Source: Acanthamoeba sp. SK_2022b
Taxonomy: Eukaryota > Discosea > Longamoebia > Acanthamoebidae
Length of the DNA: 64,000 nucleotides
NCBI GenBank assembly: GCA_027943245.1
Contig: JANDJZ010000085.1
Location: 55,808-119,807, forward strand
Direction: 5' to 3'
The notes beneath the pieces are model-generated. The model searched no databases. It had not been told where the DNA came from and worked only from the letters and a program-made list of their open reading frames with translations. Of the stretch, positions 1-64,000 are shown one piece after another. Position 1 is the first letter of the stretch, and the number at the start of each line of letters is the position of its first letter. The position numbers were made by a program, and so were the translations under genes.

Positions 1-849
1 CGCACTCGCCCCTCAAACCCAATGAAGGCGAGGTGTGGTTACCCTGTGGAGGCCCTCGACGCGGGTGACGTGGATGTCCTTCACCGCGAAGTAGGTGTGA
101 AGGGCCACGGTGAAGGTGAAGGCCGAGCTGCCTGTGTTCTTCACCGTGAACTCGGTCTCCAACGCCGCCTCCGCATCTTTGGGCGTGTGACACGCACACC
201 GCACCACAACACACATACACACACACGGCGGGAGTTACCTTTGAGCTCACGTCACAGCGTGCACACTAAGAGACACAACGCACCTCCGTGGGGTACGAGC
301 GCAACGCGGAAAAGGGCTTCGAAGTCGTGAGGCCACAGCTTCTTGGTGGCTTCGGATGAGCGCAGCGCGAGGGTCACCTCGCTGTCGGCGGTGGACGCCA
401 CCTCCCACAGAGCCGTGCGAGCGAAGCCGTGCTTGGTTAGCGGTCCCATATCGGAGAACTGGGGGAAGATGATTGGCACGCCTCCCCTGTTCACACAAGA
501 AGGTGACCACACGAAGAAGAGGTTGAGCAGGACCACACGGTAGCACGACTTGGAACCAGTAAAGCGTGCCTAATGGCCTTGCCCTCAGCAAAGTCAGCCT
601 TCTGGGACACAAACAGGAGGTCAGCGCCACCTGAAAGATGTGGTGTGTTGGTAAGTTGTGTGTCGATGATGTGACAAAAGAACAAGTAGGTCTCTGCAAG
701 GCACAGTTAAGATTAAAGCCTGTGGGTATACCTCGCTTGGGGATGAAGGAGGTGATGTGAGCGCCCAGCAAGTACACCTCTGCACTCGCTCCAGTGGTCG
801 CATGACCAATCACCACCCTCTCCAGTCCTCCTTTGCCCTTGCTTTGCAT
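1..849 (-). CDS. Glucose-6-phosphate 1-epimerase (aldose-1-epimerase family), 3' part cut off by window edge
   Basis: Interconverts alpha and beta anomers of glucose-6-phosphate in the cytosol. The spliced reading starts MQSKGKGGLERVVIGH at 849 and runs through GAHITSFIP, then LLFVSQKADF, then GGVPIIFPQF with GFART, and then FTVALHTYFAVKDI. All are hallmark blocks of the family; the catalytic His is expected in the ALHTYF block. Exons read as 849-732, 630-570, 486 to about 290, and about 180 to the window edge. The intron at 569-487 appears to use a GC donor (AG|GCACGC) because no GT donor preserves the conserved KAIRGGVP join. The C-terminal half, including the expected catalytic Glu, lies outside the window. 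Identity is confident; exon 3/4 borders are less so. Confidence 0.85.
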
Positions 850-933
850 ATCTTGTGGTCTTGTGTTGTTTTGTTTTGTTTTGTTTTGTTTATTATTATT
901 TTTATTTTCGGTTTGGGAAACATTTCACGTGAC

Positions 934-1398
934 TCACAGCTCGTCCCGCTGGTGCAGGTGGGCATACCACCCTTTCGCCTTCTCAAAAAAGAGCTCTCCA
1001 ACGGTGTGGTCATCTTCATCGTCCAGCTTTGCCTGCAGCTTCTCCTGAATCACATCGTTCATCGCCCACAACTGTGCCCAAAGCGAAGAGGTCAGTAAGA
1101 TTCGGAATAAACAACAAGTAGACCTTACTAGGGGTTGTATGTTTCGTTGGCCATCGCGGAAGAGGCTGTAGAGGGCAGCTTCGTGCGCAATACGGATGTG
1201 AGTGATGAAGCCGCAGAAGTGCGTGCAGGCAGGATCGCCCGGCGCTGGGGCTAGCCGCCTCTGGCACTTGTCTTGACAGAATTGCTCGAGCTTGGCCATG
1301 ACTCTGCCACTTTCCTTTCTCTCAACCGCTTCGCCTTGCACCACGACCGCCCCAGTCCAGCATAGCACAGCCAGCATCAACAGGGCGCCTTGGCCCAT
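934..1398 (-). CDS. Small secretory-pathway protein with signal peptide and C-terminal RDEL
   Basis: Two exons (1398-1129 and 1071-934) joined by a 57-nt GTAAGG...ACAG intron give about 135 residues. The start is at MGQGALLMLAVLCW, whose hydrophobic stretch ends near VVVQG and reads as a cleavable signal peptide; an upstream ATG in the same frame at 1476 would spoil it. Two CxxxC pairs (CQDKC, CTHFC) flank a proline-rich turn and suggest a disulfide-linked helical hairpin. The last residues are HQRDEL followed by TGA. RDEL is a known functional variant of the KDEL/HDEL ER retrieval signal, so an ER-lumen protein is inferred. I do not recognise the family and assign no reaction. It is divergent from the dehydratase gene, with only 60 bp between the two ATGs. 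Confidence 0.75.
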   Translation of the reverse strand: MGQGALLMLAVLCWTGAVVVQGEAVERKESGRVMAKLEQFCQDKCQRRLAPAPGDPACTHFCGFITHIRIAHEAALYSLFRDGQRNIQPLVRSTCCLFRILLTSSLWAQLWAMNDVIQEKLQAKLDDEDDHTVGELFFEKAKGWYAHLHQRDEL

Positions 1399-1458
1399 CT
1401 TTCTCACAAGATAAAAGTCTAAAGGAAAAACGGAGCTAATAATCATTTTATCTCTCAT
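1399..1458. promoter_or_regulatory. Compact bidirectional promoter / 5' leader region
   Basis: Only 60 bp separate the ATGs of two head-to-head genes. The stretch is AT-richer than its flanks and contains ATAAAAGT and CATTTTATC. Both 5' UTRs and core promoters must lie here or inside the neighbouring coding ends. Confidence 0.45.
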
Positions 1459-2619
1459 AATGTCGGCCGTGCGCAAGCAGCAGAGCGTGGAGAAGGGGAG
1501 TTCCTCTGGGGTTAAGCTCTACTTGACAGCATACAATCTTGCCCAAGCAGCTGGCTGGTAAGAGGCTCAGGCCACAACCTTTCTTCACGATCTAGTTATC
1601 TGTTGTTCTTAATTAGATCAACTTCAGGTACTATGTGTTCGGCAGAGTGGCTCTGAATCTGCTCGCTGGTGGCAGCTATTGGCAAACATGGCAACTCGTT
1701 GGTTCAGTGGTTGGTGAGTGCCGATTCTTCTTCACTCGCTGCTTTGCTTGCTCTTACCGTCGCAACAGTGGCTCTGCAGTGGGCGTCATGTCTCGAAGTT
1801 GTGCACATCGCCCTAGGTAGACCCGCTCCCCATCGTGGCCTGTCTTTGTCCATGGGGTGTGGCCTCACTCCACCATTCAGGCCTAGTTCGAGGTGGCTTG
1901 CTCCCGGCATTCGCCCAGGTCGTGGGCCGAAACCATCTCCTCTTGGCTGCTCTAGCGCCCATCCACGAGGTAAATCCACGGCCACATTTTCATCATCCAT
2001 TTTGGTGTTGGCTCGCCCCATAACCCCCAACTCGCAATAGGTGCACACACACTGGTTGGTGACGGCTCTCTTCCTGTCGTGGAGTGCGATTGAGTTGGTC
2101 CGCTATCCATTTTACGTCCTCTCGCTGTGGAACAGGTGTCCCTACCTCCTGGAATGGATCAGGTATCTCCATCCCTACTGCTCTGCCTTGTTCGATCCTT
2201 GATGTCTCCCCTTCACTTCCTCGTAGGTATACGTTGTTCATTCCACTCTACCCGGTAGGCTTCTCCGTGGAGTGTACGCACCATCTCGCCCCTTTATTGT
2301 GTGGGGTGGTCTTCTGATGGTGATTGCAGTGTGGCTGTACTGGGTGCTGCTTCCGTTCATCAACGCTCACGAGCTTTACCGATTGGCACTACCCAACAAA
2401 TGGAACTTTGCCTTTGATTACGCCTACTTTGTGGTTGTCTTCGCTTTGGTGGCCATAGCCTGTAAGTATCCCTCAGTTCTCACGTTGGCCTGATGACCTT
2501 TATTTAATCCACTTGCAGTCTTCCCCCAGAACTACTCGTACATGTTCGTGCAACGGAAGAAGAAGCTCTCATCACTGCCTCCCGCCAAGAGGAAGACTAT
2601 GTCCAAGTCCTCCCACTAG
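1459..2619 (+). CDS. Very-long-chain (3R)-3-hydroxyacyl-CoA dehydratase (PTPLA/Phs1 family)
   Basis: Third step of the ER fatty-acid elongation cycle: dehydrates 3-hydroxyacyl-CoA to trans-2-enoyl-CoA. It begins MSAVRKQQSVEKG and shows YLTAYNLAQAAGW, the family's first membrane block. The active-site block RYTLFIPLYPVGFSVE follows, with Tyr and Glu seven residues apart, matching the Tyr149/Glu156 pair of yeast Phs1. The final block is LPNKWNFAFDYAYF, then FPQNYSYMFVQRKKKL. The C-terminus is basic (PPAKRKTMSKSSH). About six exons; the clearest splice is GGATCAG|GTATCTCC to CGTAG|GTATACG. Multi-pass membrane protein, of normal family length once spliced. Confidence 0.92.
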
Positions 2620-2925
2620 TTGCTTGGCTTGGTGGCCCTCTTGGATTTGGATTGTACTAAAGACCAATGAGACGAGCTACAACGGCCTAAAGGCGAAGCT
2701 GATGACCTTTCGTTGCGTATTATGAGCCCTGATTGTGACTTCTTGAAACGACGATTGTGCTCCAACAAGGCACCAAGCACCCCAAAAAAGGCAGACGTGC
2801 CAAAAAAAGAGAGGGGTGCGTATTTTGTTGGGTAACCTTGGCCTACACAGCGACAAAGAAGCCTTGGAGTTCCTTGCGCTTGGACGTACAAAGAAGAAAG
2901 TAGCAGATACACAAAGACGGAGCAC
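2620..2925. other. Intergenic 2620-2925
   Basis: 3' flank of the dehydratase and 5' flank of the lectin gene. It holds short A-runs but I see no ORF, RNA gene or clear TATA element. Confidence 0.5.
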
Positions 2926-4661
2926 ATGGAAGGAGGGCCACCGTTCCTTCTTGGAGATAGGCACTGTTCTAAATCTCCCGCACGAAACGCGAGCGTAGCG
3001 GGCTGTCCGTCACGTCTCGTCTGCATCTTCTATTGCTTCGTTTCTATCATTGCCATTGCCAACGCCGCCACCTACCTATGCCCAGACGATTCATGGACCG
3101 CCGCCTTGCCAGCCGTCTCAGAGGGACCCTTTCGATGCTACAAACTACTCAACTCTACCTCTACATGGAACACATCGTGCGCCAATCAACAAGCGGGAGC
3201 CACTTTGGCCGTGTTCCAGAGCCAGAGCGAATTTGACACGGCGAAGTCGCTGTGCAACTACACATCTGTGATACCGGCCGACTGGTGCTACACGGGAGTC
3301 TACTCCCCCTCCGGCTCAACCAGCAGGACATGCTGTTGGACCTTCACTAATGGCGATAGCACTGACTGGCTGCTCAGCAACGGGGACGCCGTGTGGAACG
3401 ACGGAGAGCCAAACGATGAAGGAGGAATCCAGTTTTGTACAGTCTTGGGCTATCTCGACGGCCTAGTTGACGAAGTTTGCGATTCGGCCGGGCACGTGTT
3501 GTGCTCGATGTGGGCGTTAAGAGCATCACCGAGCCCATCGTCTTCAAACTTGCCCGTCATCACATCCGTGGCGAATGTGCAAGCCAACATCAGCACTGAC
3601 CTGCCCATTGTCAATCTCTCCGTGCCCACCACAAGTACTAGCTTTTGCTCTTCCTTTGCTCTTTTCAAGTACCTCTTCTGACTGAAGGTCACTCTCATCC
3701 TGCGTAGACTCGAGCAATAGCACTGTGAGCGTCACGTCTGCGTTCCAAGACGTCCAAGTCGGCTCCAACACGCCCTCCACCTTTGCCGGTAAACCCTTTT
3801 AAGCGTTAGCTAACTCCATTAACACCTTTGGCTAACTCTTTCTTTCGTTTGTCTGGCTCAACTGCAGCCGAGGACGTGTCAGTTCGGGTGGAGCAGCGAC
3901 CTGCATCGTCCAACTCGTCCACAGTCAATGACACCGTTGCCACCTACATCTACACCTCCACCCTTCCCGGCTCCTCCACTACGCTAGAGCAGTCCTTCGC
4001 CTTCCACAACCAGTCAGCCGAGGGCCAGTTCGGGTCGATGGGCTTCACCATCGGGGCCAGCACGCTCAAGTGGTCCATCAACCTCACGTCTTCCGCGAGC
4101 CCCTCCGATCAGCTCACCTTGCGCTACCGTCTCTCTGCTCTTGGCAACTCTTCATCGTCCGACGGAAGCGAGATCAGCCCATCGCATACTGTGGTGACGC
4201 GTCGAGTGGGAGTACCTCGAGCCAACATGACCACGTACTTCTTCAACTTGGTCACCACTTCTGCTTCTTCCTCAGCCAACCGGCAGCTGACTGCCCGGGT
4301 GGAGGTGTTCGATGTGGCTCTCGTCGACGGTCAGATGGCTTGGCTGGTGCGGCACAACGTGAGCCTTGCGAACTCATCGGGAGAGCTTCCGCAATACGTC
4401 CTGTCGCTCACCTTCCCGGCCTTCTCGCAGTCGCTCTTTTACGATCCCTCGCTCAACCTCGGCCTGCTGCTGTCCTCGCAGGGCCACTCCTCATCGAGCG
4501 ACGACTCCTATGTGATAGCCGTGGCGGTGCTGCTTCCCTTGGCAGCAGTGTTCGTTGTGAGCACCACCGTCATCATCCTCGTCTGGACTAGAGGCCGGCG
4601 AAAGCGCATCCGAAACCAAGTTCGAGAGAAAATACTGGAACACAACATGACTACTCTCTAA
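2926..4661 (+). CDS. C-type-lectin-domain type I membrane protein
   Basis: The N-terminus is long and basic, followed by a hydrophobic signal stretch (VCIFYCFVSIIAIANA). A C-type lectin domain then starts YLCPDDSW with regularly spaced cysteines, WNDGEPNDEGG and a final HVLC. The EPN tripeptide is the Ca-binding motif associated with mannose-type ligands. A Ser/Thr/Asn-rich region with many N-glycosylation sequons follows, then a beta-rich juxtamembrane module ending SLFYDPSLNLGLLL. A single membrane helix (about 4506-4580) and a short basic tail RGRRKRIRNQVREK complete it. Introns about 3637-3709 and 3790-3868 restore the frame (PTTNSSNSTVSV, then TFAAEDVSVRVE). The start is uncertain; another ATG or a 5' exon is possible. 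Its C-terminal module is shared with the gene at 16251-18621. Confidence 0.8.
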
Positions 4662-4860
4662 AGCTTCGTTTGATCTCTCTTGTTTCCGACCTGTTTCTCA
4701 AAGCTCTGAAATCATCACCATACAGTTGGGCACCAGGCATGGCTTTCTTTTTTTCTGCGCCTGTTTTGCGCTCCACCACCTGTTATGGGATAGCCCAGGT
4801 TTTTTCTGACACGCAAACAGACGGCATTCACCGATAAGCGGATCACAGGAAGCCTACAAA

Positions 4861-4917
4861 ATGCAACTCGTTGGGGATTCTATCATCTGCTTCGCCAACT
4901 TGAAAACAACAACATGA
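4861..4917 (+). promoter_or_regulatory. Upstream ORF whose stop overlaps the next start codon (ATGA)
   Basis: An 18-codon ORF starting MQLVGDSIICF ends in TGA at 4915-4917, overlapping the ATG at 4914 in the form ATGA. If the transcript begins upstream of 4861, ribosomes would have to terminate and restart or leaky-scan to reach the zinc-knuckle ORF. This arrangement is seen in the sequence; the regulatory role is inference. Confidence 0.4.
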
Positions 4918-5648
4918 GCAACAACAACGTCAACCAGAAGGCTTCCTCGACTGCCGACCAGAGGTGCTGGCTTTGCAACTCAGCTCACCACCTGGCCACC
5001 CGCTGCGAGGACAGGTGTCGCAACGTTCGCTGCGCCGCTCTCAAGCTGCGCACGCACTCGTGGGCTGAGTGTCCATTCAAGACGCAGCCCTTCTGCCAGC
5101 TATGCGGCGAGACTGGTCACACTGTGTTTGCGCGCGACTGCATCCACCGATGTCACGCACACGACAAGTGGGTCCACCTCATCCAGGACTGCCCTACCCG
5201 GTGCGACGATTGCGGCGCCAAGGGTCACAGGGCGCGATCGCAGGTGTGCTCTCTGAAGAGGGATCGACGGCCCAAGAATCTCCTCGACGTTGCCGCCTTC
5301 AAGGTTCTCGTGCCCGTGCCAGCGCAGGAGGTACCTCCACGACCTGTCCAGACACCGATCGCCAAGGTAACTTCTACCGAAGCTACGAAGCGATCTCAAC
5401 AGCAGGCTAAGCAGCAAAAGCAGCACGCGGCCGAGAGGAAGGAAGGAGAGGAACGGAGTATTAAGAAGGAGAAGGAAGAGAAGATGAAGCAAGCGCTGGC
5501 AGATCTGGAGAAGGAAAAGGAGCGTCTTCTGAAGGAGCTAGTGCAGCTCCAGTCAGAGGAAGCGGGCCTGCCGCCACAGAAAAAGCCCTTGGGCCATCGC
5601 GAGCTTGCGCAGGTGGGCCGGAAGACCCTCAAACAGTCGCGTGGATGA
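4914..5648 (+). CDS. CCHC zinc-knuckle protein with C-terminal coiled coil
   Basis: Single exon, 244 residues. The N-terminal 110 residues carry repeated Cys/His blocks: CWLCNSAHHLATRC, CRNVRCAAL with a following H and C, CQLCGETGHTVFARDC, and CDDCGAKGHRARSQVC. These are CCHC zinc knuckles as in RNA- or single-stranded nucleic-acid-binding proteins. A proline-rich linker leads to a highly charged helix (about 155-225) rich in Lys, Glu and Gln that should form a coiled coil. There is no retroelement Gag, protease or RT context, so a cellular RNA-binding role is more likely; the target is unknown. It is preceded by a short uORF overlapping the start. Confidence 0.75.
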   Translation: MSNNNVNQKASSTADQRCWLCNSAHHLATRCEDRCRNVRCAALKLRTHSWAECPFKTQPFCQLCGETGHTVFARDCIHRCHAHDKWVHLIQDCPTRCDDCGAKGHRARSQVCSLKRDRRPKNLLDVAAFKVLVPVPAQEVPPRPVQTPIAKVTSTEATKRSQQQAKQQKQHAAERKEGEERSIKKEKEEKMKQALADLEKEKERLLKELVQLQSEEAGLPPQKKPLGHRELAQVGRKTLKQSRG

Positions 5649-6000
5649 GAGCAACCACACCCGGCTGAGGTGGGGCTGGCTTGTACATAAACAGTCTCCT
5701 TTTACCAACACGAGAGGAAATTTCGTGACGACAAGTGGGGCAAACTGCGACTGCAAACTGTTGCGTTAGTACAGCTTTCTGGCTTCGAGCTTTACTCTTC
5801 ACCGCAACAACAGCTGCAGGGAAGCAGGACAGGGCTCGCCGTTGCTCGTGAAGGGAACCCACCTCCTGCATTCTGATGTACATGAGATGCTCCCCACGAC
5901 GTGTTAAATGATGCGATTAACATCAGTATGAGGTAGTATGATTTACGTTGACCTCCTTCCCATTTTTTATGTGTCTTGCGCCGCCGGCTACTGTAGCTGG
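5649..6000. other. Intergenic 5649-6000
   Basis: 3' flank of the zinc-knuckle gene and 5' flank of the E3 ligase. An in-frame ATG at 5938 precedes the chosen E3 start by 21 codons. I see no other feature. Confidence 0.5.
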
Positions 6001-9000
6001 ATGGGCAACGAGCACTCCAAGCCGCGCCGACGGCGGTTCCCCGTCGCGACCGAGGCTGAGCCTGCCAAACAGCCACCGGCAGCACGGCATCGGCAACGGA
6101 GGCAGCAACGGGACAGCGTCATTCTGGAGGAGGGGTGGGTCATCGTAGACGACGGCAACCCTGGGGACCGCAACTCTGGCCGCTCTGGTCGTGTTCTTCA
6201 CGACATGAGACAGCCTGACAGCGAGGCTGAACACGACGACGGCGAACTGCAGAAGAAGAAAGGCAAGGAAAAGCAAGAGAAGGTGAAGAGTCCAGCACCG
6301 GAGGAGCCTTGCCAACATGCTGGTGGGAAAGCTGATCATCGACACAAGGCTATCAACGGCGACATCATGAATATGGACAAGCTGCTCCAGGGAGACGACC
6401 CGATAGTGGGCGATGATGCTGCCGAGCCTGGCGCTACAGCGGAGAAGAAGGGCAAGCGGAAGGAATCCAAGGTCATGAAGAAGGGACGCAAGAAAGACAA
6501 AAAGAAGAAGGGAAAACAATCCCACAAGAAGAAGGCTAAGGGGAACAGCCTGGCAGTGGGGATAGCACTCGACGGCGGTGGCGGCAGCAGGGAGGACGGC
6601 GGAGCCCACAATGTGGTTCACAAGGAATACGACGACCTTCCCGATCTCGTGGCCGAGTTTGATGAGGCCAATCCCGGACCAGTGCGGATCGACAACGCTG
6701 CCGATGTCGAGAAGCACCCTCACATCAGAGCGGCCGCACTCGAAGAAGAACGAAAAGAGAAAGCGAAGGAAGGGAAGGAGGAGTTCGACATTATTTTCGC
6801 GCAAGAGGAAGAGGATAAGGCAGAGAGGGAGGAGAAGGCTGAGGAAGGCTTAGAGCAAGCCGTTCTTCCAGCCCCGCTACCCGCTAGGTCGGACGGCGAA
6901 GGCCTGGAGAGGGAAGTCGAGGACGTGGACGATGCCTTCATCGACCGATATCTCGCCCAGCTCTGCGAGCCGGAGGTGGGTGCCGCGAAGGAGGAACAGA
7001 AGGAGCAGACCTGTATTTCGTGCGCCCGCCACTACCCTGCCGCCTCTCCGGTAGCGCGAGGCCCCTTAATCGATTGTGCTGTGCTGTGCTGTGCTGTGCT
7101 GTGCTGTGCTGTGCTGTGCTGTGCTGTGCTGTGCGTTTTCGCGAACTGACTTTCCAATCTGACGGTTGGGTGTGTGCTTGCGCGAAGGCGTTCTATCCGC
7201 TGGCCAATTGTTCGCACGCCTACTGCATCGACTGTCTGTATAACCATCTGGAGCAGCAATTGATACGCATGGAGGCGGAGAGCAACGCCGAACCGTCCGG
7301 GAAGGGCAAGGAGGCCGAAGCCGACATCGGCTTTGAAGATGAGTGGGCAGCGGCCGAGAAGCACGAGCGGCTACGTAAAAACGGCGACAGATCTAATGAC
7401 GGCGGCAATAGCAGCAGCAAGAACAAGGATCTCGCCTTCAAGTTCGTGTGCCCTCACCCGACGTGCGGTTCCGTGATTTCCATCGACGACCTCAAAGCCG
7501 GCTTCGATGTGTTCGGCATCCTGCTCGCCAAGGAGATCCAGGAGAGTGGCATAGTCGAGGACGACGCTGGTACACCCGTGTTGGATGAGAAGCCTCAACC
7601 AGAAGCGGGCGAGTCTTCCGGCGTGTGTGACCAATCGGTCGACGTAGGCGGCAACGAGCTGGACGGGAGCATGGTCGAAATTGACCTGGCGGACCAACCT
7701 CGCGAGAACGAAGACCCGGCTGGCCTGCGTCCCGACGGTGATGCCGAACAAGCCACGCTCAAGCGGGGCAACAAGCTGTCAAACTCGCTCAGGCTGTTCC
7801 TGGAGAACAACGAGGGCTACGTCCTGTGTCCCAACGAGAGCTGCGGGATGATCTTCGAGCACCTGCCGCCGACGGCCGAGGAGAAGGCCTACATGAAGAA
7901 GCAGCGGCCCGTGGACAACGACGGCGAACCAATCCAGGGCGATGCGCTGGAGCACTACTTTGATAAGCGATTCCGCTGTCGCGACTGCGACACCGTTTTC
8001 TGCTCCGAGTGCAAGGTCGTTCCCTACCACCCGGGCTTCACATGCGCCGACTACAAGAGCTACCTCGTCGCCCAGGTTTCCTCACTTGGCTTGTTTGATT
8101 TTGCCCACGCGCGCTCTCCCTGTTCGGTTCGTCTCAAGCTCTCTCTCTCTCTCTCTGCCTCCGTGGGAGCAGCATTGCTTTGCGTGCGACAAGGTGCTGC
8201 GCGGGAACGTCTTGCCGTACCTCCCGGAGGACTTCATCGTGCGTGACGATGCCACCGAGGGCAAGACGGGAGGCAACGATGGCGAGTTGTCGTTAGAGGA
8301 CGCCGACAAGGGCAAGGAGAAGGACAACGAGGGTGGCGGCGGCGAGGCCGAGGCCGCAGAAGCGCAGCGCTTCAAGCCGGTCTTCCGCCAGTTCGAGAAG
8401 CAACTGCCCGAGGTCAAGGAGGTCCCGGGGATCTTTTTCTGGAAGAAGCGGCGGCTTCTCAAGGAGCGGCAACAACTCGAGCTGGAGAAGCGAGAGCACG
8501 AGCGACGGGAGGGGGCGCGCGTCGCGCTCGAGATGATCGAGTACGAGACACTGCGCAGGCAGATTGAAGACCAACGCCTCGCCGAACGCAAGCTGCGCGA
8601 ACAGAAGCACGCGCAGGAGCTCGAGGAGAGGCGCAAGCGCAAGCGGGTCGAGATCCTCGAGCGGCTGCGCGATGGAGAGGTGGCCGACGTGTCGGCCGTA
8701 TACGTGTGCGAGCGAGCCGAGTGCAGGCGCGAGGTAGAGAAGCGGTGCCTGTGGAAGCACAAGGAGTGCGGTCACCCGTGTCACGGAGTCTACAACGAGC
8801 AGACCTGCCTGCGCTGCCTCTACCCGGCCTGTGCCGGAGATGGGTACCTCTTTCTCTTCTGATGTGAAGTGCTGGCCGTTGCTGTGTTGTCTCACTCGCT
8901 AATGGGCACACATGCAGACAAACCAAGGACGACTACTGCAACATCTGTTGGGTAGAGGACCTTGGCTCGAAGCCGAGTGTCGCGCTTGGTAAATACGCCT

Positions 9001-10350
9001 CTCCTTATTTGCGTGTGCGGTCCGTAACACAACCGAATGAGCCCAACGCTTACTCGGGGGGGGGGGCGTGACAACACACAACACAACGTACAGAGACGTG
9101 CGGGCACATCTTCCATCTGGACTGTCTGTTGAAGAAGATCGAGGCGGGCTGGCCCACGGCAGTGATCTCCTTCGCCTTCCTTGACTGCCCGCTCTGCAAC
9201 GAGCGACTCTCACATCCGCTCCTGGCCCCCTACCTCAAGCCGTTCCTTGAGTTGGAAGAGTATCTGAGCAAGCTGGCCATAGAGGTACGACACAGCCAAC
9301 GACACGACACGACACGACACGACACGACACGACACGACACGACACGACACGACACGACACGACACGACACGACACGACACGACACGACACGACACGAGGC
9401 TATGCTCACTGGACTTCCTTTGGCAGCGCCTGGAGATGGAGGGCATGAAGAACGACCCCGGGGCAAAGGAGAATCCGGCCAAGTACGCCATCAACACCTT
9501 CGCCTTCTACCTCTGCTACCAGTGCAAGGCACCCTACTTTGGTGGAAAGAAGGTATCTCCCCCTCCTCCGAGCTCGCGCTCAGGTTCGTTAAACATATAT
9601 TAATTTATAATTTATTATAAATTTTTTATTATTTGCAATTCAGGAGTGTGGGAGGATGGCGGGGGACGGCGGCGGAGACGGCGGCGCAGGCGGGCCCGCG
9701 CCTGCGTTCGATCCAAAGGAGCTCATCTGCGGAGCCTGCAGCAATACAGTGGGCCAAGCCGCGTGCCGGTACCCACTTCTCCTCGGCACCCGTGTTGGTG
9801 CGCGACTAACGACGCGAATCATCGCGTCTCCCAGCGTGCACGGCGATGCATACATGGAATGGAAGTGTCGCTTCTGCTGTGCACTGGCTACCTACTTCTG
9901 CGGCGGCAAGGCCCGCTTCTGCAATCCCTGTCACGGCTCCGTACGTTTTTTATTATTTTATTATTTTATTATTTTATTATTTATTATTATTTTATAACAT
10001 TATTATTTTATTATTTTATTACTTTTTAATTTGTGGCTGACTGGTGTTCGTTCCTGCAGCCCGGCGAGCGGGTTGAGTTTGTCAATTGGCGAACGCTGGA
10101 CACGTACAAGGCACCGCCGTGCAGCGGCGCAGCCTCGTGCCCATTACACGTCGACCACCCACCAAACGGCACCGAGGTACATCGTGCGCTACGTAACGCT
10201 CATTCACGCACAGGCCTGCTCACGCTTCTCAAACCTCATCTGTTTATTATTATTATTATTATTATTATTTCATATTTCAAGGAGTTCTGCTTGGGATGTT
10301 CGATGTGCAAGACCTCCGGTTTCCGATTCGAGCCCGCTCCGCCAACATGA
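6001..10350 (+). CDS. Hybrid E3 ubiquitin ligase: RBR-like RING1-IBR plus MYCBP2/PHR-type RING and tandem-cysteine (RING-Cys-relay) region
   Basis: About 1,130 residues over about nine exons. The start MGNEHSKPRRRR is preferred because it gives an N-myristoylation consensus next to basic residues. Residues 20-335 are charged and low-complexity. RING1 (from about 337) reads CISC, CSHAYCIDC and CPHPTC; the IBR (about 564-632) reads CPNESC, CRDC, FCSECK and HPGFTC. A charged coiled coil and a CERAEC...CGHPCHG...CLRCLYPAC cysteine block follow. Next is a RING (DYCNICWVEDLGSKP, CGHIFHLDC, CPLCNERLSH) and a tandem-cysteine region: YLCYQCKAPYFGGKK, ECGRM, DPKELICGACS, WKCRFCC, TYFCGGKARFCNPCHG, CPLHVDHPPNGTE, EFCLGCSMCKT. 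This last part follows the C-terminus of human MYCBP2 block by block, including the E2-to-threonine relay cysteines. Introns 7051-7187, 9285-9430 and 9941-10059 carry simple repeats. No RBR RING2 is seen. Confidence 0.88.
7076..7134. repeat. (GTGCT)n pentanucleotide array
   Basis: Nearly 12 perfect GTGCT units inside the intron that interrupts RING1 of the E3 ligase. The same unit recurs at 10431-10485. Confidence 0.95.
9301..9396. repeat. (GACAC)n pentanucleotide array
   Basis: About 19 perfect GACAC units in the intron between the RING and tandem-cysteine exons (donor GTACGA at 9285, acceptor TTTGGCAG at about 9430). Confidence 0.95.
9951..10026. repeat. T/A-rich TTATT/TTTTA array
   Basis: Imperfect TTATT and TATTTTA repeats filling most of the intron after the catalytic CHG exon. 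A second (ATT)n run lies at 10244-10269 in the next intron. Confidence 0.9.
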
Positions 10351-10402
10351 CCTGCTCTTCTCCAGCTTCCTTTCAGTCTCATGTTCGTTGCTGGATCGAA
10401 CG

Positions 10403-12409
10403 TCAATGCACAAACCCTTCACTTGTCGCTGTGCTGTGCTGTGCTGTGCTGTGCTGTGCTGTGCTGTGCTGTGCTGTGCTGTGCTCTCGCTGCAGTCCTC
10501 CGCCGATGCGCGGTCCGGAGTCGGCACGGGCGGGAAACCAGACGGACGCTTGCCGCTTGGCCGCGCTGCTCACCTTCCGCTCGCCACACGGCCGAGCGAA
10601 GCAGGCCACGCACAGCGACAGTCGTCGTTCGCGCCTGTCTTCATCGCCACCGCCACCGCCACCGCCGTCGCCGTCGCCCTCGTCAACCTCGGGAGGCACG
10701 CCGAGCCACGCCCTCCTCACTCCGCACAGGGCACATGTGGGCGGCGGGTCTCGCGCAGAGAACCGCAAGGCTCCCGCCGAGTGACGGCACCAGCGAAAGA
10801 AGTGCTCCCACTCGGCGAAGGAGGGGTAGGGCGGCGTCGCGACGGCGTCGAGCCGGTGAGCGACGACGGTGAGCACGCGGCCCCCGCCCACGATGCTGGC
10901 GTCGTCGAGCGCGGCGAAGCGGCCCAGCTTCGGGCAGGCGGCAAAGGTCTCAACCGGGATCGGCTTCTGCAGGAGAATGCCCACCACGACCCGTCGCCCT
11001 ATCTACACTCGCCGCCGCCGCCACGGCCACGTTCAGCATCAGGCCATGGCCAGGCGCCAACTTCAGTCGACTTGGCTGGCGTGCGTACGGCGATGGCGGG
11101 CGAGGCTGGCTGAAACCACTTCCTTGCCTTCGGGTCCCACTCGCGCACCACCTCGACGATCTTGCCCACGCTGCGCCCTGGAACGACCAAACACGTAAGC
11201 ACCCACCGCACGCACACACACACACGGGGGCCGAGGACCAGGAGTTGCCGCGCGAGCGGGGCGGGAGGTGGCGATGCGAAGCGGCGATCGAGGTACCGGT
11301 CGGGAACTGCAGCAGGGGCGAGTAGCCCAGCCTTCTGACCATCGGCCGCGTTCTCGCAGGGTGGCATCGCAGTGACATGTGCGTCGACCTTGCCCGATTG
11401 ATTGCCAGGGTAAAACAGCGCGCATGTGTCGTGCTGCGTTAAGACAAGCAGCATCACGTACCGCGGGTAGAACCCGAACATGGCGATGATGAAGGTGACC
11501 GGGCGCACGTCAGCGTTGACGTCGCAGATCAAGCCGTGCCGCCATCGATACACCTGGCCCATCCACGAGCGATCATTACCGCATTCCATTCGAGCCCGCC
11601 CGCCCACTACCAGATAGAGGGGGAGAGAAAGCGGACTGGCTTCTTCAGATCCGACGTGGAGCAGGTCCATCCCTGGGGGAGCAGCTCCGCAGCATTGCCT
11701 GCTCGGCAGTAAGTGGGCTTGGATCGACCAGCGCTGCAAAGATAGAGGGAGGGAGGGAGAGGAGTGGGGACGGACCGGCGGTGACGCTCTTCTCCACCCT
11801 CCGCCCGATCTCGAAGCTCGCGGCCTGGATGTGGATGCCGCCGTGGCGCAGGGCCGCCGGCAACGACGTGGCCTCGTCGTCGGTGTAGCGCGCCGCGGCA
11901 GAGTCGTAGGCCAGCGACTGGAGCGGAACGCAGGGAACGAACTTGAGTTGCTGCCCCCGTTTCAACAGTCCCTGAATCACCTGCCCCGTGAACACCACCT
12001 CATCACCTACGCTCTCTCGCACACAGCCGGTGGTGAGCGGTCCGCTTCCCTAGCGACGACTTCCTGTAGTGGAGGAGGGCACCTCGGGCGCGGATGTTGG
12101 AGACGGTCATGCGTGGCGCCCTGTAGAGGCAGGGGAGGGCCTTCAACGCGGCGCACTCCCGCTCGATGACTTCCCACAACGACGGCCCATTGGCGTACAC
12201 ATTTCTGCCCCCAATAACAAGTCAGGCTGTGGAGTCTGGCAGAGGCCGGTCGGGGCCAGTTCGTTACACGCAAGGGCGGCGTGCCTTAGATCGTTCTTGT
12301 CCCAGGGGATCGTGTGGGCCTTGCTCAGATCGAGGATATCCGAACGCGTGCTCACATAGTCTGCTCAGCGGGGCTCAATACCCCACCGACATGCACACAA
12401 ACCAGGACA

Positions 12410-12479
<70 letters not shown>

Positions 12480-13601
12480 GGTCCAATAGTCTAACGAACG
12501 TTGGGCGAAGCTGGGCTTGGGCAGGTCCTCCTTGGGCACCAGGTTCCAGCCCTGCAGGGCGCACACGGGCACGAACGTGACGTCGGCCATACGCAGGCCA
12601 CACCGCTTGAACACGGCTGAGACCTTTCGCTTGTACTCCTGCTCCCGCCCCAGGCCCCAATGAACGCCTATTCTCAAGTGGAACACGAGCCCTGTGTTCG
12701 AGATCGGTCGAGCGCCCGCACCTCCAAGATGTTGTTTTGAAAGTGGAGGCTGCGCAGGTCCCACCGGTTCATGGCCACGACGACCTTCTTGATGCCGTAC
12801 AGGTAGCACGCCGAGCCGTAGGCGGCGAGCGGGCTGCGGTCAAAGTCGTCCGGGCTGCAGTCGACCACGACCAGGGCTACCTCGGCCTGGCCTCCCCCGC
12901 CACACACGGTAAGCCAGTCGCAACCTGAAAGCTCAGCGGCTGAGAGCTCGGTCCGACCTGAGAACAGGCGCGAACGGCAGACCGCCACTGCTCCGCGTAT
13001 CCAGAGCAGTCGATGAACGAATAGGCCGCGTGCGCGGTGCCCTGGACGAAGTGCTGCGTCGACTTCTGCAAGCCCCACACCTTTGGCTCGTCGACGACGT
13101 AGCTCAGCATGTAGCTCCTGTGCCAAAAGTGGTTTGTGTGACGTCGCTTCAGAAGATAGGGTCGTAGGAGGAGCCTATGAGGCTGGGGGATCACGAACTC
13201 GACCACAGGGAAGTTTTTGACGAATGCTCGGGCAACATCGAGGTTGGCGGTGTACGAAGGGTTCTTGAGTGCCAGCAGATGGCCAAGGAGTGTGCTCTTG
13301 CCGCTCTCTGCTCTTCCCAGCAGGCCTGACACCACCGGACAGTTAAAAAAGCAGTTTGTGCCCTTCGAACGCGGCCATGTGAGAGCGCAGCTCGCGTGTT
13401 GACCACAAGCAGTGCAGTACAGATGGTGGTGTTGTGCTGGAGGTGGGCGGCCAGCGAATGGTCAAGAGCCAGCCGAAACAGGGTGCTGCAACAACAGCCC
13501 AGAGCGACTATGCCTTCGGCGCCCACCCAGCCCATGATTTCCAACACCAACTCCTCAGGCAGCCGCTCCAGTGACCACCTCAGTCCAGAGGTGTGCTCCA
13601 T
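10403..13601 (-). CDS. F-box protein fused to a degenerate EF-1alpha-like translational GTPase
   Basis: The N-terminal exon from 13601 (MEHTSGLRW) has an F-box: LERLPEELVLEIMGWV followed by a cysteine-rich helix. After a short intron come GTPase motifs in EF-1alpha order: P-loop GRAESGKSTLLGHLL, a G3 region FIDCSGYAEQW in place of DCPGH, SQAEVALVVVDC, GIKKVVVAMNRWD (G4) and PVCALQGWNL (G5), then GPSLWEVIE. Domains II and III follow: DEVVFTGQVIQGLLKRG, RWRHGLICDVNADVRPVTF, FYPGNQSGKVDAHVT, and VETFAACPKLGRFAALDD near the end. A C-terminal extension has CALC and CVAC pairs, possibly zinc-binding. The F-box would recruit the protein to an SCF (Skp1-cullin) ligase. The final exon runs into a pentanucleotide array encoding HSTAQ repeats and a stop at 10403, so the true 3' end is uncertain. 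Several internal exon borders are approximate. Confidence 0.75.
10431..10485. repeat. (GTGCT)n pentanucleotide array
   Basis: Eleven perfect GTGCT units between the convergent 3' ends of the E3 ligase and the F-box-EF1A gene. On the minus strand it is open and would encode HSTAQ repeats at the end of the F-box protein. Confidence 0.95.
12409..12476. repeat. (ACGC)n followed by (AC)n microsatellite
   Basis: About eight ACGC units running directly into about 18 AC units, within an intron of the F-box-EF1A gene. Confidence 0.95.
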
Positions 13602-14200
13602 CTCTGGACGCAGAAATATCTATTTTTCTCTTTTTTTCATTTCTGTTTCGTCTTTGCTGTTTCTCTCCATTTTTCCTTTTCTTTTCTAAATCTTTTTCCG
13701 CCAATGACGGCCACATTCGGGCATTCTGTGGTCTGCCGACGCTCCTAGTGGCTGCCGGGGACGATCATCGGCCATCTTATTGCGCGTCCCACGAAGGAGA
13801 TCTGATACAGGGCAACTGCGGGGCCAGCAACCTGTCGCTACTGCAAGCCCCTATGTGACGCCCGCAAGCAAGCCCCAACCTTGCACCTTGTAAAGTCATG
13901 CGTCGTGTGGTCCGAGGGGCTTCAGGAGTCCAGGCCAGGCTCTCCGGGCGCCTGCCGCCAATGGGCGCCCGAGCTAGCGAACCCCGGACCTGAATGCAAG
14001 GTCGATCTTGTACAGCCGAAGCTCCGGCCAGGGCCTTAAATGGCATCGCCAACCCACCACTTGCTTCTTCATCCACCCAACAAACAACTTCACCCACACC
14101 TTCCTTAGGACCATCTCTTCGCCTACTGCCGATAGAGATAGACACCACAAGGAAGTGTTTACTCCGACAGCCTTCCACCCGACTTCGAGTACAGACAGAG
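13602..14200. other. Divergent intergenic region between F-box-EF1A and cellulase genes
   Basis: Contains T-rich stretches near 13620-13690. It must hold the promoters and leaders of both genes. Open frames here are short or antisense and lack family motifs, and I see no clear TATA box. Confidence 0.5.
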
Positions 14201-16094
14201 ATGAAGAACTGGATAGTGTTTGTTGTGACGATCGTCGCCTTCAGCGCACTCTGCTCGATCCAAGCCGCGCAGGCCGACGCATGCTTCACCACTACCGCGC
14301 TCAACTTCACGTCGGAGCAGGGCGGGTTGTGGGTCAATGGCAATCGGCTCAGGCTAAAGGGAGCGTCCTGGTTCGGCTTCGAGACCTCCAACAACGTGGT
14401 CCACGGTCTGTGGTCCAAGTCGTACACCTTCTTCCTCGACTTCCTTGCCGACAACGGGTTCAACGCCATCAGGGTACAGGCCCTCGCAAGGTTTAACGTG
14501 AGGCTGTTCTTTCTTATGAGTTGGGCTCACGTGCTTCTTGGTTGCAGCTGCCGTTCTCCTTGTCGCTGGCCATAAACGATGCCTCGCCTGGAAGCGTGGA
14601 CTACAGCGCCAACTCGGACCTGCAGGGACTCACTTCGCTCCAGGTGATGGACAAGATTGTCGAGGCCGCTGCCGACCGTGGATTGCTCATCATGCTCGAT
14701 CTCCACTCCTTCACCGTACGGCTCACTATCCCGCCACATTGCCACCAACTCTTTCATGTTGTGGTTTTTGGCTCACTCTTTCACCATCACGCATTCAGGC
14801 CGACTCCTACGCGTCTGACGGCCTCTGGTACAGCTCGTCCTACCCCGAGGCCACGGTCATCTCGGGCTGGACCACGATTCTCCAGCGCTATCAGAACCAG
14901 TGGAACGTGTTCGCGGCCGACCTCAAGAACGAGCCCTTCTCGGCCACCTGGGGCACCGGCGCCTCGACCGACTGGAACAAGGGTGCCGCGCGCCTTGCCA
15001 ACGCAATTGCCAGCAGCGTGAGCAGCCGCTTCCTCATGTTCGTCGAGGGCACCGCCAACTCGCCCTCGTGCTCTGACGCTTGCTTCTACGGCGAGGATCT
15101 TGTCGTACGTGCCTCACCCGCCGCACACCAAAACAAACCTGATCGCTAACCTGTCGCGATTGTGATGCAACAGGGAGTGGCCTCGAACCCTGTCGTGATC
15201 AACAACCCCTGGAAGTTGGTGTACAGCCCGCACGTCTATGGTCCCAATGTCTACGGCCAGCCCTACTTCTCGGCCAGCAACTTCCCCTCCAACATGGCCG
15301 CCATCTGGGAGGCCCACTGGGGTTACGTCGCCTCGTCGACCGGCAACGCCGTCGTGCTGGGCGAGTGGGGCGGTCCCTACAGCGGCAACGACGCGACGTG
15401 GATGGAGGCCCTGTCGTCCTACCTCCAGACGAAGGACATGACCGACCAGTTCTTCTGGTGCCTGAACCCCGACTCGGGCGATACTGGTGGCCTGCTTGCC
15501 GACGACTGGTCTACCCCTGTCACCGCCAAGCTCACCCTCCTCCAGACCCTCGTTTCTTCGCCCACGACCTTCAGCGTTAACTCGGCCGGCCAGGTGTGCA
15601 TCAGTGGCTCGACCACGTCCACCACACCCTCACCGACGCCTTCCGCCTCGCCCAAGGCCTCCCCGTCGTCGTCCCCCAAGGTGTCCGCTACGCCTTCGTC
15701 TTCTGCCACGACTCCCTCGAGCTCTCCCAAGGCCAACACTTCGCCTTCGAGCTCCCCCAAGGCGACTTCTGCGGCCTCTCCCACCTCGTCGCCTCTATCA
15801 TCGGCCTCGCCCTCCCCCGCTGCCTCGGCTTCGGCGAGCCCCGCCGCCTCCGGCAATGCGACAGACAGCTTCACCTTTTACATTGGCACCAGCGCCTGGT
15901 GGATGGCCGTGACCATCCCCGGCTCGACGTCGGTGCAAGTTGATTGCGGTAACGGTCAGGGCTACGTGGATATGGTTCCCGCCTGGTTGCCAAACATGTG
16001 GACCTTCACCTCGACCAACGGGTATGCGTGCACGTCGACGCTCAGTTTCATCGTCAACAACGGCTCTGCCCAGACCGTCACCGCTCCCTATTAG
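14201..16094 (+). CDS. Secreted endoglucanase (glycoside hydrolase family 5) with S/T/P linker and C-terminal domain
   Basis: Hydrolyses beta-1,4-glucan, plausibly cyst-wall or food cellulose. The start MKNWIVFVVTIVAFSALCS is a signal peptide ending near QAAQA. The GH5 domain shows LRLKGASWFGFET, NGFNAIR, LLIMLDLHS and a DLKNEPF acid/base Glu block. After the fourth exon junction come VYSPHVYG and the nucleophile block VVLGEWGGPYSG, then DQFFWCLNPDSGDTGG. A roughly 75-residue linker of Ser, Pro, Thr and Ala with repeated SSSPKA units leads to an aromatic C-terminal domain (FYIGTSAWWMAVTIPG...) likely to bind polysaccharide. Introns sit at about 14475-14547, 14716-14799 and 15105-15174. The domain order resembles bacterial and amoebozoan cellulases. 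Confidence 0.92.
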
Positions 16095-16250
16095 CTTCGC
16101 GTGGGATTAGTCTTCTCTTTCTGTATCTATCTCTGCTCTGTACAAAATGAACAGTTTTTCCAATCGATCACTCATCTAAAGGTTACGCACACGTCATACC
16201 TTTCGTTCGACAAAAAAAGACATGTTTAATGTTCGGTCGCCCATTCGGAG

Positions 16251-18621
16251 TTAGAGGACATCTTGGTCGGCGGGGTTGCGGTCGAGCTGAACAAACTCCT
16301 CTTGCGTGATGGCTCTGCTCGCTTTGATCTTCATGGCCACAAACGTAGCGATGGCCGCGGCAACCAGCACCAGCAGTGCACACGAAACGAGGACCGTAGT
16401 GAGCACGATCAGCAGAGTGTGATCGTCGCTACCGCCGCTGCTCTCTTTTTTGCCTGCATCGGTGCGTAGACACTGTCAGCATGTTGCTCACTGATGTGAG
16501 TCACTGGACCTACCCGTGAGCAGGAGTCCGAGGTTGGGATCGTAGGTGAGCGAGCTGCTGAAGCTGGGGAACACAAAGGCGATGGTGTCCACCCGATCGC
16601 CTTTGGCAGCCTGAAGTGTCGCCACAGGTGCGGCGGACGAGCTGTACAACGCCGAAGCGAGAGCAGACGCGTTGGTGAGCACAGGCGCTTCGATCTGGCG
16701 GGCCACGCCGTCTACGGTGGCCACGAGCGGAATGATGAGCTTCACCACGAAGCCCGAGGTCGTAGCGTTGGCACCGTCCTCCACCGCACGTAGCGTGTAG
16801 CGATTCGCCTTCTCTTCAGCCACGTACTCCATGTCCTCGATCACGTACTGGCCCTTGCTAGCCGCGTTTGCAAAGTGCGACAGGCTAAAATCCAGCAGCA
16901 GGGTATTTCCAGAGTTGACAAAGGGCCAGTCGCGGAGGGTGAGTGACCACTCGACTGAGTCAGCCGGCGCAGTGAAGTTGGACAGCCCCGTGTGCACCAG
17001 TCCAGCTGATTCCACATCGGAGATTAGGCTTTCTTTCTGTTGCCGAACGCGCTGAGGAGGTCTGGGCTCTGCTTACCTTGGGCAAATGTAGAGAAGGAGA
17101 ACTCGCAGGTGGTGACCCTGGACCCGTACAGCGGCAACACGTTGGAGAACGTCACTCGCTAGTAGCCCACCGAGTCTCGGGGTTAGCCAACGGCAAACTG
17201 AAGCGTGGGCCTTGTGGCATGCGTACGCCGTCTGAGGAGGCGTCGATAGTGTAGTTGACCGCGGGCATGTATCGCATGACCGTGGGTTGGTGGGTGGTGT
17301 TCAACTCCAGCATGCGCACGAAGTTACCAGAGGCCGCCTGTGTCGTGGCGCCTATTCGGTTTTTACTCAATCGTCAGCCAAGGAGTGCTCTCTTTTGCAA
17401 ATGAGAACTGTGGAGGTACCTCCGCCCGAGGGCTGGAGCACAAATGAGGGCGAGCCAAGATCGAAGGCAACATCGACCTGCCCCGAAGAGATGGCGGTTG
17501 TGCCGGAGGGGACCAAGGCTTCCAGGGTTACATTGTCGAAAAAGCAGACGTCGCCTGTGTGGCCCAGGCTCTCGATGGTGAGGTAGATGCCCTGGGCGAT
17601 TGCTGCAGAACAACTTGAAGTTAGCTCCGCATGTGGATTATGTGCGAGGCATGCACCAACCGGTTTCGTTTCGCGGGTACTCAGTGAGAGATTCAAGAGC
17701 GGGCTCGATAACGTAGGTCCTCCAGTTGCCATCCTTATTCAGAGGGATGAAGCTCTGGTCGCATGTTGTCATGTTACCCGGCTGTATCACATATAAATCG
17801 CAGCATACACAGGGAACACAACGCCAGTCAGTTGCAGACTCTGCACGTGCATTCAGTAGTCATTTCGTGGGCCCCGTTTCAACGTACGAATGTGCAGTAA
17901 GCGATATCGGTCGAAGCCATCCAACCGTGATGACCTAAGGCAGCTGGCTGAACACGGCCCGCGCCATGGTAACGCCACACCAACGCAACGACGCAGTCAG
18001 AAAGGCTGTCGCAACTGCACCAGAAGGGAGGGCCTGTACGCCGTAGTCAGTGGCTTGCGGCATCATGGTGTACCAGCCCACGAAGGCCCGGTCGCACCCT
18101 GACAAGCCCTTGAAGGCAAACGACAACCTAAAATAGCCTATCAAAAACAAGAGAGAAGAACTGAGCCTAAGCCACCACGCTTGGGATTAAGCAAGGTCGC
18201 CGGCTGTACCGCTATCGCTCTGGAACCGGTCTGCTGTGAAGATATCGCCACCTCCAATTGGATCAACAGATATGGCGTTGAAGGCAAGGGTCTGGTCTAC
18301 AATCTTTGCTGCGGTTGGCCTAATGCCATAGGAGTTTCAGAAACGCAAAAGTGGTTGACGAGCAGGAGGACGGGAGAGAGTACATGAACGGGCCTTTGAC
18401 CCATTTACCGGTGCCGCTTGAGTTGGTGAAGAGCTGGCCGCTAAAATCGTCGTAGAAGCGAGGTGCCAAAGCACATTCTGCAAAAGAACAAGCCCAAAGG
18501 TCAGATAGAACAGAATCACTTGGATAAGGAAAGGACCATGCAAGCCTTAACCGGAAGGAAGAACGGTCAGCGCGGTAACGACTAGAAGGAACAGGGCCAC
18601 CCACGGGAGAGGCATCAACAT
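16251..18621 (-). CDS. Type I membrane protein sharing the lectin gene's juxtamembrane module
   Basis: The start MLMPLPWVALFLLVVTALTV is a signal peptide encoded by its own first exon. Short ectodomain exons follow: APRFYDDFSGQLFTNSSG, then DQTLAFNAISVDPIGGGD, then RLSFAFKGLSGCDRAF. A beta-sandwich-like segment with GDVCFFDNVTLEALVP resembles galactose-binding-like folds. The last ectodomain part (EWSLTLRDWPF to FSSSLTYDPNLGLLL) aligns with the equivalent part of the protein at 2926-4661. One membrane helix (HTLLIVLTTVLVSCALLVLV) and a short tail ending PADQDVL finish it. An apparent stop near 17160 is removed by a 68-nt GTACGC...CTAG intron with a CTAAC branch-like site, so I call the gene intact. 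Ligand unknown. Confidence 0.72.
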
Positions 18622-18792
18622 CCTGCTTGCAGCAACCTTGATTCACTCCAGGCACTATCTTTGTTTAACTGACCAAGAGGGAAATGGTTTGACGCCACAA
18701 CCGCAAAACTGCTCAACCACTGTGATACCAACCAATATGACGACCAATCAGAGCAATCATTAAAACTCGAATCCGCTGTGCATTCTTCCAGC

Positions 18793-19849
18793 CTACGGTG
18801 GTATGTCCGAAGTTTCAGAGGCATCACTGTCTTCGCTCTGATTCGCCACCTCTTCGTCGTCGTCCAAGAGCAGGTCTCCGCCCTCATCCTGCTCCCCTAT
18901 GAACAGCACCGCGGTGTCGGGGCAGCCGTAGTCGGCCAGAGCTTGAATTGCGCGCTCCCTGCATGAGCCAGTGGCTTGCATGACATACTCTACCTCCATC
19001 TCCGGAAAATCATAGCCCAGAAGTGGCTGTACAGCCCTCCTCTCCTGTTCCGCCAGCTCACGCGCGCACGTTGCATCGGCCACATACTCCACCATCAACT
19101 CTGTGATGGTTTTATAAGTCCGAAGTGACTGCGGTCAGGGTCAAAAGCCAGTACCTTGCGGGAGCAATCTGGCAATTAGTTCAGTCTGGTCTTGACTCGT
19201 GGTGCTGTAGAACATGTGCTTGCGCCCAAAGCGCACTTCATACACAGTCACGTTGGGGTAGGGGCAACGGATCTTGATCCCTGCATATCCCAGCGCATTA
19301 AAGAAGTCCGGCAGCACTCCAGAGAAGATGAGCGACCATACACTTGGTTTGAGTTTCTCTGGCGATGATCAAGAAGTCCTGCAGGGAGTCGATGGTCATG
19401 TCCAGGTGCTCCACAATCTGGAACTTGTGGTTTGGGTCGTGCCTGCTTATGCCCTCCTCACGACAATTTCTATGAGAGAATACGGGTTAGTGCTCTTCTC
19501 ATTCGCTGCCCCGCACCTCGACACGCACCTGCACAGGTCAAAGCCTTGGTCGTCACCGTCGCCGCAGTGGAAGCAGTGGAAGCGGGTTACCAGAATCTCA
19601 CGCCGGCACCCATTGCACTAACAATCCGGGACAAGGGATAGTGAGCCCGACGCCAATCGGGCGGCGCAACACAGCCAAAAGCTCACCTCAAAGAAGGTGT
19701 CATCTTCTTCCTCTTCCTCAGGTTCATCTTCGCTGTCCTTGTTCTCAGAACATTGAGCAGCAGGGTTGCCTGTGCGGTTCTCTGCACACCACGCGGCTTA
19801 GGGGGGGGGGTAGGCCCGATCGGACTTGGCACAGGGAGGTACCAGTCAT
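18793..19849 (-). CDS. ZZ-type zinc-finger protein with NAC/UBA-like C-terminus (paralogue of 35010-36458)
   Basis: A seven-base first coding exon (ATGACTG, 19849-19843) splices to AGAACCGC, giving MTENRTGNPAAQCSENKD and an acidic stretch. The next exon is a ZZ finger: CNGCRREILVTRFHCFHC, DDQGFDLC, NCREEGISRHDPNHKF. Then comes QIVEHLDMTIDSLQDFLI, an internal domain (RCPYPNVTVYEVRFGRKHMF), and a C-terminal exon. That exon holds VEYVADATCARELAEQE and EMEVEYVMQATGSCRERA, the latter resembling the UBA-like segment of NAC-alpha proteins. The tail is acidic. Exon order and content match the plus-strand gene at 35010. ZZ fingers bind protein tails such as histone H3 N-termini or N-degrons; the ligand here is unknown. 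Confidence 0.72.
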
Positions 19850-20196
19850 GTTGGCCGCTGCGGGTCTGTGGAGAACAAAGATAGCCTGCGAGTGCTGCTT
19901 TTTCGTGCCATTCTGTCAGAGTGGAAAGGTGCGAGAACCGTCCGATCGCCGTCCGTGTTGTTGGTATTCTTTTTATCCACATTTCTTATTTGTTTTTTTG
20001 TTTTCCTTGGTGGGAGAAAGGTTCTTGTGCGCGTTCCTCCACTCTCGTCGCAAACTTCCTTTCCATCTCTTCCTCCTCTTCTTCTTCCCCTTCCTTCCCT
20101 CTTTCTTTTCCAACTCCTTAAGAGGCTATTTAAGGGGTCTGTCAGTTCGGATCAACGACATTTGAGACCCAAATCACGATCTGACGCCTGCGCACG
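19850..20196. promoter_or_regulatory. Divergent promoter region; TATA-like element upstream of SLC26 gene
   Basis: 347 bp between divergent ATGs. CTATTTAAGG at about 20125-20135 lies roughly 65 nt before the SLC26 start, a plausible TATA-like element. A T/C-rich tract (about 19970-20110) precedes it. Confidence 0.4.
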
Positions 20197-23100
20197 ATGG
20201 ATTGGTTGCGGCGACTGTTCGGCACTAATCGCGGTCCCAGCGAGCGCTATCCGCTCATCAATGACGACCATCGAAGAAGACAAGAGGAAAGAGCGAAAGA
20301 AGAGGTGGAGAGAACGTGGGTGGCCGAAGAGGGCAGGCCGCTGCCCAAGGATTATCAGCACCCGGACCTTTTCCGATCGAGAGAGGCCACGATAGATCCC
20401 GACTTTGTCATGGAAACTCAGGCCGACGAGGCTGACAAGCGCCAGGAGGAGGCCTTCCTCGGTCGCTTCGTTCAGCGCCTGAAGCGACGAGGTACGCTAA
20501 CGCGCCAGCATTTATTGAAATACAATATCAATATTATTTGTCATAAATAATTCGCTAAAGAAAAATATGGTACATTTTTAAATATTAAAAAAATCATTAA
20601 ATTAATGCAGGCAAGCAAATGAGCAATAAAATTTCGTTCACCGCTGCCGAGCAGTACGGCATCATGCTCGATACGGACGAGGATCGCCTCCTGGACACCA
20701 CACAACGGTTCTCGCTCCCCCTGTTCGTCATCGCAGCGATGGTCTCGTTTGCCACGACCGCCACGCTCACACCGCAGGGGGTGTTTGAATTCCAGGTCGC
20801 ACATGCAGGTCGAGAGCTGGCTCGAGTGGAAGACCATCCGGCGACGCCTGCCGTACTACATGCCCATTACGATGTGGCTGCCCAAGTACAACTGGCGAGA
20901 GGCCCTCATCTACGATCTGTTTGCCGGCGTGGCCGTGGCCGCGATGATCATTCCTCAGGTCTGCGCATCGAGCACCCATCCTAGCGTGATGTCTCTCTGA
21001 CTCTCTCTCTCTCTCTCTCTCTCCTTTCCGTACATATGTACAGAGCATTGCGTTGTCGCTGCTGGCCGGCCTGGAGCCCATCTTTGGCCTCTATTCTGTC
21101 TGGGTACTGCAGGCCGGCTCCTTTCCACCACTAGATCAGAAGGGCCCTCGTTCTGGACCGGCCCCATCTGTTCCGCGACGTCTTCTGACAGCGCGTCCCT
21201 CTGGTCCTCCGCCATTTCCCTTTACCTCCCTCCCCCCCCACAGATCACCTGTCTGGTGTATGCCTTCATGGGCAACTCGCGACAGATGTCCTATGGTCCC
21301 GAGACCGTGGCGGCCATGCTAGTCGGTAGAGAACTCTTCTGATCGTGACCTTTCCTCTTTGCGATCGATCGATTGCCCCCCCCCCTGATCATGTGCCGTG
21401 CTTGCATTTGGGATCATGTGTGCCATAGGCCTCACCATCCAGGACAAGGATCCGGCGGATCCGGCAGCGTTTGCCCATATCCTCTCTTTCATGGTACACA
21501 GCACTGCGGCTGGTCAATGCGACGTTGTGGTGGTGCCGGCGGTGGTGGTGGTGTCTTATCGTTTGCTTTTGCAGGCGGGCGTGTTCCTGTTCGGCATGGG
21601 CGTGTTCCGGTTCGGGTTCCTGGACAGCGTCCTCTCGCGACCACTCCTCTCAGGATTCATCAACGCCGTGGCTGTCACCATCGTCATCGAACAGGTTCGC
21701 CGGCGCAGGCCTTTTATTTATGTTTATCTTCATTTCATTAGGATTTTTACCACGCCTTACAATTCTCTTGTCCACACCTTTCTTGTTCTTGTATCGAAGA
21801 GAGCAATTTTCCGTTATTATTAATTTTTGATATTATTATGATTATTATACACTTTTGAAACCATTTATGACTTTTTTCCCTGCGCGTCTACAGATCGATA
21901 CGCTCTTTGGCATACCCAATCCGGCAGCGCATGACTGGCACAAGCTTATCCACGTCTTCAACAACCTCGACGATGTCATTTGGCAGTCTGCAGTCGTCGG
22001 CACGTTCACCGCTCCGCTCCTCCCCTTCTCTCACACGTTGCCTGGAGGTCCGCCGGCAGCTCATTCTCTGTTCGTGCCGTCGCATCGCGTCGTTGGTCGT
22101 GTCGCGCACGTAGGCGTGAGCGTCATCATCCTGCTCTTGGCGTTCAAGCTCGTCAACATGCTGATCAACAAATCGGGCACAACCAAATGGTACTTCGTGT
22201 GGTTCAAGTTTGTCCCCGTACGTCCCGTCCCTCCCTCCCCGCCTGTCGACTCCCCTCCCCCTCTCATCATATCACCTCTTCGTCGTCGTCTCTGACTCGT
22301 CGATGTCGGCCATGCGGGCTTCAGGGCGTGTTGGTGGCCGTGGTCGCCAGCACGTTGGTCACGTTCCTCGTCCGGCTGGACAAGCAGGGAGTGAGCATTC
22401 TCGGCTCCATCAGTAGCTCGTTCCCCACGTACATCCTCGCCGCTTGCCCCCCCCCCCTTCCACCACGCCACTTGCCCTCTGTCGCTCCGTTTGCTTAGTC
22501 TCACGGGCGAGTCGATCTGTGCGCGCGCGTGGGTCAGGCCCTACCCGCCCCAGCTCACCTCTGCCTCAGTGATTACCGAGGCGGGACAGCCCGGTATCGT
22601 CATCGGCGTCCTGGGGTTCATCGGTACGCCCGCTCCCGCCGTTCAACCGTGTGAAAAAATAAATAATACAAAATCAAATAACAAAATTTTTACTTTAAAA
22701 ATAACCTGCAGAGTCGATCATCGTCGCCAAGTACTACGCTTCTAAGCACGGATACGGCGTGAGCCCCAACCGAGAACTCGTGGCCATGGGCATGGCCAAC
22801 ATCATCGGCTCCTTCTTCCAGTACGTTTTGTTTCACTCGCTCTCGCGCGCTCGTTTTGCGTGTGACTGACGACCGCGCGACATGCAGGACGTTCCCCACG
22901 TTCGGCAGCATGACGCGAAGCGCGGTGGCCGATATGGCGGGGGCGCGTTCGCAGCTCTACAACATCTTCGTGTCGCTCATCGTGCTGGGCACCATCCTGT
23001 TCCTCGGGCCCCTCTTCTACTACCTCCCCAAGCCCGCCCTGGCCGGCATCATCATCGTCGCCGCCTTCAACATCTTCGAATTCGAAGACATCCACGTCCT

Positions 23101-23494
23101 CTGGTCCATGCGTGCCTACAAGGTGCCGTGCGGCCCGGCCGTGTGTTGTGTGTGTGCGCGTGTGTGTGCGTGCGTGCGTGCGTGTGTGTGTGTGTGTACG
23201 TGCGTGCGTGCAGTGCAGTGCAGTGCTGGAAAGTGACTCACATGCGAACATGCGTGCGCGCTCGTGCAGGCGCTGTTGCTCTTGGCGATCACCTTCGCGA
23301 CGACGATCGCGTTGGGCATCGAGCTGGGCCTGCTGATCGGCCTGGGCATCTCCGTGTTCCTCATCATCCAGCACACGGCCTTCCCGCACATCGCCCTTCT
23401 CGGGCGCATGCCCAACACTAACAAGTATCGCGACATCGCGCTCTTCAAGGAGGCCACCACCATTCCGGTTTGTTAGCTCTCTCTCTCGCCCACC

Positions 23495-23561
<67 letters not shown>

Positions 23562-24526
23562 CACACACACCGCAGCGCAGACTAACGTGTCTTTGGGGGG
23601 CAGGGCGTGATCATCATGCGCATCGACGAGGGCCTCTATTTTGCCAACGTGGGGCAGATCAAGGAGATGCTGGCGCGTATCGAACGGCTCGGCAGCCACC
23701 TCTCGCACCCCACGGACCGGGCCAAGACCGGCCTCGCTCCGCTTGCCGGCGTCATCTTCGATGCCCGCAACATCTTCGAGATGGATCCCAGGTTCGACCG
23801 GCGACACGGCCAACGACACGACTCGTATGTGACATTGACGCTGACGTCGGTGATTGTTTGTGGGGGGGGGGTAGTGCGGTGATCATTCTGCAGGAGATGG
23901 TGCACGAGTACAAGCAGCGCAACGTGAAGGTGTGCTTCGTGAAGCTGCGTTCGGCGTTGAAGCACAGCTTCATTGCCACCGGCATCATCGACTCGATGGG
24001 AGGCCACACCGTCTTCTCCTCCCTCGTACGCTTCCCCGCCGTGTTCACACTACGTCTGCCAATCAAATCACACACACACGCGCGCGCGCGCACACACACA
24101 CTTTGCTGACGGAGGGGGGGGGGGGGACAGAGCACGGCCGTTGAGTATGTGACGCAAGGGCTCCGCCAGGATGTGGCGTACTCGTCCTACATCCACGAGC
24201 CGGAGGTGAGCGCCGGTGGCACCATGAAGAAGAAGAAGATGCCCAAGCGCGACGTCACCTGGGCCGACCTGGAGCAGGGCAGACAAAAGCTTGAGGCCTA
24301 CAGTGCCCAGATGCGTCAGGAGGGCGAGGAGGGCGATGGCGTCGGCGGCAGCGTGGCCGGTCGAGCAAGCGAGGCGAGCAGGCGAGAACTCACGGAGGAC
24401 CAGCTTGCCGAAGAGACAGACGAGGAGGAGCAAGAGGATGAGGCGAACAACGACGACGGCGATGGAACTGACCGACGAAACGTCGACAAGGGCAAGGAAG
24501 GTGGCGGGGACGGCAACGACAACTGA
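20197..24526 (+). CDS. SLC26/SulP-family anion transporter with STAS domain
   Basis: Predicted sulfate or other anion transporter at the plasma or endosomal membrane. The cytosolic N-terminus is MDWLRRLFGTNRGPSERYPLI. The SulP core begins LPYYMPITMWLPKYNWREAL and continues with DLFAGVAVAAMIIPQ, IALSLLAGLEPIFGLYSVW, MGNSRQMSYGPETVAAML and SRPLLSGFINAVAVTIVIEQ. Later blocks are VSPNRELVAMGMANIIGSFF, FPTFGSMTRSAV and LPKPALAGIIIVAAFNIF. The STAS domain starts GVIIMRIDEGLYFANV and includes GVIFDARNIFEMDP; residues near GHTVFSSL close it. A roughly 110-residue Glu-rich tail follows. At least 14 exons, several introns carrying CA/GT arrays. An extra N-terminal hydrophobic segment (LPLFVIAAMVSFATTATL) precedes the core. 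Confidence 0.93.
21001..21024. repeat. (CT)n tract in SLC26 intron
   Basis: About eleven CT units in a short intron between the VAAMIIPQ and SIALSLLAG exons. Confidence 0.85.
23143..23220. repeat. (GT)n / (TGCG)n array in SLC26 intron
   Basis: Mixed GT, TGCG and GTGCA repeats downstream of the WSMRAYK exon. It is also open in both directions but is clearly intronic. Confidence 0.85.
23500..23570. repeat. (CA)n microsatellite in SLC26 intron
   Basis: About 35 CA units with one interruption, between the core transporter exons and the STAS-domain exon. Confidence 0.95.
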
Positions 24527-24736
24527 TTTGATTTTTTTTTATTATTTTTTGTTTTTAAATTCTTATTTGTATTTGTATGCCCTTTTTGTGCATAAATCTT
24601 TACAATGCATGGGGACATGATAAATTAATAAATAAGTAGATAACACATGTTGCGTGAACGAAGGAGGGGCTCCAGGGAGATCTCTCTGTGGCCCCGCTTC
24701 TTGCTGTGTGGATGACGACGATGATTGGGTGAACTA

Positions 24737-27129
24737 TTACGAGGCCGGGACCTGGAAGAAGAAGCCGCCAGGCGACATGGACGGGCTGGCGGGAAACAGC
24801 GACGGGCTGCCGAAGGATGACACGTCGGGCGACGCTGTGCCAGGCTGATGGTGTTGGTTGGAGTCGCTCGAGTGGCCGGAGCCCCCAGTGGCCACGGACT
24901 GGGCGGCAACGTCGAAGAGGTCGTCCGGCAGCGAGATGATCTCGCCGAGCTCCTCGAAGATGTCCCCGCCGCCCGCACTCCCCGCCAGCGATTGACTGTG
25001 GCCAGCATCGGCCGCGTCGGCCTGGTGGTGACCGTGTTCGAGGTCCTGCTGCTGCTGCATCTCCATGAGCTCGCGCAGGAACTGCTGGTCGTCCACCATC
25101 TCGAGGGCCAGCGCGTCGCTGGGGTCGATCTCGCCCAGGTTCAGCTGGTTGAGGGCGTCGATGGGCGGCGACTGCTCCGCCGGAGCCGCGACGTCGGCCT
25201 GCTCCCGACCCAGCAGAGCCGAGAGGGACTGGCAAGGCTGCTCTTGCCCAGGCGAGGGAGCAGGCGAGCCGGGGATGACGCTGAAGGAGGCCGAGCAGGA
25301 GGGCGAGATGGTGGAGAAGGAGAGGGAAGGGGCGGATTCGAGGTCCATCGACTCCTGTCGCTGGCCAAAGGATGGGATGATGGGCTCTGAGTAGGACATG
25401 GACGGCGAGGGCAGCGAGTGAATCGGCTGCTGCTGTTGCTGAGGCAGCTGGGAGTGAATCCTTGGCTGCGGTTGCTGCGACTGCTGCTGCTGTGGCTGGG
25501 GAGCGAAGGGAGCGGTGAACTGGTGCTGGTGTTGCTGGACATTCGCTCGTGGCGAGAGCTGATGGTACTGGGGCAGCTGGGATGGCAGAGATTGTCGCTG
25601 CTGCTGCTGCTGCTGGAGCTGTTGTTGCATAAGCATGTGTTGCTTCTGTTGATAGTGCTGATGCTGAAGCATCTGCCTCTGCATCTGCTGCTGGTGGTTG
25701 TGTTGCATCATCAGCTGTTGCTGCTGCTGCTGCTGCTGCTGCTGTTGAAGCTGTTGCTGTTGAAGCTGTTGTTGATGCTGATGCTGCTGCTGGGAGCTCG
25801 CTCGTCCTCCCGCAGGCGAAGGTTGCTGCTGTTGAAGCTGTTGATGATGCTGCTGGCGAAGCTGTTGGAATTGTTGGAGCTGGTGCGGCTGGGCCGGCCA
25901 GGTCGACGAGGGGTCCGAGAACGAGCGCGCGCGGCGGATGATCGACGACCCGTCGCCCGCTCCAGGCGGCGCCGCCACCGCCCCCGCGAAGCCGTCGTGA
26001 CCCAGCGGGGCCACGAGCGGGTGTGACGCCGCACTGAAGGAGGTCCTCCGCCCTGACGCCGAGGGACCCGACGAACCGGAAGGGGCAACAGTGGCACAGG
26101 CAGAGGCCGACGACGAGAGCCCGGTGCCCGGGCCCGCCTTGAAGCTCTTCTTCTTGATCGGCGTGATGCGGCCCCGGCGGAACGAGCTCAGCCGTCGGAG
26201 CTTGGGCGAGGAGCCGTCAACGTTCGGTCTCTGCATCTCCTCGACAATTGCCGGCACACACGAGGAGACCGGCGAGGAGTGCGGCGGCTGATGTTGCTGT
26301 TCCTGCTCGGCCTGTTGGTGGCCTTGGTGGGCCGGCGTGTAGTGTTGCTGGTGCTGCATCTGCTGCTGTTGGTGTTGCACCTGCAACTGCTGGTGCTGCT
26401 GGAACTGCTGCGCCTGGAGAGACTGAAACAGAGAGAACGATCGCACGAATGTGAGCCATACAGCTTGAATAGAACAAGGTGTGCCTTCTTGATACCTTCT
26501 CCTTCAGTTGTTGCAGCTGTTGGAGCTTCCATTGCTTGTACATCTCTCGAAGGCGCAGCTGCTTCTTCCTCTGGATGAGCTGCTGTCGGATCTGCTGTTG
26601 CTGCTGCGGACTCAGAAGCATGAAGCGCTCGCGCCACTGGGCCTGTTTCGTGGCAACTCCGTAAGAAACCCAACTCGGAGAGGGGGAGAACGAGGACGAG
26701 AAAGGAAACGAAAACGAGGAAAAGAACGAAAGCGAAGGGACCTACCAACTGCTGCTGTTGGCGCATGACGCGAGGGTCGAGGCCCCGCTTTTGGTTTTCT
26801 TCCTCCTGCCAAGTCGGCGGCATAGCTGAGGCGGCTCCCAAAGGAATGGCGGAGGGGAAGTTCGGGTGCTGCGGTAGAGGTTGCTGCAGTTGCTTGGGAG
26901 GTAGTTGCTGCGCAACGAAGTGCTGATGCGGTTGTAGTTGTGGATGCTGCTGCTGCATCTGTGGAAACGGCTGGAAGGACTGGGAGTGATGAGGCTGGGG
27001 CTGTAGCGAGCTGGACAGGTTATGAGTCACGTGATGTGCAGAGGTTGACAAAGCAGACTGGTGATGGTAGTGCTGGCCAGGCGCCCCATGCTGTGTATGT
27101 TGTTGATGGGTCGGAGGCTGATATTCCAT
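24737..27129 (-). CDS. Glutamine-rich, probably nuclear, low-complexity protein
   Basis: The start MEYQPPTHQQHTQHG at 27129 is used because the frame upstream has no ATG. Three coding exons are read: a Q/H/P-rich N-terminus, then a conserved-looking basic helical segment (RERFMLLSPQQQQQIRQQ, LIQRKKQLRLREMYKQWK), then a long exon to 24737. The last exon has polyQ/QH tracts, a basic Ser/Arg stretch with SPKLRRLSSFRRGRITPIKK, more polyQ, and an acidic C-terminus (LNQLNLGEIDPSDALALEMV, FEELGEIISLPDDLFDV) that looks like an activation domain. The composition is typical of transcription coactivators (CRTC- or Mediator-like), but I cannot name a family. CAG/CTG triplet runs (about 25600-25860) encode the polyQ. 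It is convergent with SLC26, 210 bp apart. Confidence 0.65.
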
Positions 27130-27904
27130 ATTGTCTGTTCGATAAACAGACCTTTGCAGCAAAAGGAGAGACCTTACTCTTTAAGCCACGGAAGAGGAAG
27201 TTGAGGAGGAAGAAGCAAGCAGGAAGATAGACGAGGAAGAAGGGGCAATACGACAATGACGAACACAAACGCCAAGCAGAGTATCTCACCCTACCGCGCC
27301 AAGAGTGAATTTCGCTTGTTTGGGGAGGCAAGCCACCAGCCAATCTTACCATCGATCGAAAATTCGCGTAAGCCCTCGCCTGCTCTCGGCCGACTCACGC
27401 CAGGTTAATACAGGGCACCGGAGAATGCGAGGCACAGCATTCCAGTCTTCGGAGCTCCAAGACACCGACGCACAGGTGTGCGGTTCGTGGTCGCTGGTCC
27501 ACACCGTTAACGGGCGCTCCTCAGCAGCTGTGCCAGGTGGGGGCCAGTGCGAGTATGGCCCCAGAAGCGGGGACACTGCGCCGACGCTTCTGTGCGGCAC
27601 GTCTGCGCGGCTGGTGAGAATTTTTGTCGACCGGAGAAAAAAAGCTACAGCCAAAAAGACCACAAAAGGGCCAAAACAACGAAAGGTTTTGCTGCGTGCG
27701 GAGCAGAGCAGCCCTTGCTCCCCCGCTGTACCACAGTGACCGCAGCAGCGCATCTGCAGCAAGAAAGAGGAAGACAAATACTTCTTCCATTCGTGCCCGA
27801 GCAAGAAAGGCCAATCGTTTGATCTAGAGACTCCAGAGAGAGATTCGTAATAATTAGATCAACAAATAATTTAAAGGTGAAGAAGCAAGAAGGCACGAGG
27901 AGGA
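27130..27904. other. Divergent intergenic region, 775 bp
   Basis: Lies between the Q-rich protein and the kinase. Frames on both strands are short and without motifs. It probably contains both promoters and a 5' leader; I see no RNA gene. Confidence 0.5.
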
Positions 27905-30397
27905 ATGAACATGCGGTCTCTATTCTCAGGCAAGAAGAGCGGTGATAAGGACAAGGGCGACAAGAAGAAAGGCGGCACAGGCTCCACGCCGGGATCGACC
28001 TCTTCATCTTCAGGATCGAGCAAAGGGAGAGGTGGAAGTGGAGGGAAGAATACCAAGAAGAACCAGCCGAAGTGGGAAGACGTGCTCAAGGATGACATCC
28101 AGCCCGTGAACGAGGAAACCACTGCACACAAGAGCGGCGCCATCACCAACGTGTACATACGCGAGGACAAGGAACTTGGCCAGTACGTCCATCTATTCTC
28201 CACATCTCTTTTCGTTTCGCCATTCTAGCGAAATTGGCGCCAATGGGCTCAGAATCGCTGGACCCAGTTGTGGTACATGCAAATTTTCTTCCCCGTGGCG
28301 AGAGGATTACAAATTATTGCCTCTCTGTGGCGTGTTGATTCGTCCCTTTGTTTTTCCCCATTGTCTTTACTGCAGTATTGTTAGATTTGCATTTGATTTT
28401 GTTGTTTTTCCTTTCTACTTTGTTCCCTTGCCGTGCTACATCTCGCTGCCGTTCGCTTCGTGTTCGCTTGACGTTGTAGCGGCTCATACAGTCAGTGTGG
28501 CCTGTTATTTCAGTTATTTGGCTTCGGCCGCACATTGCATTTTTGATATTCCGCTTTGCTCGCTCCGCCCGAAATACATCGCGGGTGGTCGTGCTTACCA
28601 GCCCACGCGGCGTGCTTGTGCCGTGAGCGGGAGTGAGGCAAACACACTCTTTTGCCGCGTGCCTTCCGTTTGGCGCAGCCAGTGGCCAGGTCGTAACCGC
28701 GTGTTTTCCTCGTTACTCCGTCGTGCAGGGGTGCATTCAGCAAGGTGTTTGAGGCAACGCACCGACTCACTAAGAAGAAGTATGCCATTAAGTGCGTGTC
28801 CAAACAGGCGGCACAGGAGGTACGTGCTCGCTCTTTCCGTCCTGAACGCTCGCGTAGTTCTCGGTGTTGGTGGAAGCGTAGCTTACACGAGCCGTATCTC
28901 CGACACCGTGTCGGAGTGCAGCAAGATGTGGAGGCCGTGCGCAAGGAAATAGATTTTCTCACGCACATCAAGCACCCCAACATCATCCGTCTGTACGAGG
29001 TCTACGAGAACTCGTCCGAAATCTTCCTCGTTCTCGAACTGTACGCCTTCGCTCATCTCCCGCAGACGCTTTCAGAGACTCTCTGATCTTTCGACGCGCG
29101 CCCCTGGTCTCGGCGCTAATCTTTCGCCAAACCTGCCATCATTCTTTGCCTCGCAGCATGGAGGGAGGAGAGCTGTTTGATCGCATTGTTGCCAAGCGAT
29201 GCTTCTCTGAGGAGGAGGCCCGACGGGCGCTCTGCATGATCGCATCTGCTGTCCAGCATCTCCACTCTCACTCCATTGTGCATCGGTACCCTTTCACCCT
29301 CTCTCGCCCCGTTCTCCGGTCGTGCTCTCCCACCAAGTTCTAGTACTGACGCACGCTTCGTCGGTCACTTGTGTGCTGCCAGTGACCTGAAGCCAGAGAA
29401 TATCCTCTACAAATCCCCTAACGATGACCACCTTGTACTGAGCGACTTTGGTACGGTCCTCTTCCCTCTTCGCTTTGCCGGAGCTCTTACCAACAGCGCC
29501 TCGCTTTTGTCGCGCGTGCAGGCCTCTCAGTCGACGTTCCGGACGGCCGGTCGCTGACGCAGCCGTGCGGCACGCTGCAGTATGCAGGTAGAGCGAAATG
29601 ATGAATACCACTTTCTTCGCGATTCGCTCTTTTTTTTAACTCCGAGCTTAATACGTCTGTTCGCGGCAACCATCGCAGCACCCGAGGTTTTGACGGCGAG
29701 GACCTACCAGAAGGCAGTGGACATGTGGGGGATCGGGGTCATTGCTTACGCTCTGTATGCGCCCCCTTCGCCCGGATCCTCCGCTCTGTTGCCTGGCTCA
29801 CAATCTTTATCCATCTCGCACACAGGCTTTGCGGCTTCCCTCCATTCTACACCGCCACTGGGGATGAACAAGAACTGGCCAACAAGATCGCCGATGCCTC
29901 GTTTGAGTTCCCTTCGCCTTGGTGGGATCGAGTTTCCAGCTCTGGTACTGGCGTCATTCCATTCTTCAAGTTAGCTGGCCCTAGGAAGCTGACCAACGCC
30001 GTGTTTCTTCTTTTGTTTGATGTTGCCACTGCAGCCAAGGATATGATCTCAGGTCTGCTCGAAAAGGACCCCACAAAGCGCCTGACCGCCGAACAAATGC
30101 TGGAGCACGAGTGGATGGTGAACCCAGCTACAGAGGTGGCCTACCACGACACCGAACACGCGGGCTTTCCCTTCCAACAGAACCGCAACTCCGACCTATT
30201 CATTCATATCATCAACAAGTACACCACCCTCGCCGCTTGCTTGCAACGCTTCTTTTCTTTTTTCTTTTTTCTTTTTCTTTTCGCGCCAACACGGGCCTCA
30301 CCACGTTTCACTGGCGATCAGGACGATCGAGTACCGCCGTCAGCTGGAGGCGGAAGAGCTAGAAGAGCTCAAGCAGAAGGCCTGGTACACTGTATAG
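27905..30397 (+). CDS. CaMK-like serine/threonine protein kinase
   Basis: A Lys/Gly/Ser-rich N-terminus (MNMRSLFSGKKSGDKDKGDK) and a conserved pre-domain precede the kinase. The glycine loop LGQGAFSKVFEA is split by a 546-nt intron (28183-28728). YAIKCVSKQ holds the ATP Lys. Further blocks are EIDFLTHIKHPNIIRLYEVY, MEGGELFDRIVAKRCFSEEE, HRDLKPENIL, LSDFGLSVDV, PCGTLQYAAPEV, VDMWGIGVIAYALLCGFPPF and DPTKRLTAEQMLEHEWM. All key catalytic residues (K, HRD Asp, DFG Asp, APE) are present, so an active enzyme is expected. The C-terminus is short (EYRRQLEAEELEELKQKAW) with no obvious calmodulin-binding region. About nine exons. It is closest in style to the CaMK/DCLK group. Confidence 0.9.
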
Positions 30398-31520
30398 ACA
30401 GGCCGTACACTGCAACGCACGCCCTCACACATGGCTGCGCTAACCAGCCATTCCATCTGCCCTCGCGAATCCTCTCTCCACGTTACGTCCTCGAAACTAC
30501 TCTCCTCGTCTCCTCCCTCCGCTACGACGCGCCCACAGTTTTGTTCTCTTCATCACCGACCCTTCTCACCTCTGCTCCTCCTGCCGTGGATAGAGCCTGG
30601 CGATCGCATCTCTTTTTCTCTCTTCTCTGTCTCGCTCCTCAAGTTTTGTTTGGATGGATGGATGGATGGCTACACGCCCCCCCCCCCGGCGCAGCGTTCC
30701 TCTTCCCCGTCTCCACACCATTTCCTTCTTCGACCTCACGACTTCCACCTACACACCACGACCATGACCACGACCCCTAAGCAACGACACTCGAACCTCG
30801 GCAGCCGCACTCGCTCAAACGACAACGGATGGACGAAGCACTGCCTTCTCTCTTCTGCAACGGAGAGAGGGTCCCGCCAACGAGTAGGAGTACAGCAGCG
30901 GCAGGAGCGGCCCAGACGATACACCGCAGAGGAATCGATCTCGATGCCTCCCTGCCCATCCACCATGTAAAAACTCACTCAATGCACCACAGAAGCGCTC
31001 TCTCTGCGAGATCTTTTTCTCTTTTCTTTGGCGTTGTGCGTGTGTATTGGGAACCATCTTTGTCAGGAGCACGTGTATGGGCGTCACCTCAACAAGCGAT
31101 CCAAAAGAAAAACAGAAAACAAACTTGAACAAGTGTAGAAAATACAGCATCCTCTTTCCTTTCATGGGACCATTTTCCCTACAGGATCGCGCTACCCTTT
31201 GTCTTCCCTCCACCTTCCCGGGCACCATGGAACGAGCTTTCCGCACGCCCTGTTTTCCTCCAATGGCTGTCTCTCAACTCCTTTAAGGGAGCCAATGGGA
31301 CGCAAGTGCACCAGATGAACCGGACAGCAGTAAGCGCCTGCACAGCTTTCCTTCAGGTTTTCGGCTGGAGGCGCATCAGGCCTGAGATCGTTGAGCGCAG
31401 CGTTCCACCGTGCAGCCATTCTGCATTGCTCCCCACACCCCACCAGAGCACCTTTCACCAACTCACCCTGCGCAACCACACCTCAACCAGACAGCCCTTC
31501 CAACACCCCCGCACACACCA
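30398..31520. other. Long intergenic stretch (1.1 kb) between kinase and catalase
   Basis: 3' flank of the kinase plus the catalase promoter. It contains a short (ATGG)n run at about 30653-30668, C-runs, and CTCCTTTAAGGGAG near 31280, a near-palindrome that could be a TATA-like element. No convincing exon was found. Confidence 0.45.
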
Positions 31521-33845
31521 ATGGACCAGATCAAGCAGGCAGTGGACACAGCTTCCGCCATCAAGGACGCTGTGGGATCGGTGGCCTCAACCGTGGCGTC
31601 GGCCCTAGGCAAGGACGCCAAGAGCTCGCAACTAGCCGACTACACCGTGGAGGATCCCCAGCGAGGTAACGTGATTACCACCAACTTTGGCGTGGCGGTC
31701 GACGACACCGACAACAGCCTCAAGGCCGGCCCGCGCGGCCCCACGCTCTTGGAGGACTTCCACTTCCGCGAGAAGATGACCCACTTTGACCACGAGCGCA
31801 TCCCCGAGCGCGTCGTGCACGCGCGCGGCGCGGCCGCTCACGGCTACTTCGAGCTCAACGAGTCCATGGAAGAGTTCACTCGCGCCCAGTTCCTGTGCCA
31901 GACTGGCAAGAGGACGCCCGTGTTCGTTCGCTTCTCCACCGTTCTCGGGTCGCGCGGTACGTGTTGCGCTGCCTTGATCGCTCGCTCTTCCCGGCGGCGG
32001 AGCGTTGACTCGGGGTTCCCACACAGGCTCTGCCGACACGGTGAGGGACGTGCGAGGGTTCGCAGTGAAGTTCTACACAGACGAGGGTAACTTTGACCTG
32101 GTGGGCAACAACGTACGTTGGGGGTCTACTCGTTGAGCTCCAGAGAGCTTTTCCCCTGTGGGCTGACGTGATGTTCCATGGCACAGATACCGGTTTTCTT
32201 CATCCAGGACGCCATCAAGTTCCCCGACGTCATCCACGCCGGGAAGCCCCACCCCCACAACGAGATCCCGCAGGCGCAGACCGCTCACGATAACATGTGG
32301 GACTTCCTCTCGCTCACCACGGAGAGCGCGCACATGATCATGTGGGCGCTGTCCGACCGCGCCATCCCGCGTAGCTATCGGACGATGCAGGGCTTTGGCG
32401 TGCACTCGTTTGTGCTGGTCAACAAGGAGGGCAAGCGTCGCTTCGCCAAGTTCCACTGGATTCCCAAGCTGGGCACGCACTCGCTGGTGTGGGACGAGGC
32501 CCAGAAGCTGGCGGGCGTCGACCCCGACTTCCACCGCCGGGACCTCTACGAGGCCATTGAGGCCGGAGCCTACCCCGAGTGGGAGTTGGGCCTGCAGATC
32601 GTCGACGAGGAGGACGAGCACAAGTTCGACTTTGACCTGCTCGACAGCACCAAGCTCATCCCCGAGGAGCTCGTCCCGGTCCGCCGCGTGGGCAGGCTCG
32701 TGCTCAACCGCAACACGGACAACTTCTTCAGCGAGACCGAGCAGGTCGCCTACTGCACGTCGCACCTCGTGCCCGGCATCGAGGCCTCCAACGACCCGCT
32801 CCTCCAGGGCCGCCAGTTCTCCTACTTTGACACGCAGCTGACGCGGCTGGGCGGGCCCAACTTCGAGGAGATCCCCATTAACCGGCCTGTGTGCCCGGTG
32901 ACCAACAACCAGCGCGACGGCTTCATGAGACAGAAGATCAACAGGGGCCAGGTCAACTATTACCCTAACCGCTTCGGCTGCCCGGCGCTGGCCGACCCGT
33001 CGCGCGCCTACACGCACGCGCCCGTCGAGGTCCACGGCCCCAAGCTGCGCGCCCGCGGCCCCAAGTTCGCCGAGCACTACCGCCAGGCCAGGCTCTTCTA
33101 CAACTCCCTGTCGGCCTGGGAGAAGGCGCACCTCCTCGACGCGGCCTCGTTCGAGCTGGGCAAGGTCGACGACGTGGGCGTGCGCGAGCGCACGGTGGAC
33201 CTCCTCAACCACATCGACTTTGACCTGGCCACCCGCGTGGCCGACGCCATCGGCGTGCAGCCGCCCAAGGCCTTTGCCGGCGAGGCCCACAACCAGCAGT
33301 CGCCCGCGCTCTCGCAGGCCAACACCGCCAAGGACTCGATCGCGACGCGCAAGATCGCGTTCCTGGTGGCGCCAGGGTTCAACAACGCCCAGCTCACCAC
33401 CGTCGCCGCGGGGCTGACCGCCGCCGGCGCGATGGTCATGTACGTCGGACCGCGCAAGGGCGAGGTCAAGGGCGACGTCGGCTCGACGACCTGCCAGTTC
33501 TCCTTCCTGACGTCGCGCTCGGTGATGTTCGACGGCGTCGTGGTGGTCGGCGGCAGCCAACACGTCGCCGCGCTGTCGCGGTCGGGCGAGTGCAAGGCGT
33601 GGATCAACGAGACCTTCAAGCACGGCAAACCCATCGCGGCCCTGGAGGAGGGCGTCGACTTTGTGCAGTCACTGGGCCTGCCCCTGGTCAAGCTCGCCGG
33701 GCCGGGCGAGGCCCTCGTCGCCGACCAGGGCGTCGTCACCTCGCGTCAGCCCGCTGCCGACCTGGTCGACTTTGGCAAGTCGCTCTTCAATGCCATCGCC
33801 GCCCACCGACACAACGACCGCGAGGTCGACTCCGTGGCTGCCTAG
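31521..33845 (+). CDS. Large-subunit (clade 2) monofunctional haem catalase
   Basis: Dismutates hydrogen peroxide. After a helical N-terminal extension ([16 protein letters not shown]) come [20 protein letters not shown] and [15 protein letters not shown] with the distal His, then [34 protein letters not shown] carries the distal Asn and [19 protein letters not shown] the proximal haem Tyr. The C-terminal about 170 residues ([15 protein letters not shown] to the end) form the DJ-1/PfpI-like domain that marks large-subunit catalases of bacteria and fungi. The 722-residue product is of the expected length. Three exons only (introns at 31957-32026 and 32113-32187), with the last exon 1.66 kb, fewer introns than its neighbours. 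No PTS1 tripeptide: the C-terminus is SVAA. Confidence 0.96.
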
Positions 33846-33926
33846 AAAAGATAGCAATACGCACATGCTGGTGCAGAAGCTGGTGATGAAGTTGATGTTC
33901 TTCTCCAGAATAAGTAATTACATGTG

Positions 33927-34748
33927 TTAACCAATCTTGGCGTTCGAGAAGTCCATCTCTGTGTGGGTAAGAGAGAGAGAGAGAGAGAAAGCCAAGTGAG
34001 CGAGAGAGACAGAAGCCAAGTGAGCGAGAACTCACACGAGGATCATCCCTGATGCCTACGTACCGGGGTGGGCCTTCATAAAGTTGTCCAGAGCGGCCTT
34101 CTTCTGCTCTTCATCGGAGGTGGCGCCACCGGCGGCCTTCTGGCGCTGTTCGAACTGAAGTGATGAAAGAGCGCTGAGTTAGTCGCAAAGGTGGAAGAGA
34201 TAGAGTTGAGAAGATCTTTGCAGTACCATCATCTTCTCCACGATGTTCCTCGTTTCATCGTCGAGATCGGAAAGCTTGGAGTTCTCAGGCTCAATCTTGG
34301 TGGTGTCAATTTCGGGATGGCCCTTAATAATGCACGTCCACCACTCCATCTTGTTCACCTTCTGCAGCTCGATGAATATCGTGTTGCCGTCGTCTGCCAA
34401 CATTCATTATTCATTAATTAAGAAAAATAAACTGGGATTAAGAGCAGTAAGAGCATGAAACCAACCAATTTGCCAGAAGCTTTCGATAGGCTTGATTTTC
34501 TTGTGCACTTCACCCTGTGCACCTGAGTTAATAATCCATGGGGTTGCAAGCACAAATTGGCGTTTATAACTACATACATCGATTAGCGGGGGCTGGCCCT
34601 TGAGGCCAACGGTGAGGTGGGTAGCGGTGATCTTGCAATTTACATCGCGAGCTCGCGTTCCTTGCGGCACAGGAATGCTGAGCGTTGCTTCCGCAAGCGT
34701 CTGTGTCCATTTGTAGGGGATGACCTCCACCTTCTTCTCCTCTGCCAT
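33927..34748 (-). CDS. NudC/CS-domain protein
   Basis: CS-domain co-chaperone of the nuclear-distribution C type, which works with Hsp90 and dynein regulators. It starts MAEEKKVEVIPYKWTQTLAE and continues ATLSIPVPQGTRARDVNCKI, TATHLTVGLKGQPPLIDGE, HKKIKPIESFWQIDDGNTI and FIELQKVNKMEWWTCIIKGH. It then runs through DTTKIEPENSKLSDLDDETR to a C-terminal helix and ends MDFSNAKIG. The WW-[ST]-C-hydrophobic block and the DxxKxxPENSKLSDLD block are diagnostic. Five exons. At about 175 residues it lacks the long N-terminal coiled coil of animal NudC. It is divergent from the ZZ gene (261 bp between ATGs). Confidence 0.93.
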
Positions 34749-35009
34749 TGGTGTTTCCGCTGGGTACTCACTACTACCTTCGTTATCTCTGGTTGTTGTT
34801 GATCTGATCTTCTCTCTTCGCAGATCAGCTGCACGTCCGCATTAATAAAATTTCAAGTTGACACGAAATTCAACCAAAACGCATGACTAAACACCCCGAG
34901 AAATGTAACAGGAAAAGGTCGTGTTAAATCTTCCAGGAAGTGTTTTTCTTTGTGGCACGCTTCGCTTCGATCGTTCTTCTTCCCCAAAGAAACAAAGAGT
35001 AACACAAGA

Positions 35010-36458
35010 ATGGCCGGTGCGTTTTTCACTTCTTAATGTTGTGTCGATTCTTCCCTTCCTAATTGAAAGGAACGATTCGAACCATGTGTTGCTGCCTGAC
35101 CAGATTTTCAGACGGAGTTGAACAAGCTGGAGGACCTCTTCCGATCCGGCTTCATCATCGAAGACGAGTATGTGCAGCGAAAGAACGAACTGCTCGGCGG
35201 CCAGCCCGGTGGAGCCGCCCCAGCCTCCGAGGAGAAGCAAAGGGAGCAAGAACAGAAGGAGGAGGACAACGTTGGTACGCGGCGTGCACACGAGCAACGA
35301 CGCACACTGGGCCGCGCGCTCTCGATGGGGCTGACGACTGTTCTCTAACAGAGGCCAAGCACGGCCACTGCTGCCAGCATGGCAATGCACACGACCATCA
35401 CCACGAGCACCATCACCACGCAAACGCAGATGACGACGAAGACGACGATGAAGACGAGGAGGAGATCTACTACGAGGTAATCACGCCGCTCCCCAATCCC
35501 CCACACCCACACCCACAAACGTTGCTGCCCACCTCACACGCACACAACCGCCTTCGCGCAGTGCGACAGCTGCGGCAAGGAAATACAAGGAGCGCGCTTC
35601 CACTGCTACTACTGCGTCACCGAAGACGATGGATTCGACCTCTGCAGGTGCGCGCCCTCCACCCGCCCAGCCACAAGAACACCAAAAACGGCCGTTTGTC
35701 GTTGACACACGCTGTTGCTAACAACATACAACAACACCAACGCGTGGCCTGCAGGTCGTGCCGAGCGGAGGGCATGGCGAAGCACGACGCCGGGCACAGG
35801 TTCCAGATCGTGGGGCCCTTCGACGTCACCCTCGATTCGGTCAAGGACTTCCTCATCTTCACCCGACAGCCCGAGACCAAGCGTACGCGGCGTCAACCCT
35901 GCTGGTCTCTCTCTCTCTCTCTCTGACACGCACAACACGCACACACGCACGCACACACACACACAACCAAAATAGAGGTGAGAGTGCTTCGCCCCTATCC
36001 GGGAGTGACCGAGTTCGAACTCAAGTACGGGCCCAAGACGCTGCTCTTCAGCTCGGTCGATAGCGCCCAGTCCGACAAGATCGTCCAGGCGCTGCCCCCT
36101 GGTACGAACTTGCGCCGATGCGTGCGAGCATCTCTGTTGGCGGGGTGTGTGGGGGCTCGATTGCTAACACTAACTCGGCCTACGCTCGTGCCCCTCTTGT
36201 GGCCTCCTCCTCGATGTCCACCGCGCAGGCCTGGAGGTGGTGCATGTGTTGGAGGAGGACTCTGCCAGGGAGGTCGCCGAGAAGGAGAAGTTCGCGGTGC
36301 ATCCCGTGGCGGGCAAGACCTACACCGCGCTCGAGGTGGATTTCCTGGTCAAGACCCTGAACATCTCCAGCGAGGACGCCGCGCGCGCTCTCGACCAGTC
36401 CGACGGGGACCTCGCCCGCGCCATCGAGTGGGAAGAGGACGACGAAGAGGAGTGCTGA
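35010..36458 (+). CDS. ZZ-type zinc-finger protein with NAC/UBA-like C-terminus
   Basis: First exon ATGGCCG (35010-35016), then acceptor CCAG|ATTTTCAG, giving MADFQTELNKLEDLFRSG and FIIEDEYVQRKNELLGG. A His-rich segment (HDHHHEHHHHANADDDEDDD) precedes the ZZ finger: CDSCGKEIQGARFHCYYC, DDGFDLCRSC, GMAKHDAGHRFQIVG. The next conserved segments are DVTLDSVKDFLIFTRQPETK and VRVLRPYPGVTEFELKYGPK. The C-terminal exon has REVAEKEKFAVHPV and YTALEVDFLVKTLNISSEDA, resembling the UBA-like end of NAC-alpha, and ends DDEEEC. Eight exons or so. The minus-strand gene at 18793-19849 has the same domain order and matching exon joins, so the two are paralogues. Confidence 0.82.
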
Positions 36459-36865
36459 GCTGTTTGTCCATCCAAGTCGACAAGAATGCAACCTAGCATA
36501 CGTGAACATCAACTTGAGGGTGCCGACGCCTTCCGTCCCATAACTGCCAGGGGCGGGCCTCCCCAGCCCACGAAAGCGCCCACCACCGCCCCTTGACTGA
36601 CGGAAGCGCCTTGATGGAGCGGGGCCTCCTTCGTAAGGGCGATGGCGCCACCCGCCAAGTGAGCCGTGGTGGCCTCCGCTGTCGCTTCCTTTTCGTATTT
36701 TCGCTCCCCACCGCTGCCTTGACAACACGCTTGGGTGACTGGCACCAGCCCCAAGCAGAGAAGTGCACACAGATGGAGAGCAAGCGCCACGAGGCCAGAT
36801 GACGATTGGGTGTATTCAAAATGGCTGTGGTCGTAGCCAGCAAGGCTGATCTCCCCCCCCCCCAA

Positions 36866-37951
36866 TTAATCACTTCCGCTGTCGCTGCTATCGCTGTCGC
36901 TGTCGTGCCTCCTCCTCCTGCCCCTCTTGCGGTCCCTCTCGTCTTCCGATCCGCTGGAGCTCGAACGAGAGCTCGAACGCGAACGAGAACGCGAGCGGGA
37001 ACGCGAGCGTGATGGGGACCTTGACCTCTTCGTGCCCCTCTCCACCTTCTCTTCCTTCTTTTCCTCCTCCTTCTCCACCTCGGCATTGGGCTTCTCCTCG
37101 ACCTCGTCTCTCTTCTCACTGTCCCTGTGCTCGCGTTCGCGGTGCTCGCGGTCCCTATCCCTGTCGCGATCGCCATGGCGGTCCCTGTCGCGGTCGCGAT
37201 CACGGTCGCTGTCACGGTCCCTGCGTCGGTCCCTGTCACGGTCCCTGCCTCGGTCGCGATCGCGATCGCCGTGGCGGTCCCTGTCGCGGTCGCGATCACG
37301 GTCGTCGTCGCGGTCCCTGCGTCGGTCCCTGTCACGATCGCTGTCGCGGTCCCTGCCTCGGTCCCGATCGCGGTCGCGGTCGCGGCGACGCTCTCGCTCT
37401 CGGCGCCTTCGCTCTTCCTCGCGTTCCTCCTCACGTTGGATGCGCGTCTTCTCACGCTCGACGGCGTCCTTGATGCGCTGCTCGCGCTCGGTCGCCCTCT
37501 TGTGCTCTTGGAGCTCGCGATCAAAGGCCGATCCCTCCACGTAATCCGACGAGATGCCGAGCGCATTACCGAAGGCTTCGGCCCTCTTCTGCTGGGCGAG
37601 CGCCAGCTTGTGAGTCTCGTTGCTAGAGCGAAGCTTTTCATCGTCAAGCTGGGTTCCCTGCTTCAGCTCCTCCCGCTTGGCTGCCAATTGGGCCTGGATG
37701 TCGGCCTCATCGAGCCCCCCCTCGAACAGTCCGACTTCCTCAGCCCATTGGAAGACCTGCAACTCGATCTCGCGCTTACGCTCATGTTCGAGGATCTCTT
37801 GATTAGGCTTCTTCGTGAGGGGCTGAGCCATGCGGCGTTGCTCCTCCTGGTAATTAATCTTCGGGCGCTGCCGCACGGAGCTCAAATTGCGCTGGACGTA
37901 GCCATTCGTGCCCGAACCACGCGCCGTAACGAGACCGATCCCGTTGTACAT
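36866..37951 (-). CDS. CWC21/SRRM2-like spliceosomal protein (cwf21 domain plus RD/RS-rich tail)
   Basis: Single exon, 361 residues. The N-terminus MYNGIGLVTARGSGTNGYVQ is the signature of the Cwc21/SRRM2/SRm300 family, which sits near the catalytic centre of the Bact and C spliceosomes. The cwf21 helix follows: KKPNQEILEHERKREIELQV and FEGGLDEADIQAQLA. Residues about 185-275 are Arg-Asp/Glu repeats (RDRDRDRDRG type), then an RS-rich run (SPSRSRSRSRSRS) and an acidic Ser-Asp tail (HDSDSDSSDSGSD). A 384-codon antisense-frame reading on the same strand is a composition artefact. Confidence 0.92.
   Translation of the reverse strand: MYNGIGLVTARGSGTNGYVQRNLSSVRQRPKINYQEEQRRMAQPLTKKPNQEILEHERKREIELQVFQWAEEVGLFEGGLDEADIQAQLAAKREELKQGTQLDDEKLRSSNETHKLALAQQKRAEAFGNALGISSDYVEGSAFDRELQEHKRATEREQRIKDAVEREKTRIQREEEREEERRRRERERRRDRDRDRDRGRDRDSDRDRDRRRDRDDDRDRDRDRDRHGDRDRDRGRDRDRDRRRDRDSDRDRDRDRDRHGDRDRDRDREHREREHRDSEKRDEVEEKPNAEVEKEEEKKEEKVERGTKRSRSPSRSRSRSRSRSRSSSRSSSSGSEDERDRKRGRRRRHDSDSDSSDSGSD
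37136..37400. repeat. Imperfect tandem repeat encoding Arg-Asp dipeptides
   Basis: Repeated CGGTCCCTGTCGCGGTC-like units, 18-24 bp apart, inside the CWC21-like gene. They encode the RD-rich stretch and keep all three frames of one strand open. Confidence 0.8.
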
Positions 37952-38370
37952 TCACTTATATGTGCGAGAATGCTAGTGTCTGGCCTTCTTTTCAAATAGG
38001 TAGATCGCCTCCTGCAGCGCCACTCCAAATCGATGCTGATTGTTGAATGGTGTTCAAGGCAAGCAAAGAAAAAGAGCTGAAAAATTAAAGAATGCTTGGT
38101 ATGTATCACCCAAGTACAGCAGAAAGCCACCCACATGAGGTATCCAAGGCTTAGAACCTCAGGGACAGAACAACAATTACCTTGAACCTTGAGTATAAGC
38201 ACCTACATGGATCTATCTCCTCCACTCTGCATTGCCATCCCTTTTGGCACGAGTTTGAAGTGCAAGCTTTTCTTGGGGCCATGTTCTGCCTTATTTCCTG
38301 GCACAGTTTTCTTTGGCAGCAATCTCAAATCGCCAACACCGCACGCAGGCTCAATCCAGCGGTATAATCC
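37952..38370. other. Divergent intergenic region, 419 bp
   Basis: Between CWC21-like and LRR genes. No ORF with motifs, RNA gene or TATA consensus stands out. Confidence 0.5.
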
Positions 38371-40511
38371 ATGAAGCTTACCCCCGCCTACATCGGTGGC
38401 ATTGCGGGCCAAGATGTCCGCATGGTCGAGAAACTCGATCTCAGCAAGAAGGAAATTAAGGAGATGGACGACATCTCGTGCTGTGTGGAGCTCAAGCGCC
38501 TCGATTTGAGCCAGAATCAGCTCTCCAAGGTGTACGGCATCAACTTCTTGAAGGAAATCACTTGGCTCAACCTTGCCTCGAACAAGCTCACCAGCATCGT
38601 GGGTCTCCAGATGATGACCAAACTCAACGGTACCGTCTCACAAAACTACAATTTTTCATCCAAATTTAATCTCAATCTCATCTCATATTCTCAATTCTCT
38701 CAGTCCTTAACGCTAGCGATAACCAGATCGAGCGGATTGATGGCCTGTCGACCTTCACTCAGCTCAAAGGTACCCCACGCTTTCCTGCCGCTTCCATGTT
38801 GAAGTTCACACTCTCACCTCTTGATGTTGTAGCTCTCATGCTTAACAAGAACAGAATCACTGAGATGGAGGGGCTGGGCTGTCTCCGCGAACTCAACACC
38901 CTCGGTAACGTAAGCCAGGCCTTGTTGCTGTCGCTGTTCTTGGTCGTATCAGTGAGTGAGACTTTCGCATTTTCTCACGCCGTCTCTCTCTCTCTCTCTC
39001 TTAGTTCTGTCCGATAATGCTATCGAGGAGGTCAAGGGCCTCAACACGCTGGGCAAGCTGAAGAAGCTGGCTCTGTCTAACAACAGGATCAGGGTCATCC
39101 CCTCGTTCGAAAAGAACTTCGAGCTACAGGTGCGCTCGCTTTGGTGTGGGTGTGCTCTCGTTTGCCTTTCCTTCTTTTCTGTGTCGCAGTGTCCACTCCT
39201 ACACTGACGTTGGTGGTGCGACCCAGGAACTGCGCTTGAATGGGAACAAGATCTTGAGCATACCCGACACCATCCATCTCAATCCTCACATCAAGATTCT
39301 GGACTTGGGCAGGAACCACATCAAGGACTGGAGGTGCACAACCTTCTTCAGTGCTGCTGCAGATGCGCAGTCTGTTAACCACAGCGCCGACACTAACCTC
39401 TCCTCGCCTCTATGAACACGCGTTCTATGCAGTGATATCGAGAAGCTGGCCAAGTTGCCCAAGTTGAAGAGCTTGACCCTTGCCGGCAACCCTCTGGCTG
39501 AAGAGAGCGTCTACCGAGACAGCGTACGGGCCTCGCCTCGCTTCTTACGCGGCCTTCTACCTCGAGCGAGCAGCTTCTCACACAACACACACACACTCTC
39601 TCTCTCTCTCTTATCGACAGATCTTGACCATGCTGCCCAACCTGAAGATCCTCGACGGCAAGCAGATCTCGAACGAGGTCGTGCGCAAGCGGAAGGCCTG
39701 GGCCGCCAGGTGGGCCGCCCAGCACGGCAACAAGGACGCCGGCGAGGAGGGCGATGCGGCCACGACCCACGCCGACGGCGATGGCGAGAAAGGCGCCAAG
39801 GCCAAGAGACCGGCGGCTCCGCCAGCGGCGAAGAAGGCGGCCAGTGGCGGCAGCGCACAGGAGAAGTCGGACAAGCCGGCCAAGGCCGGTGAGAAGCGAA
39901 GCCGGGAGGAGAGCGAGAAGGAGGGAAGCGCGAGAGGGAGAACGCAGAAGAAGTCGCGCACGGAGCCGGAGGCGGCGGCGACCAAGCCAGCGACCAAGCC
40001 GGGATCGGCACCAGAGCAGGCAGGCAAGAAGAGGAGCGCGCACGAAGTCGACGAAAGCAAAGCGTCGCAGAAGCAACAGTTGCAGACGAAGAAAGGCCGG
40101 AGCGAAGCGGAAGACAAGAAGGCGCCCACTGCTGGGCCAAAGAAACAGGCGGGACCTCAGCAGGTCACCACCAACAACAAGAAGAAGGCGACCAACAAGT
40201 TTGATGAGCGAAGCCGAGAGATGAGGGAGAAGAAGGCGAAGACCAAGGTCGACGAGCCCGAGATGGAGCCGGTCGAAGAGGAGAAGGGCGAGATTGAACA
40301 GAAGCTCGAGGCGCACGTGCAGCTCGTCACGGGCAACAGCGGTCTGCTCGAGGTCATCAAAGCCTCGGACACGGCGAGCGAGCAGCGGGCCAAAGGGAAG
40401 GCGAAGGGCAAGGCTGTGGCGAACGACGCCAAGGTGCAGTCGGTGCTCGACCTCATGGGGCTCACGCAAGAGCCGGAGGTCGGACTCGGTGTGGGCAACG
40501 CTTGGGCGTGA
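38371..40511 (+). CDS. SDS22-type leucine-rich-repeat protein with basic/acidic low-complexity tail
   Basis: Starts MKLTPAYIGGIAGQDVRMVE. At least eight LRRs of the 22-residue SDS22 type follow: LKRLDLSQNQLSKVYGI, ITWLNLASNKLTSIVGL, LNASDNQIERIDGL, LMLNKNRITEMEGL, LVLSDNAIEEVKGL, LKKLALSNNRIRVIPSF, LRLNGNKILSIPDT and IKILDLGRNHIKD. The LRR cap reads LKSLTLAGNPLAEESVYRD then LPNLKILDGKQISNE. A 280-residue tail rich in Lys, Ala, Glu and Gly has many nuclear-localisation-like clusters (KRSREES, RTQKKSRTE). Introns usually fall inside or between repeats. The partner is unknown; protein-phosphatase or RNP scaffolding is possible. Confidence 0.82.
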
Positions 40512-40870
40512 GTGGACCACCAATAAAAGACAAAAATTAAAAAGCAAAAATAAGTGGCCCTTGTACAAGAATAGAGTCGAATCGGCAGCTTCGTTGGGCG
40601 ATTGGAGCAAAGTCGTGCCGCTACGCAGCAACCTGGCTGCGGCGTTTTGGCGCGAAACGGGCAAAGACAAGTTTTGGCGGCCAAGCCACCTGCGGTTTGG
40701 GTGTCCGGTCCGCCCCGAGAGGGCGAAAAGGGTATTACTCGGCTCCGGGTTGTGGCGGCTTTGTCTTCTTCCCCGGCCGGCGCTGCAAGCAACGTTCGAT
40801 CGCACCTAGAGGAAGACCCGCACCTCGACCCTCCCGGCAGTAGGAAACGCTGCTTGATTTCTAGTACAAA
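40512..40870. other. Intergenic 40512-40870
   Basis: AATAAA at 40522 just after the LRR stop is a likely polyadenylation signal. The rest is the 5' flank of the reductase gene; nothing else is seen. Confidence 0.5.
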
Positions 40871-43179
40871 ATGGTGCTCGATTTTGTGTTCGCTCATCCG
40901 TTCATCTCGCTCGCCGTTGGCGTCGTGCTGTACTTCGTCGCCAAGAGCGTCCTGTTCTCGTCGAAGCCCGTCCACCGCTCCATCCCCAAGGGCAAGTACA
41001 ACGACAAGGTAGGCACCGCCAATCCAAGTGCCAAGGAAACGATTTTCGGTTGAAAAATTAACAACCTGAATTCTCACTTTCAATTCTCACCATTAGCAGA
41101 ACAAGGAGAAGGAGTTCTATGACGTCGCCATCGTCGGCGCTGGTCCTTCGGGTGCCACCATGGCGTACTACCTCGCCAAGGGCGGAATCAAGGTTCTCTT
41201 TTCTGTCTTCGCTTCGTTCTTATTCTTGCCGCTTTGTTTGTCTTGGTCTTCGTGTGACTCACCTCCACATCGTCGTCGTGTATTGGTCCCTTCAGCCGCT
41301 CGTTCTAGAGAAGAAGCAGTTCCCTCGCGACAAGTACTGCGGTGATGCCGTGTGCAAGACTGCCATCGAGATCCTTATTGACATGGGTCTGTATGACAAG
41401 CTCATCAAGGAGAACAAGGCTAAAGTGGTCCGTTTTCCTCCCTTGAATCTTTCACAAATCCCCGATAACGGTAGAAATCGCCGATCTCAATCTGATTAAT
41501 CATTACTTCAGGCCGATTCTGGCGGTCTCGTCAGTCCCGGAGGCATTTCGTACATCGGTCGCTCGCACGAGCAGCTCGGTGAGATCCCCGCCGCTATTGC
41601 CATCAAGAGGTACCACTACCCCGCACCGCAAAAATCACAACTTAAACTCACTCCCGTTTTTCGACTTCAGGTTGCTTCTCGATGAGGCCATCGCTCGCCG
41701 CTGCCAGGAGGTTGGTGCCGACCTGAAGGAGAACTCCCCCGTCGCCGATGCCAAGTTCGACAAGGAGAAGGGTCTGTGGACTGTTATCCTTGAGGACGGC
41801 GTATGTACACCCACATCACCGCGCCTGGCCCAAGCGCCGTCCGTCGCTGACCCGTTCACCCTCCTGCAGGTTACTACTTACCAGGCCCGAACTCTCGTGT
41901 GCGCTGACGGAGCCACTTCCAAGCTCGGTACGCCGTTTATATTCAACGACGTGTCGCATTGCCCAGCCGGCAACCACAACAATGCCTAACAAGCCTTCGC
42001 TCTCGTGCTCCACAGCCACGCAGCTCGGCGTTGTCAAGGGTGCCCCCAACGGTGCCTGCAGCAGGGCCTTCGTCGAGGGTGGCACTCACAACCTCAAGGC
42101 TGATGGTGTCGTCTTCTACAACACTGGGTACGCTTTCTTGTCTCCCAGTCTTTGCTCCGCATCAAAACGACATGGCGTTGTACTGATGCGGTGCCTTCGT
42201 TTTCTCCAGACTTCTTCCCGGCTACGCTGCGCTGTTCAAGCATCCCAACGACGAGCTGAACTACTGCTGCTACCTCATCCCCGGCAACCCGCTGGTTACC
42301 AACGACGACCTGGCCTACTGGCACGAGTATTTGATCAAGGAGGACCCCAACGTGAGCAAGGCCCTCGGCAACAAGTTCAAGATTGAGAGGATGAGGGTAT
42401 GCGCGACACCTCTCTTCACTTGGCATTGCGCGCTCCGACGTCTGACCTGCTCTTCTAGGCTGGTTCGCTCCGCCTCGGTGGTGTGCCCACCTCTTCTGGC
42501 GACCACCTCCTCATCGTCGGTGACGCTGCTGGCATGATCGATCCCCTCACCGGTGAGGGCATCCACCACGCCATGGAGGGAGGCAAGATTGCCGCCGAGT
42601 TCATGCTTGAGGCCATCGCCGCCGGCAACTATTCCGCCGCCGCCATGCAGATCTACCACGAGCGCTGGATGGAGCGCTTCGGCAATGACTTCACCTGGTC
42701 GATGAACATCTGCCAGTTCCTCTACCGCTTCCCCGTCCTCATCGATGCCGCTACCGCCGCCGTCCGCCGGAAGGGCGACAAGTTCCTCGCCAGGTGCGCC
42801 ACCGCCTCTTCTCTTCCCCCTCCCTTCTCCCCTTTCGTGGCGCCGACGATGCTTAAATTTAACTGCAATGCGACGGCTTGAATGAGCTCATCATTACAAC
42901 AACAACTACTACTGAGGCTAATGCCCATTTGACCAAAACCATCAATACTGTTGGTTGCCTTGGGCACAGCCTGCTCACCTCTTCTCTTCTGATTGACGCA
43001 ACAGGTGGGCCGACATCATGACCGGTCGTGTGCCCAAGACTGCCCTCCTCAAGCCCGAGTTCGTGATCGTGATCACCTTCGAGCTCTTCATCCTGCTGGC
43101 TAAGAAGCTCACTGGCCAGTACAAGGGCGTCATCTACAACACTGGTGCCCACTCCGTCCAGAAGAAGAAGACCAACTAA
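40871..43179 (+). CDS. Geranylgeranyl-reductase-family FAD-dependent oxidoreductase, membrane-anchored
   Basis: The N-terminus MVLDFVFAHPFISLAVGVVL is a signal anchor. A Rossmann FAD motif DVAIVGAGPSGATMAYYLAK follows, then PLVLEKKQFPRDKYCGDAVC, the substrate-pocket block characteristic of geranylgeranyl reductases and related halogenases or digeranylgeranylglycerophospholipid reductases. ARTLVCADGATSKL and the second FAD block HLLIVGDAAGMIDPLTGEGI with HHAMEGGKIAAE are present. Ten exons. A hydrophobic segment near the C-terminus (FVIVITFELFILLAKKL) could be a second membrane contact. With no chlorophyll pathway, the substrate is more likely an isoprenoid or lipid double bond; this is inference. 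Confidence 0.85.
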
Positions 43180-43793
43180 GCCCCTCCGCTCTTCAGCGTG
43201 GCGCACCCGAGCCAAATGTTCGCTTTGGTGTCGAGAAGAACAGAGAGGGACACATGAGATAGCCGACAATGCAATATTAGGATGTCCTCTCTTCTCTCAA
43301 GCCCCTTTCCTATTTATCACAACAAGCCTTTTGCTGCCCCATCTTCTTGCTGGTTTCTTACGCCATCCATAAAAAACTTTAAACAGCCAATTTTGGTTGG
43401 CTTGTGCCGACGTGGCAATCTTTGTCCTGCCACCGACAGATTCACAAATCAAGGCAAGAAGATCAACCTCGGCATGGTACTGCACTTCCCTTCCCCCGCA
43501 AGTTACAGCTTTTTTGAGCAGCTTCATCCACCTCACCCAGAAACCAGCATTCGCTTTGATTTTTTGTTTTATTCTCTCTTTTTTTTTTCGATTCAGTCGG
43601 GTTCGCTCCTTCACGCCCCCCCCCCCGCTCGCTCCCGCTCTTCCTTCTATTGTACTCATCTGATAAGCAAAGATTTGTGCTCCGATCTTCTTGTCTTCTT
43701 TCGTTCTTTGGGCATCGCTTTCTTCTTTCTTGCTTCTCCATCTCCATCTCAACTGCACGTATTTGCTTACGTGTGGGTTCTGTGTTGTAGGCT
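43180..43793. other. Intergenic/leader region with poly-T and poly-C runs
   Basis: 3' flank of the reductase and 5' region of coatomer zeta. An ATG immediately followed by GT (GGCATG|GTACTG, about 43472-43477) could be a tiny first coding exon of COPZ, spliced to TTGTAG|GCTATG at 43790. Confidence 0.4.
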
Positions 43794-44614
43794 ATGTACT
43801 GCGTGAAGGCGGTCTTGGTGCTGGACCAGGACGGAAACCGGCTATGCGCGCGGTACTACACCGACGAGTGGGGTACCACCGAGAAGCAGAGGACCTTCGA
43901 AAAGCAACTTCACAAGAAGGCGCAGCCCCACGGTACACATGGCCTTGCCACTCTTTTTGCATTTGGGCTCTGCAGGATCAGTGGTCATATCGCCAACGCT
44001 GTGCGCGACCGTGTGCGTCCATTCTGTCCCCCCCCCCCCAACGACAGCGCAAATCATCGCGCTGGACAGCAATGTGATCGTCTACAAGAATTCGGGGGAC
44101 GTGTGCTTCTACGTCGTCGGCGACACGTCCGAGAATGAGCTGCTTCTGGAGAGCGTCCTCTCAACTCTCACTGAGGCCATCAGCTTCCTTCTGAGGTGTG
44201 CCGGCGTCTCTCTCTCTCTCTCTCCCCCATTGCGGTCCCGTTGCGCAAAACCAGCGTGCAATGCTTACACTCTTAGCAGAGCCGACGAGACCACGTGGAA
44301 CCAAGTGGACAGGAGGACGCTCGCTGAGAACCTGGACTACCTGTACCTGGTGGTCGATGAGCTGGTGGACGGCGGGTAGCGTGTTCTTCCCCATCCACCA
44401 CCTACCTTCTTAGTCACATGGCTTGGTTGACGTGGGTCGTGTGCGTGCGTGTGCGCGTGCCAGCATTGTGTTGGAGAGCGATCCCAAGGCCATCGCTGAC
44501 CGAGTGGCGATGCGAGACACGGCGGCGGAGGTGGGCGGCAGCGGCAGCGGACCGATCTCGGAGCAGACGATCGCCAAGGGCATCTCTGTGGTCAGGGAGA
44601 TTTTCATGGGCTAA
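43794..44614 (+). CDS. Coatomer subunit zeta (COPI)
   Basis: Small sigma/zeta-type subunit of the COPI vesicle coat at the Golgi-ER boundary. Spliced reading: MYCVKAVLVLDQDGNRLCAR, YYTDEWGTTEKQRTFEKQLH, then AQIIALDSNVIVYKNSGDVC, FYVVGDTSENELLLESVLST, then RRTLAENLDYLYLVVDELVD and SIVLESDPKAIADRVAMRD. The longin-like fold order and the VVDE-hydrophobic-VDGG-x-VLE block are diagnostic of zeta-COP. The C-terminus (ISEQTIAKGISVVREIFMG) is of normal length. An upstream first exon ending in ATG may add a residue or two. Introns carry CT and C runs. Confidence 0.9.
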
Positions 44615-44844
44615 TACGCGCCAACAAAACAATCAATATACAAGAAGGAGTGGGAAGCCCGAGGACCACCCCCAAACACGCGCCACTACTCGTCACCGTC
44701 TTCGTTTGTATTGGCTTGGTTGTTCTTTATTGCGCAGTTGGCACTCGAGCAATGGGGCTCGGAATTCATGAATCACAGAAAGGAGCCATAGCGCCAACAA
44801 ACAACAAGACCACCAACTCAACAACACAAGTGCCCACCGAAGAC

Positions 44845-45200
44845 ATGTCGAGTCCCCTGCCAAAGCCTGAGGGTACATGAAACCTTCTTTACTTCCCGCG
44901 TACCTCAAGGAAGTGCCACTTCACTTCTGGTGTGGAGAGCGGAAAGAGAGAAAGAGAAAAACGAAGGAGGTGGGGCATGGAGTTGTACTGGACATGTTGC
45001 TCATCGTCTTGGCTTGCCCCATCGTAGGTGCGCTGGCTGGCCAGTCGGCCACTACCGCAGCAAAGAAGGAATCAACCAAGTACAAAGAATCCGACGCGCT
45101 TGTCGGCGTGGCCGGCGACGCCATCTACTCGGCCGTTGCTGCGACTGCGGCCGACGCCTCTCGGTCTACCTCTTCCACTCCTTCCTCCTCTTCTTCCTAG
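44845..45200 (+). CDS. Small 66-residue protein, unidentified
   Basis: Two exons, 44845-44872 and 45028-45200, joined by GAGG|GTACAT...ATCGTAG|GTGCG with the frame kept: MSSPLPKPEGALAGQSATTA then AKKESTKYKESDALVGVAGD and a Ser/Thr/Ala-rich end. It has no signal peptide, membrane helix or Cys, and its composition resembles disordered stress or conserved small proteins. Family not recognised. Position and splice are consistent, but with only 66 codons chance is not excluded. Confidence 0.45.
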
Positions 45201-45444
45201 TGCCGCCCTAGGGCATCCACCACACCAAAGATCAATATTACGATTTCCTTATATTTTCCTTTTTGAAAATATGAGAAATAAAAAGAAAATATCTCGGCCA
45301 ATCACACGCACCAGTCCCTGGGCTAGCGTTTCGAGAAGAGCTACCAGCAACAAGAAGAAAAATGAGGGCGACTAGTTCCAGAGGTCTGGCCGTGGCGGGC
45401 TTTGCAGCGAGTTGTGGTAGTCGTGCTGCTGCGGGCAGTCAGCT

Positions 45445-46952
45445 ATGCGGCAGTGCTCGCGGTTGCGTGCAGCGCCGAGCCATCAGCTCTACAAGCTCGG
45501 GTGCCTGTCCTCCCCTTTCCACAGCCTGCGCCTGTATCGGGTATTGAGACAACTCCCCGCGCGGGGCTTCGCCTTTTCAGGCCAGACAAGGGTTGGCTGG
45601 CGTGGCGTGGGGACTGTCGCTGGGCTGGCCGTGGCCGGCGCCATTGTTGCGGGCGGCGCGGTGGCTCTGGAGAGCCTCAAGGACGAGAACGACACTCTGC
45701 TCTCTGGTGCTCCTTTTGGTAGCCTCCCCCATCACTCAACGTCGACCTGGCCTGTGCGTGTGACTCAACCTCTTCTCGGCCTCTCGTGCGTGCACTGCAG
45801 TGAGTGCAGTGCGTGCTGAGGAGAAGACTGTCCCCAATGACACGGCCCCGCCCTCCATCGTCTCTCAGCGTACGCGGGCCCTCTGACGTCTCGCCCGTCG
45901 TTCCAAACTCCCAACGACTACGCGTGACGGTGCTGTGTGTGTGTGTGTGGTGTGTGTGTGTGTGTGTGCAGACCCTCCTGTCGACCGAGCGGTGCCTGCG
46001 CAGGCCGACAAGCCCACGCGCAAGAAGAAGAGGATCGTCATCCTCGGATCGGGCTGGGCCGCCGTCGGGGTCCTCAGGGAGCTCGACAATGAGCTCTACG
46101 AGATCGTCGTGGTGTCGCCGCGAAACTACTTCCTGTTCACCCCGCTGCTTCCCTCGGTCACCGTGGGCACGCTGGACTCTAGGAGGTAGAGCTCGCTTTC
46201 CGATTTCATGCGATACGTGTCAGTCTCTGAGCCCTCTTCTCCCTCCCTCTGCTTCAGTGTTGTTGAGTCGATCAGGCGCACCTTCAAGAGGGCCGGAGCT
46301 TCGGATGTGCAGTTTCTCAACGCCGAGTGCACTGCCATCAACCACCAGAGCAACACCATCACCTGCAACGGTAACGCGAAGAGCGAAGGCCTCATGTCTT
46401 GCCCTGCTGGCAGCAAGGACACGGCGCAGCTGTGCGTGCCGTGCTGACGCTTTGTTTTGTTTGTGGCGTCTCGGGCAGACGTGTCCGGCGATGGCGAGGT
46501 GAGGACGTTCGACCTCGACTACGACCAGCTGATCGTCGCTGTGGGCTGCGACAACACGACCTTTGGCACGCCGGGCGTGGAGGAGCACTGCCACTTCCTC
46601 AAGGAACTGAATGGTACCGGGAAGACCGCTCACCCCCTGCGCGGCCGCAGCGCCTGCTCACCCCCCCCCCTTCCAATGAGAAAGACGCCCGCAAGATCAG
46701 GCAGCAGATCACTGAGCTCTTCGAGACCGCCAGCCTGCCCGGCCAGCCAGAGGTTCGCCTGGGGTGGGGGGGTCATTGCTTCTGTGGGCCGCCTACCGGC
46801 TAGCCAGCGCGGCGTGGGCCAACCTTTCCCCTTCCTTTTAGGAGGAGATCAAGCGTCTGCTGCACTTTGTCGTTGTCGGCGGAGGACCCACCGGAGTGGA
46901 ATTCGCGGCCGAGCTCCACGGTACTGTGTGCACGAGTTTCACGCAACGTCTC

Positions 46953-47036
<84 letters not shown>

Positions 47037-48807
47037 TGACGCACGTATAGACCTGTTGGTGGAGGATCTGGAGAAGTGGTTCCCACGGTCGATTACCCAG
47101 CACGTTCGGATCACCATCATCCAGAGCGCGGCCCACATCCTCAACACCTACGATGCCAAGATCTCCGAGTGTATGCCTTCATACCTCTGCTATTTTTGCG
47201 CTTTCGTGCACAAACGCTCGAAAGGCATCATCTCGCCTCATGACGCCTGTGCGCACGCGTGCAAACGCAGACGCCGAGAAGAGGTTCGGTCGCGACGACA
47301 TCAACGTCAAGCCGCTTTGCAGGTACGCCACACGGGCGAACACGAAAGAAAACGAATGTTGCGCGGGGGTTAGCCCTGCGTTGCCTTGACCCACTGGTCC
47401 ACGACCGGACCGCCGCTGGTGCTGTGCAGGGTGCTCTCGGTAGACAAGAAGACTCTGTCCTACAACGACAAGCAAACGAATAAGACCGTCACGCTGCCCT
47501 ACGGCATGTGCGTGTGGGCCACCGGTACGCGCGAGCCTCTCCTCCCTCGCAGAAGCCCGCGCTCGCGCGCCTCGAGGCTGAGCGAGCGAAACCGCCTTCG
47601 CCGCGCAGGAATCGGCCCTCGTCCGCTGGTGAAGAACTTCTGCGCCAGCATCAAGGAGCAGACCAATCGCCGCGCGATCGTGACCGACGACCACCTCCGC
47701 GTGCTGGGCACGACCAACGTCTACGCCATCGGTAGGCCGTGCCTCCCCGCTGCCTCCTCCTCCGCAACCGTTTGACTCACGGAGGGCATGCGCTGCTCAA
47801 GGTGATTGCGGCACTGTCGAGCAGAAGAGGCTCCTGTCCAAGTTCGTTGACCTCTTCGACCAGGCCGATGAGAACAAGGTTGCTGCCCAAACGAAACAAA
47901 ACCTAAACTAAATACTAATTTCCACACGAAATTCTTATTATTGTCAAAATTTAACGTTAAATGTGTAATGCCAGGATGGAGTGGTCAGCTTTGACGAGCT
48001 GAGCGCGCTGGTGGTCAAGAACCAGGACGAATACCCGCAACTGCTCATCTACGCCGCCAAGATGCAGGTGCGTGCCTCTCATTCTCTGGCACAGGAGCGT
48101 GTCCCCTCGCAACGAAGAGCTGCGCTCGCTTATGCGTGGTCGCAAACAGGAGCTGTTCGAAACGGTGGACTTGGACAAGAACCAGGTCCTCGACCGGGAC
48201 GAGTTCAAGGCGCTGCTCACCGAAGTCGATAAAAATCTCGTTGAGCTGCCGGTACGTCTCGTCGTCGTGATCGTCGCTGTGGTCACTCCTCGCTGTCGCC
48301 CGACCGACAAGCGCGCACGCAATCATCACGCTGACAGACGCCCTCGCGTCTTAACGCTTTTCTCCACTTCCCCAGGCCACTGCGCAGGTTGCGTCGCAGG
48401 AGGGCAAGTATCTCGGCCGGGCGCTGAACGCGGTGGCCCGCGGCCAACAGGCGGACAAGTTCCAATACAGGCCCCTGGGCTCGCTGGCCTACGTGGGCGC
48501 GAGGGAATCCGGTACCTGAAACTTCCTCCGTGTGGCGCTTGTTGAGATGGCGACTGACTCCTCGTTACTCAGTGCTCGAGCTCCCGGGCGGGTTCACCTT
48601 TGGCGGGTTCACCACTTGGTTCGCCTGGCGCTCCGCTTACCTCGCCAAGCAGGTACTGCCCACCGCGCTGAAGCCCTTTGGCCGATGTGTATGCGACGTC
48701 CTCACCGACGCACAAACACGCCATAGGTGAGCTGGCGCAACAAATTCATGGTGGCCATGGACTGGATGAAGGAGTTGCTGTTTGGGCGCGATATCTCCAA
48801 GTGCTAG
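45445..48807 (+). CDS. Type II (alternative) NADH dehydrogenase with EF-hand insertion, mitochondrial
   Basis: Rotenone-insensitive single-polypeptide NADH:ubiquinone oxidoreductase. An Arg-rich N-terminus ([20 protein letters not shown]) suits a mitochondrial presequence and is followed by a Gly/Ala membrane segment. First FAD block [59 protein letters not shown]; second nucleotide block [20 protein letters not shown]; then NVYAIGDC. Two EF-hand loops are inserted: [16 protein letters not shown] and [16 protein letters not shown], as in Ca-regulated external NDE/NDB enzymes. The C-terminal block [45 protein letters not shown] is the membrane-binding end. About 17 exons. An alternative start at 45362 (MRATSSRGLA) might join by a very short intron. 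Confidence 0.92.
46955..47035. repeat. (GT)n microsatellite in NADH dehydrogenase intron
   Basis: About 40 uninterrupted GT units between the second nucleotide-binding exon and the next exon, close to the donor site (46921). Confidence 0.95.
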
Positions 48808-49345
48808 GTGGGCGCCGACGCCGCATGCCTTTGCGCAATCACAGATCCGCGTGGTAAAGCAATACAACGACCCTGGCAGAAAGGAACTGTACTCTTTTGT
48901 GAACGCCAGTTGAGCAGCGACCGAGGAGCAAAAGCGGAAACAAGCTTGATGTTTACCTCTCCAATTGATGCAGGCGCAGGGATGCAAGCTGTGCACTCAT
49001 TCTCCCGTTGTACCCGAAATGTGCACCTACATACGGGAGCGGTCAGTCACACAAACACAGCACATCGCCCCTGAACACCGGACTTCCTGGCCACGTCCAC
49101 ATGGGAGTACACAACTTAAGGCCGGTTGATCGACCCGATGGTCTCCAGCATTTCGTGCCCCTTGGCCTGGTCTTGCGTCAGGCAGCGGCCAGGCAGAACG
49201 AAACTCAAAAAAAAGAAAATGGTTAAGAAATGCTGGAGATTCTTCGTCGGATATTACTGCCGACGGAAGGTGACAAAAATGGTCGACAGCTTTGCTTGCC
49301 TTCTTTCTCCTTCTCCTTCCCCCAGCCTCCATCCACGACAGCACC
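48808..49345. other. Intergenic 48808-49345
   Basis: 3' flank of NADH dehydrogenase and promoter/leader of RPS27. A minus-strand frame ending near 49117 (ETIGSINRP then stop) looks protein-like over about 20 residues but cannot be extended into a gene. Confidence 0.4.
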
Positions 49346-49845
<500 letters not shown>

Positions 49846-50074
49846 ATCGATCGTCATTCAAAAAACGATTTAATTTATTTCGCCCGCTCTTTCGTGTCTG
49901 TCCAAAAAATATAAATCTACCACACATCTCTGCCTACCTTACTACGCCAAGAGAGGAACAGTCATTCTTGAGTGATGGTGTGTCCATCTTTTTCTCTCAC
50001 TTTTCTAACGGTGGGTGTTTCTTGCGGCTGCGTTTTTATCCTTTTTTTTTTGGTTTCAAACTACAACCAGCAAC

Positions 50075-51178
50075 ATGAGCAGATGGGACGACTTCGACAG
50101 ACGCGATCGTGACAGCCGGGCGAGCAGACGAAACGAGGCCAGTGAGAGGGGCGTAGAGCGAGGAGATCGAAGCGAACGCGAAATGGACAGAGATCGGGAG
50201 AGGGGACGAAGGGAAGAGGCCCCATTTGACAGGGACCGAGACAACGAGCGAGGGCTCGACCGGGAGCAGCGGCCGAGTGAAAGAGGCAACAGGAGCGGTC
50301 CGGATCGAGGAGGGCGGCGAGGCAAGCGCAGGGGACCCGAGGTGGAAGAGAATGAATCAATGTACGAATGGGGCAAAAAGGACAATCCAGAGGGCGAAGG
50401 CACAGAGGGCGGCGACGGCGATGACCGCAAACGCGATGGCGATGAAGACGACGGAGAGAAGCCCAAGGTGAAGAAGGTGAAGCCCAACATGGAACGAAGC
50501 GGCAAGCTGCAGGAGGAAGCGCTCAAGACTGACAGCGGAGTAGTGCTCAAGTTCGTGGACCCGCCCGAGGCCAAGCGGCCGTCGAAGAAGTGGCGTCTCT
50601 ACCCTTTCAAAGGCGATCAGGCCTTGGGTTTGTGCTTCCGCCAGCGCGCCTTCTCTTTGCTCTCCTTTCCCATATTTGTGGCGTCTGACATGTCTGTGTG
50701 CTTTGCACGCGGTGCAGATGTGATCCCGGTCCATCACAAGGCGTCTTATCTGTTCGGCAGGGACAGAGCGGTATGTACTCGCATCTTCCCACACTTGATC
50801 GATGCTAAAGGATGCTACACAACAAACGCAGGTCGCGGCTATCCCGACGGATCATATTTCGTGCTCGAAGCAGCATGCTGTGCTGGTCCATCGTGAGATC
50901 AACATCAAGGACGAGCTCGGCATCGGTCCAGGCAAGATGGTCGTCAAGTACGACTCACCGCACTCCACACTTTTTGGCTCCTTCCTTTCTTACTGACGCT
51001 TCGTGTGCTCCGTTCCAGGCCGTACATCATCGACCTTGTGAGCGCCAATGGGACGTTCCTCAATGGGAAGCGGATCGACGCCTCGCGCTTCTACGAGCTC
51101 AAGCCCAAGGACGTACTCAAGTTCGGCCAGAGCTCGCGCGAGTACGTCCTCCTGCACGACGAGCTCGCCAAATCATGA
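50075..51178 (+). CDS. SNIP1/Pml1/DAWDLE-like FHA-domain protein
   Basis: The N-terminal 150 residues are Arg/Asp/Glu-rich (RDRERGRREEAPFDRDRDNE). The FHA domain then starts KKWRLYPFKGDQALGDVIPV, with HHKASYLFGRDRAVAAIPTD, HISCSKQHAVLVHRE, PYIIDLVSANGTFLNGKRI and LKPKDVLKFGQSSREYVLL. The GR, SxxH and NG residues needed for phosphothreonine binding are present. Order and length match SNIP1 of animals, DAWDLE of plants and Pml1 of the yeast RES complex, which act in pre-mRNA retention, splicing and small-RNA processing. Four exons. C-terminus HDELAKS. Confidence 0.92.
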
Positions 51179-51365
51179 GATCAGCCTCACCTCCTACTCC
51201 ACATCTTCTCTTTTCTTCTCTTCTAATCAAAATGCAACATCTCGTGTATTGTTGTTCTACTTCGTCGTCTCGGCTACTCGATCTCAACTTGGCTGCTTCT
51301 GCTCGACAAAGATGGCGCTCCAGCCTCGGCGGCTGTTCGCAATTTTCAAAGCTCACGTTGCGAAA

Positions 51366-51450
51366 GCCTGGATGGCCGAGTTGGTCTAAGGCGGCAGACT
51401 TAAGATCTGCTGGTGTTCGCACCGCGTGGGTTCGAACCCCACTCCAGGCA
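51366..51450 (+). tRNA. tRNA-Leu (anticodon TAA)
   Basis: 85 nt, class II tRNA. The acceptor stem GCCTGGA pairs with TCCAGGC and the discriminator is A. The D-arm is GCCGAGTTGGTCTAAGGC. The anticodon stem GCAGA/TCTGC holds loop CTTAAGA with anticodon TAA. The extra arm is TGGTGTTCGCACCGC, and the T-arm is GTGGG TTCGAAC CCCAC. No intron and no encoded CCA. TTTT at 51452-51455 is the Pol III terminator. Position 33 T and the G18-G19 pair are in place. Confidence 0.97.
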
Positions 51451-51693
51451 ATTTTACTCGCCCAGAGTTTCGGCGTCCATCCTGGTCCTTGCAAAACCAC
51501 ACGCCGTACCTCTTTTTTCTGCTCATGTGGGAGCTTCCGTCAACCGCGACAAAACGATGGGTCGCCAAGTCTGGTGCCTGCCGTTCGGTCAGAAGATGTT
51601 GTGATCTCTCTGCACACCGGTGAATCGTTCGCTAAGAGGGGAAGAAGAAATGAAAGGCCTGTATGAAAAAAGAAAAACGAAAAGAAAAGAGGC

Positions 51694-51700
51694 TATATAA
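51694..51700 (+). promoter_or_regulatory. TATA box of the P450 reductase gene
   Basis: TATATAA in a GGCTATATAACAAG context, about 85 nt before the ATG at 51785. It is the best TATA consensus in the window. Confidence 0.55.
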
Positions 51701-51784
51701 CAAGCGGAGAGTTGTGGCTTGTTTCTTCCGTCGCACACGAGCCGCTCTTGCCGCGCATCAGCATCTCGCCCACCTAGACCAAAG

Positions 51785-53746
51785 ATGATAATCTACATCG
51801 TAGTTGCCGTGGTTGTGGTGGTGCTCATCGCTCTCGTGCTGCGTCCGGGCACGGAAATCAACGGCGGCAGTCTTGACCTCTTCCTTGCCGAGGACAAGAG
51901 CGATGCCGTAGATGAAGATCGTAAGAACGCGCAAGGTTCCTCATCCCTCCGTCGCGGCAGACCTATCTAAATCGCCAACCGTTGGCGGCGTTTTCGTTAT
52001 TCTTTGGTTCTAAATCCATTTCTTGTTACAGCGGCGGAGGAGGCCAAGTACACCGAGGTCTACACGCAGGAAGGCAAGCAAGTGCTTGTCCTCTACGCCA
52101 CCGAGTACGGCTTCTCGGAGGAGGTACGGTTTCGCTCATCTTTATTGCTCTGTATTATTTTTATTACATCTGTGGAATTCGAAAAACCCGGTTGCATATC
52201 AACACCGCAATTGTTAGCATTTTTTATTCGGTGAAGGCTCCCCAAAACCTATCCGAGCTCTGACTCATTCCTCTTGCGTGAGCTCAGGTGGGCAAGAAGC
52301 TCTTTGATTACCTCTACGCTCCTCCTGCTTGCCAGCCGCGCGTTGTCAACGCTCGCGACAGCGACGTGTTTGACCTCATGAAGGAGCAGGTACCCGCGGG
52401 CGCCTTCCATCTCCTCCTTTGTGTCTCCCGGAGCCTATGCAGCCCTGACCAACAACTCTTGCGTTCTCCCCTCGCCACCACCACAGGCTGTCCTGATCGT
52501 CAGCTCCACCACCGGTGATGGCGTGCCGCCCACCGATGCCAGGGACTGGCTCCAGGATCTCGTCGCCAATGACAGCTCGTCGTACAACCTGTCGCATCTC
52601 CGCTACTCGGTGCTGGCTCTGGGCGATTCCAACTACACGCACTACTGCAAGACCGGAAGGACCATCGACGCCACGCTCGAAGGTAAGCCCATCAACCTCG
52701 TCAGCAACCTGTGTGTCCTTGTGCTTCGCGTGCTCACCCTCCCCTCTCACTAGCTCTCGGCGCCCAGCGCATCGTCGACAGGGCCGAGGTGGATCAGGAG
52801 GATTGGCCCGTGATCGACGCCTGGTTCGCCGCCGTCAAGGCCAAGCTGCACGAACTCGACCTCGACGTCAGGGCCGACTACATCGTATCCAGGAGGTGCG
52901 CCCGCTCGCATCCATTCATTGCTGTCCCCCTCCGCATGTTGGCGCAGCCAACTGACCAATCAACAGTGGAAGCGCCAAGCAGGAGAAGCACGGGCGGCTC
53001 AGGCCCTTCTCGGCCGAGATGGTCACCAAGTATGACATCACCGACGTCCCTCCCGTACGCCGCCTCCACCCTCAGCCCTCGCATAGCTCGCATTCCTCCT
53101 CCTGATCCTCCTTGCGGCGTGTAGGAGGACGACGAGGAGCGCAAGGTCATCCATGCCGAGTTCAAGCTCGAGGCCGAGAGCGAGCTCTCGTACACCGCCG
53201 GCGACGCGCTGGGCATCTACCCCCTGAACAACCCTCCCGAGGTGGCCGCCCTGCTGGCCGCCCTGGGCCAACCCGCCGGCGAGACGCTCGTGGCCGTTCC
53301 CAAGATGGCCTACGAGCCCAAGCCCGAGAAGGACATGCCCCTCAAGGAGGTGCCCATTCTCCCCTTCTCCCCTCCTCACTCATCGCCTCCACGACTAATC
53401 GATGTGGCACCGCAACGTGTGTCTATATTAGGCTCTGTCGCGCTTCTACGACCTCAAGACCGTGCAGCCCTCGCTCATCAACCTGATCAAGGAGCGAACC
53501 GACGATGCCACGGAGAAGGCCCGGCTCGAGGACATCCTCCGCGACGGCGGCGCCTCGATCAGCAAGAACAGGCAGCTCAAGGAGTACATCGAGCCGCGCG
53601 AGGTGGCCGACCTCCTCGAGGAGTTCCCCTCGGCGGTCCAGCACGGCAGGGTGTCCGTCACCGACGTGCTCGGCAACATGAAGATCCTTCAGCCGCGCTA
53701 CTACTCCATCTCCTCCTCTCCCATCATCGGTACGCGCGCGCGCGCG

Positions 53747-53824
<78 letters not shown>

Positions 53825-54662
53825 ACGCTCATGGAAGAGAGTTGGGCTGTGCGTTGTGGTTTGGTCGAATGCAGATCCGAGCATCGTGTCCGTCACCGCG
53901 TCTGTGGTGAGGTATGAGACGCTGGGCAAGAAGCGCACCGGCGTGACCACCACGTTCCTCTGCGACCGATTCGCGGTCAACCAGCGGTGCCCGGTCTTCA
54001 TCAACAAGAACCCCGAGTTCAGGTACTGCGAACCGCCACGCACTCGCTCTGCCGCGCCTCGTCTTCTGCATCTGTTTGGTCGAATCTGATGGCCCACGTC
54101 TTGCCCGCGCGTGTGCACAAGGCTGCCTGAGGATGGCGCCAAGGACATCATCATGATCGGCCCCGGTACCGGCATCGCGCCCTTCCGCGCCTTCATCCAC
54201 GAACGCGTGGCGTCAAAGGCCACCGGCACCAACCTCCTCTACTTTGGCTGCCGACACCGGGCCACCGATTTTCTCTACCGCGAGGAGCTGGTAAGCGACC
54301 GTCGGTGTAGCCGTGTGGCCGTGTGGCAGCCGAAACTTACCTGCTCGCTCTCTCTTGCTCCTGCGCAGGAAAAGCTCGATGGCGAGGGCAAGATCAAGCT
54401 GAGGACGGCCTTCTCGCGGGACCAGGAGCAGAAGGTCTACGTGCAGCACAGGATCGCTGAGGACGGCGAATCGATCTGGAGCATGCTCGAGGGGGGCGCC
54501 CACGTGTACGTGTGCGGCGACGCCAAGCACATGGCAGGCGACGTGCACAACGCCCTGCTGGAGATCATCCGCGCCAAGTCCGGCTGCAGCGAGGACGAAG
54601 CCCAGCAGTACATGCACAAGCTCGAGGCCTCCAAGAGGTATCAGAGAGATGTGTGGGTCTAA
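51785..54662 (+). CDS. NADPH-cytochrome P450 reductase-like diflavin oxidoreductase
   Basis: Transfers electrons from NADPH through FAD and FMN to P450s or other acceptors at the ER. N-terminal signal anchor MIIYIVVAVVVVVLIALVLR. The FMN-binding flavodoxin domain reads QVLVLYATEYGFSEE, LIVSSTTGDGVPPTDARDW and YSVLALGDSNYTHYCKTGR. The connecting and FAD domain includes RYYSISSSPIIG (RxYS), and the NADPH part has IIMIGPGTGIAPFRAFI, NLLYFGCRH, KVYVQHRIAE, HVYVCGDAKHMAGDVHNAL. The end is RYQRDVWV with the aromatic W that stacks on FAD. About ten exons; length near 600 residues, a little short for P450 reductase and also compatible with a sulfite- or methionine-synthase-reductase-like role. Confidence 0.9.
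53733..53821. repeat. (CG)n/(CA)n microsatellite in P450 reductase intron
   Basis: A GCGC run immediately after the donor GTACG (53730) changes into about 35 CA units. Confidence 0.95.
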
Positions 54663-55202
54663 TGCTCCCTCCCTTAACAAGAACCTTCGTTCCCACAATC
54701 CTGCCGTTGCGCCAAGTGTTTGCCTTGTTGTTTGCTCCCACGCTGGTGACATGAACACCAGCAAGCTGGAAACAGACAGGGAAGAGGCACGACCACACGC
54801 ATGCCCAAAATTCTCTAGCATAAAGGTTTTGGCCGAATAAAATAGAAAAAAGAACGAATTCGGTACGATAAAAATAAGAAAAGGGAAAAAATGATAAATA
54901 CACGGACCTTGCCAATGCGCTACGGTGGGCGCTCAACTCTCTCTTAGCCACAACCACCTCCGAGGAGTTGAAGCCTGTGTGGCACACGGAACGCACGCCA
55001 ATATCCCTGTGTGGCCTGCAGTATAGCTTCCTCTCCTTGGTCGTGTAATACCTGAACTCCTGGTAGAGTCCTACTCCTTGGTATTTTGGCCGCTTCTGAC
55101 ACACTCCTGACACTTTGCCCAAGCACTCTGGCATCCTCCAAACACGTTCGGTAGTACCTAATCTCGAATCCTCTCCATAATCAGATCAAATCTTCTGCCG
55201 AG
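54663..55202. other. Intergenic 54663-55202 with a minus-strand ORF of uncertain status
   Basis: A minus-strand frame from ATG at 55134 (MPECLGKVSGVCQKRPKY, QEFRYYTTKERKLYC, then VRSVCHTGFNSSEVV) has protein-like composition for about 75 codons before running into an AT-rich stretch and the antisense of the reductase gene. It is head-to-head with the NADAR gene, 68 bp apart. No family is recognised. AATAAAATAG near 54837 may be a polyadenylation signal. Confidence 0.3.
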
Positions 55203-57405
55203 ATGAAGAGAAAGTCATTGGAGTTTCAAAAGATTCGATCCAAGCTCCAACAGAGGCGCAAGAAGGACCCGGCAACTCCAAGCTCGCCTGGCCTGGATAC
55301 GGCCAAGCCTGCCAATCTGTCGAGAGGTAACAGCAGTAGCAATAGCCTGCATGGCAGCAGCAACAACAGCGGAGATGAGTTCGATCTCCGCTCGCCCGTA
55401 AGACGGCAGCCGCCCACGACGCCGGAGCTGAAGATGGTGGTGGCCGGCATCGAGGAGGGCGCCGTGGAGCGCAAGCGCAAGCAGGCCGCGGCGGCACTAG
55501 CCGCTCCCAAGAACGAAAGCGGAGCCGACCCCAAAGAGCGAAGACAAGAAAGCGACGGCAACTCTTCTTCCGGAAGCGACGGCGAGGGAGAAGAGGGAGA
55601 CGCCGGTGAGTCGCCTACCAAGAAGCGGAAGACAAGTAGTTTCTCCTCGCAGGGCTACGCTCAGCGTCTGGGGGAGGCCATCCAGGCCTGCTTGGATGCT
55701 GTTAAGGAGGCCGGTACCAGTTCCGTCACACTTCGTTTTCCGTTTTCGCTCTTTCGCCCCCCCCCCACAAGGAATCACGACCAACGCATGCGTGCCGTGC
55801 ACGGAAATGGTTTGTACAGAACAAAGAGCGGGCGAGCCCGTGAGGACGGACAGCGCGAACATTGCGCCGATCTACTACCGATGGAGCTCCCTGGCTCGCG
55901 CCAAGTATGTCGAGCCGGCCTGGCAATTCCTGTCGAACTGCTCTCCCTTCCCCGTGACCATCGAGGGCATCGTCTATCCGACGCTGGAGCACTACTATCA
56001 AGTTATGGTACACTCTCCTCTCCTCTCCGCCGTCTCCTCGAGGCGGGAGAGAGGAAGGAAGAGGAGGTGGTGAGGGCGAAGGGCGTGAGGTGGCGGCCGT
56101 GCCCGGACCTCACCTCTGCCACCTCACACCAACTATCATCAGAAATTCGTGCACGCCCGAAGCCTGCCGATCAAGTTCGATTCGGTCGAACAAATGAAGA
56201 GCAATCCGGTCGTCGCCAAGCTCCTCTCCATGCCCGACCCCGAGAAGGTCAAACAGCTCATGGGCAAGAAAGGTAGGCACAGCCGACCACAACGCAGCGC
56301 ACTGGGCGTGTCTTTTAACCCCGAATTCGAATGTGTTTGTGCGTGGCCAGGCTCGATGGGCAAAAAGCTGCCATTCAATTGGGTGGCCTGGAGCAAGGCC
56401 ATCCCTGGGATCATGATGGAGGCCAAGCTCCAGAAGGCCCGACAGCACCCCGGGATCCGGCGGCTGCTGCTCGAGAGCGGCAACCGAACGATTGCCGAGC
56501 GCAAGCTGAGCCACCGCAAGAAGACGCCGCCCGAGCCCTCCGAGGTCCGGGGCATGCTGGTCTTCTACAAGGGCCAGTGGTACGGCGACAACGCGAGCGG
56601 CAAGATGTGGATGCGCGTGCGGAAGCAGCTTCAGCAGGAGGAGTACGAACGCGCCCAAATCGAAGCGCGAGCGAGGCAGAGGGGCAAGCTGGTGCTGGTA
56701 GAGTCGGATGACGAGGAACGAAAAGAAAAAGAAATAGAAGATGGGGAGGAAGTTGTCGAGGAGTTGATCGAGGTGGAAACGGATGGCGGAGCGAGCGGGG
56801 ACGATGAGGACGAGGAAGAGCGAAGGGCCGAGAGGAGGACGCGAAGCTTCATCATCAGCCACGTCAAGGACGACCACGTCACCATCGCGCACAATCCGGA
56901 GGAGAGCGACTGGATCCGACACGAACGCGAAGAGCGAAAGCGACACCAGCCGCCTTCGCGACCCCGAAAGAGCGAAAACGAAGACGAGCGAGTGGTCGGA
57001 GTTAAGCGTCAGCGCCCTTCGAGCTTGCGTCGCGTCCAGTCGGCGGCTCCTTCGCCGGTCTTTGCGGCCGAGACCCTCGCGAAGCCGGAGGTCATGCGAC
57101 AGCGACAAGAGGCGACATCGGCACAAACTATCTACGTCCCTGGCGAGGTGTTCCGAGAACACGTCAAGTCTCATGGAACTGAGGCCAAAGCGAGGGAAGA
57201 AGTGATCGAAGAGGAGATCATAGAAGAGGTTGTGGTAGAGGAGGAGGTCGTCGAAGAGGAAGTGGTCGAGGAAGTGATCGAGGAGGTCATCGAAGAGGTG
57301 GACTTTCTGGATGTGAGCGACTCGGACAGCGACGACAGCGATAGCGCCGACGACAGCGACAGCGACTTGAGCGAAGACGCCTACAGCGAGGACGATGGCT
57401 ACTAA
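55203..57405 (+). CDS. NADAR-domain (YbiA/DUF1768) nuclear-type protein with long acidic tail
   Basis: The N-terminal 170 residues are basic and Ser-rich, with NLS SPTKKRKTSSF. The NADAR domain spans exons 2-4: IYYRWSSLARAKYVEPAWQF, LSNCSPFPVTIEGIVYPTLE, HYYQVMKFVHARSLPIKF, NPVVAKLLSMPDPEKV, then WVAWSKAIPGIMMEAKLQKA and HPGIRRLLLESGNRTIAER. The FLSN, EHYYQ and L[LE]xTG-like blocks are the NADAR hallmarks; members remove ADP-ribose, including from guanine bases, or act on NAD-derived or riboflavin-pathway substrates. MLVFYKGQWYGDNASGKMW follows. The tail has coiled, acidic EEVVEEEVVEE-type repeats and ends DSDSDLSEDAYSEDDGY. Five exons. Confidence 0.83.
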
Positions 57406-57497
57406 ACCACCGAACCTCCAAGAGGCGCACAAATCAAATGAAAGAGCGAAAGAGCGCAGACTTTCTTTGACCTCTTTCTATTTTGGGGAACAAGGCG

Positions 57498-58770
57498 TTA
57501 GTGGGCGGCGGGGGCGAGGGTCTCAGAGAAGACAAACTTGGCGATGAACTTCCACATGTTGTCGGGGATGGGCGTCTTCCAGATGTCGATCTCCTGCACG
57601 CCCTTGGCGATGATCATCTCGAACCTGGTTCACCCCGGTGAGGAGTTGTGTGCGACAAAAACGCGAGGGCTGTGTGTCCAGCAGGCGCACCTCTCCTCCC
57701 ACTCGTGATCGGTTAGGGGCCTGTTGTTCTCAGCCTCGTTGATCGTTTCGAGACCGATGCCCAGCTTGTCGAGGCTGATCGAAGCCACAGCCTTCTGGAA
57801 CTGCTGCTGGAAGCTTTCGAACTTGGGCGTGTACGTGCCCTGCGTCGGTCTGTGTGTTAGAAGAGAATGGGGATCTCGACAGCCTGGAGGGGCGTGCCAT
57901 GCACAGGAGGCGGTCGGCCTTGGAGGCGTTGAGGCTGGCGTAGTCCCAGATCGCGCTCCACCCGGCAAAGTCCACGGTCAGCTCCTTGCCCACTGCGTGG
58001 AGCGCCTCGGCGAACTCGGTGAGGAAGCCGGCGTAGCGCTTGGCGTCGTCGGCCGTCGGCACGCCGGAGGCCGGCTCCCAGTCCACGTTGTAGCCCGAGA
58101 ACCCCTCCTTGACCGCTCTGCCCTCAAGACGAATTGAGTGTGCTGTTCATCGACGAGACGCCAAAAGGAGAAGGAGAGGGAGGATGGGGAGGGGTGGCAA
58201 GCGCCATACGTCTGCACGCAGGTGGTGATGAAGGGCTTAGGGTTGTCGAACACGTAGCGCATCCAATCCAAAAACTGGGGAGGGTAGGGATACGACGAGA
58301 TCACTGCATAGTTTCACGTGATGATGAGCGGCTGTGTCCGTACAGACGCGCAAACACGCGCGAACGTACTGGGGTAGGTTTTGAATCCCTCTCGCTGGAG
58401 GAACGGCAGGACCTGGGTGAGGTTGTTGGCCACGAGCGTGCCCTGGGCGCCCAGGTTGAACAGCTCGAACGACACGCCGCTGATCAGCTCCTTGTGCTGG
58501 GCCAGAGCCTAAACAAATTTGCTGACGTCAGCAGAGAGGCTCCGTCGAAAGAACGAAAGCGGAGACGAAAGTGTGTTGGGGGGGGGGGGCAACCTGAAGT
58601 TGGGCGGCGATGGCGGTGCTGTTATCGCCACAGCGCTCGAGGCACATCCACGGCATAACGCGCTTCCGGGAGAGAGGAGAGGAGTTGACCGAGGAGCATA
58701 GACTCACTGCTGCCAGCAGGGCCAACGCAACTAGGGTCGTGGCAACGTGAGCAGAGCGACAACCAGACAT
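57498..58770 (-). CDS. Secreted GH18-like glycoside hydrolase
   Basis: Signal peptide MSGCRSAHVATTLVALALLA ends near VSLCSSVNS. Exons then give MPWMCLERCGDNSTAIAAQL, HKELISGVSFELFNLGAQGT, VISSYPYPPQFLDWMRYVF and a block GFSGYNVDWEP. That block corresponds to the GH18 DxxDxDxE motif with the first two Asp replaced (S and N) but the final Asp and catalytic Glu kept. Later come ELTVDFAGWSAIWDYASL, SISLDKLGIGLETINEAEN and a C-terminal QEIDIWKTPIPDNMWKFIA. A chitinase or chitobiase-type activity is plausible for an amoeba but unproven. Six or seven exons; borders near 57630-57700 and 58130-58210 are approximate. Confidence 0.75.
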
Positions 58771-59156
58771 GTCTCCTTTCTCTTCCGTGTGTTGCGCTGT
58801 ACGATGCTATTGTCCAACTAACTCGTCGGCCTTTGCCGATGCAGTAGGATACTTCCGCTCCTGGCTTGGGAGAAATACCAAAAGGAAACGAACAATAAAA
58901 CTTGTGCGGTCAAATCCTGGCGCTGGGAGTGCTACTCCACATTGAGGTAGAATATCACAGCTTCTCCCGTTCGCCAACGACAACGCCCACGGTTGGTCGA
59001 GATCCAACACGTCAAACACTTGGGGGTGACCCTGCCCCAGACGGCTGTCTGCTTCGGGCTTAGCCCCTATTCATCGCCCTCTCCGCGCTGTCGCGGAGGT
59101 GCCGCTTTTTGAGACACCCGCATAGACGGTCGGAACGACACCGCGTGAGCGGTTTC
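58771..59156. other. Intergenic 58771-59156 with structured motifs
   Basis: Contains a T-arm-like hairpin GTTGG-TCGAGAT-CCAAC near 58993-59009 and a perfect CTCCGCG-CTGT-CGCGGAG hairpin near 59080-59097 followed by CTTTTTG. The pair is suggestive of a Pol III gene with internal B box and T-run terminator, but no known RNA family is recognised. Confidence 0.3.
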
Positions 59157-59590
59157 TCACTCTTTCACACGGCACGCTACGACCTGGACGTCTTCAGCAG
59201 CGGACTCGAGGGGTATAGTTTGTTCGTTCATGAAGATTGGGCTAAGTGTGGTAGAAGACAGGCTCGATTGTACTAAAAACTGAATTTTATTTTTTGTTTT
59301 CCCACGTCCCAATTGGGGGATTGGCGTACCTTCCACGAGCGTAAAAAGATACTCAGGGCAGGCTGCGAGTACCTGGAGTTGAGGAAGAAAGGTGAGGAAG
59401 AGTGCCATCTAGCGGAAGAACACATAAAACCAAAATAAGAGATTATTCAGGAAATTGGCTTGATACAAGTCGGTTTGTGATCATCGTCGATCATCCGGGA
59501 AAAGAATGTGTCATCACTATAACCCCAACTAATGCACGGGGCGGAAATGAAGAGTACCTTGCGCAGCTGGTCTGGGCTGTGGACGCGCAT
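59157..59590 (-). CDS. Small hypothetical protein
   Basis: Three exons read in frame: MRVHSPDQLRK (59590-59558), MALFLTFLPQLQVLAACPEY through LFTLVE (from 59408), and VQSSLSSTTLSPIFMNEQTI ending VVACRVKE at 59157. All joins use GT-AG (AAG|GTACTC, CTAG|ATGGCA, GAAG|GTACGC, TTTTAG|TACAAT). About 75 residues, one hydrophobic helix, no recognised family. It could be part of a larger gene with an unseen 5' exon. Confidence 0.4.
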
Positions 59591-60141
59591 AATGGGCAGC
59601 TATTCTCCGGAGAGCTGAAACCTATGGAGAAAGCGGGTAAGAAAGGTGAAGGGAAAGCGGAAACAGCTAGGGGACATATAAACAGAGTGTGCTCAGCTGC
59701 CATGTCTCAACAAAGTTGTTCTGTCTCGTCATCTAATATTAAAAAAAATTCTCTTCCCTGCCACTCTGGTGGTTTGTGTTTGGGGGCGTGTGGCGTGTGC
59801 GGAGCGAGGTAGGGGTAGGTACCAGTGCTCCGGCGAGAGTGCCTGTTGTTGATGTTTGATGTTGTAGAAGCGTAGGCGGGGCAGACAAAGAGAAGAGCTG
59901 CGCGGCGTGGCTTATTTAAAGGGTTTTTCCGGCCGTTGGGGTAGTTCTCCATTTTTTCCCTCGGGGCTATTGGCCAACTCCTTGCATTCCTATCATTCGT
60001 TGTTTAAGGTGTCGGCTCCCTAATCCTTTTTCTCTGCTTTTTCAAACCTTCCTTTGTGTGAAGATCTTGGATCGAGAGAATTTGGATTGTTTGAGACCGA
60101 TCGCTCGCAGTTCCACCCACGCAGTTCGATTGTCGTTGAGA
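59591..60141. promoter_or_regulatory. Divergent intergenic region; TATA-like element upstream of PRPF40
   Basis: CTTATTTAAAGGG at about 59909-59921 is a TATA-like element about 220 nt before the PRPF40 ATG. The rest shows short open frames without motifs. Confidence 0.35.
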
Positions 60142-60552
60142 ATGGCAGAAAGTGCGAGCAGCGATTGGACCGAACACACGACGCCCGAGGGGAAGCATTA
60201 CTTCTACAATGCCAAGACGGGGGTCTCCACCTGGGAGAAGCCGCAGGAGCTCAAAACGCAAGCCGAGGTACGCTGCAATACTCAACTTCGAAGATGTTGT
60301 TGCGCCGAGAACTGCCAGTGCTGCTTTTTCACTCACCACGCTACGTGGTGCTCGCGCAGCTGGACCGCGCCCCCAACCCATGGACTGAGCACACGTCAGA
60401 GAATGGCCGCAAGTATTACTACAACACAGTCACGCAGACGTCCTCGTGGGAGATGCCGCCCGAGTTCAAAGGCACTTTTTTTAAGCTTTTTTTTAAATTT
60501 ATTTATTTGGCAGCCTCTCGCGCTCTCAGGAGCGGACGCCCAACTGACCTCC

Positions 60553-60613
<61 letters not shown>

Positions 60614-63600
60614 TGTGTTTCGCTTGTGATCGTGGCTGGTGCTTTGCACCACAGCTATGCGAGAGGCCACCGAAGCGCAGTACGCCACCCACCGCATAAC
60701 GCGAACACACCGTGAGCGTTCCTGACCGCTTGCCTGCTCACCCTCCCCCTCGCCTTCTCCCCCTTCTCTCCAATCAATCAGGGACAGGAAGGCCAGCGAG
60801 GAGAAGCCGGCCGACGCTGCCAAGGCGGCGGCTACCGCCACCAGCCCCTCCACGCCTGCCGCCGCAGCCGCCACTCCCGCTGCTGCCGCAGTCTCGCAGA
60901 CGACCGCTGCCCCCGCTGCCGCCCTCTACCAGCGTACGCCCACGCCCATGCCAGCCTCATCACCAATGACAGCTGCTCATGCGCATTTTTGTACGCACGC
61001 ACGCACAGCGACCATGCCCACCTCGCCCGTTCGCCGCCAAGCGGCCCCGGTTGCCGCGCCCGTGGTCACGCCCGTGGTCGCCGCAGCGCCGGTCATCCTC
61101 ACGGCCGCCGACGTCTTCAAATCGCTCCTGCGCGACTACGTAAGGCCACCGTCTACCCGCGTGAGCAGACGCGACTGATGACACGTTTGCTGACCCACGC
61201 TTTGACGTTATGTGCAGCACATAACGCCCACGGCCACCTGGGACACCACCATGCGCACCATCATCAAGGACGAGCGCTACAAGGCGCTCAGCTCCATTAC
61301 GGAACGCAAGGCTGCCTTCCGCGAATATATCGAGGACGTCAAGAACAGAGACCGGGTAACCACTGCACTCCTGCCTTCTTTGATTACGGGGTTGTGTTGC
61401 GTGTTGCGTGCTGTGTCGTCACTCACTCGGCGCTTCTGCGCGATGGTTTGCAGGAGGAGCGCAAGGCCAAGGAGGAGGCCCTCAGGAACGGTTTCTTCGC
61501 CATGCTGCGGGAGGGCGGGATCGACGCCAAGTCCACCTATCGCAAGGCCATGACCATGTTCGACAGGTGAGTGCGAGCGCCGCGCCCTGCGGTTTGGGCT
61601 TTCACACCGAGTGCCTCCCCCCCCCTCTTAATTAATTCTTTCCATTTCTTTCTCTGCATTCCGCCCACGCAGGGACGCGCGCTGGAAGGCCGTCGACAGG
61701 GAGAAGGATAGGGAGGACCTGTTTGACGACTACGTGTGGGAGCTCGAGTCCAAGGAGAGGGTATCGCCAAGCTTCTTATTCACCGCTACTCGTTCGCGGT
61801 TTTTTTATTTTTTAAATGTATTTTTATAAAGTATTTTTTTAAAATATTCATTTATCGTTATGTCGTTGACGCTCACTCTTACCTCATTCCGTGACAGGAG
61901 GAGGAAAGGAACAACCGTGAGTCCAACCTGAAGGCCTTCCACCAGCTGCTCGACGAATACGTGCTCAGCGTCACCACCCAATGGCGGAAGGCACGACTAT
62001 TTATTTATAATTTATAATTGCCAAGATATATTTATATTTATATTATAATTAAACGGCTATGGCGCGTCCATTCAGTTCAGGGACGATGTCAAGGACGACC
62101 CGAGGTACGCCGCGCTGGACAAGTTGGACCGCCTGTCGCTCTTTGAGCACCGGATACGCGACCTGGAGCGCATCGAGGCCGAGGACAAGCGCAAGGCGAG
62201 AGATACACAGAGAAGGTGCGCCCTCGTTTCGACTTCCTCTCCTCCAGAGGACCAGTCCCTGCTAGCCAACATGCAGGCAGCGCTGACACTGCGCGCGTCG
62301 CAACACACCACCACCGCCATCGCCATCACCACCACCGCCACCGCCACCATCACAGGCAATGCCGCAAGAACAGGGATGCGTTCCGCGCCCTGCTGAAGGA
62401 GGCCTTTGACGCGGGCAGGCTCGACCGCAGCTCCAAGTGGAAGCGCTTCAAGCGGACCATCAAGGAGGATCCCCGATACGAGGACCTGATCGGCCAACCC
62501 GGGTAAGAGAGAGAGAGAGAGAGATGGCCTCCCTCGCTGCGCTCTCTGTTTCCCCTTCCCCCGCCAGTTGCGCTTGGCCTCGTTCCACTAGCGACTGATC
62601 GTGGCCACGATCGTCTCGACGCAGGTCGACGCCGTCGGAGCTGTATGGCGATTTCATGGAGGACCTCCACGAGCGATTCGAGGAGACCAAGCGAATCATC
62701 GATCGTATTATGAAGGTGGCCTTTTATTTTTCTTTTACTCTGTTTTATTCTGTTATTTTTAATTTTGTTATTAGAATGTGAACAAAGGTTTGACGCGTCG
62801 CGGCGCGGCTTGTGGTGGATGCAGGAGGGCAACATCACGATCACCGGCTGGATGACCGAGGACCAGTTCCTCGCGGCCATTTCCACGCATCCCTCCTACC
62901 CCAACCTCGACCAGCCCTCCGCCTCCAAAATCTTTGCCGAGGTACCGAACAGAGACCTCCCCATTTATAAATATTATTTTTGAAAAAATCATTAAATCAA
63001 TAGAGTTAATTTTTTGGCAAAAAACAATTTTTTAATATTTGTTTGGCGTTGGCAGATGCGGGAGCAGGTCGATAGGAGGGAGAAGCGGGAGAGGAGGAAG
63101 CGCGAGAAGAGCTTTGTCGCCATGCTCAAGGCACACAAGGACAAGATCACCGCCGCCTCCGTCTACGACGACGCGGTACCGTGCCTCCCCCCTCTTTATA
63201 CTACCGCGCAAACGCAAATCGCCCAACATCGACCAGCGCTGATGGTGGTTGCTTGGCTTCGGTTCAACAAGACGCGCGAGTTGCTGGCCGAGGAGGCCTC
63301 CTACAAGAGCATCCCCGACGAGGAGGAGCGCAGGGCCCTGTTCGAGAAGTACGTCGACCGCCTCAAGAACCGTCCGGGCGACGTACGTTCACCCCCCGCC
63401 ACCACTCCCCCTTCTCGTGCGAGGGCTCTCGTCTCACCGCCACACGATTGGTGCCGTGCCCATGGGCAGTACGAGTCGTCGAGCGAGGAGGAGGGAATGG
63501 TGGAGAGCGAGTCGGAGGAGGACAGGGACCGGAGGAGGCGCCACAAGGACAGGAAGGACAAGGACAAGAAGGACCGCAAGCGGAGGCGACACTCGTCCAA

Positions 63601-63874
63601 GGACAGGGGCGACGACGACAAGCATAAGAAGAGGAGAAAGGCACTTGCACCTAACTCGTCCTCTCTCTCTCTCTCGGTGTGGAGTGGAGTGGTGCTTACG
63701 TTTGGTTGTGTGTCGCAGCATTCGGACAAGGAGAAGGACAAGGAGAAGGACAAGGAGAAGGACAGGAAGCACAAGAGGCCAAGAGACGAGAAGAAGCGCA
63801 GGCGCGAGGGGTCGGAGGAGGGCGAGGTCGGCTCCGCTCACGTCGAAAAGGAGGAGGGCGAGATGGACGAGTAA
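60142..63874 (+). CDS. PRPF40: Pre-mRNA-processing factor 40 (WW-FF protein)
   Basis: U1 snRNP-associated splicing factor bridging the 5' splice site and branch-point proteins. Two WW domains: [20 protein letters not shown] with STWEKP, and [20 protein letters not shown] with SSWEMP. After an Ala/Pro/Thr linker come serial FF domains: [76 protein letters not shown] with [26 protein letters not shown] and [20 protein letters not shown]. The tail is an Arg/Lys/Asp/Glu-rich spliceosomal type ([18 protein letters not shown]) ending EEGEMDE. At least 15 exons; AT-rich introns at 61790-61890 and 62000-62060. One exon near 60655 is weakly supported. Confidence 0.93.
60558..60612. repeat. (GT)n microsatellite in PRPF40 intron
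   Basis: About 27 GT units downstream of the second WW-domain exon. Confidence 0.95.
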
Positions 63875-64000
63875 GGAGGGGACCCCGTCCTGCACTCTTG
63901 TTCCTTCACGAGATAAAGGCGAAAAAAGGACTGCTGGCTTGCAGACGCGTGTAAGGGGAAAGGTTTATGGGGAGCAAACCACTGCGTGGTGGAACAACAC

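What the first reader, a model, noticed from the sequence alone, without database searches (positions are those of the whole stretch)
6001..10350. One polypeptide joins an RBR-type RING1-IBR to a MYCBP2-type RING-Cys-relay catalytic region
Seen: RING1 (CISC, CSHAYCIDC, CPHPTC) and IBR (CPNESC, CRDC, FCSECK, HPGFTC) lie upstream, in one open splice chain, of a second RING and a tandem-cysteine region matching the C-terminus of MYCBP2/Highwire. Known: RBR ligases use a RING2 cysteine, whereas MYCBP2 relays ubiquitin between two cysteines onto Thr/Ser. Here no RING2 is visible and the relay region stands in its place. That would be a hybrid of two transthiolating E3 designs and may represent an ancestral or amoebozoan-specific ligase class.
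Basis: partly seen in the sequence, partly recalled or inferred. Interest (0 to 1): 0.88.

Follow-up and report, generated by a model that had tools for sequence, protein, structure and literature searches.

The report
RBR front joined to relay ubiquitin-ligase core
An amoeba gene encodes one ubiquitin ligase whose front half looks like parkin-type enzymes and whose catalytic back half looks like the nerve-cell enzyme MYCBP2; relatives with the same layout occur in very distant single-celled eukaryotes, which suggests the MYCBP2 mechanism is ancient.

Summary
Confirmed. The + strand at 6001-10350 holds a ten-exon gene (1137 aa; GT-AG introns, phases fit). An intron-less relative (71% identical over aa 340-1137) aligns across all nine junctions. 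RING1 and IBR are genuine RBR modules: the family profile finds HOIL-1 and ARIH2 in the PDB at E about 1e-11, and MYCBP2's RING-Cys-relay (RCR) region at 3e-109. No RING2 was found, with a positive control. Both relay cysteines and the catalytic histidine are conserved wherever alignable.

The layout is not amoebozoan-specific: IBR plus RCR occurs in 156 of 174 retrieved relatives (IBR-biased, capped lists), among them discobans, a metamonad, ciliates, a rhizarian and a cryptophyte, and in three genes of this genome. The five relatives with long upstream sequence but no IBR form one clade with human MYCBP2.

Most likely the RCR core alone does the catalysis (two-cysteine relay to hydroxyls) and RING1-IBR is a regulatory or ubiquitin-binding front end. 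Activity is untested. Ten paper searches, seen mostly as listings, turned up no description of this architecture.

The parts
6001..7050 (+). Exon 1: MGN... start (possible N-myristoylation), charged low-complexity N-terminal region, first half of RING1 (CISC, aa 338-341)
   Evidence: P0001-P0003 also begin MGN
7012..7466 (+). RING1 (RBR type) CISC...CSHAYCIDC...CPHPTC, split by intron 7051-7187
   Evidence: family profile matches RING1-IBR of HOIL-1 and ARIH2; fold matches of two relatives' models
7188..8075 (+). Exon 2: second half of RING1, linker, whole IBR
7785..8045 (+). IBR domain, aa 550-636
   Evidence: Pfam PF01485 E 1e-7; genome scan 38.6 bits
8076..8172 (+). Intron 2, the single junction that separates the IBR exon from the RCR side
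   Evidence: GT-AG, phase 0; junction contiguous in P0001
8173..8843 (+). Exon 3: CxxC (8176-8187), acidic and coiled linker, start of the zinc module
8707..8817 (+). Zinc module CERAEC...C...CGHPC.G...CLRC, also present upstream of the RING in animal MYCBP2-type proteins
8918..8988 (+). Exon 4: start of the RCR RING-H2
8937..9197 (+). RCR RING-H2, aa 877-928 (E2-contact position I879), split by intron 8989-9093
9094..9284 (+). Exon 5
9427..9552 (+). Exon 6
9514..10308 (+). Tandem-cysteine (TC) domain, aa 987-1124, split by introns
9644..9768 (+). Exon 7: upstream relay cysteine C1001 (9647-9649, equivalent to MYCBP2 C4520) and E1025 (9719-9721)
9835..9940 (+). Exon 8: downstream relay cysteine C1063 (9899-9901, equivalent to C4572) and H1074 (9932-9934, equivalent to H4583)
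10060..10176 (+). Exon 9
10282..10350 (+). Exon 10 with the stop codon

Best explanation
The gene encodes a ubiquitin ligase of an old eukaryotic family in which an RBR-type RING1-IBR is followed, in place of RING2, by a zinc module and a complete MYCBP2-type RING-Cys-relay unit. Shown here: gene structure, domain identity, conservation, distribution. Inferred: the RCR RING-H2 recruits E2~ubiquitin; ubiquitin passes to C1001, then to C1063 (with H1074 and E1025), and is esterified to a hydroxyl substrate. RING1-IBR is not the catalytic half; it most likely binds ubiquitin, a ubiquitin-like protein or E2~Ub to regulate or position the relay. PHR-type ligases such as MYCBP2 descend from the same stock and carry the zinc module and RCR without RING1-IBR.
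Against: No biochemical data; the role of RING1-IBR is inferred. RING1 keeps its zinc ligands in most relatives and a hydrophobic E2-contact residue in 55 of 99, so RING1 may bind an E2 in some of them. The catalytic Glu is replaced by Asp (39) or His (22) in many relatives, and the residue next to C1063 differs from MYCBP2, so substrate chemistry may differ. The tree is unrooted, so which architecture is ancestral rests on distribution in capped lists.
Confidence: 0.7

Rival explanations
1. True mechanistic hybrid: RING1 recruits E2~Ub as in RBR ligases and hands ubiquitin to the first relay cysteine, while the second RING is structural or serves a second E2.
For: RING1 and IBR are real RBR folds with zinc ligands mostly conserved, so an E2 surface could persist; a hydrophobic E2-contact residue is present in 55 of 99.
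Against: The RCR RING keeps its E2-contact residue in 176 of 176 (I, V or M). The RING1 position varies, is Ser in the window, and 15 of 114 proteins, including P0006 and four Paramecium proteins, deviate from the RING1 pattern used (several of these still look RING1-like by eye). MYCBP2's RCR fragment contains its own RING and no RING1.
Confidence: 0.15
2. RING1-IBR is a substrate- or membrane-targeting adaptor with no link to ubiquitin handling.
For: Some relatives carry localisation modules in front: C2 in 8 of 69 and PX in 1 of 69, PH in P0119; MGN start here.
Against: The IBR is about as well conserved as the TC domain between the window and P0001 (77 of 87 against 132 of 150), though less so against P0002 (47 of 87 against 97 of 150), and it co-inherits with the RCR. 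The closest solved RING1-IBR structures include ubiquitin-bound ones (HOIL-1 with linear tetra-ubiquitin, RNF216/E2-Ub/Ub).
Confidence: 0.2
3. Two neighbouring genes read as one.
For: Only one 97-bp intron lies between the IBR exon and exon 3; no cDNA of this organism was available.
Against: Joined order in intron-less P0001, in TRINITY-named proteins P0003 and P0005, in two further loci of this genome and in 156 of 174 retrieved relatives.
Confidence: 0.02

Closest known systems
MYCBP2 / PAM-Highwire-RPM-1 (RCR-type E3)
   Same: RING-H2 plus tandem-cysteine domain with both relay cysteines, catalytic His and Glu; animal proteins of this type also have the CxxC and CGHxC zinc module in front of the RING
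   Different: No RCC1, PHR or APC10 domain found in the window protein; RING1-IBR present; residue next to the second relay cysteine is Gly instead of Phe
RBR E3 ligases, nearest HOIL-1 (RBCK1), ARIH2, RNF216
   Same: RING1 and IBR in order, same folds
   Different: No RING2/Rcat found; an RCR unit stands there
Proteins auto-named 'RCR-type E3 ubiquitin transferase' (dictyostelids, Naegleria, Anaeramoeba) or 'highwire' (Balamuthia)
   Same: Same RING1-IBR-Zn-RING-TC order
   Different: Database names only; no description of the joined architecture turned up in the paper searches

Membership tests
RING-Cys-relay (RCR) E3 | RING followed by tandem-cysteine domain with two relay cysteines (C4520 and C4572 equivalents) | tested here: met
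   C1001 and C1063 aligned to MYCBP2; 176/176 and 175/175 aligned residues in the family
RING-Cys-relay (RCR) E3 | Catalytic His and Glu at the esterification site (H4583, E4534; residue numbers and roles recalled) | tested here: met
   H1074 and E1025 in the window
RING-Cys-relay (RCR) E3 | Two-step thioester relay and Ser/Thr esterification | not testable with these tools
   needs purified protein
PHR protein (PAM/Highwire/RPM-1) | RCC1-like and PHR domains upstream of the RCR | tested here: not met
   Pfam scan of the 1137-aa protein to E 1 lists only IBR and RING families; animal P0163 scanned with Pfam to E 0.001 shows PHR, RCC1 and APC10
RBR E3 | RING1 | tested here: met
   profile match to RING1-IBR of HOIL-1 and ARIH2, Foldseek and VIA-align on models of two relatives; in the window protein itself no Pfam RING model reaches its cut-off
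RBR E3 | IBR | tested here: met
   Pfam IBR 32.3 bits in the window; 45 of 69 relatives at E 0.001
RBR E3 | RING2/Rcat with catalytic cysteine after the IBR | tested here: not met
   no RING2-type family in the window protein at E 1 or in 69 relatives at E 0.001; control: a partial RING2 of another gene of this genome (L001) hits IBR_1 and IBR_2 at 4e-4 and 6e-4. A RING2-start pattern matches the control, not the window, and 3 of 156 relatives (P0014 and P0055 inside the zinc-module motif; P0073 not examined further)

The most novel reading that the evidence does not exclude
The last eukaryotic common ancestor had a ligase in which an RBR-type RING1-IBR, acting as a ubiquitin or ubiquitin-like sensor, controlled a two-cysteine relay making ester-linked ubiquitin; MYCBP2 is a descendant that lost this front. 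Non-lysine ubiquitylation by relay would then be a founding eukaryotic activity rather than an animal neuronal one, and RBR and RCR classes would share ancestry.
Probability: 0.4. Interest if true: 0.87.

Novelty: new variant of a known kind. Interest (0 to 1): 0.74.

Why it matters
The review passages I saw name MYCBP2 as the example of an RCR ligase, one of them tying it to axon biology. A protist family with the same catalytic residues and an RBR front would place relay chemistry deep in eukaryote history. It offers compact proteins (for example P0027, 523 aa, and P0021, 575 aa) instead of the very large animal protein, and makes testable whether RING1-IBR can regulate a catalytic unit other than RING2. 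In this amoeba the bulky residue beside the second relay cysteine (W or F in 168 of 175) is Gly, which predicts a changed hydroxyl-substrate preference.

Tried and rejected
Two-gene reading: rejected. Amoebozoan-only origin: rejected. Remnant RING2: no Pfam hit, with a positive control from this genome; the pattern search gave 3 of 156, two of them inside the zinc-module motif. The CxxC-zinc segment is present in MYCBP2-type proteins without an IBR. PHR domain in this genome: no hit, but no control genome rang either, so its absence is not shown. Virus-encoded relatives: 74 pattern stretches, none confirmed. NCBIfam: nothing in 4 relatives. First AlphaFold2 model, from only six rows, was weak in the TC domain (pLDDT 65, pTM 0.39); a second with 69 rows was good. 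VIA-align rows re-examine Foldseek matches only; the zinc module had no match of its own and was not modelled alone.

Literature. Searches (10 of 10). 'RING-Cys-relay' with 'protist' and with 'Dictyostelium': 0 papers. 'RING-Cys-relay', 'RBR' and 'evolution': 19 papers, 18 listed; 'MYCBP2' and 'RING-Cys-relay': 31, 29 listed. For these I saw titles and starts of abstracts, and opened passages of five only: PMC9527308, PMC13061254, PMC12664034, PMC13008643 and PMC6613137. 'RCR-type' with 'IBR': 2 papers, one of them PMC13008643, which in one table calls MYCBP2 'RBR-like'. 'MYCBP2' with 'IBR domain': 4 papers, only PMC6613137 opened. PMC4327156 passages treat IBR as a RING class and hold neither 'MYCBP2' nor 'highwire' (12 of 17 places shown). 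PMC11336912: passages on C4520 only. The library is open-licence only; Pao 2018 and Mabbitt 2020 are not held, so a description elsewhere, or in text I did not open, cannot be excluded.
Full report
What is in the window. A gene of ten exons runs on the + strand from the ATG at 6001 to a stop codon ending at 10350; all nine introns are GT-AG and all phases fit, giving 1137 aa. An in-frame ATG exists upstream, but P0001-P0003 all begin MGN, as the 6001 start does. The genome is 44.9 Mb and the window 57% G+C. That resembles Acanthamoeba (my recollection); no call names the organism.

RING1 and IBR. Pfam finds the IBR at aa 550-636 with 32.3 bits, above its cut-off of 24.3. RING1 lies in exons 1 and 2 (CISC, CSHAYCIDC, CPHPTC). 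In the window protein no Pfam RING model reaches its cut-off for either RING; three list a second stretch at E 1 or better whose place is not shown. A profile of 69 relatives matches RING1 plus IBR of HOIL-1 (6.8e-12) and ARIH2 (8.1e-12) among solved structures; further down come RNF216, HOIP and Cullin-9, with one non-RBR protein, RAD5 (4.2e-7), among them.

No RING2. No RING2-type family appears in the window protein at E 1 or in 69 relatives at E 0.001. As a control, part of a RING2 (CPKCGKPVEKNGGCNH) in another IBR locus of this genome, L001, hits Pfam IBR_1 and IBR_2 at 4e-4 and 6e-4. The RING2-start pattern, searched between IBR and RCR RING, is absent from the window and matches 3 of 156 relatives; in P0014 and P0055 the match falls in the CGxC...CLPC zinc-module motif.

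The relay region. Residues 871-1126 match MYCBP2 5o6c at 1.2e-56. In an alignment of 176 sequences (174 retrieved proteins, the window, MYCBP2), the C4520 equivalent (window C1001) is Cys in 176 of 176. The C4572 equivalent (C1063) and the H4583 equivalent (H1074) are conserved in 175 of 175, one sequence having gaps. The E4534 position is Glu in 112, Asp in 39, His in 22 and Tyr in 1, with 2 not itemised. C4520S and C4520A are described as catalytically inactive in passages of PMC12664034 and PMC11336912. The relay and the Cys-His-Glu site are described in passages of PMC9527308. The numbers of the other residues come from counting along the alignment, and their individual roles are recalled.

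One transcript. Only intron 2 (8076-8172) separates the IBR exon from exon 3, which already holds the start of the zinc module of the RCR side. P0001 (71% identical over aa 340-1137) has a 1151-aa uninterrupted frame and a longest contig of 3650 nt, so it is probably cDNA (inference), and it aligns without gaps at all nine junctions. P0003 and P0005 bear TRINITY transcriptome names. The window's genome has two further loci with RING1, IBR, zinc module, RING and TC in the same order (L015, L016). A whole-genome search with the RCR region found matches at these three loci only (17 exon-level matches at E 0.01; only the best candidates are scored, so a lower bound).

Distribution. Profile searches gave 233 and 273 hits, of which the best 120 each were listed. 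Of the 174 proteins obtained, 156 have the IBR (the figure 155 printed leaves out P0155, which has it). Of the 18 others, 13 are short (245-362 aa) with the zinc module or RING within the first 60 residues, so no room for an IBR. Five have long upstream sequence without it: P0156, P0163, P0165, P0172, P0174. Because the profiles contained the IBR and the lists were capped, 156 of 174 is not an unbiased frequency. Of 22 named protist proteins tabulated, all have IBR, RING and TC; 17 also match the RING1 pattern. The five exceptions are four Paramecium proteins and one Acytostelium model whose IBR begins at residue 2. The named organisms span Amoebozoa, Discoba, Metamonada, ciliates, Rhizaria and Cryptophyceae (looked up for six species; the other names are placed from general knowledge).

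Relation to MYCBP2. The five IBR-less proteins with long upstream sequence and human MYCBP2 form one clade (support 0.981) in an unrooted FastTree of the RCR. These five keep the CxxC and CGHxC zinc module just before the RING, which in the protist family follows the IBR. The human construct in the PDB begins after this module, so it was not checked in the human sequence. IBR and RCR distances over 126 non-redundant proteins correlate (r 0.57; none of 2000 permutations reaches it). These 126 come from 131 proteins with adequate IBR coverage, out of 157 aligned; five at or above 90% RCR identity were removed. The nearest neighbour agrees for 51 of 126 against about 1 by chance. This fits joint inheritance rather than repeated fusion.

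How it probably works. Shown: both relay cysteines, the histidine, and a hydrophobic residue at the E2-contact position of the RCR RING are kept throughout the 176 sequences (one has gaps at the second cysteine and the histidine). Inferred: E2~Ub docks on the RCR RING, ubiquitin goes to C1001, then C1063, then a hydroxyl. RING1-IBR is unlikely to be the catalytic entry: its E2-contact position is L, V, I, M or F in 55 of 99 and Ser in the window, and 15 of 114 deviate from the RING1 pattern. Close solved relatives include structures with bound ubiquitin (HOIL-1 with linear tetra-ubiquitin, RNF216/E2-Ub/Ub; titles), so an allosteric ubiquitin, ubiquitin-like or E2~Ub site is the leading guess.

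A specific prediction. The residue after C1063 is Phe in MYCBP2; in the alignment it is Trp in 152, Phe in 16, Gly in 6 and Ala in 1 of 175. It is Gly in the window, P0001 and P0003, and Ala in P0002 and in paralogue L015; L016 has Trp. A review passage says MYCBP2 favours Thr because of a hydrophobic pocket at this site; that this Phe lines it is recalled. If so, this amoeba's enzyme has an open pocket and may accept other hydroxyls.

Literature. Ten searches of an open-licence library turned up no description of RING1-IBR joined to an RCR, but I saw mostly listings and passages of seven papers. UniRef names several of these proteins 'RCR-type E3 ubiquitin transferase', so databases recognise the catalytic end. 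The two founding RCR papers are not held.

Verdict. It is a new variant of a known kind, both modules being known separately; the conserved combination, its breadth and the clade position of MYCBP2 are what is surprising.

Noticed in passing
6001-6024: The protein begins MGNEHSKP, a possible N-myristoylation start; P0001-P0003 also begin MGN, suggesting membrane anchoring.
   Followed up: partly
relatives P0004, P0007, P0008, P0016, P0078, P0119, P0123, P0126, P0127, P0129, P0130, P0134: C2, PX or PH domains are listed in these relatives with the IBR-RCR core, hinting at membrane-targeted ligases.
   Followed up: partly
7075-7134, 9299-9397, 10428-10485: Perfect pentanucleotide arrays (TGTGC x12, ACGAC x20, GCTGT x12) in introns 1 and 5 and just after the gene; a TGTGC x5 pattern has 187 + 132 overlapping matches genome-wide, and its reversed control even more.
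   Followed up: partly
4914-5648: Upstream single-exon reading frame with a CCHC zinc knuckle (Pfam zf-CCHC_6).
   Followed up: no
P0155: A 1736-aa relative with the IBR-RCR core also lists PF00754, PF07738 and PF22633.
   Followed up: no
P0163, P0172, P0174: In animal MYCBP2-type proteins a B-box-like cysteine/histidine segment lies roughly where the IBR sits in protist relatives (read by eye).
   Followed up: no
L001 about 1908-1955: Another IBR locus of this genome shows a RING2 start (CPKCGKPVEKNGGCNH), so this genome also appears to carry at least one classical RBR ligase.
   Followed up: partly
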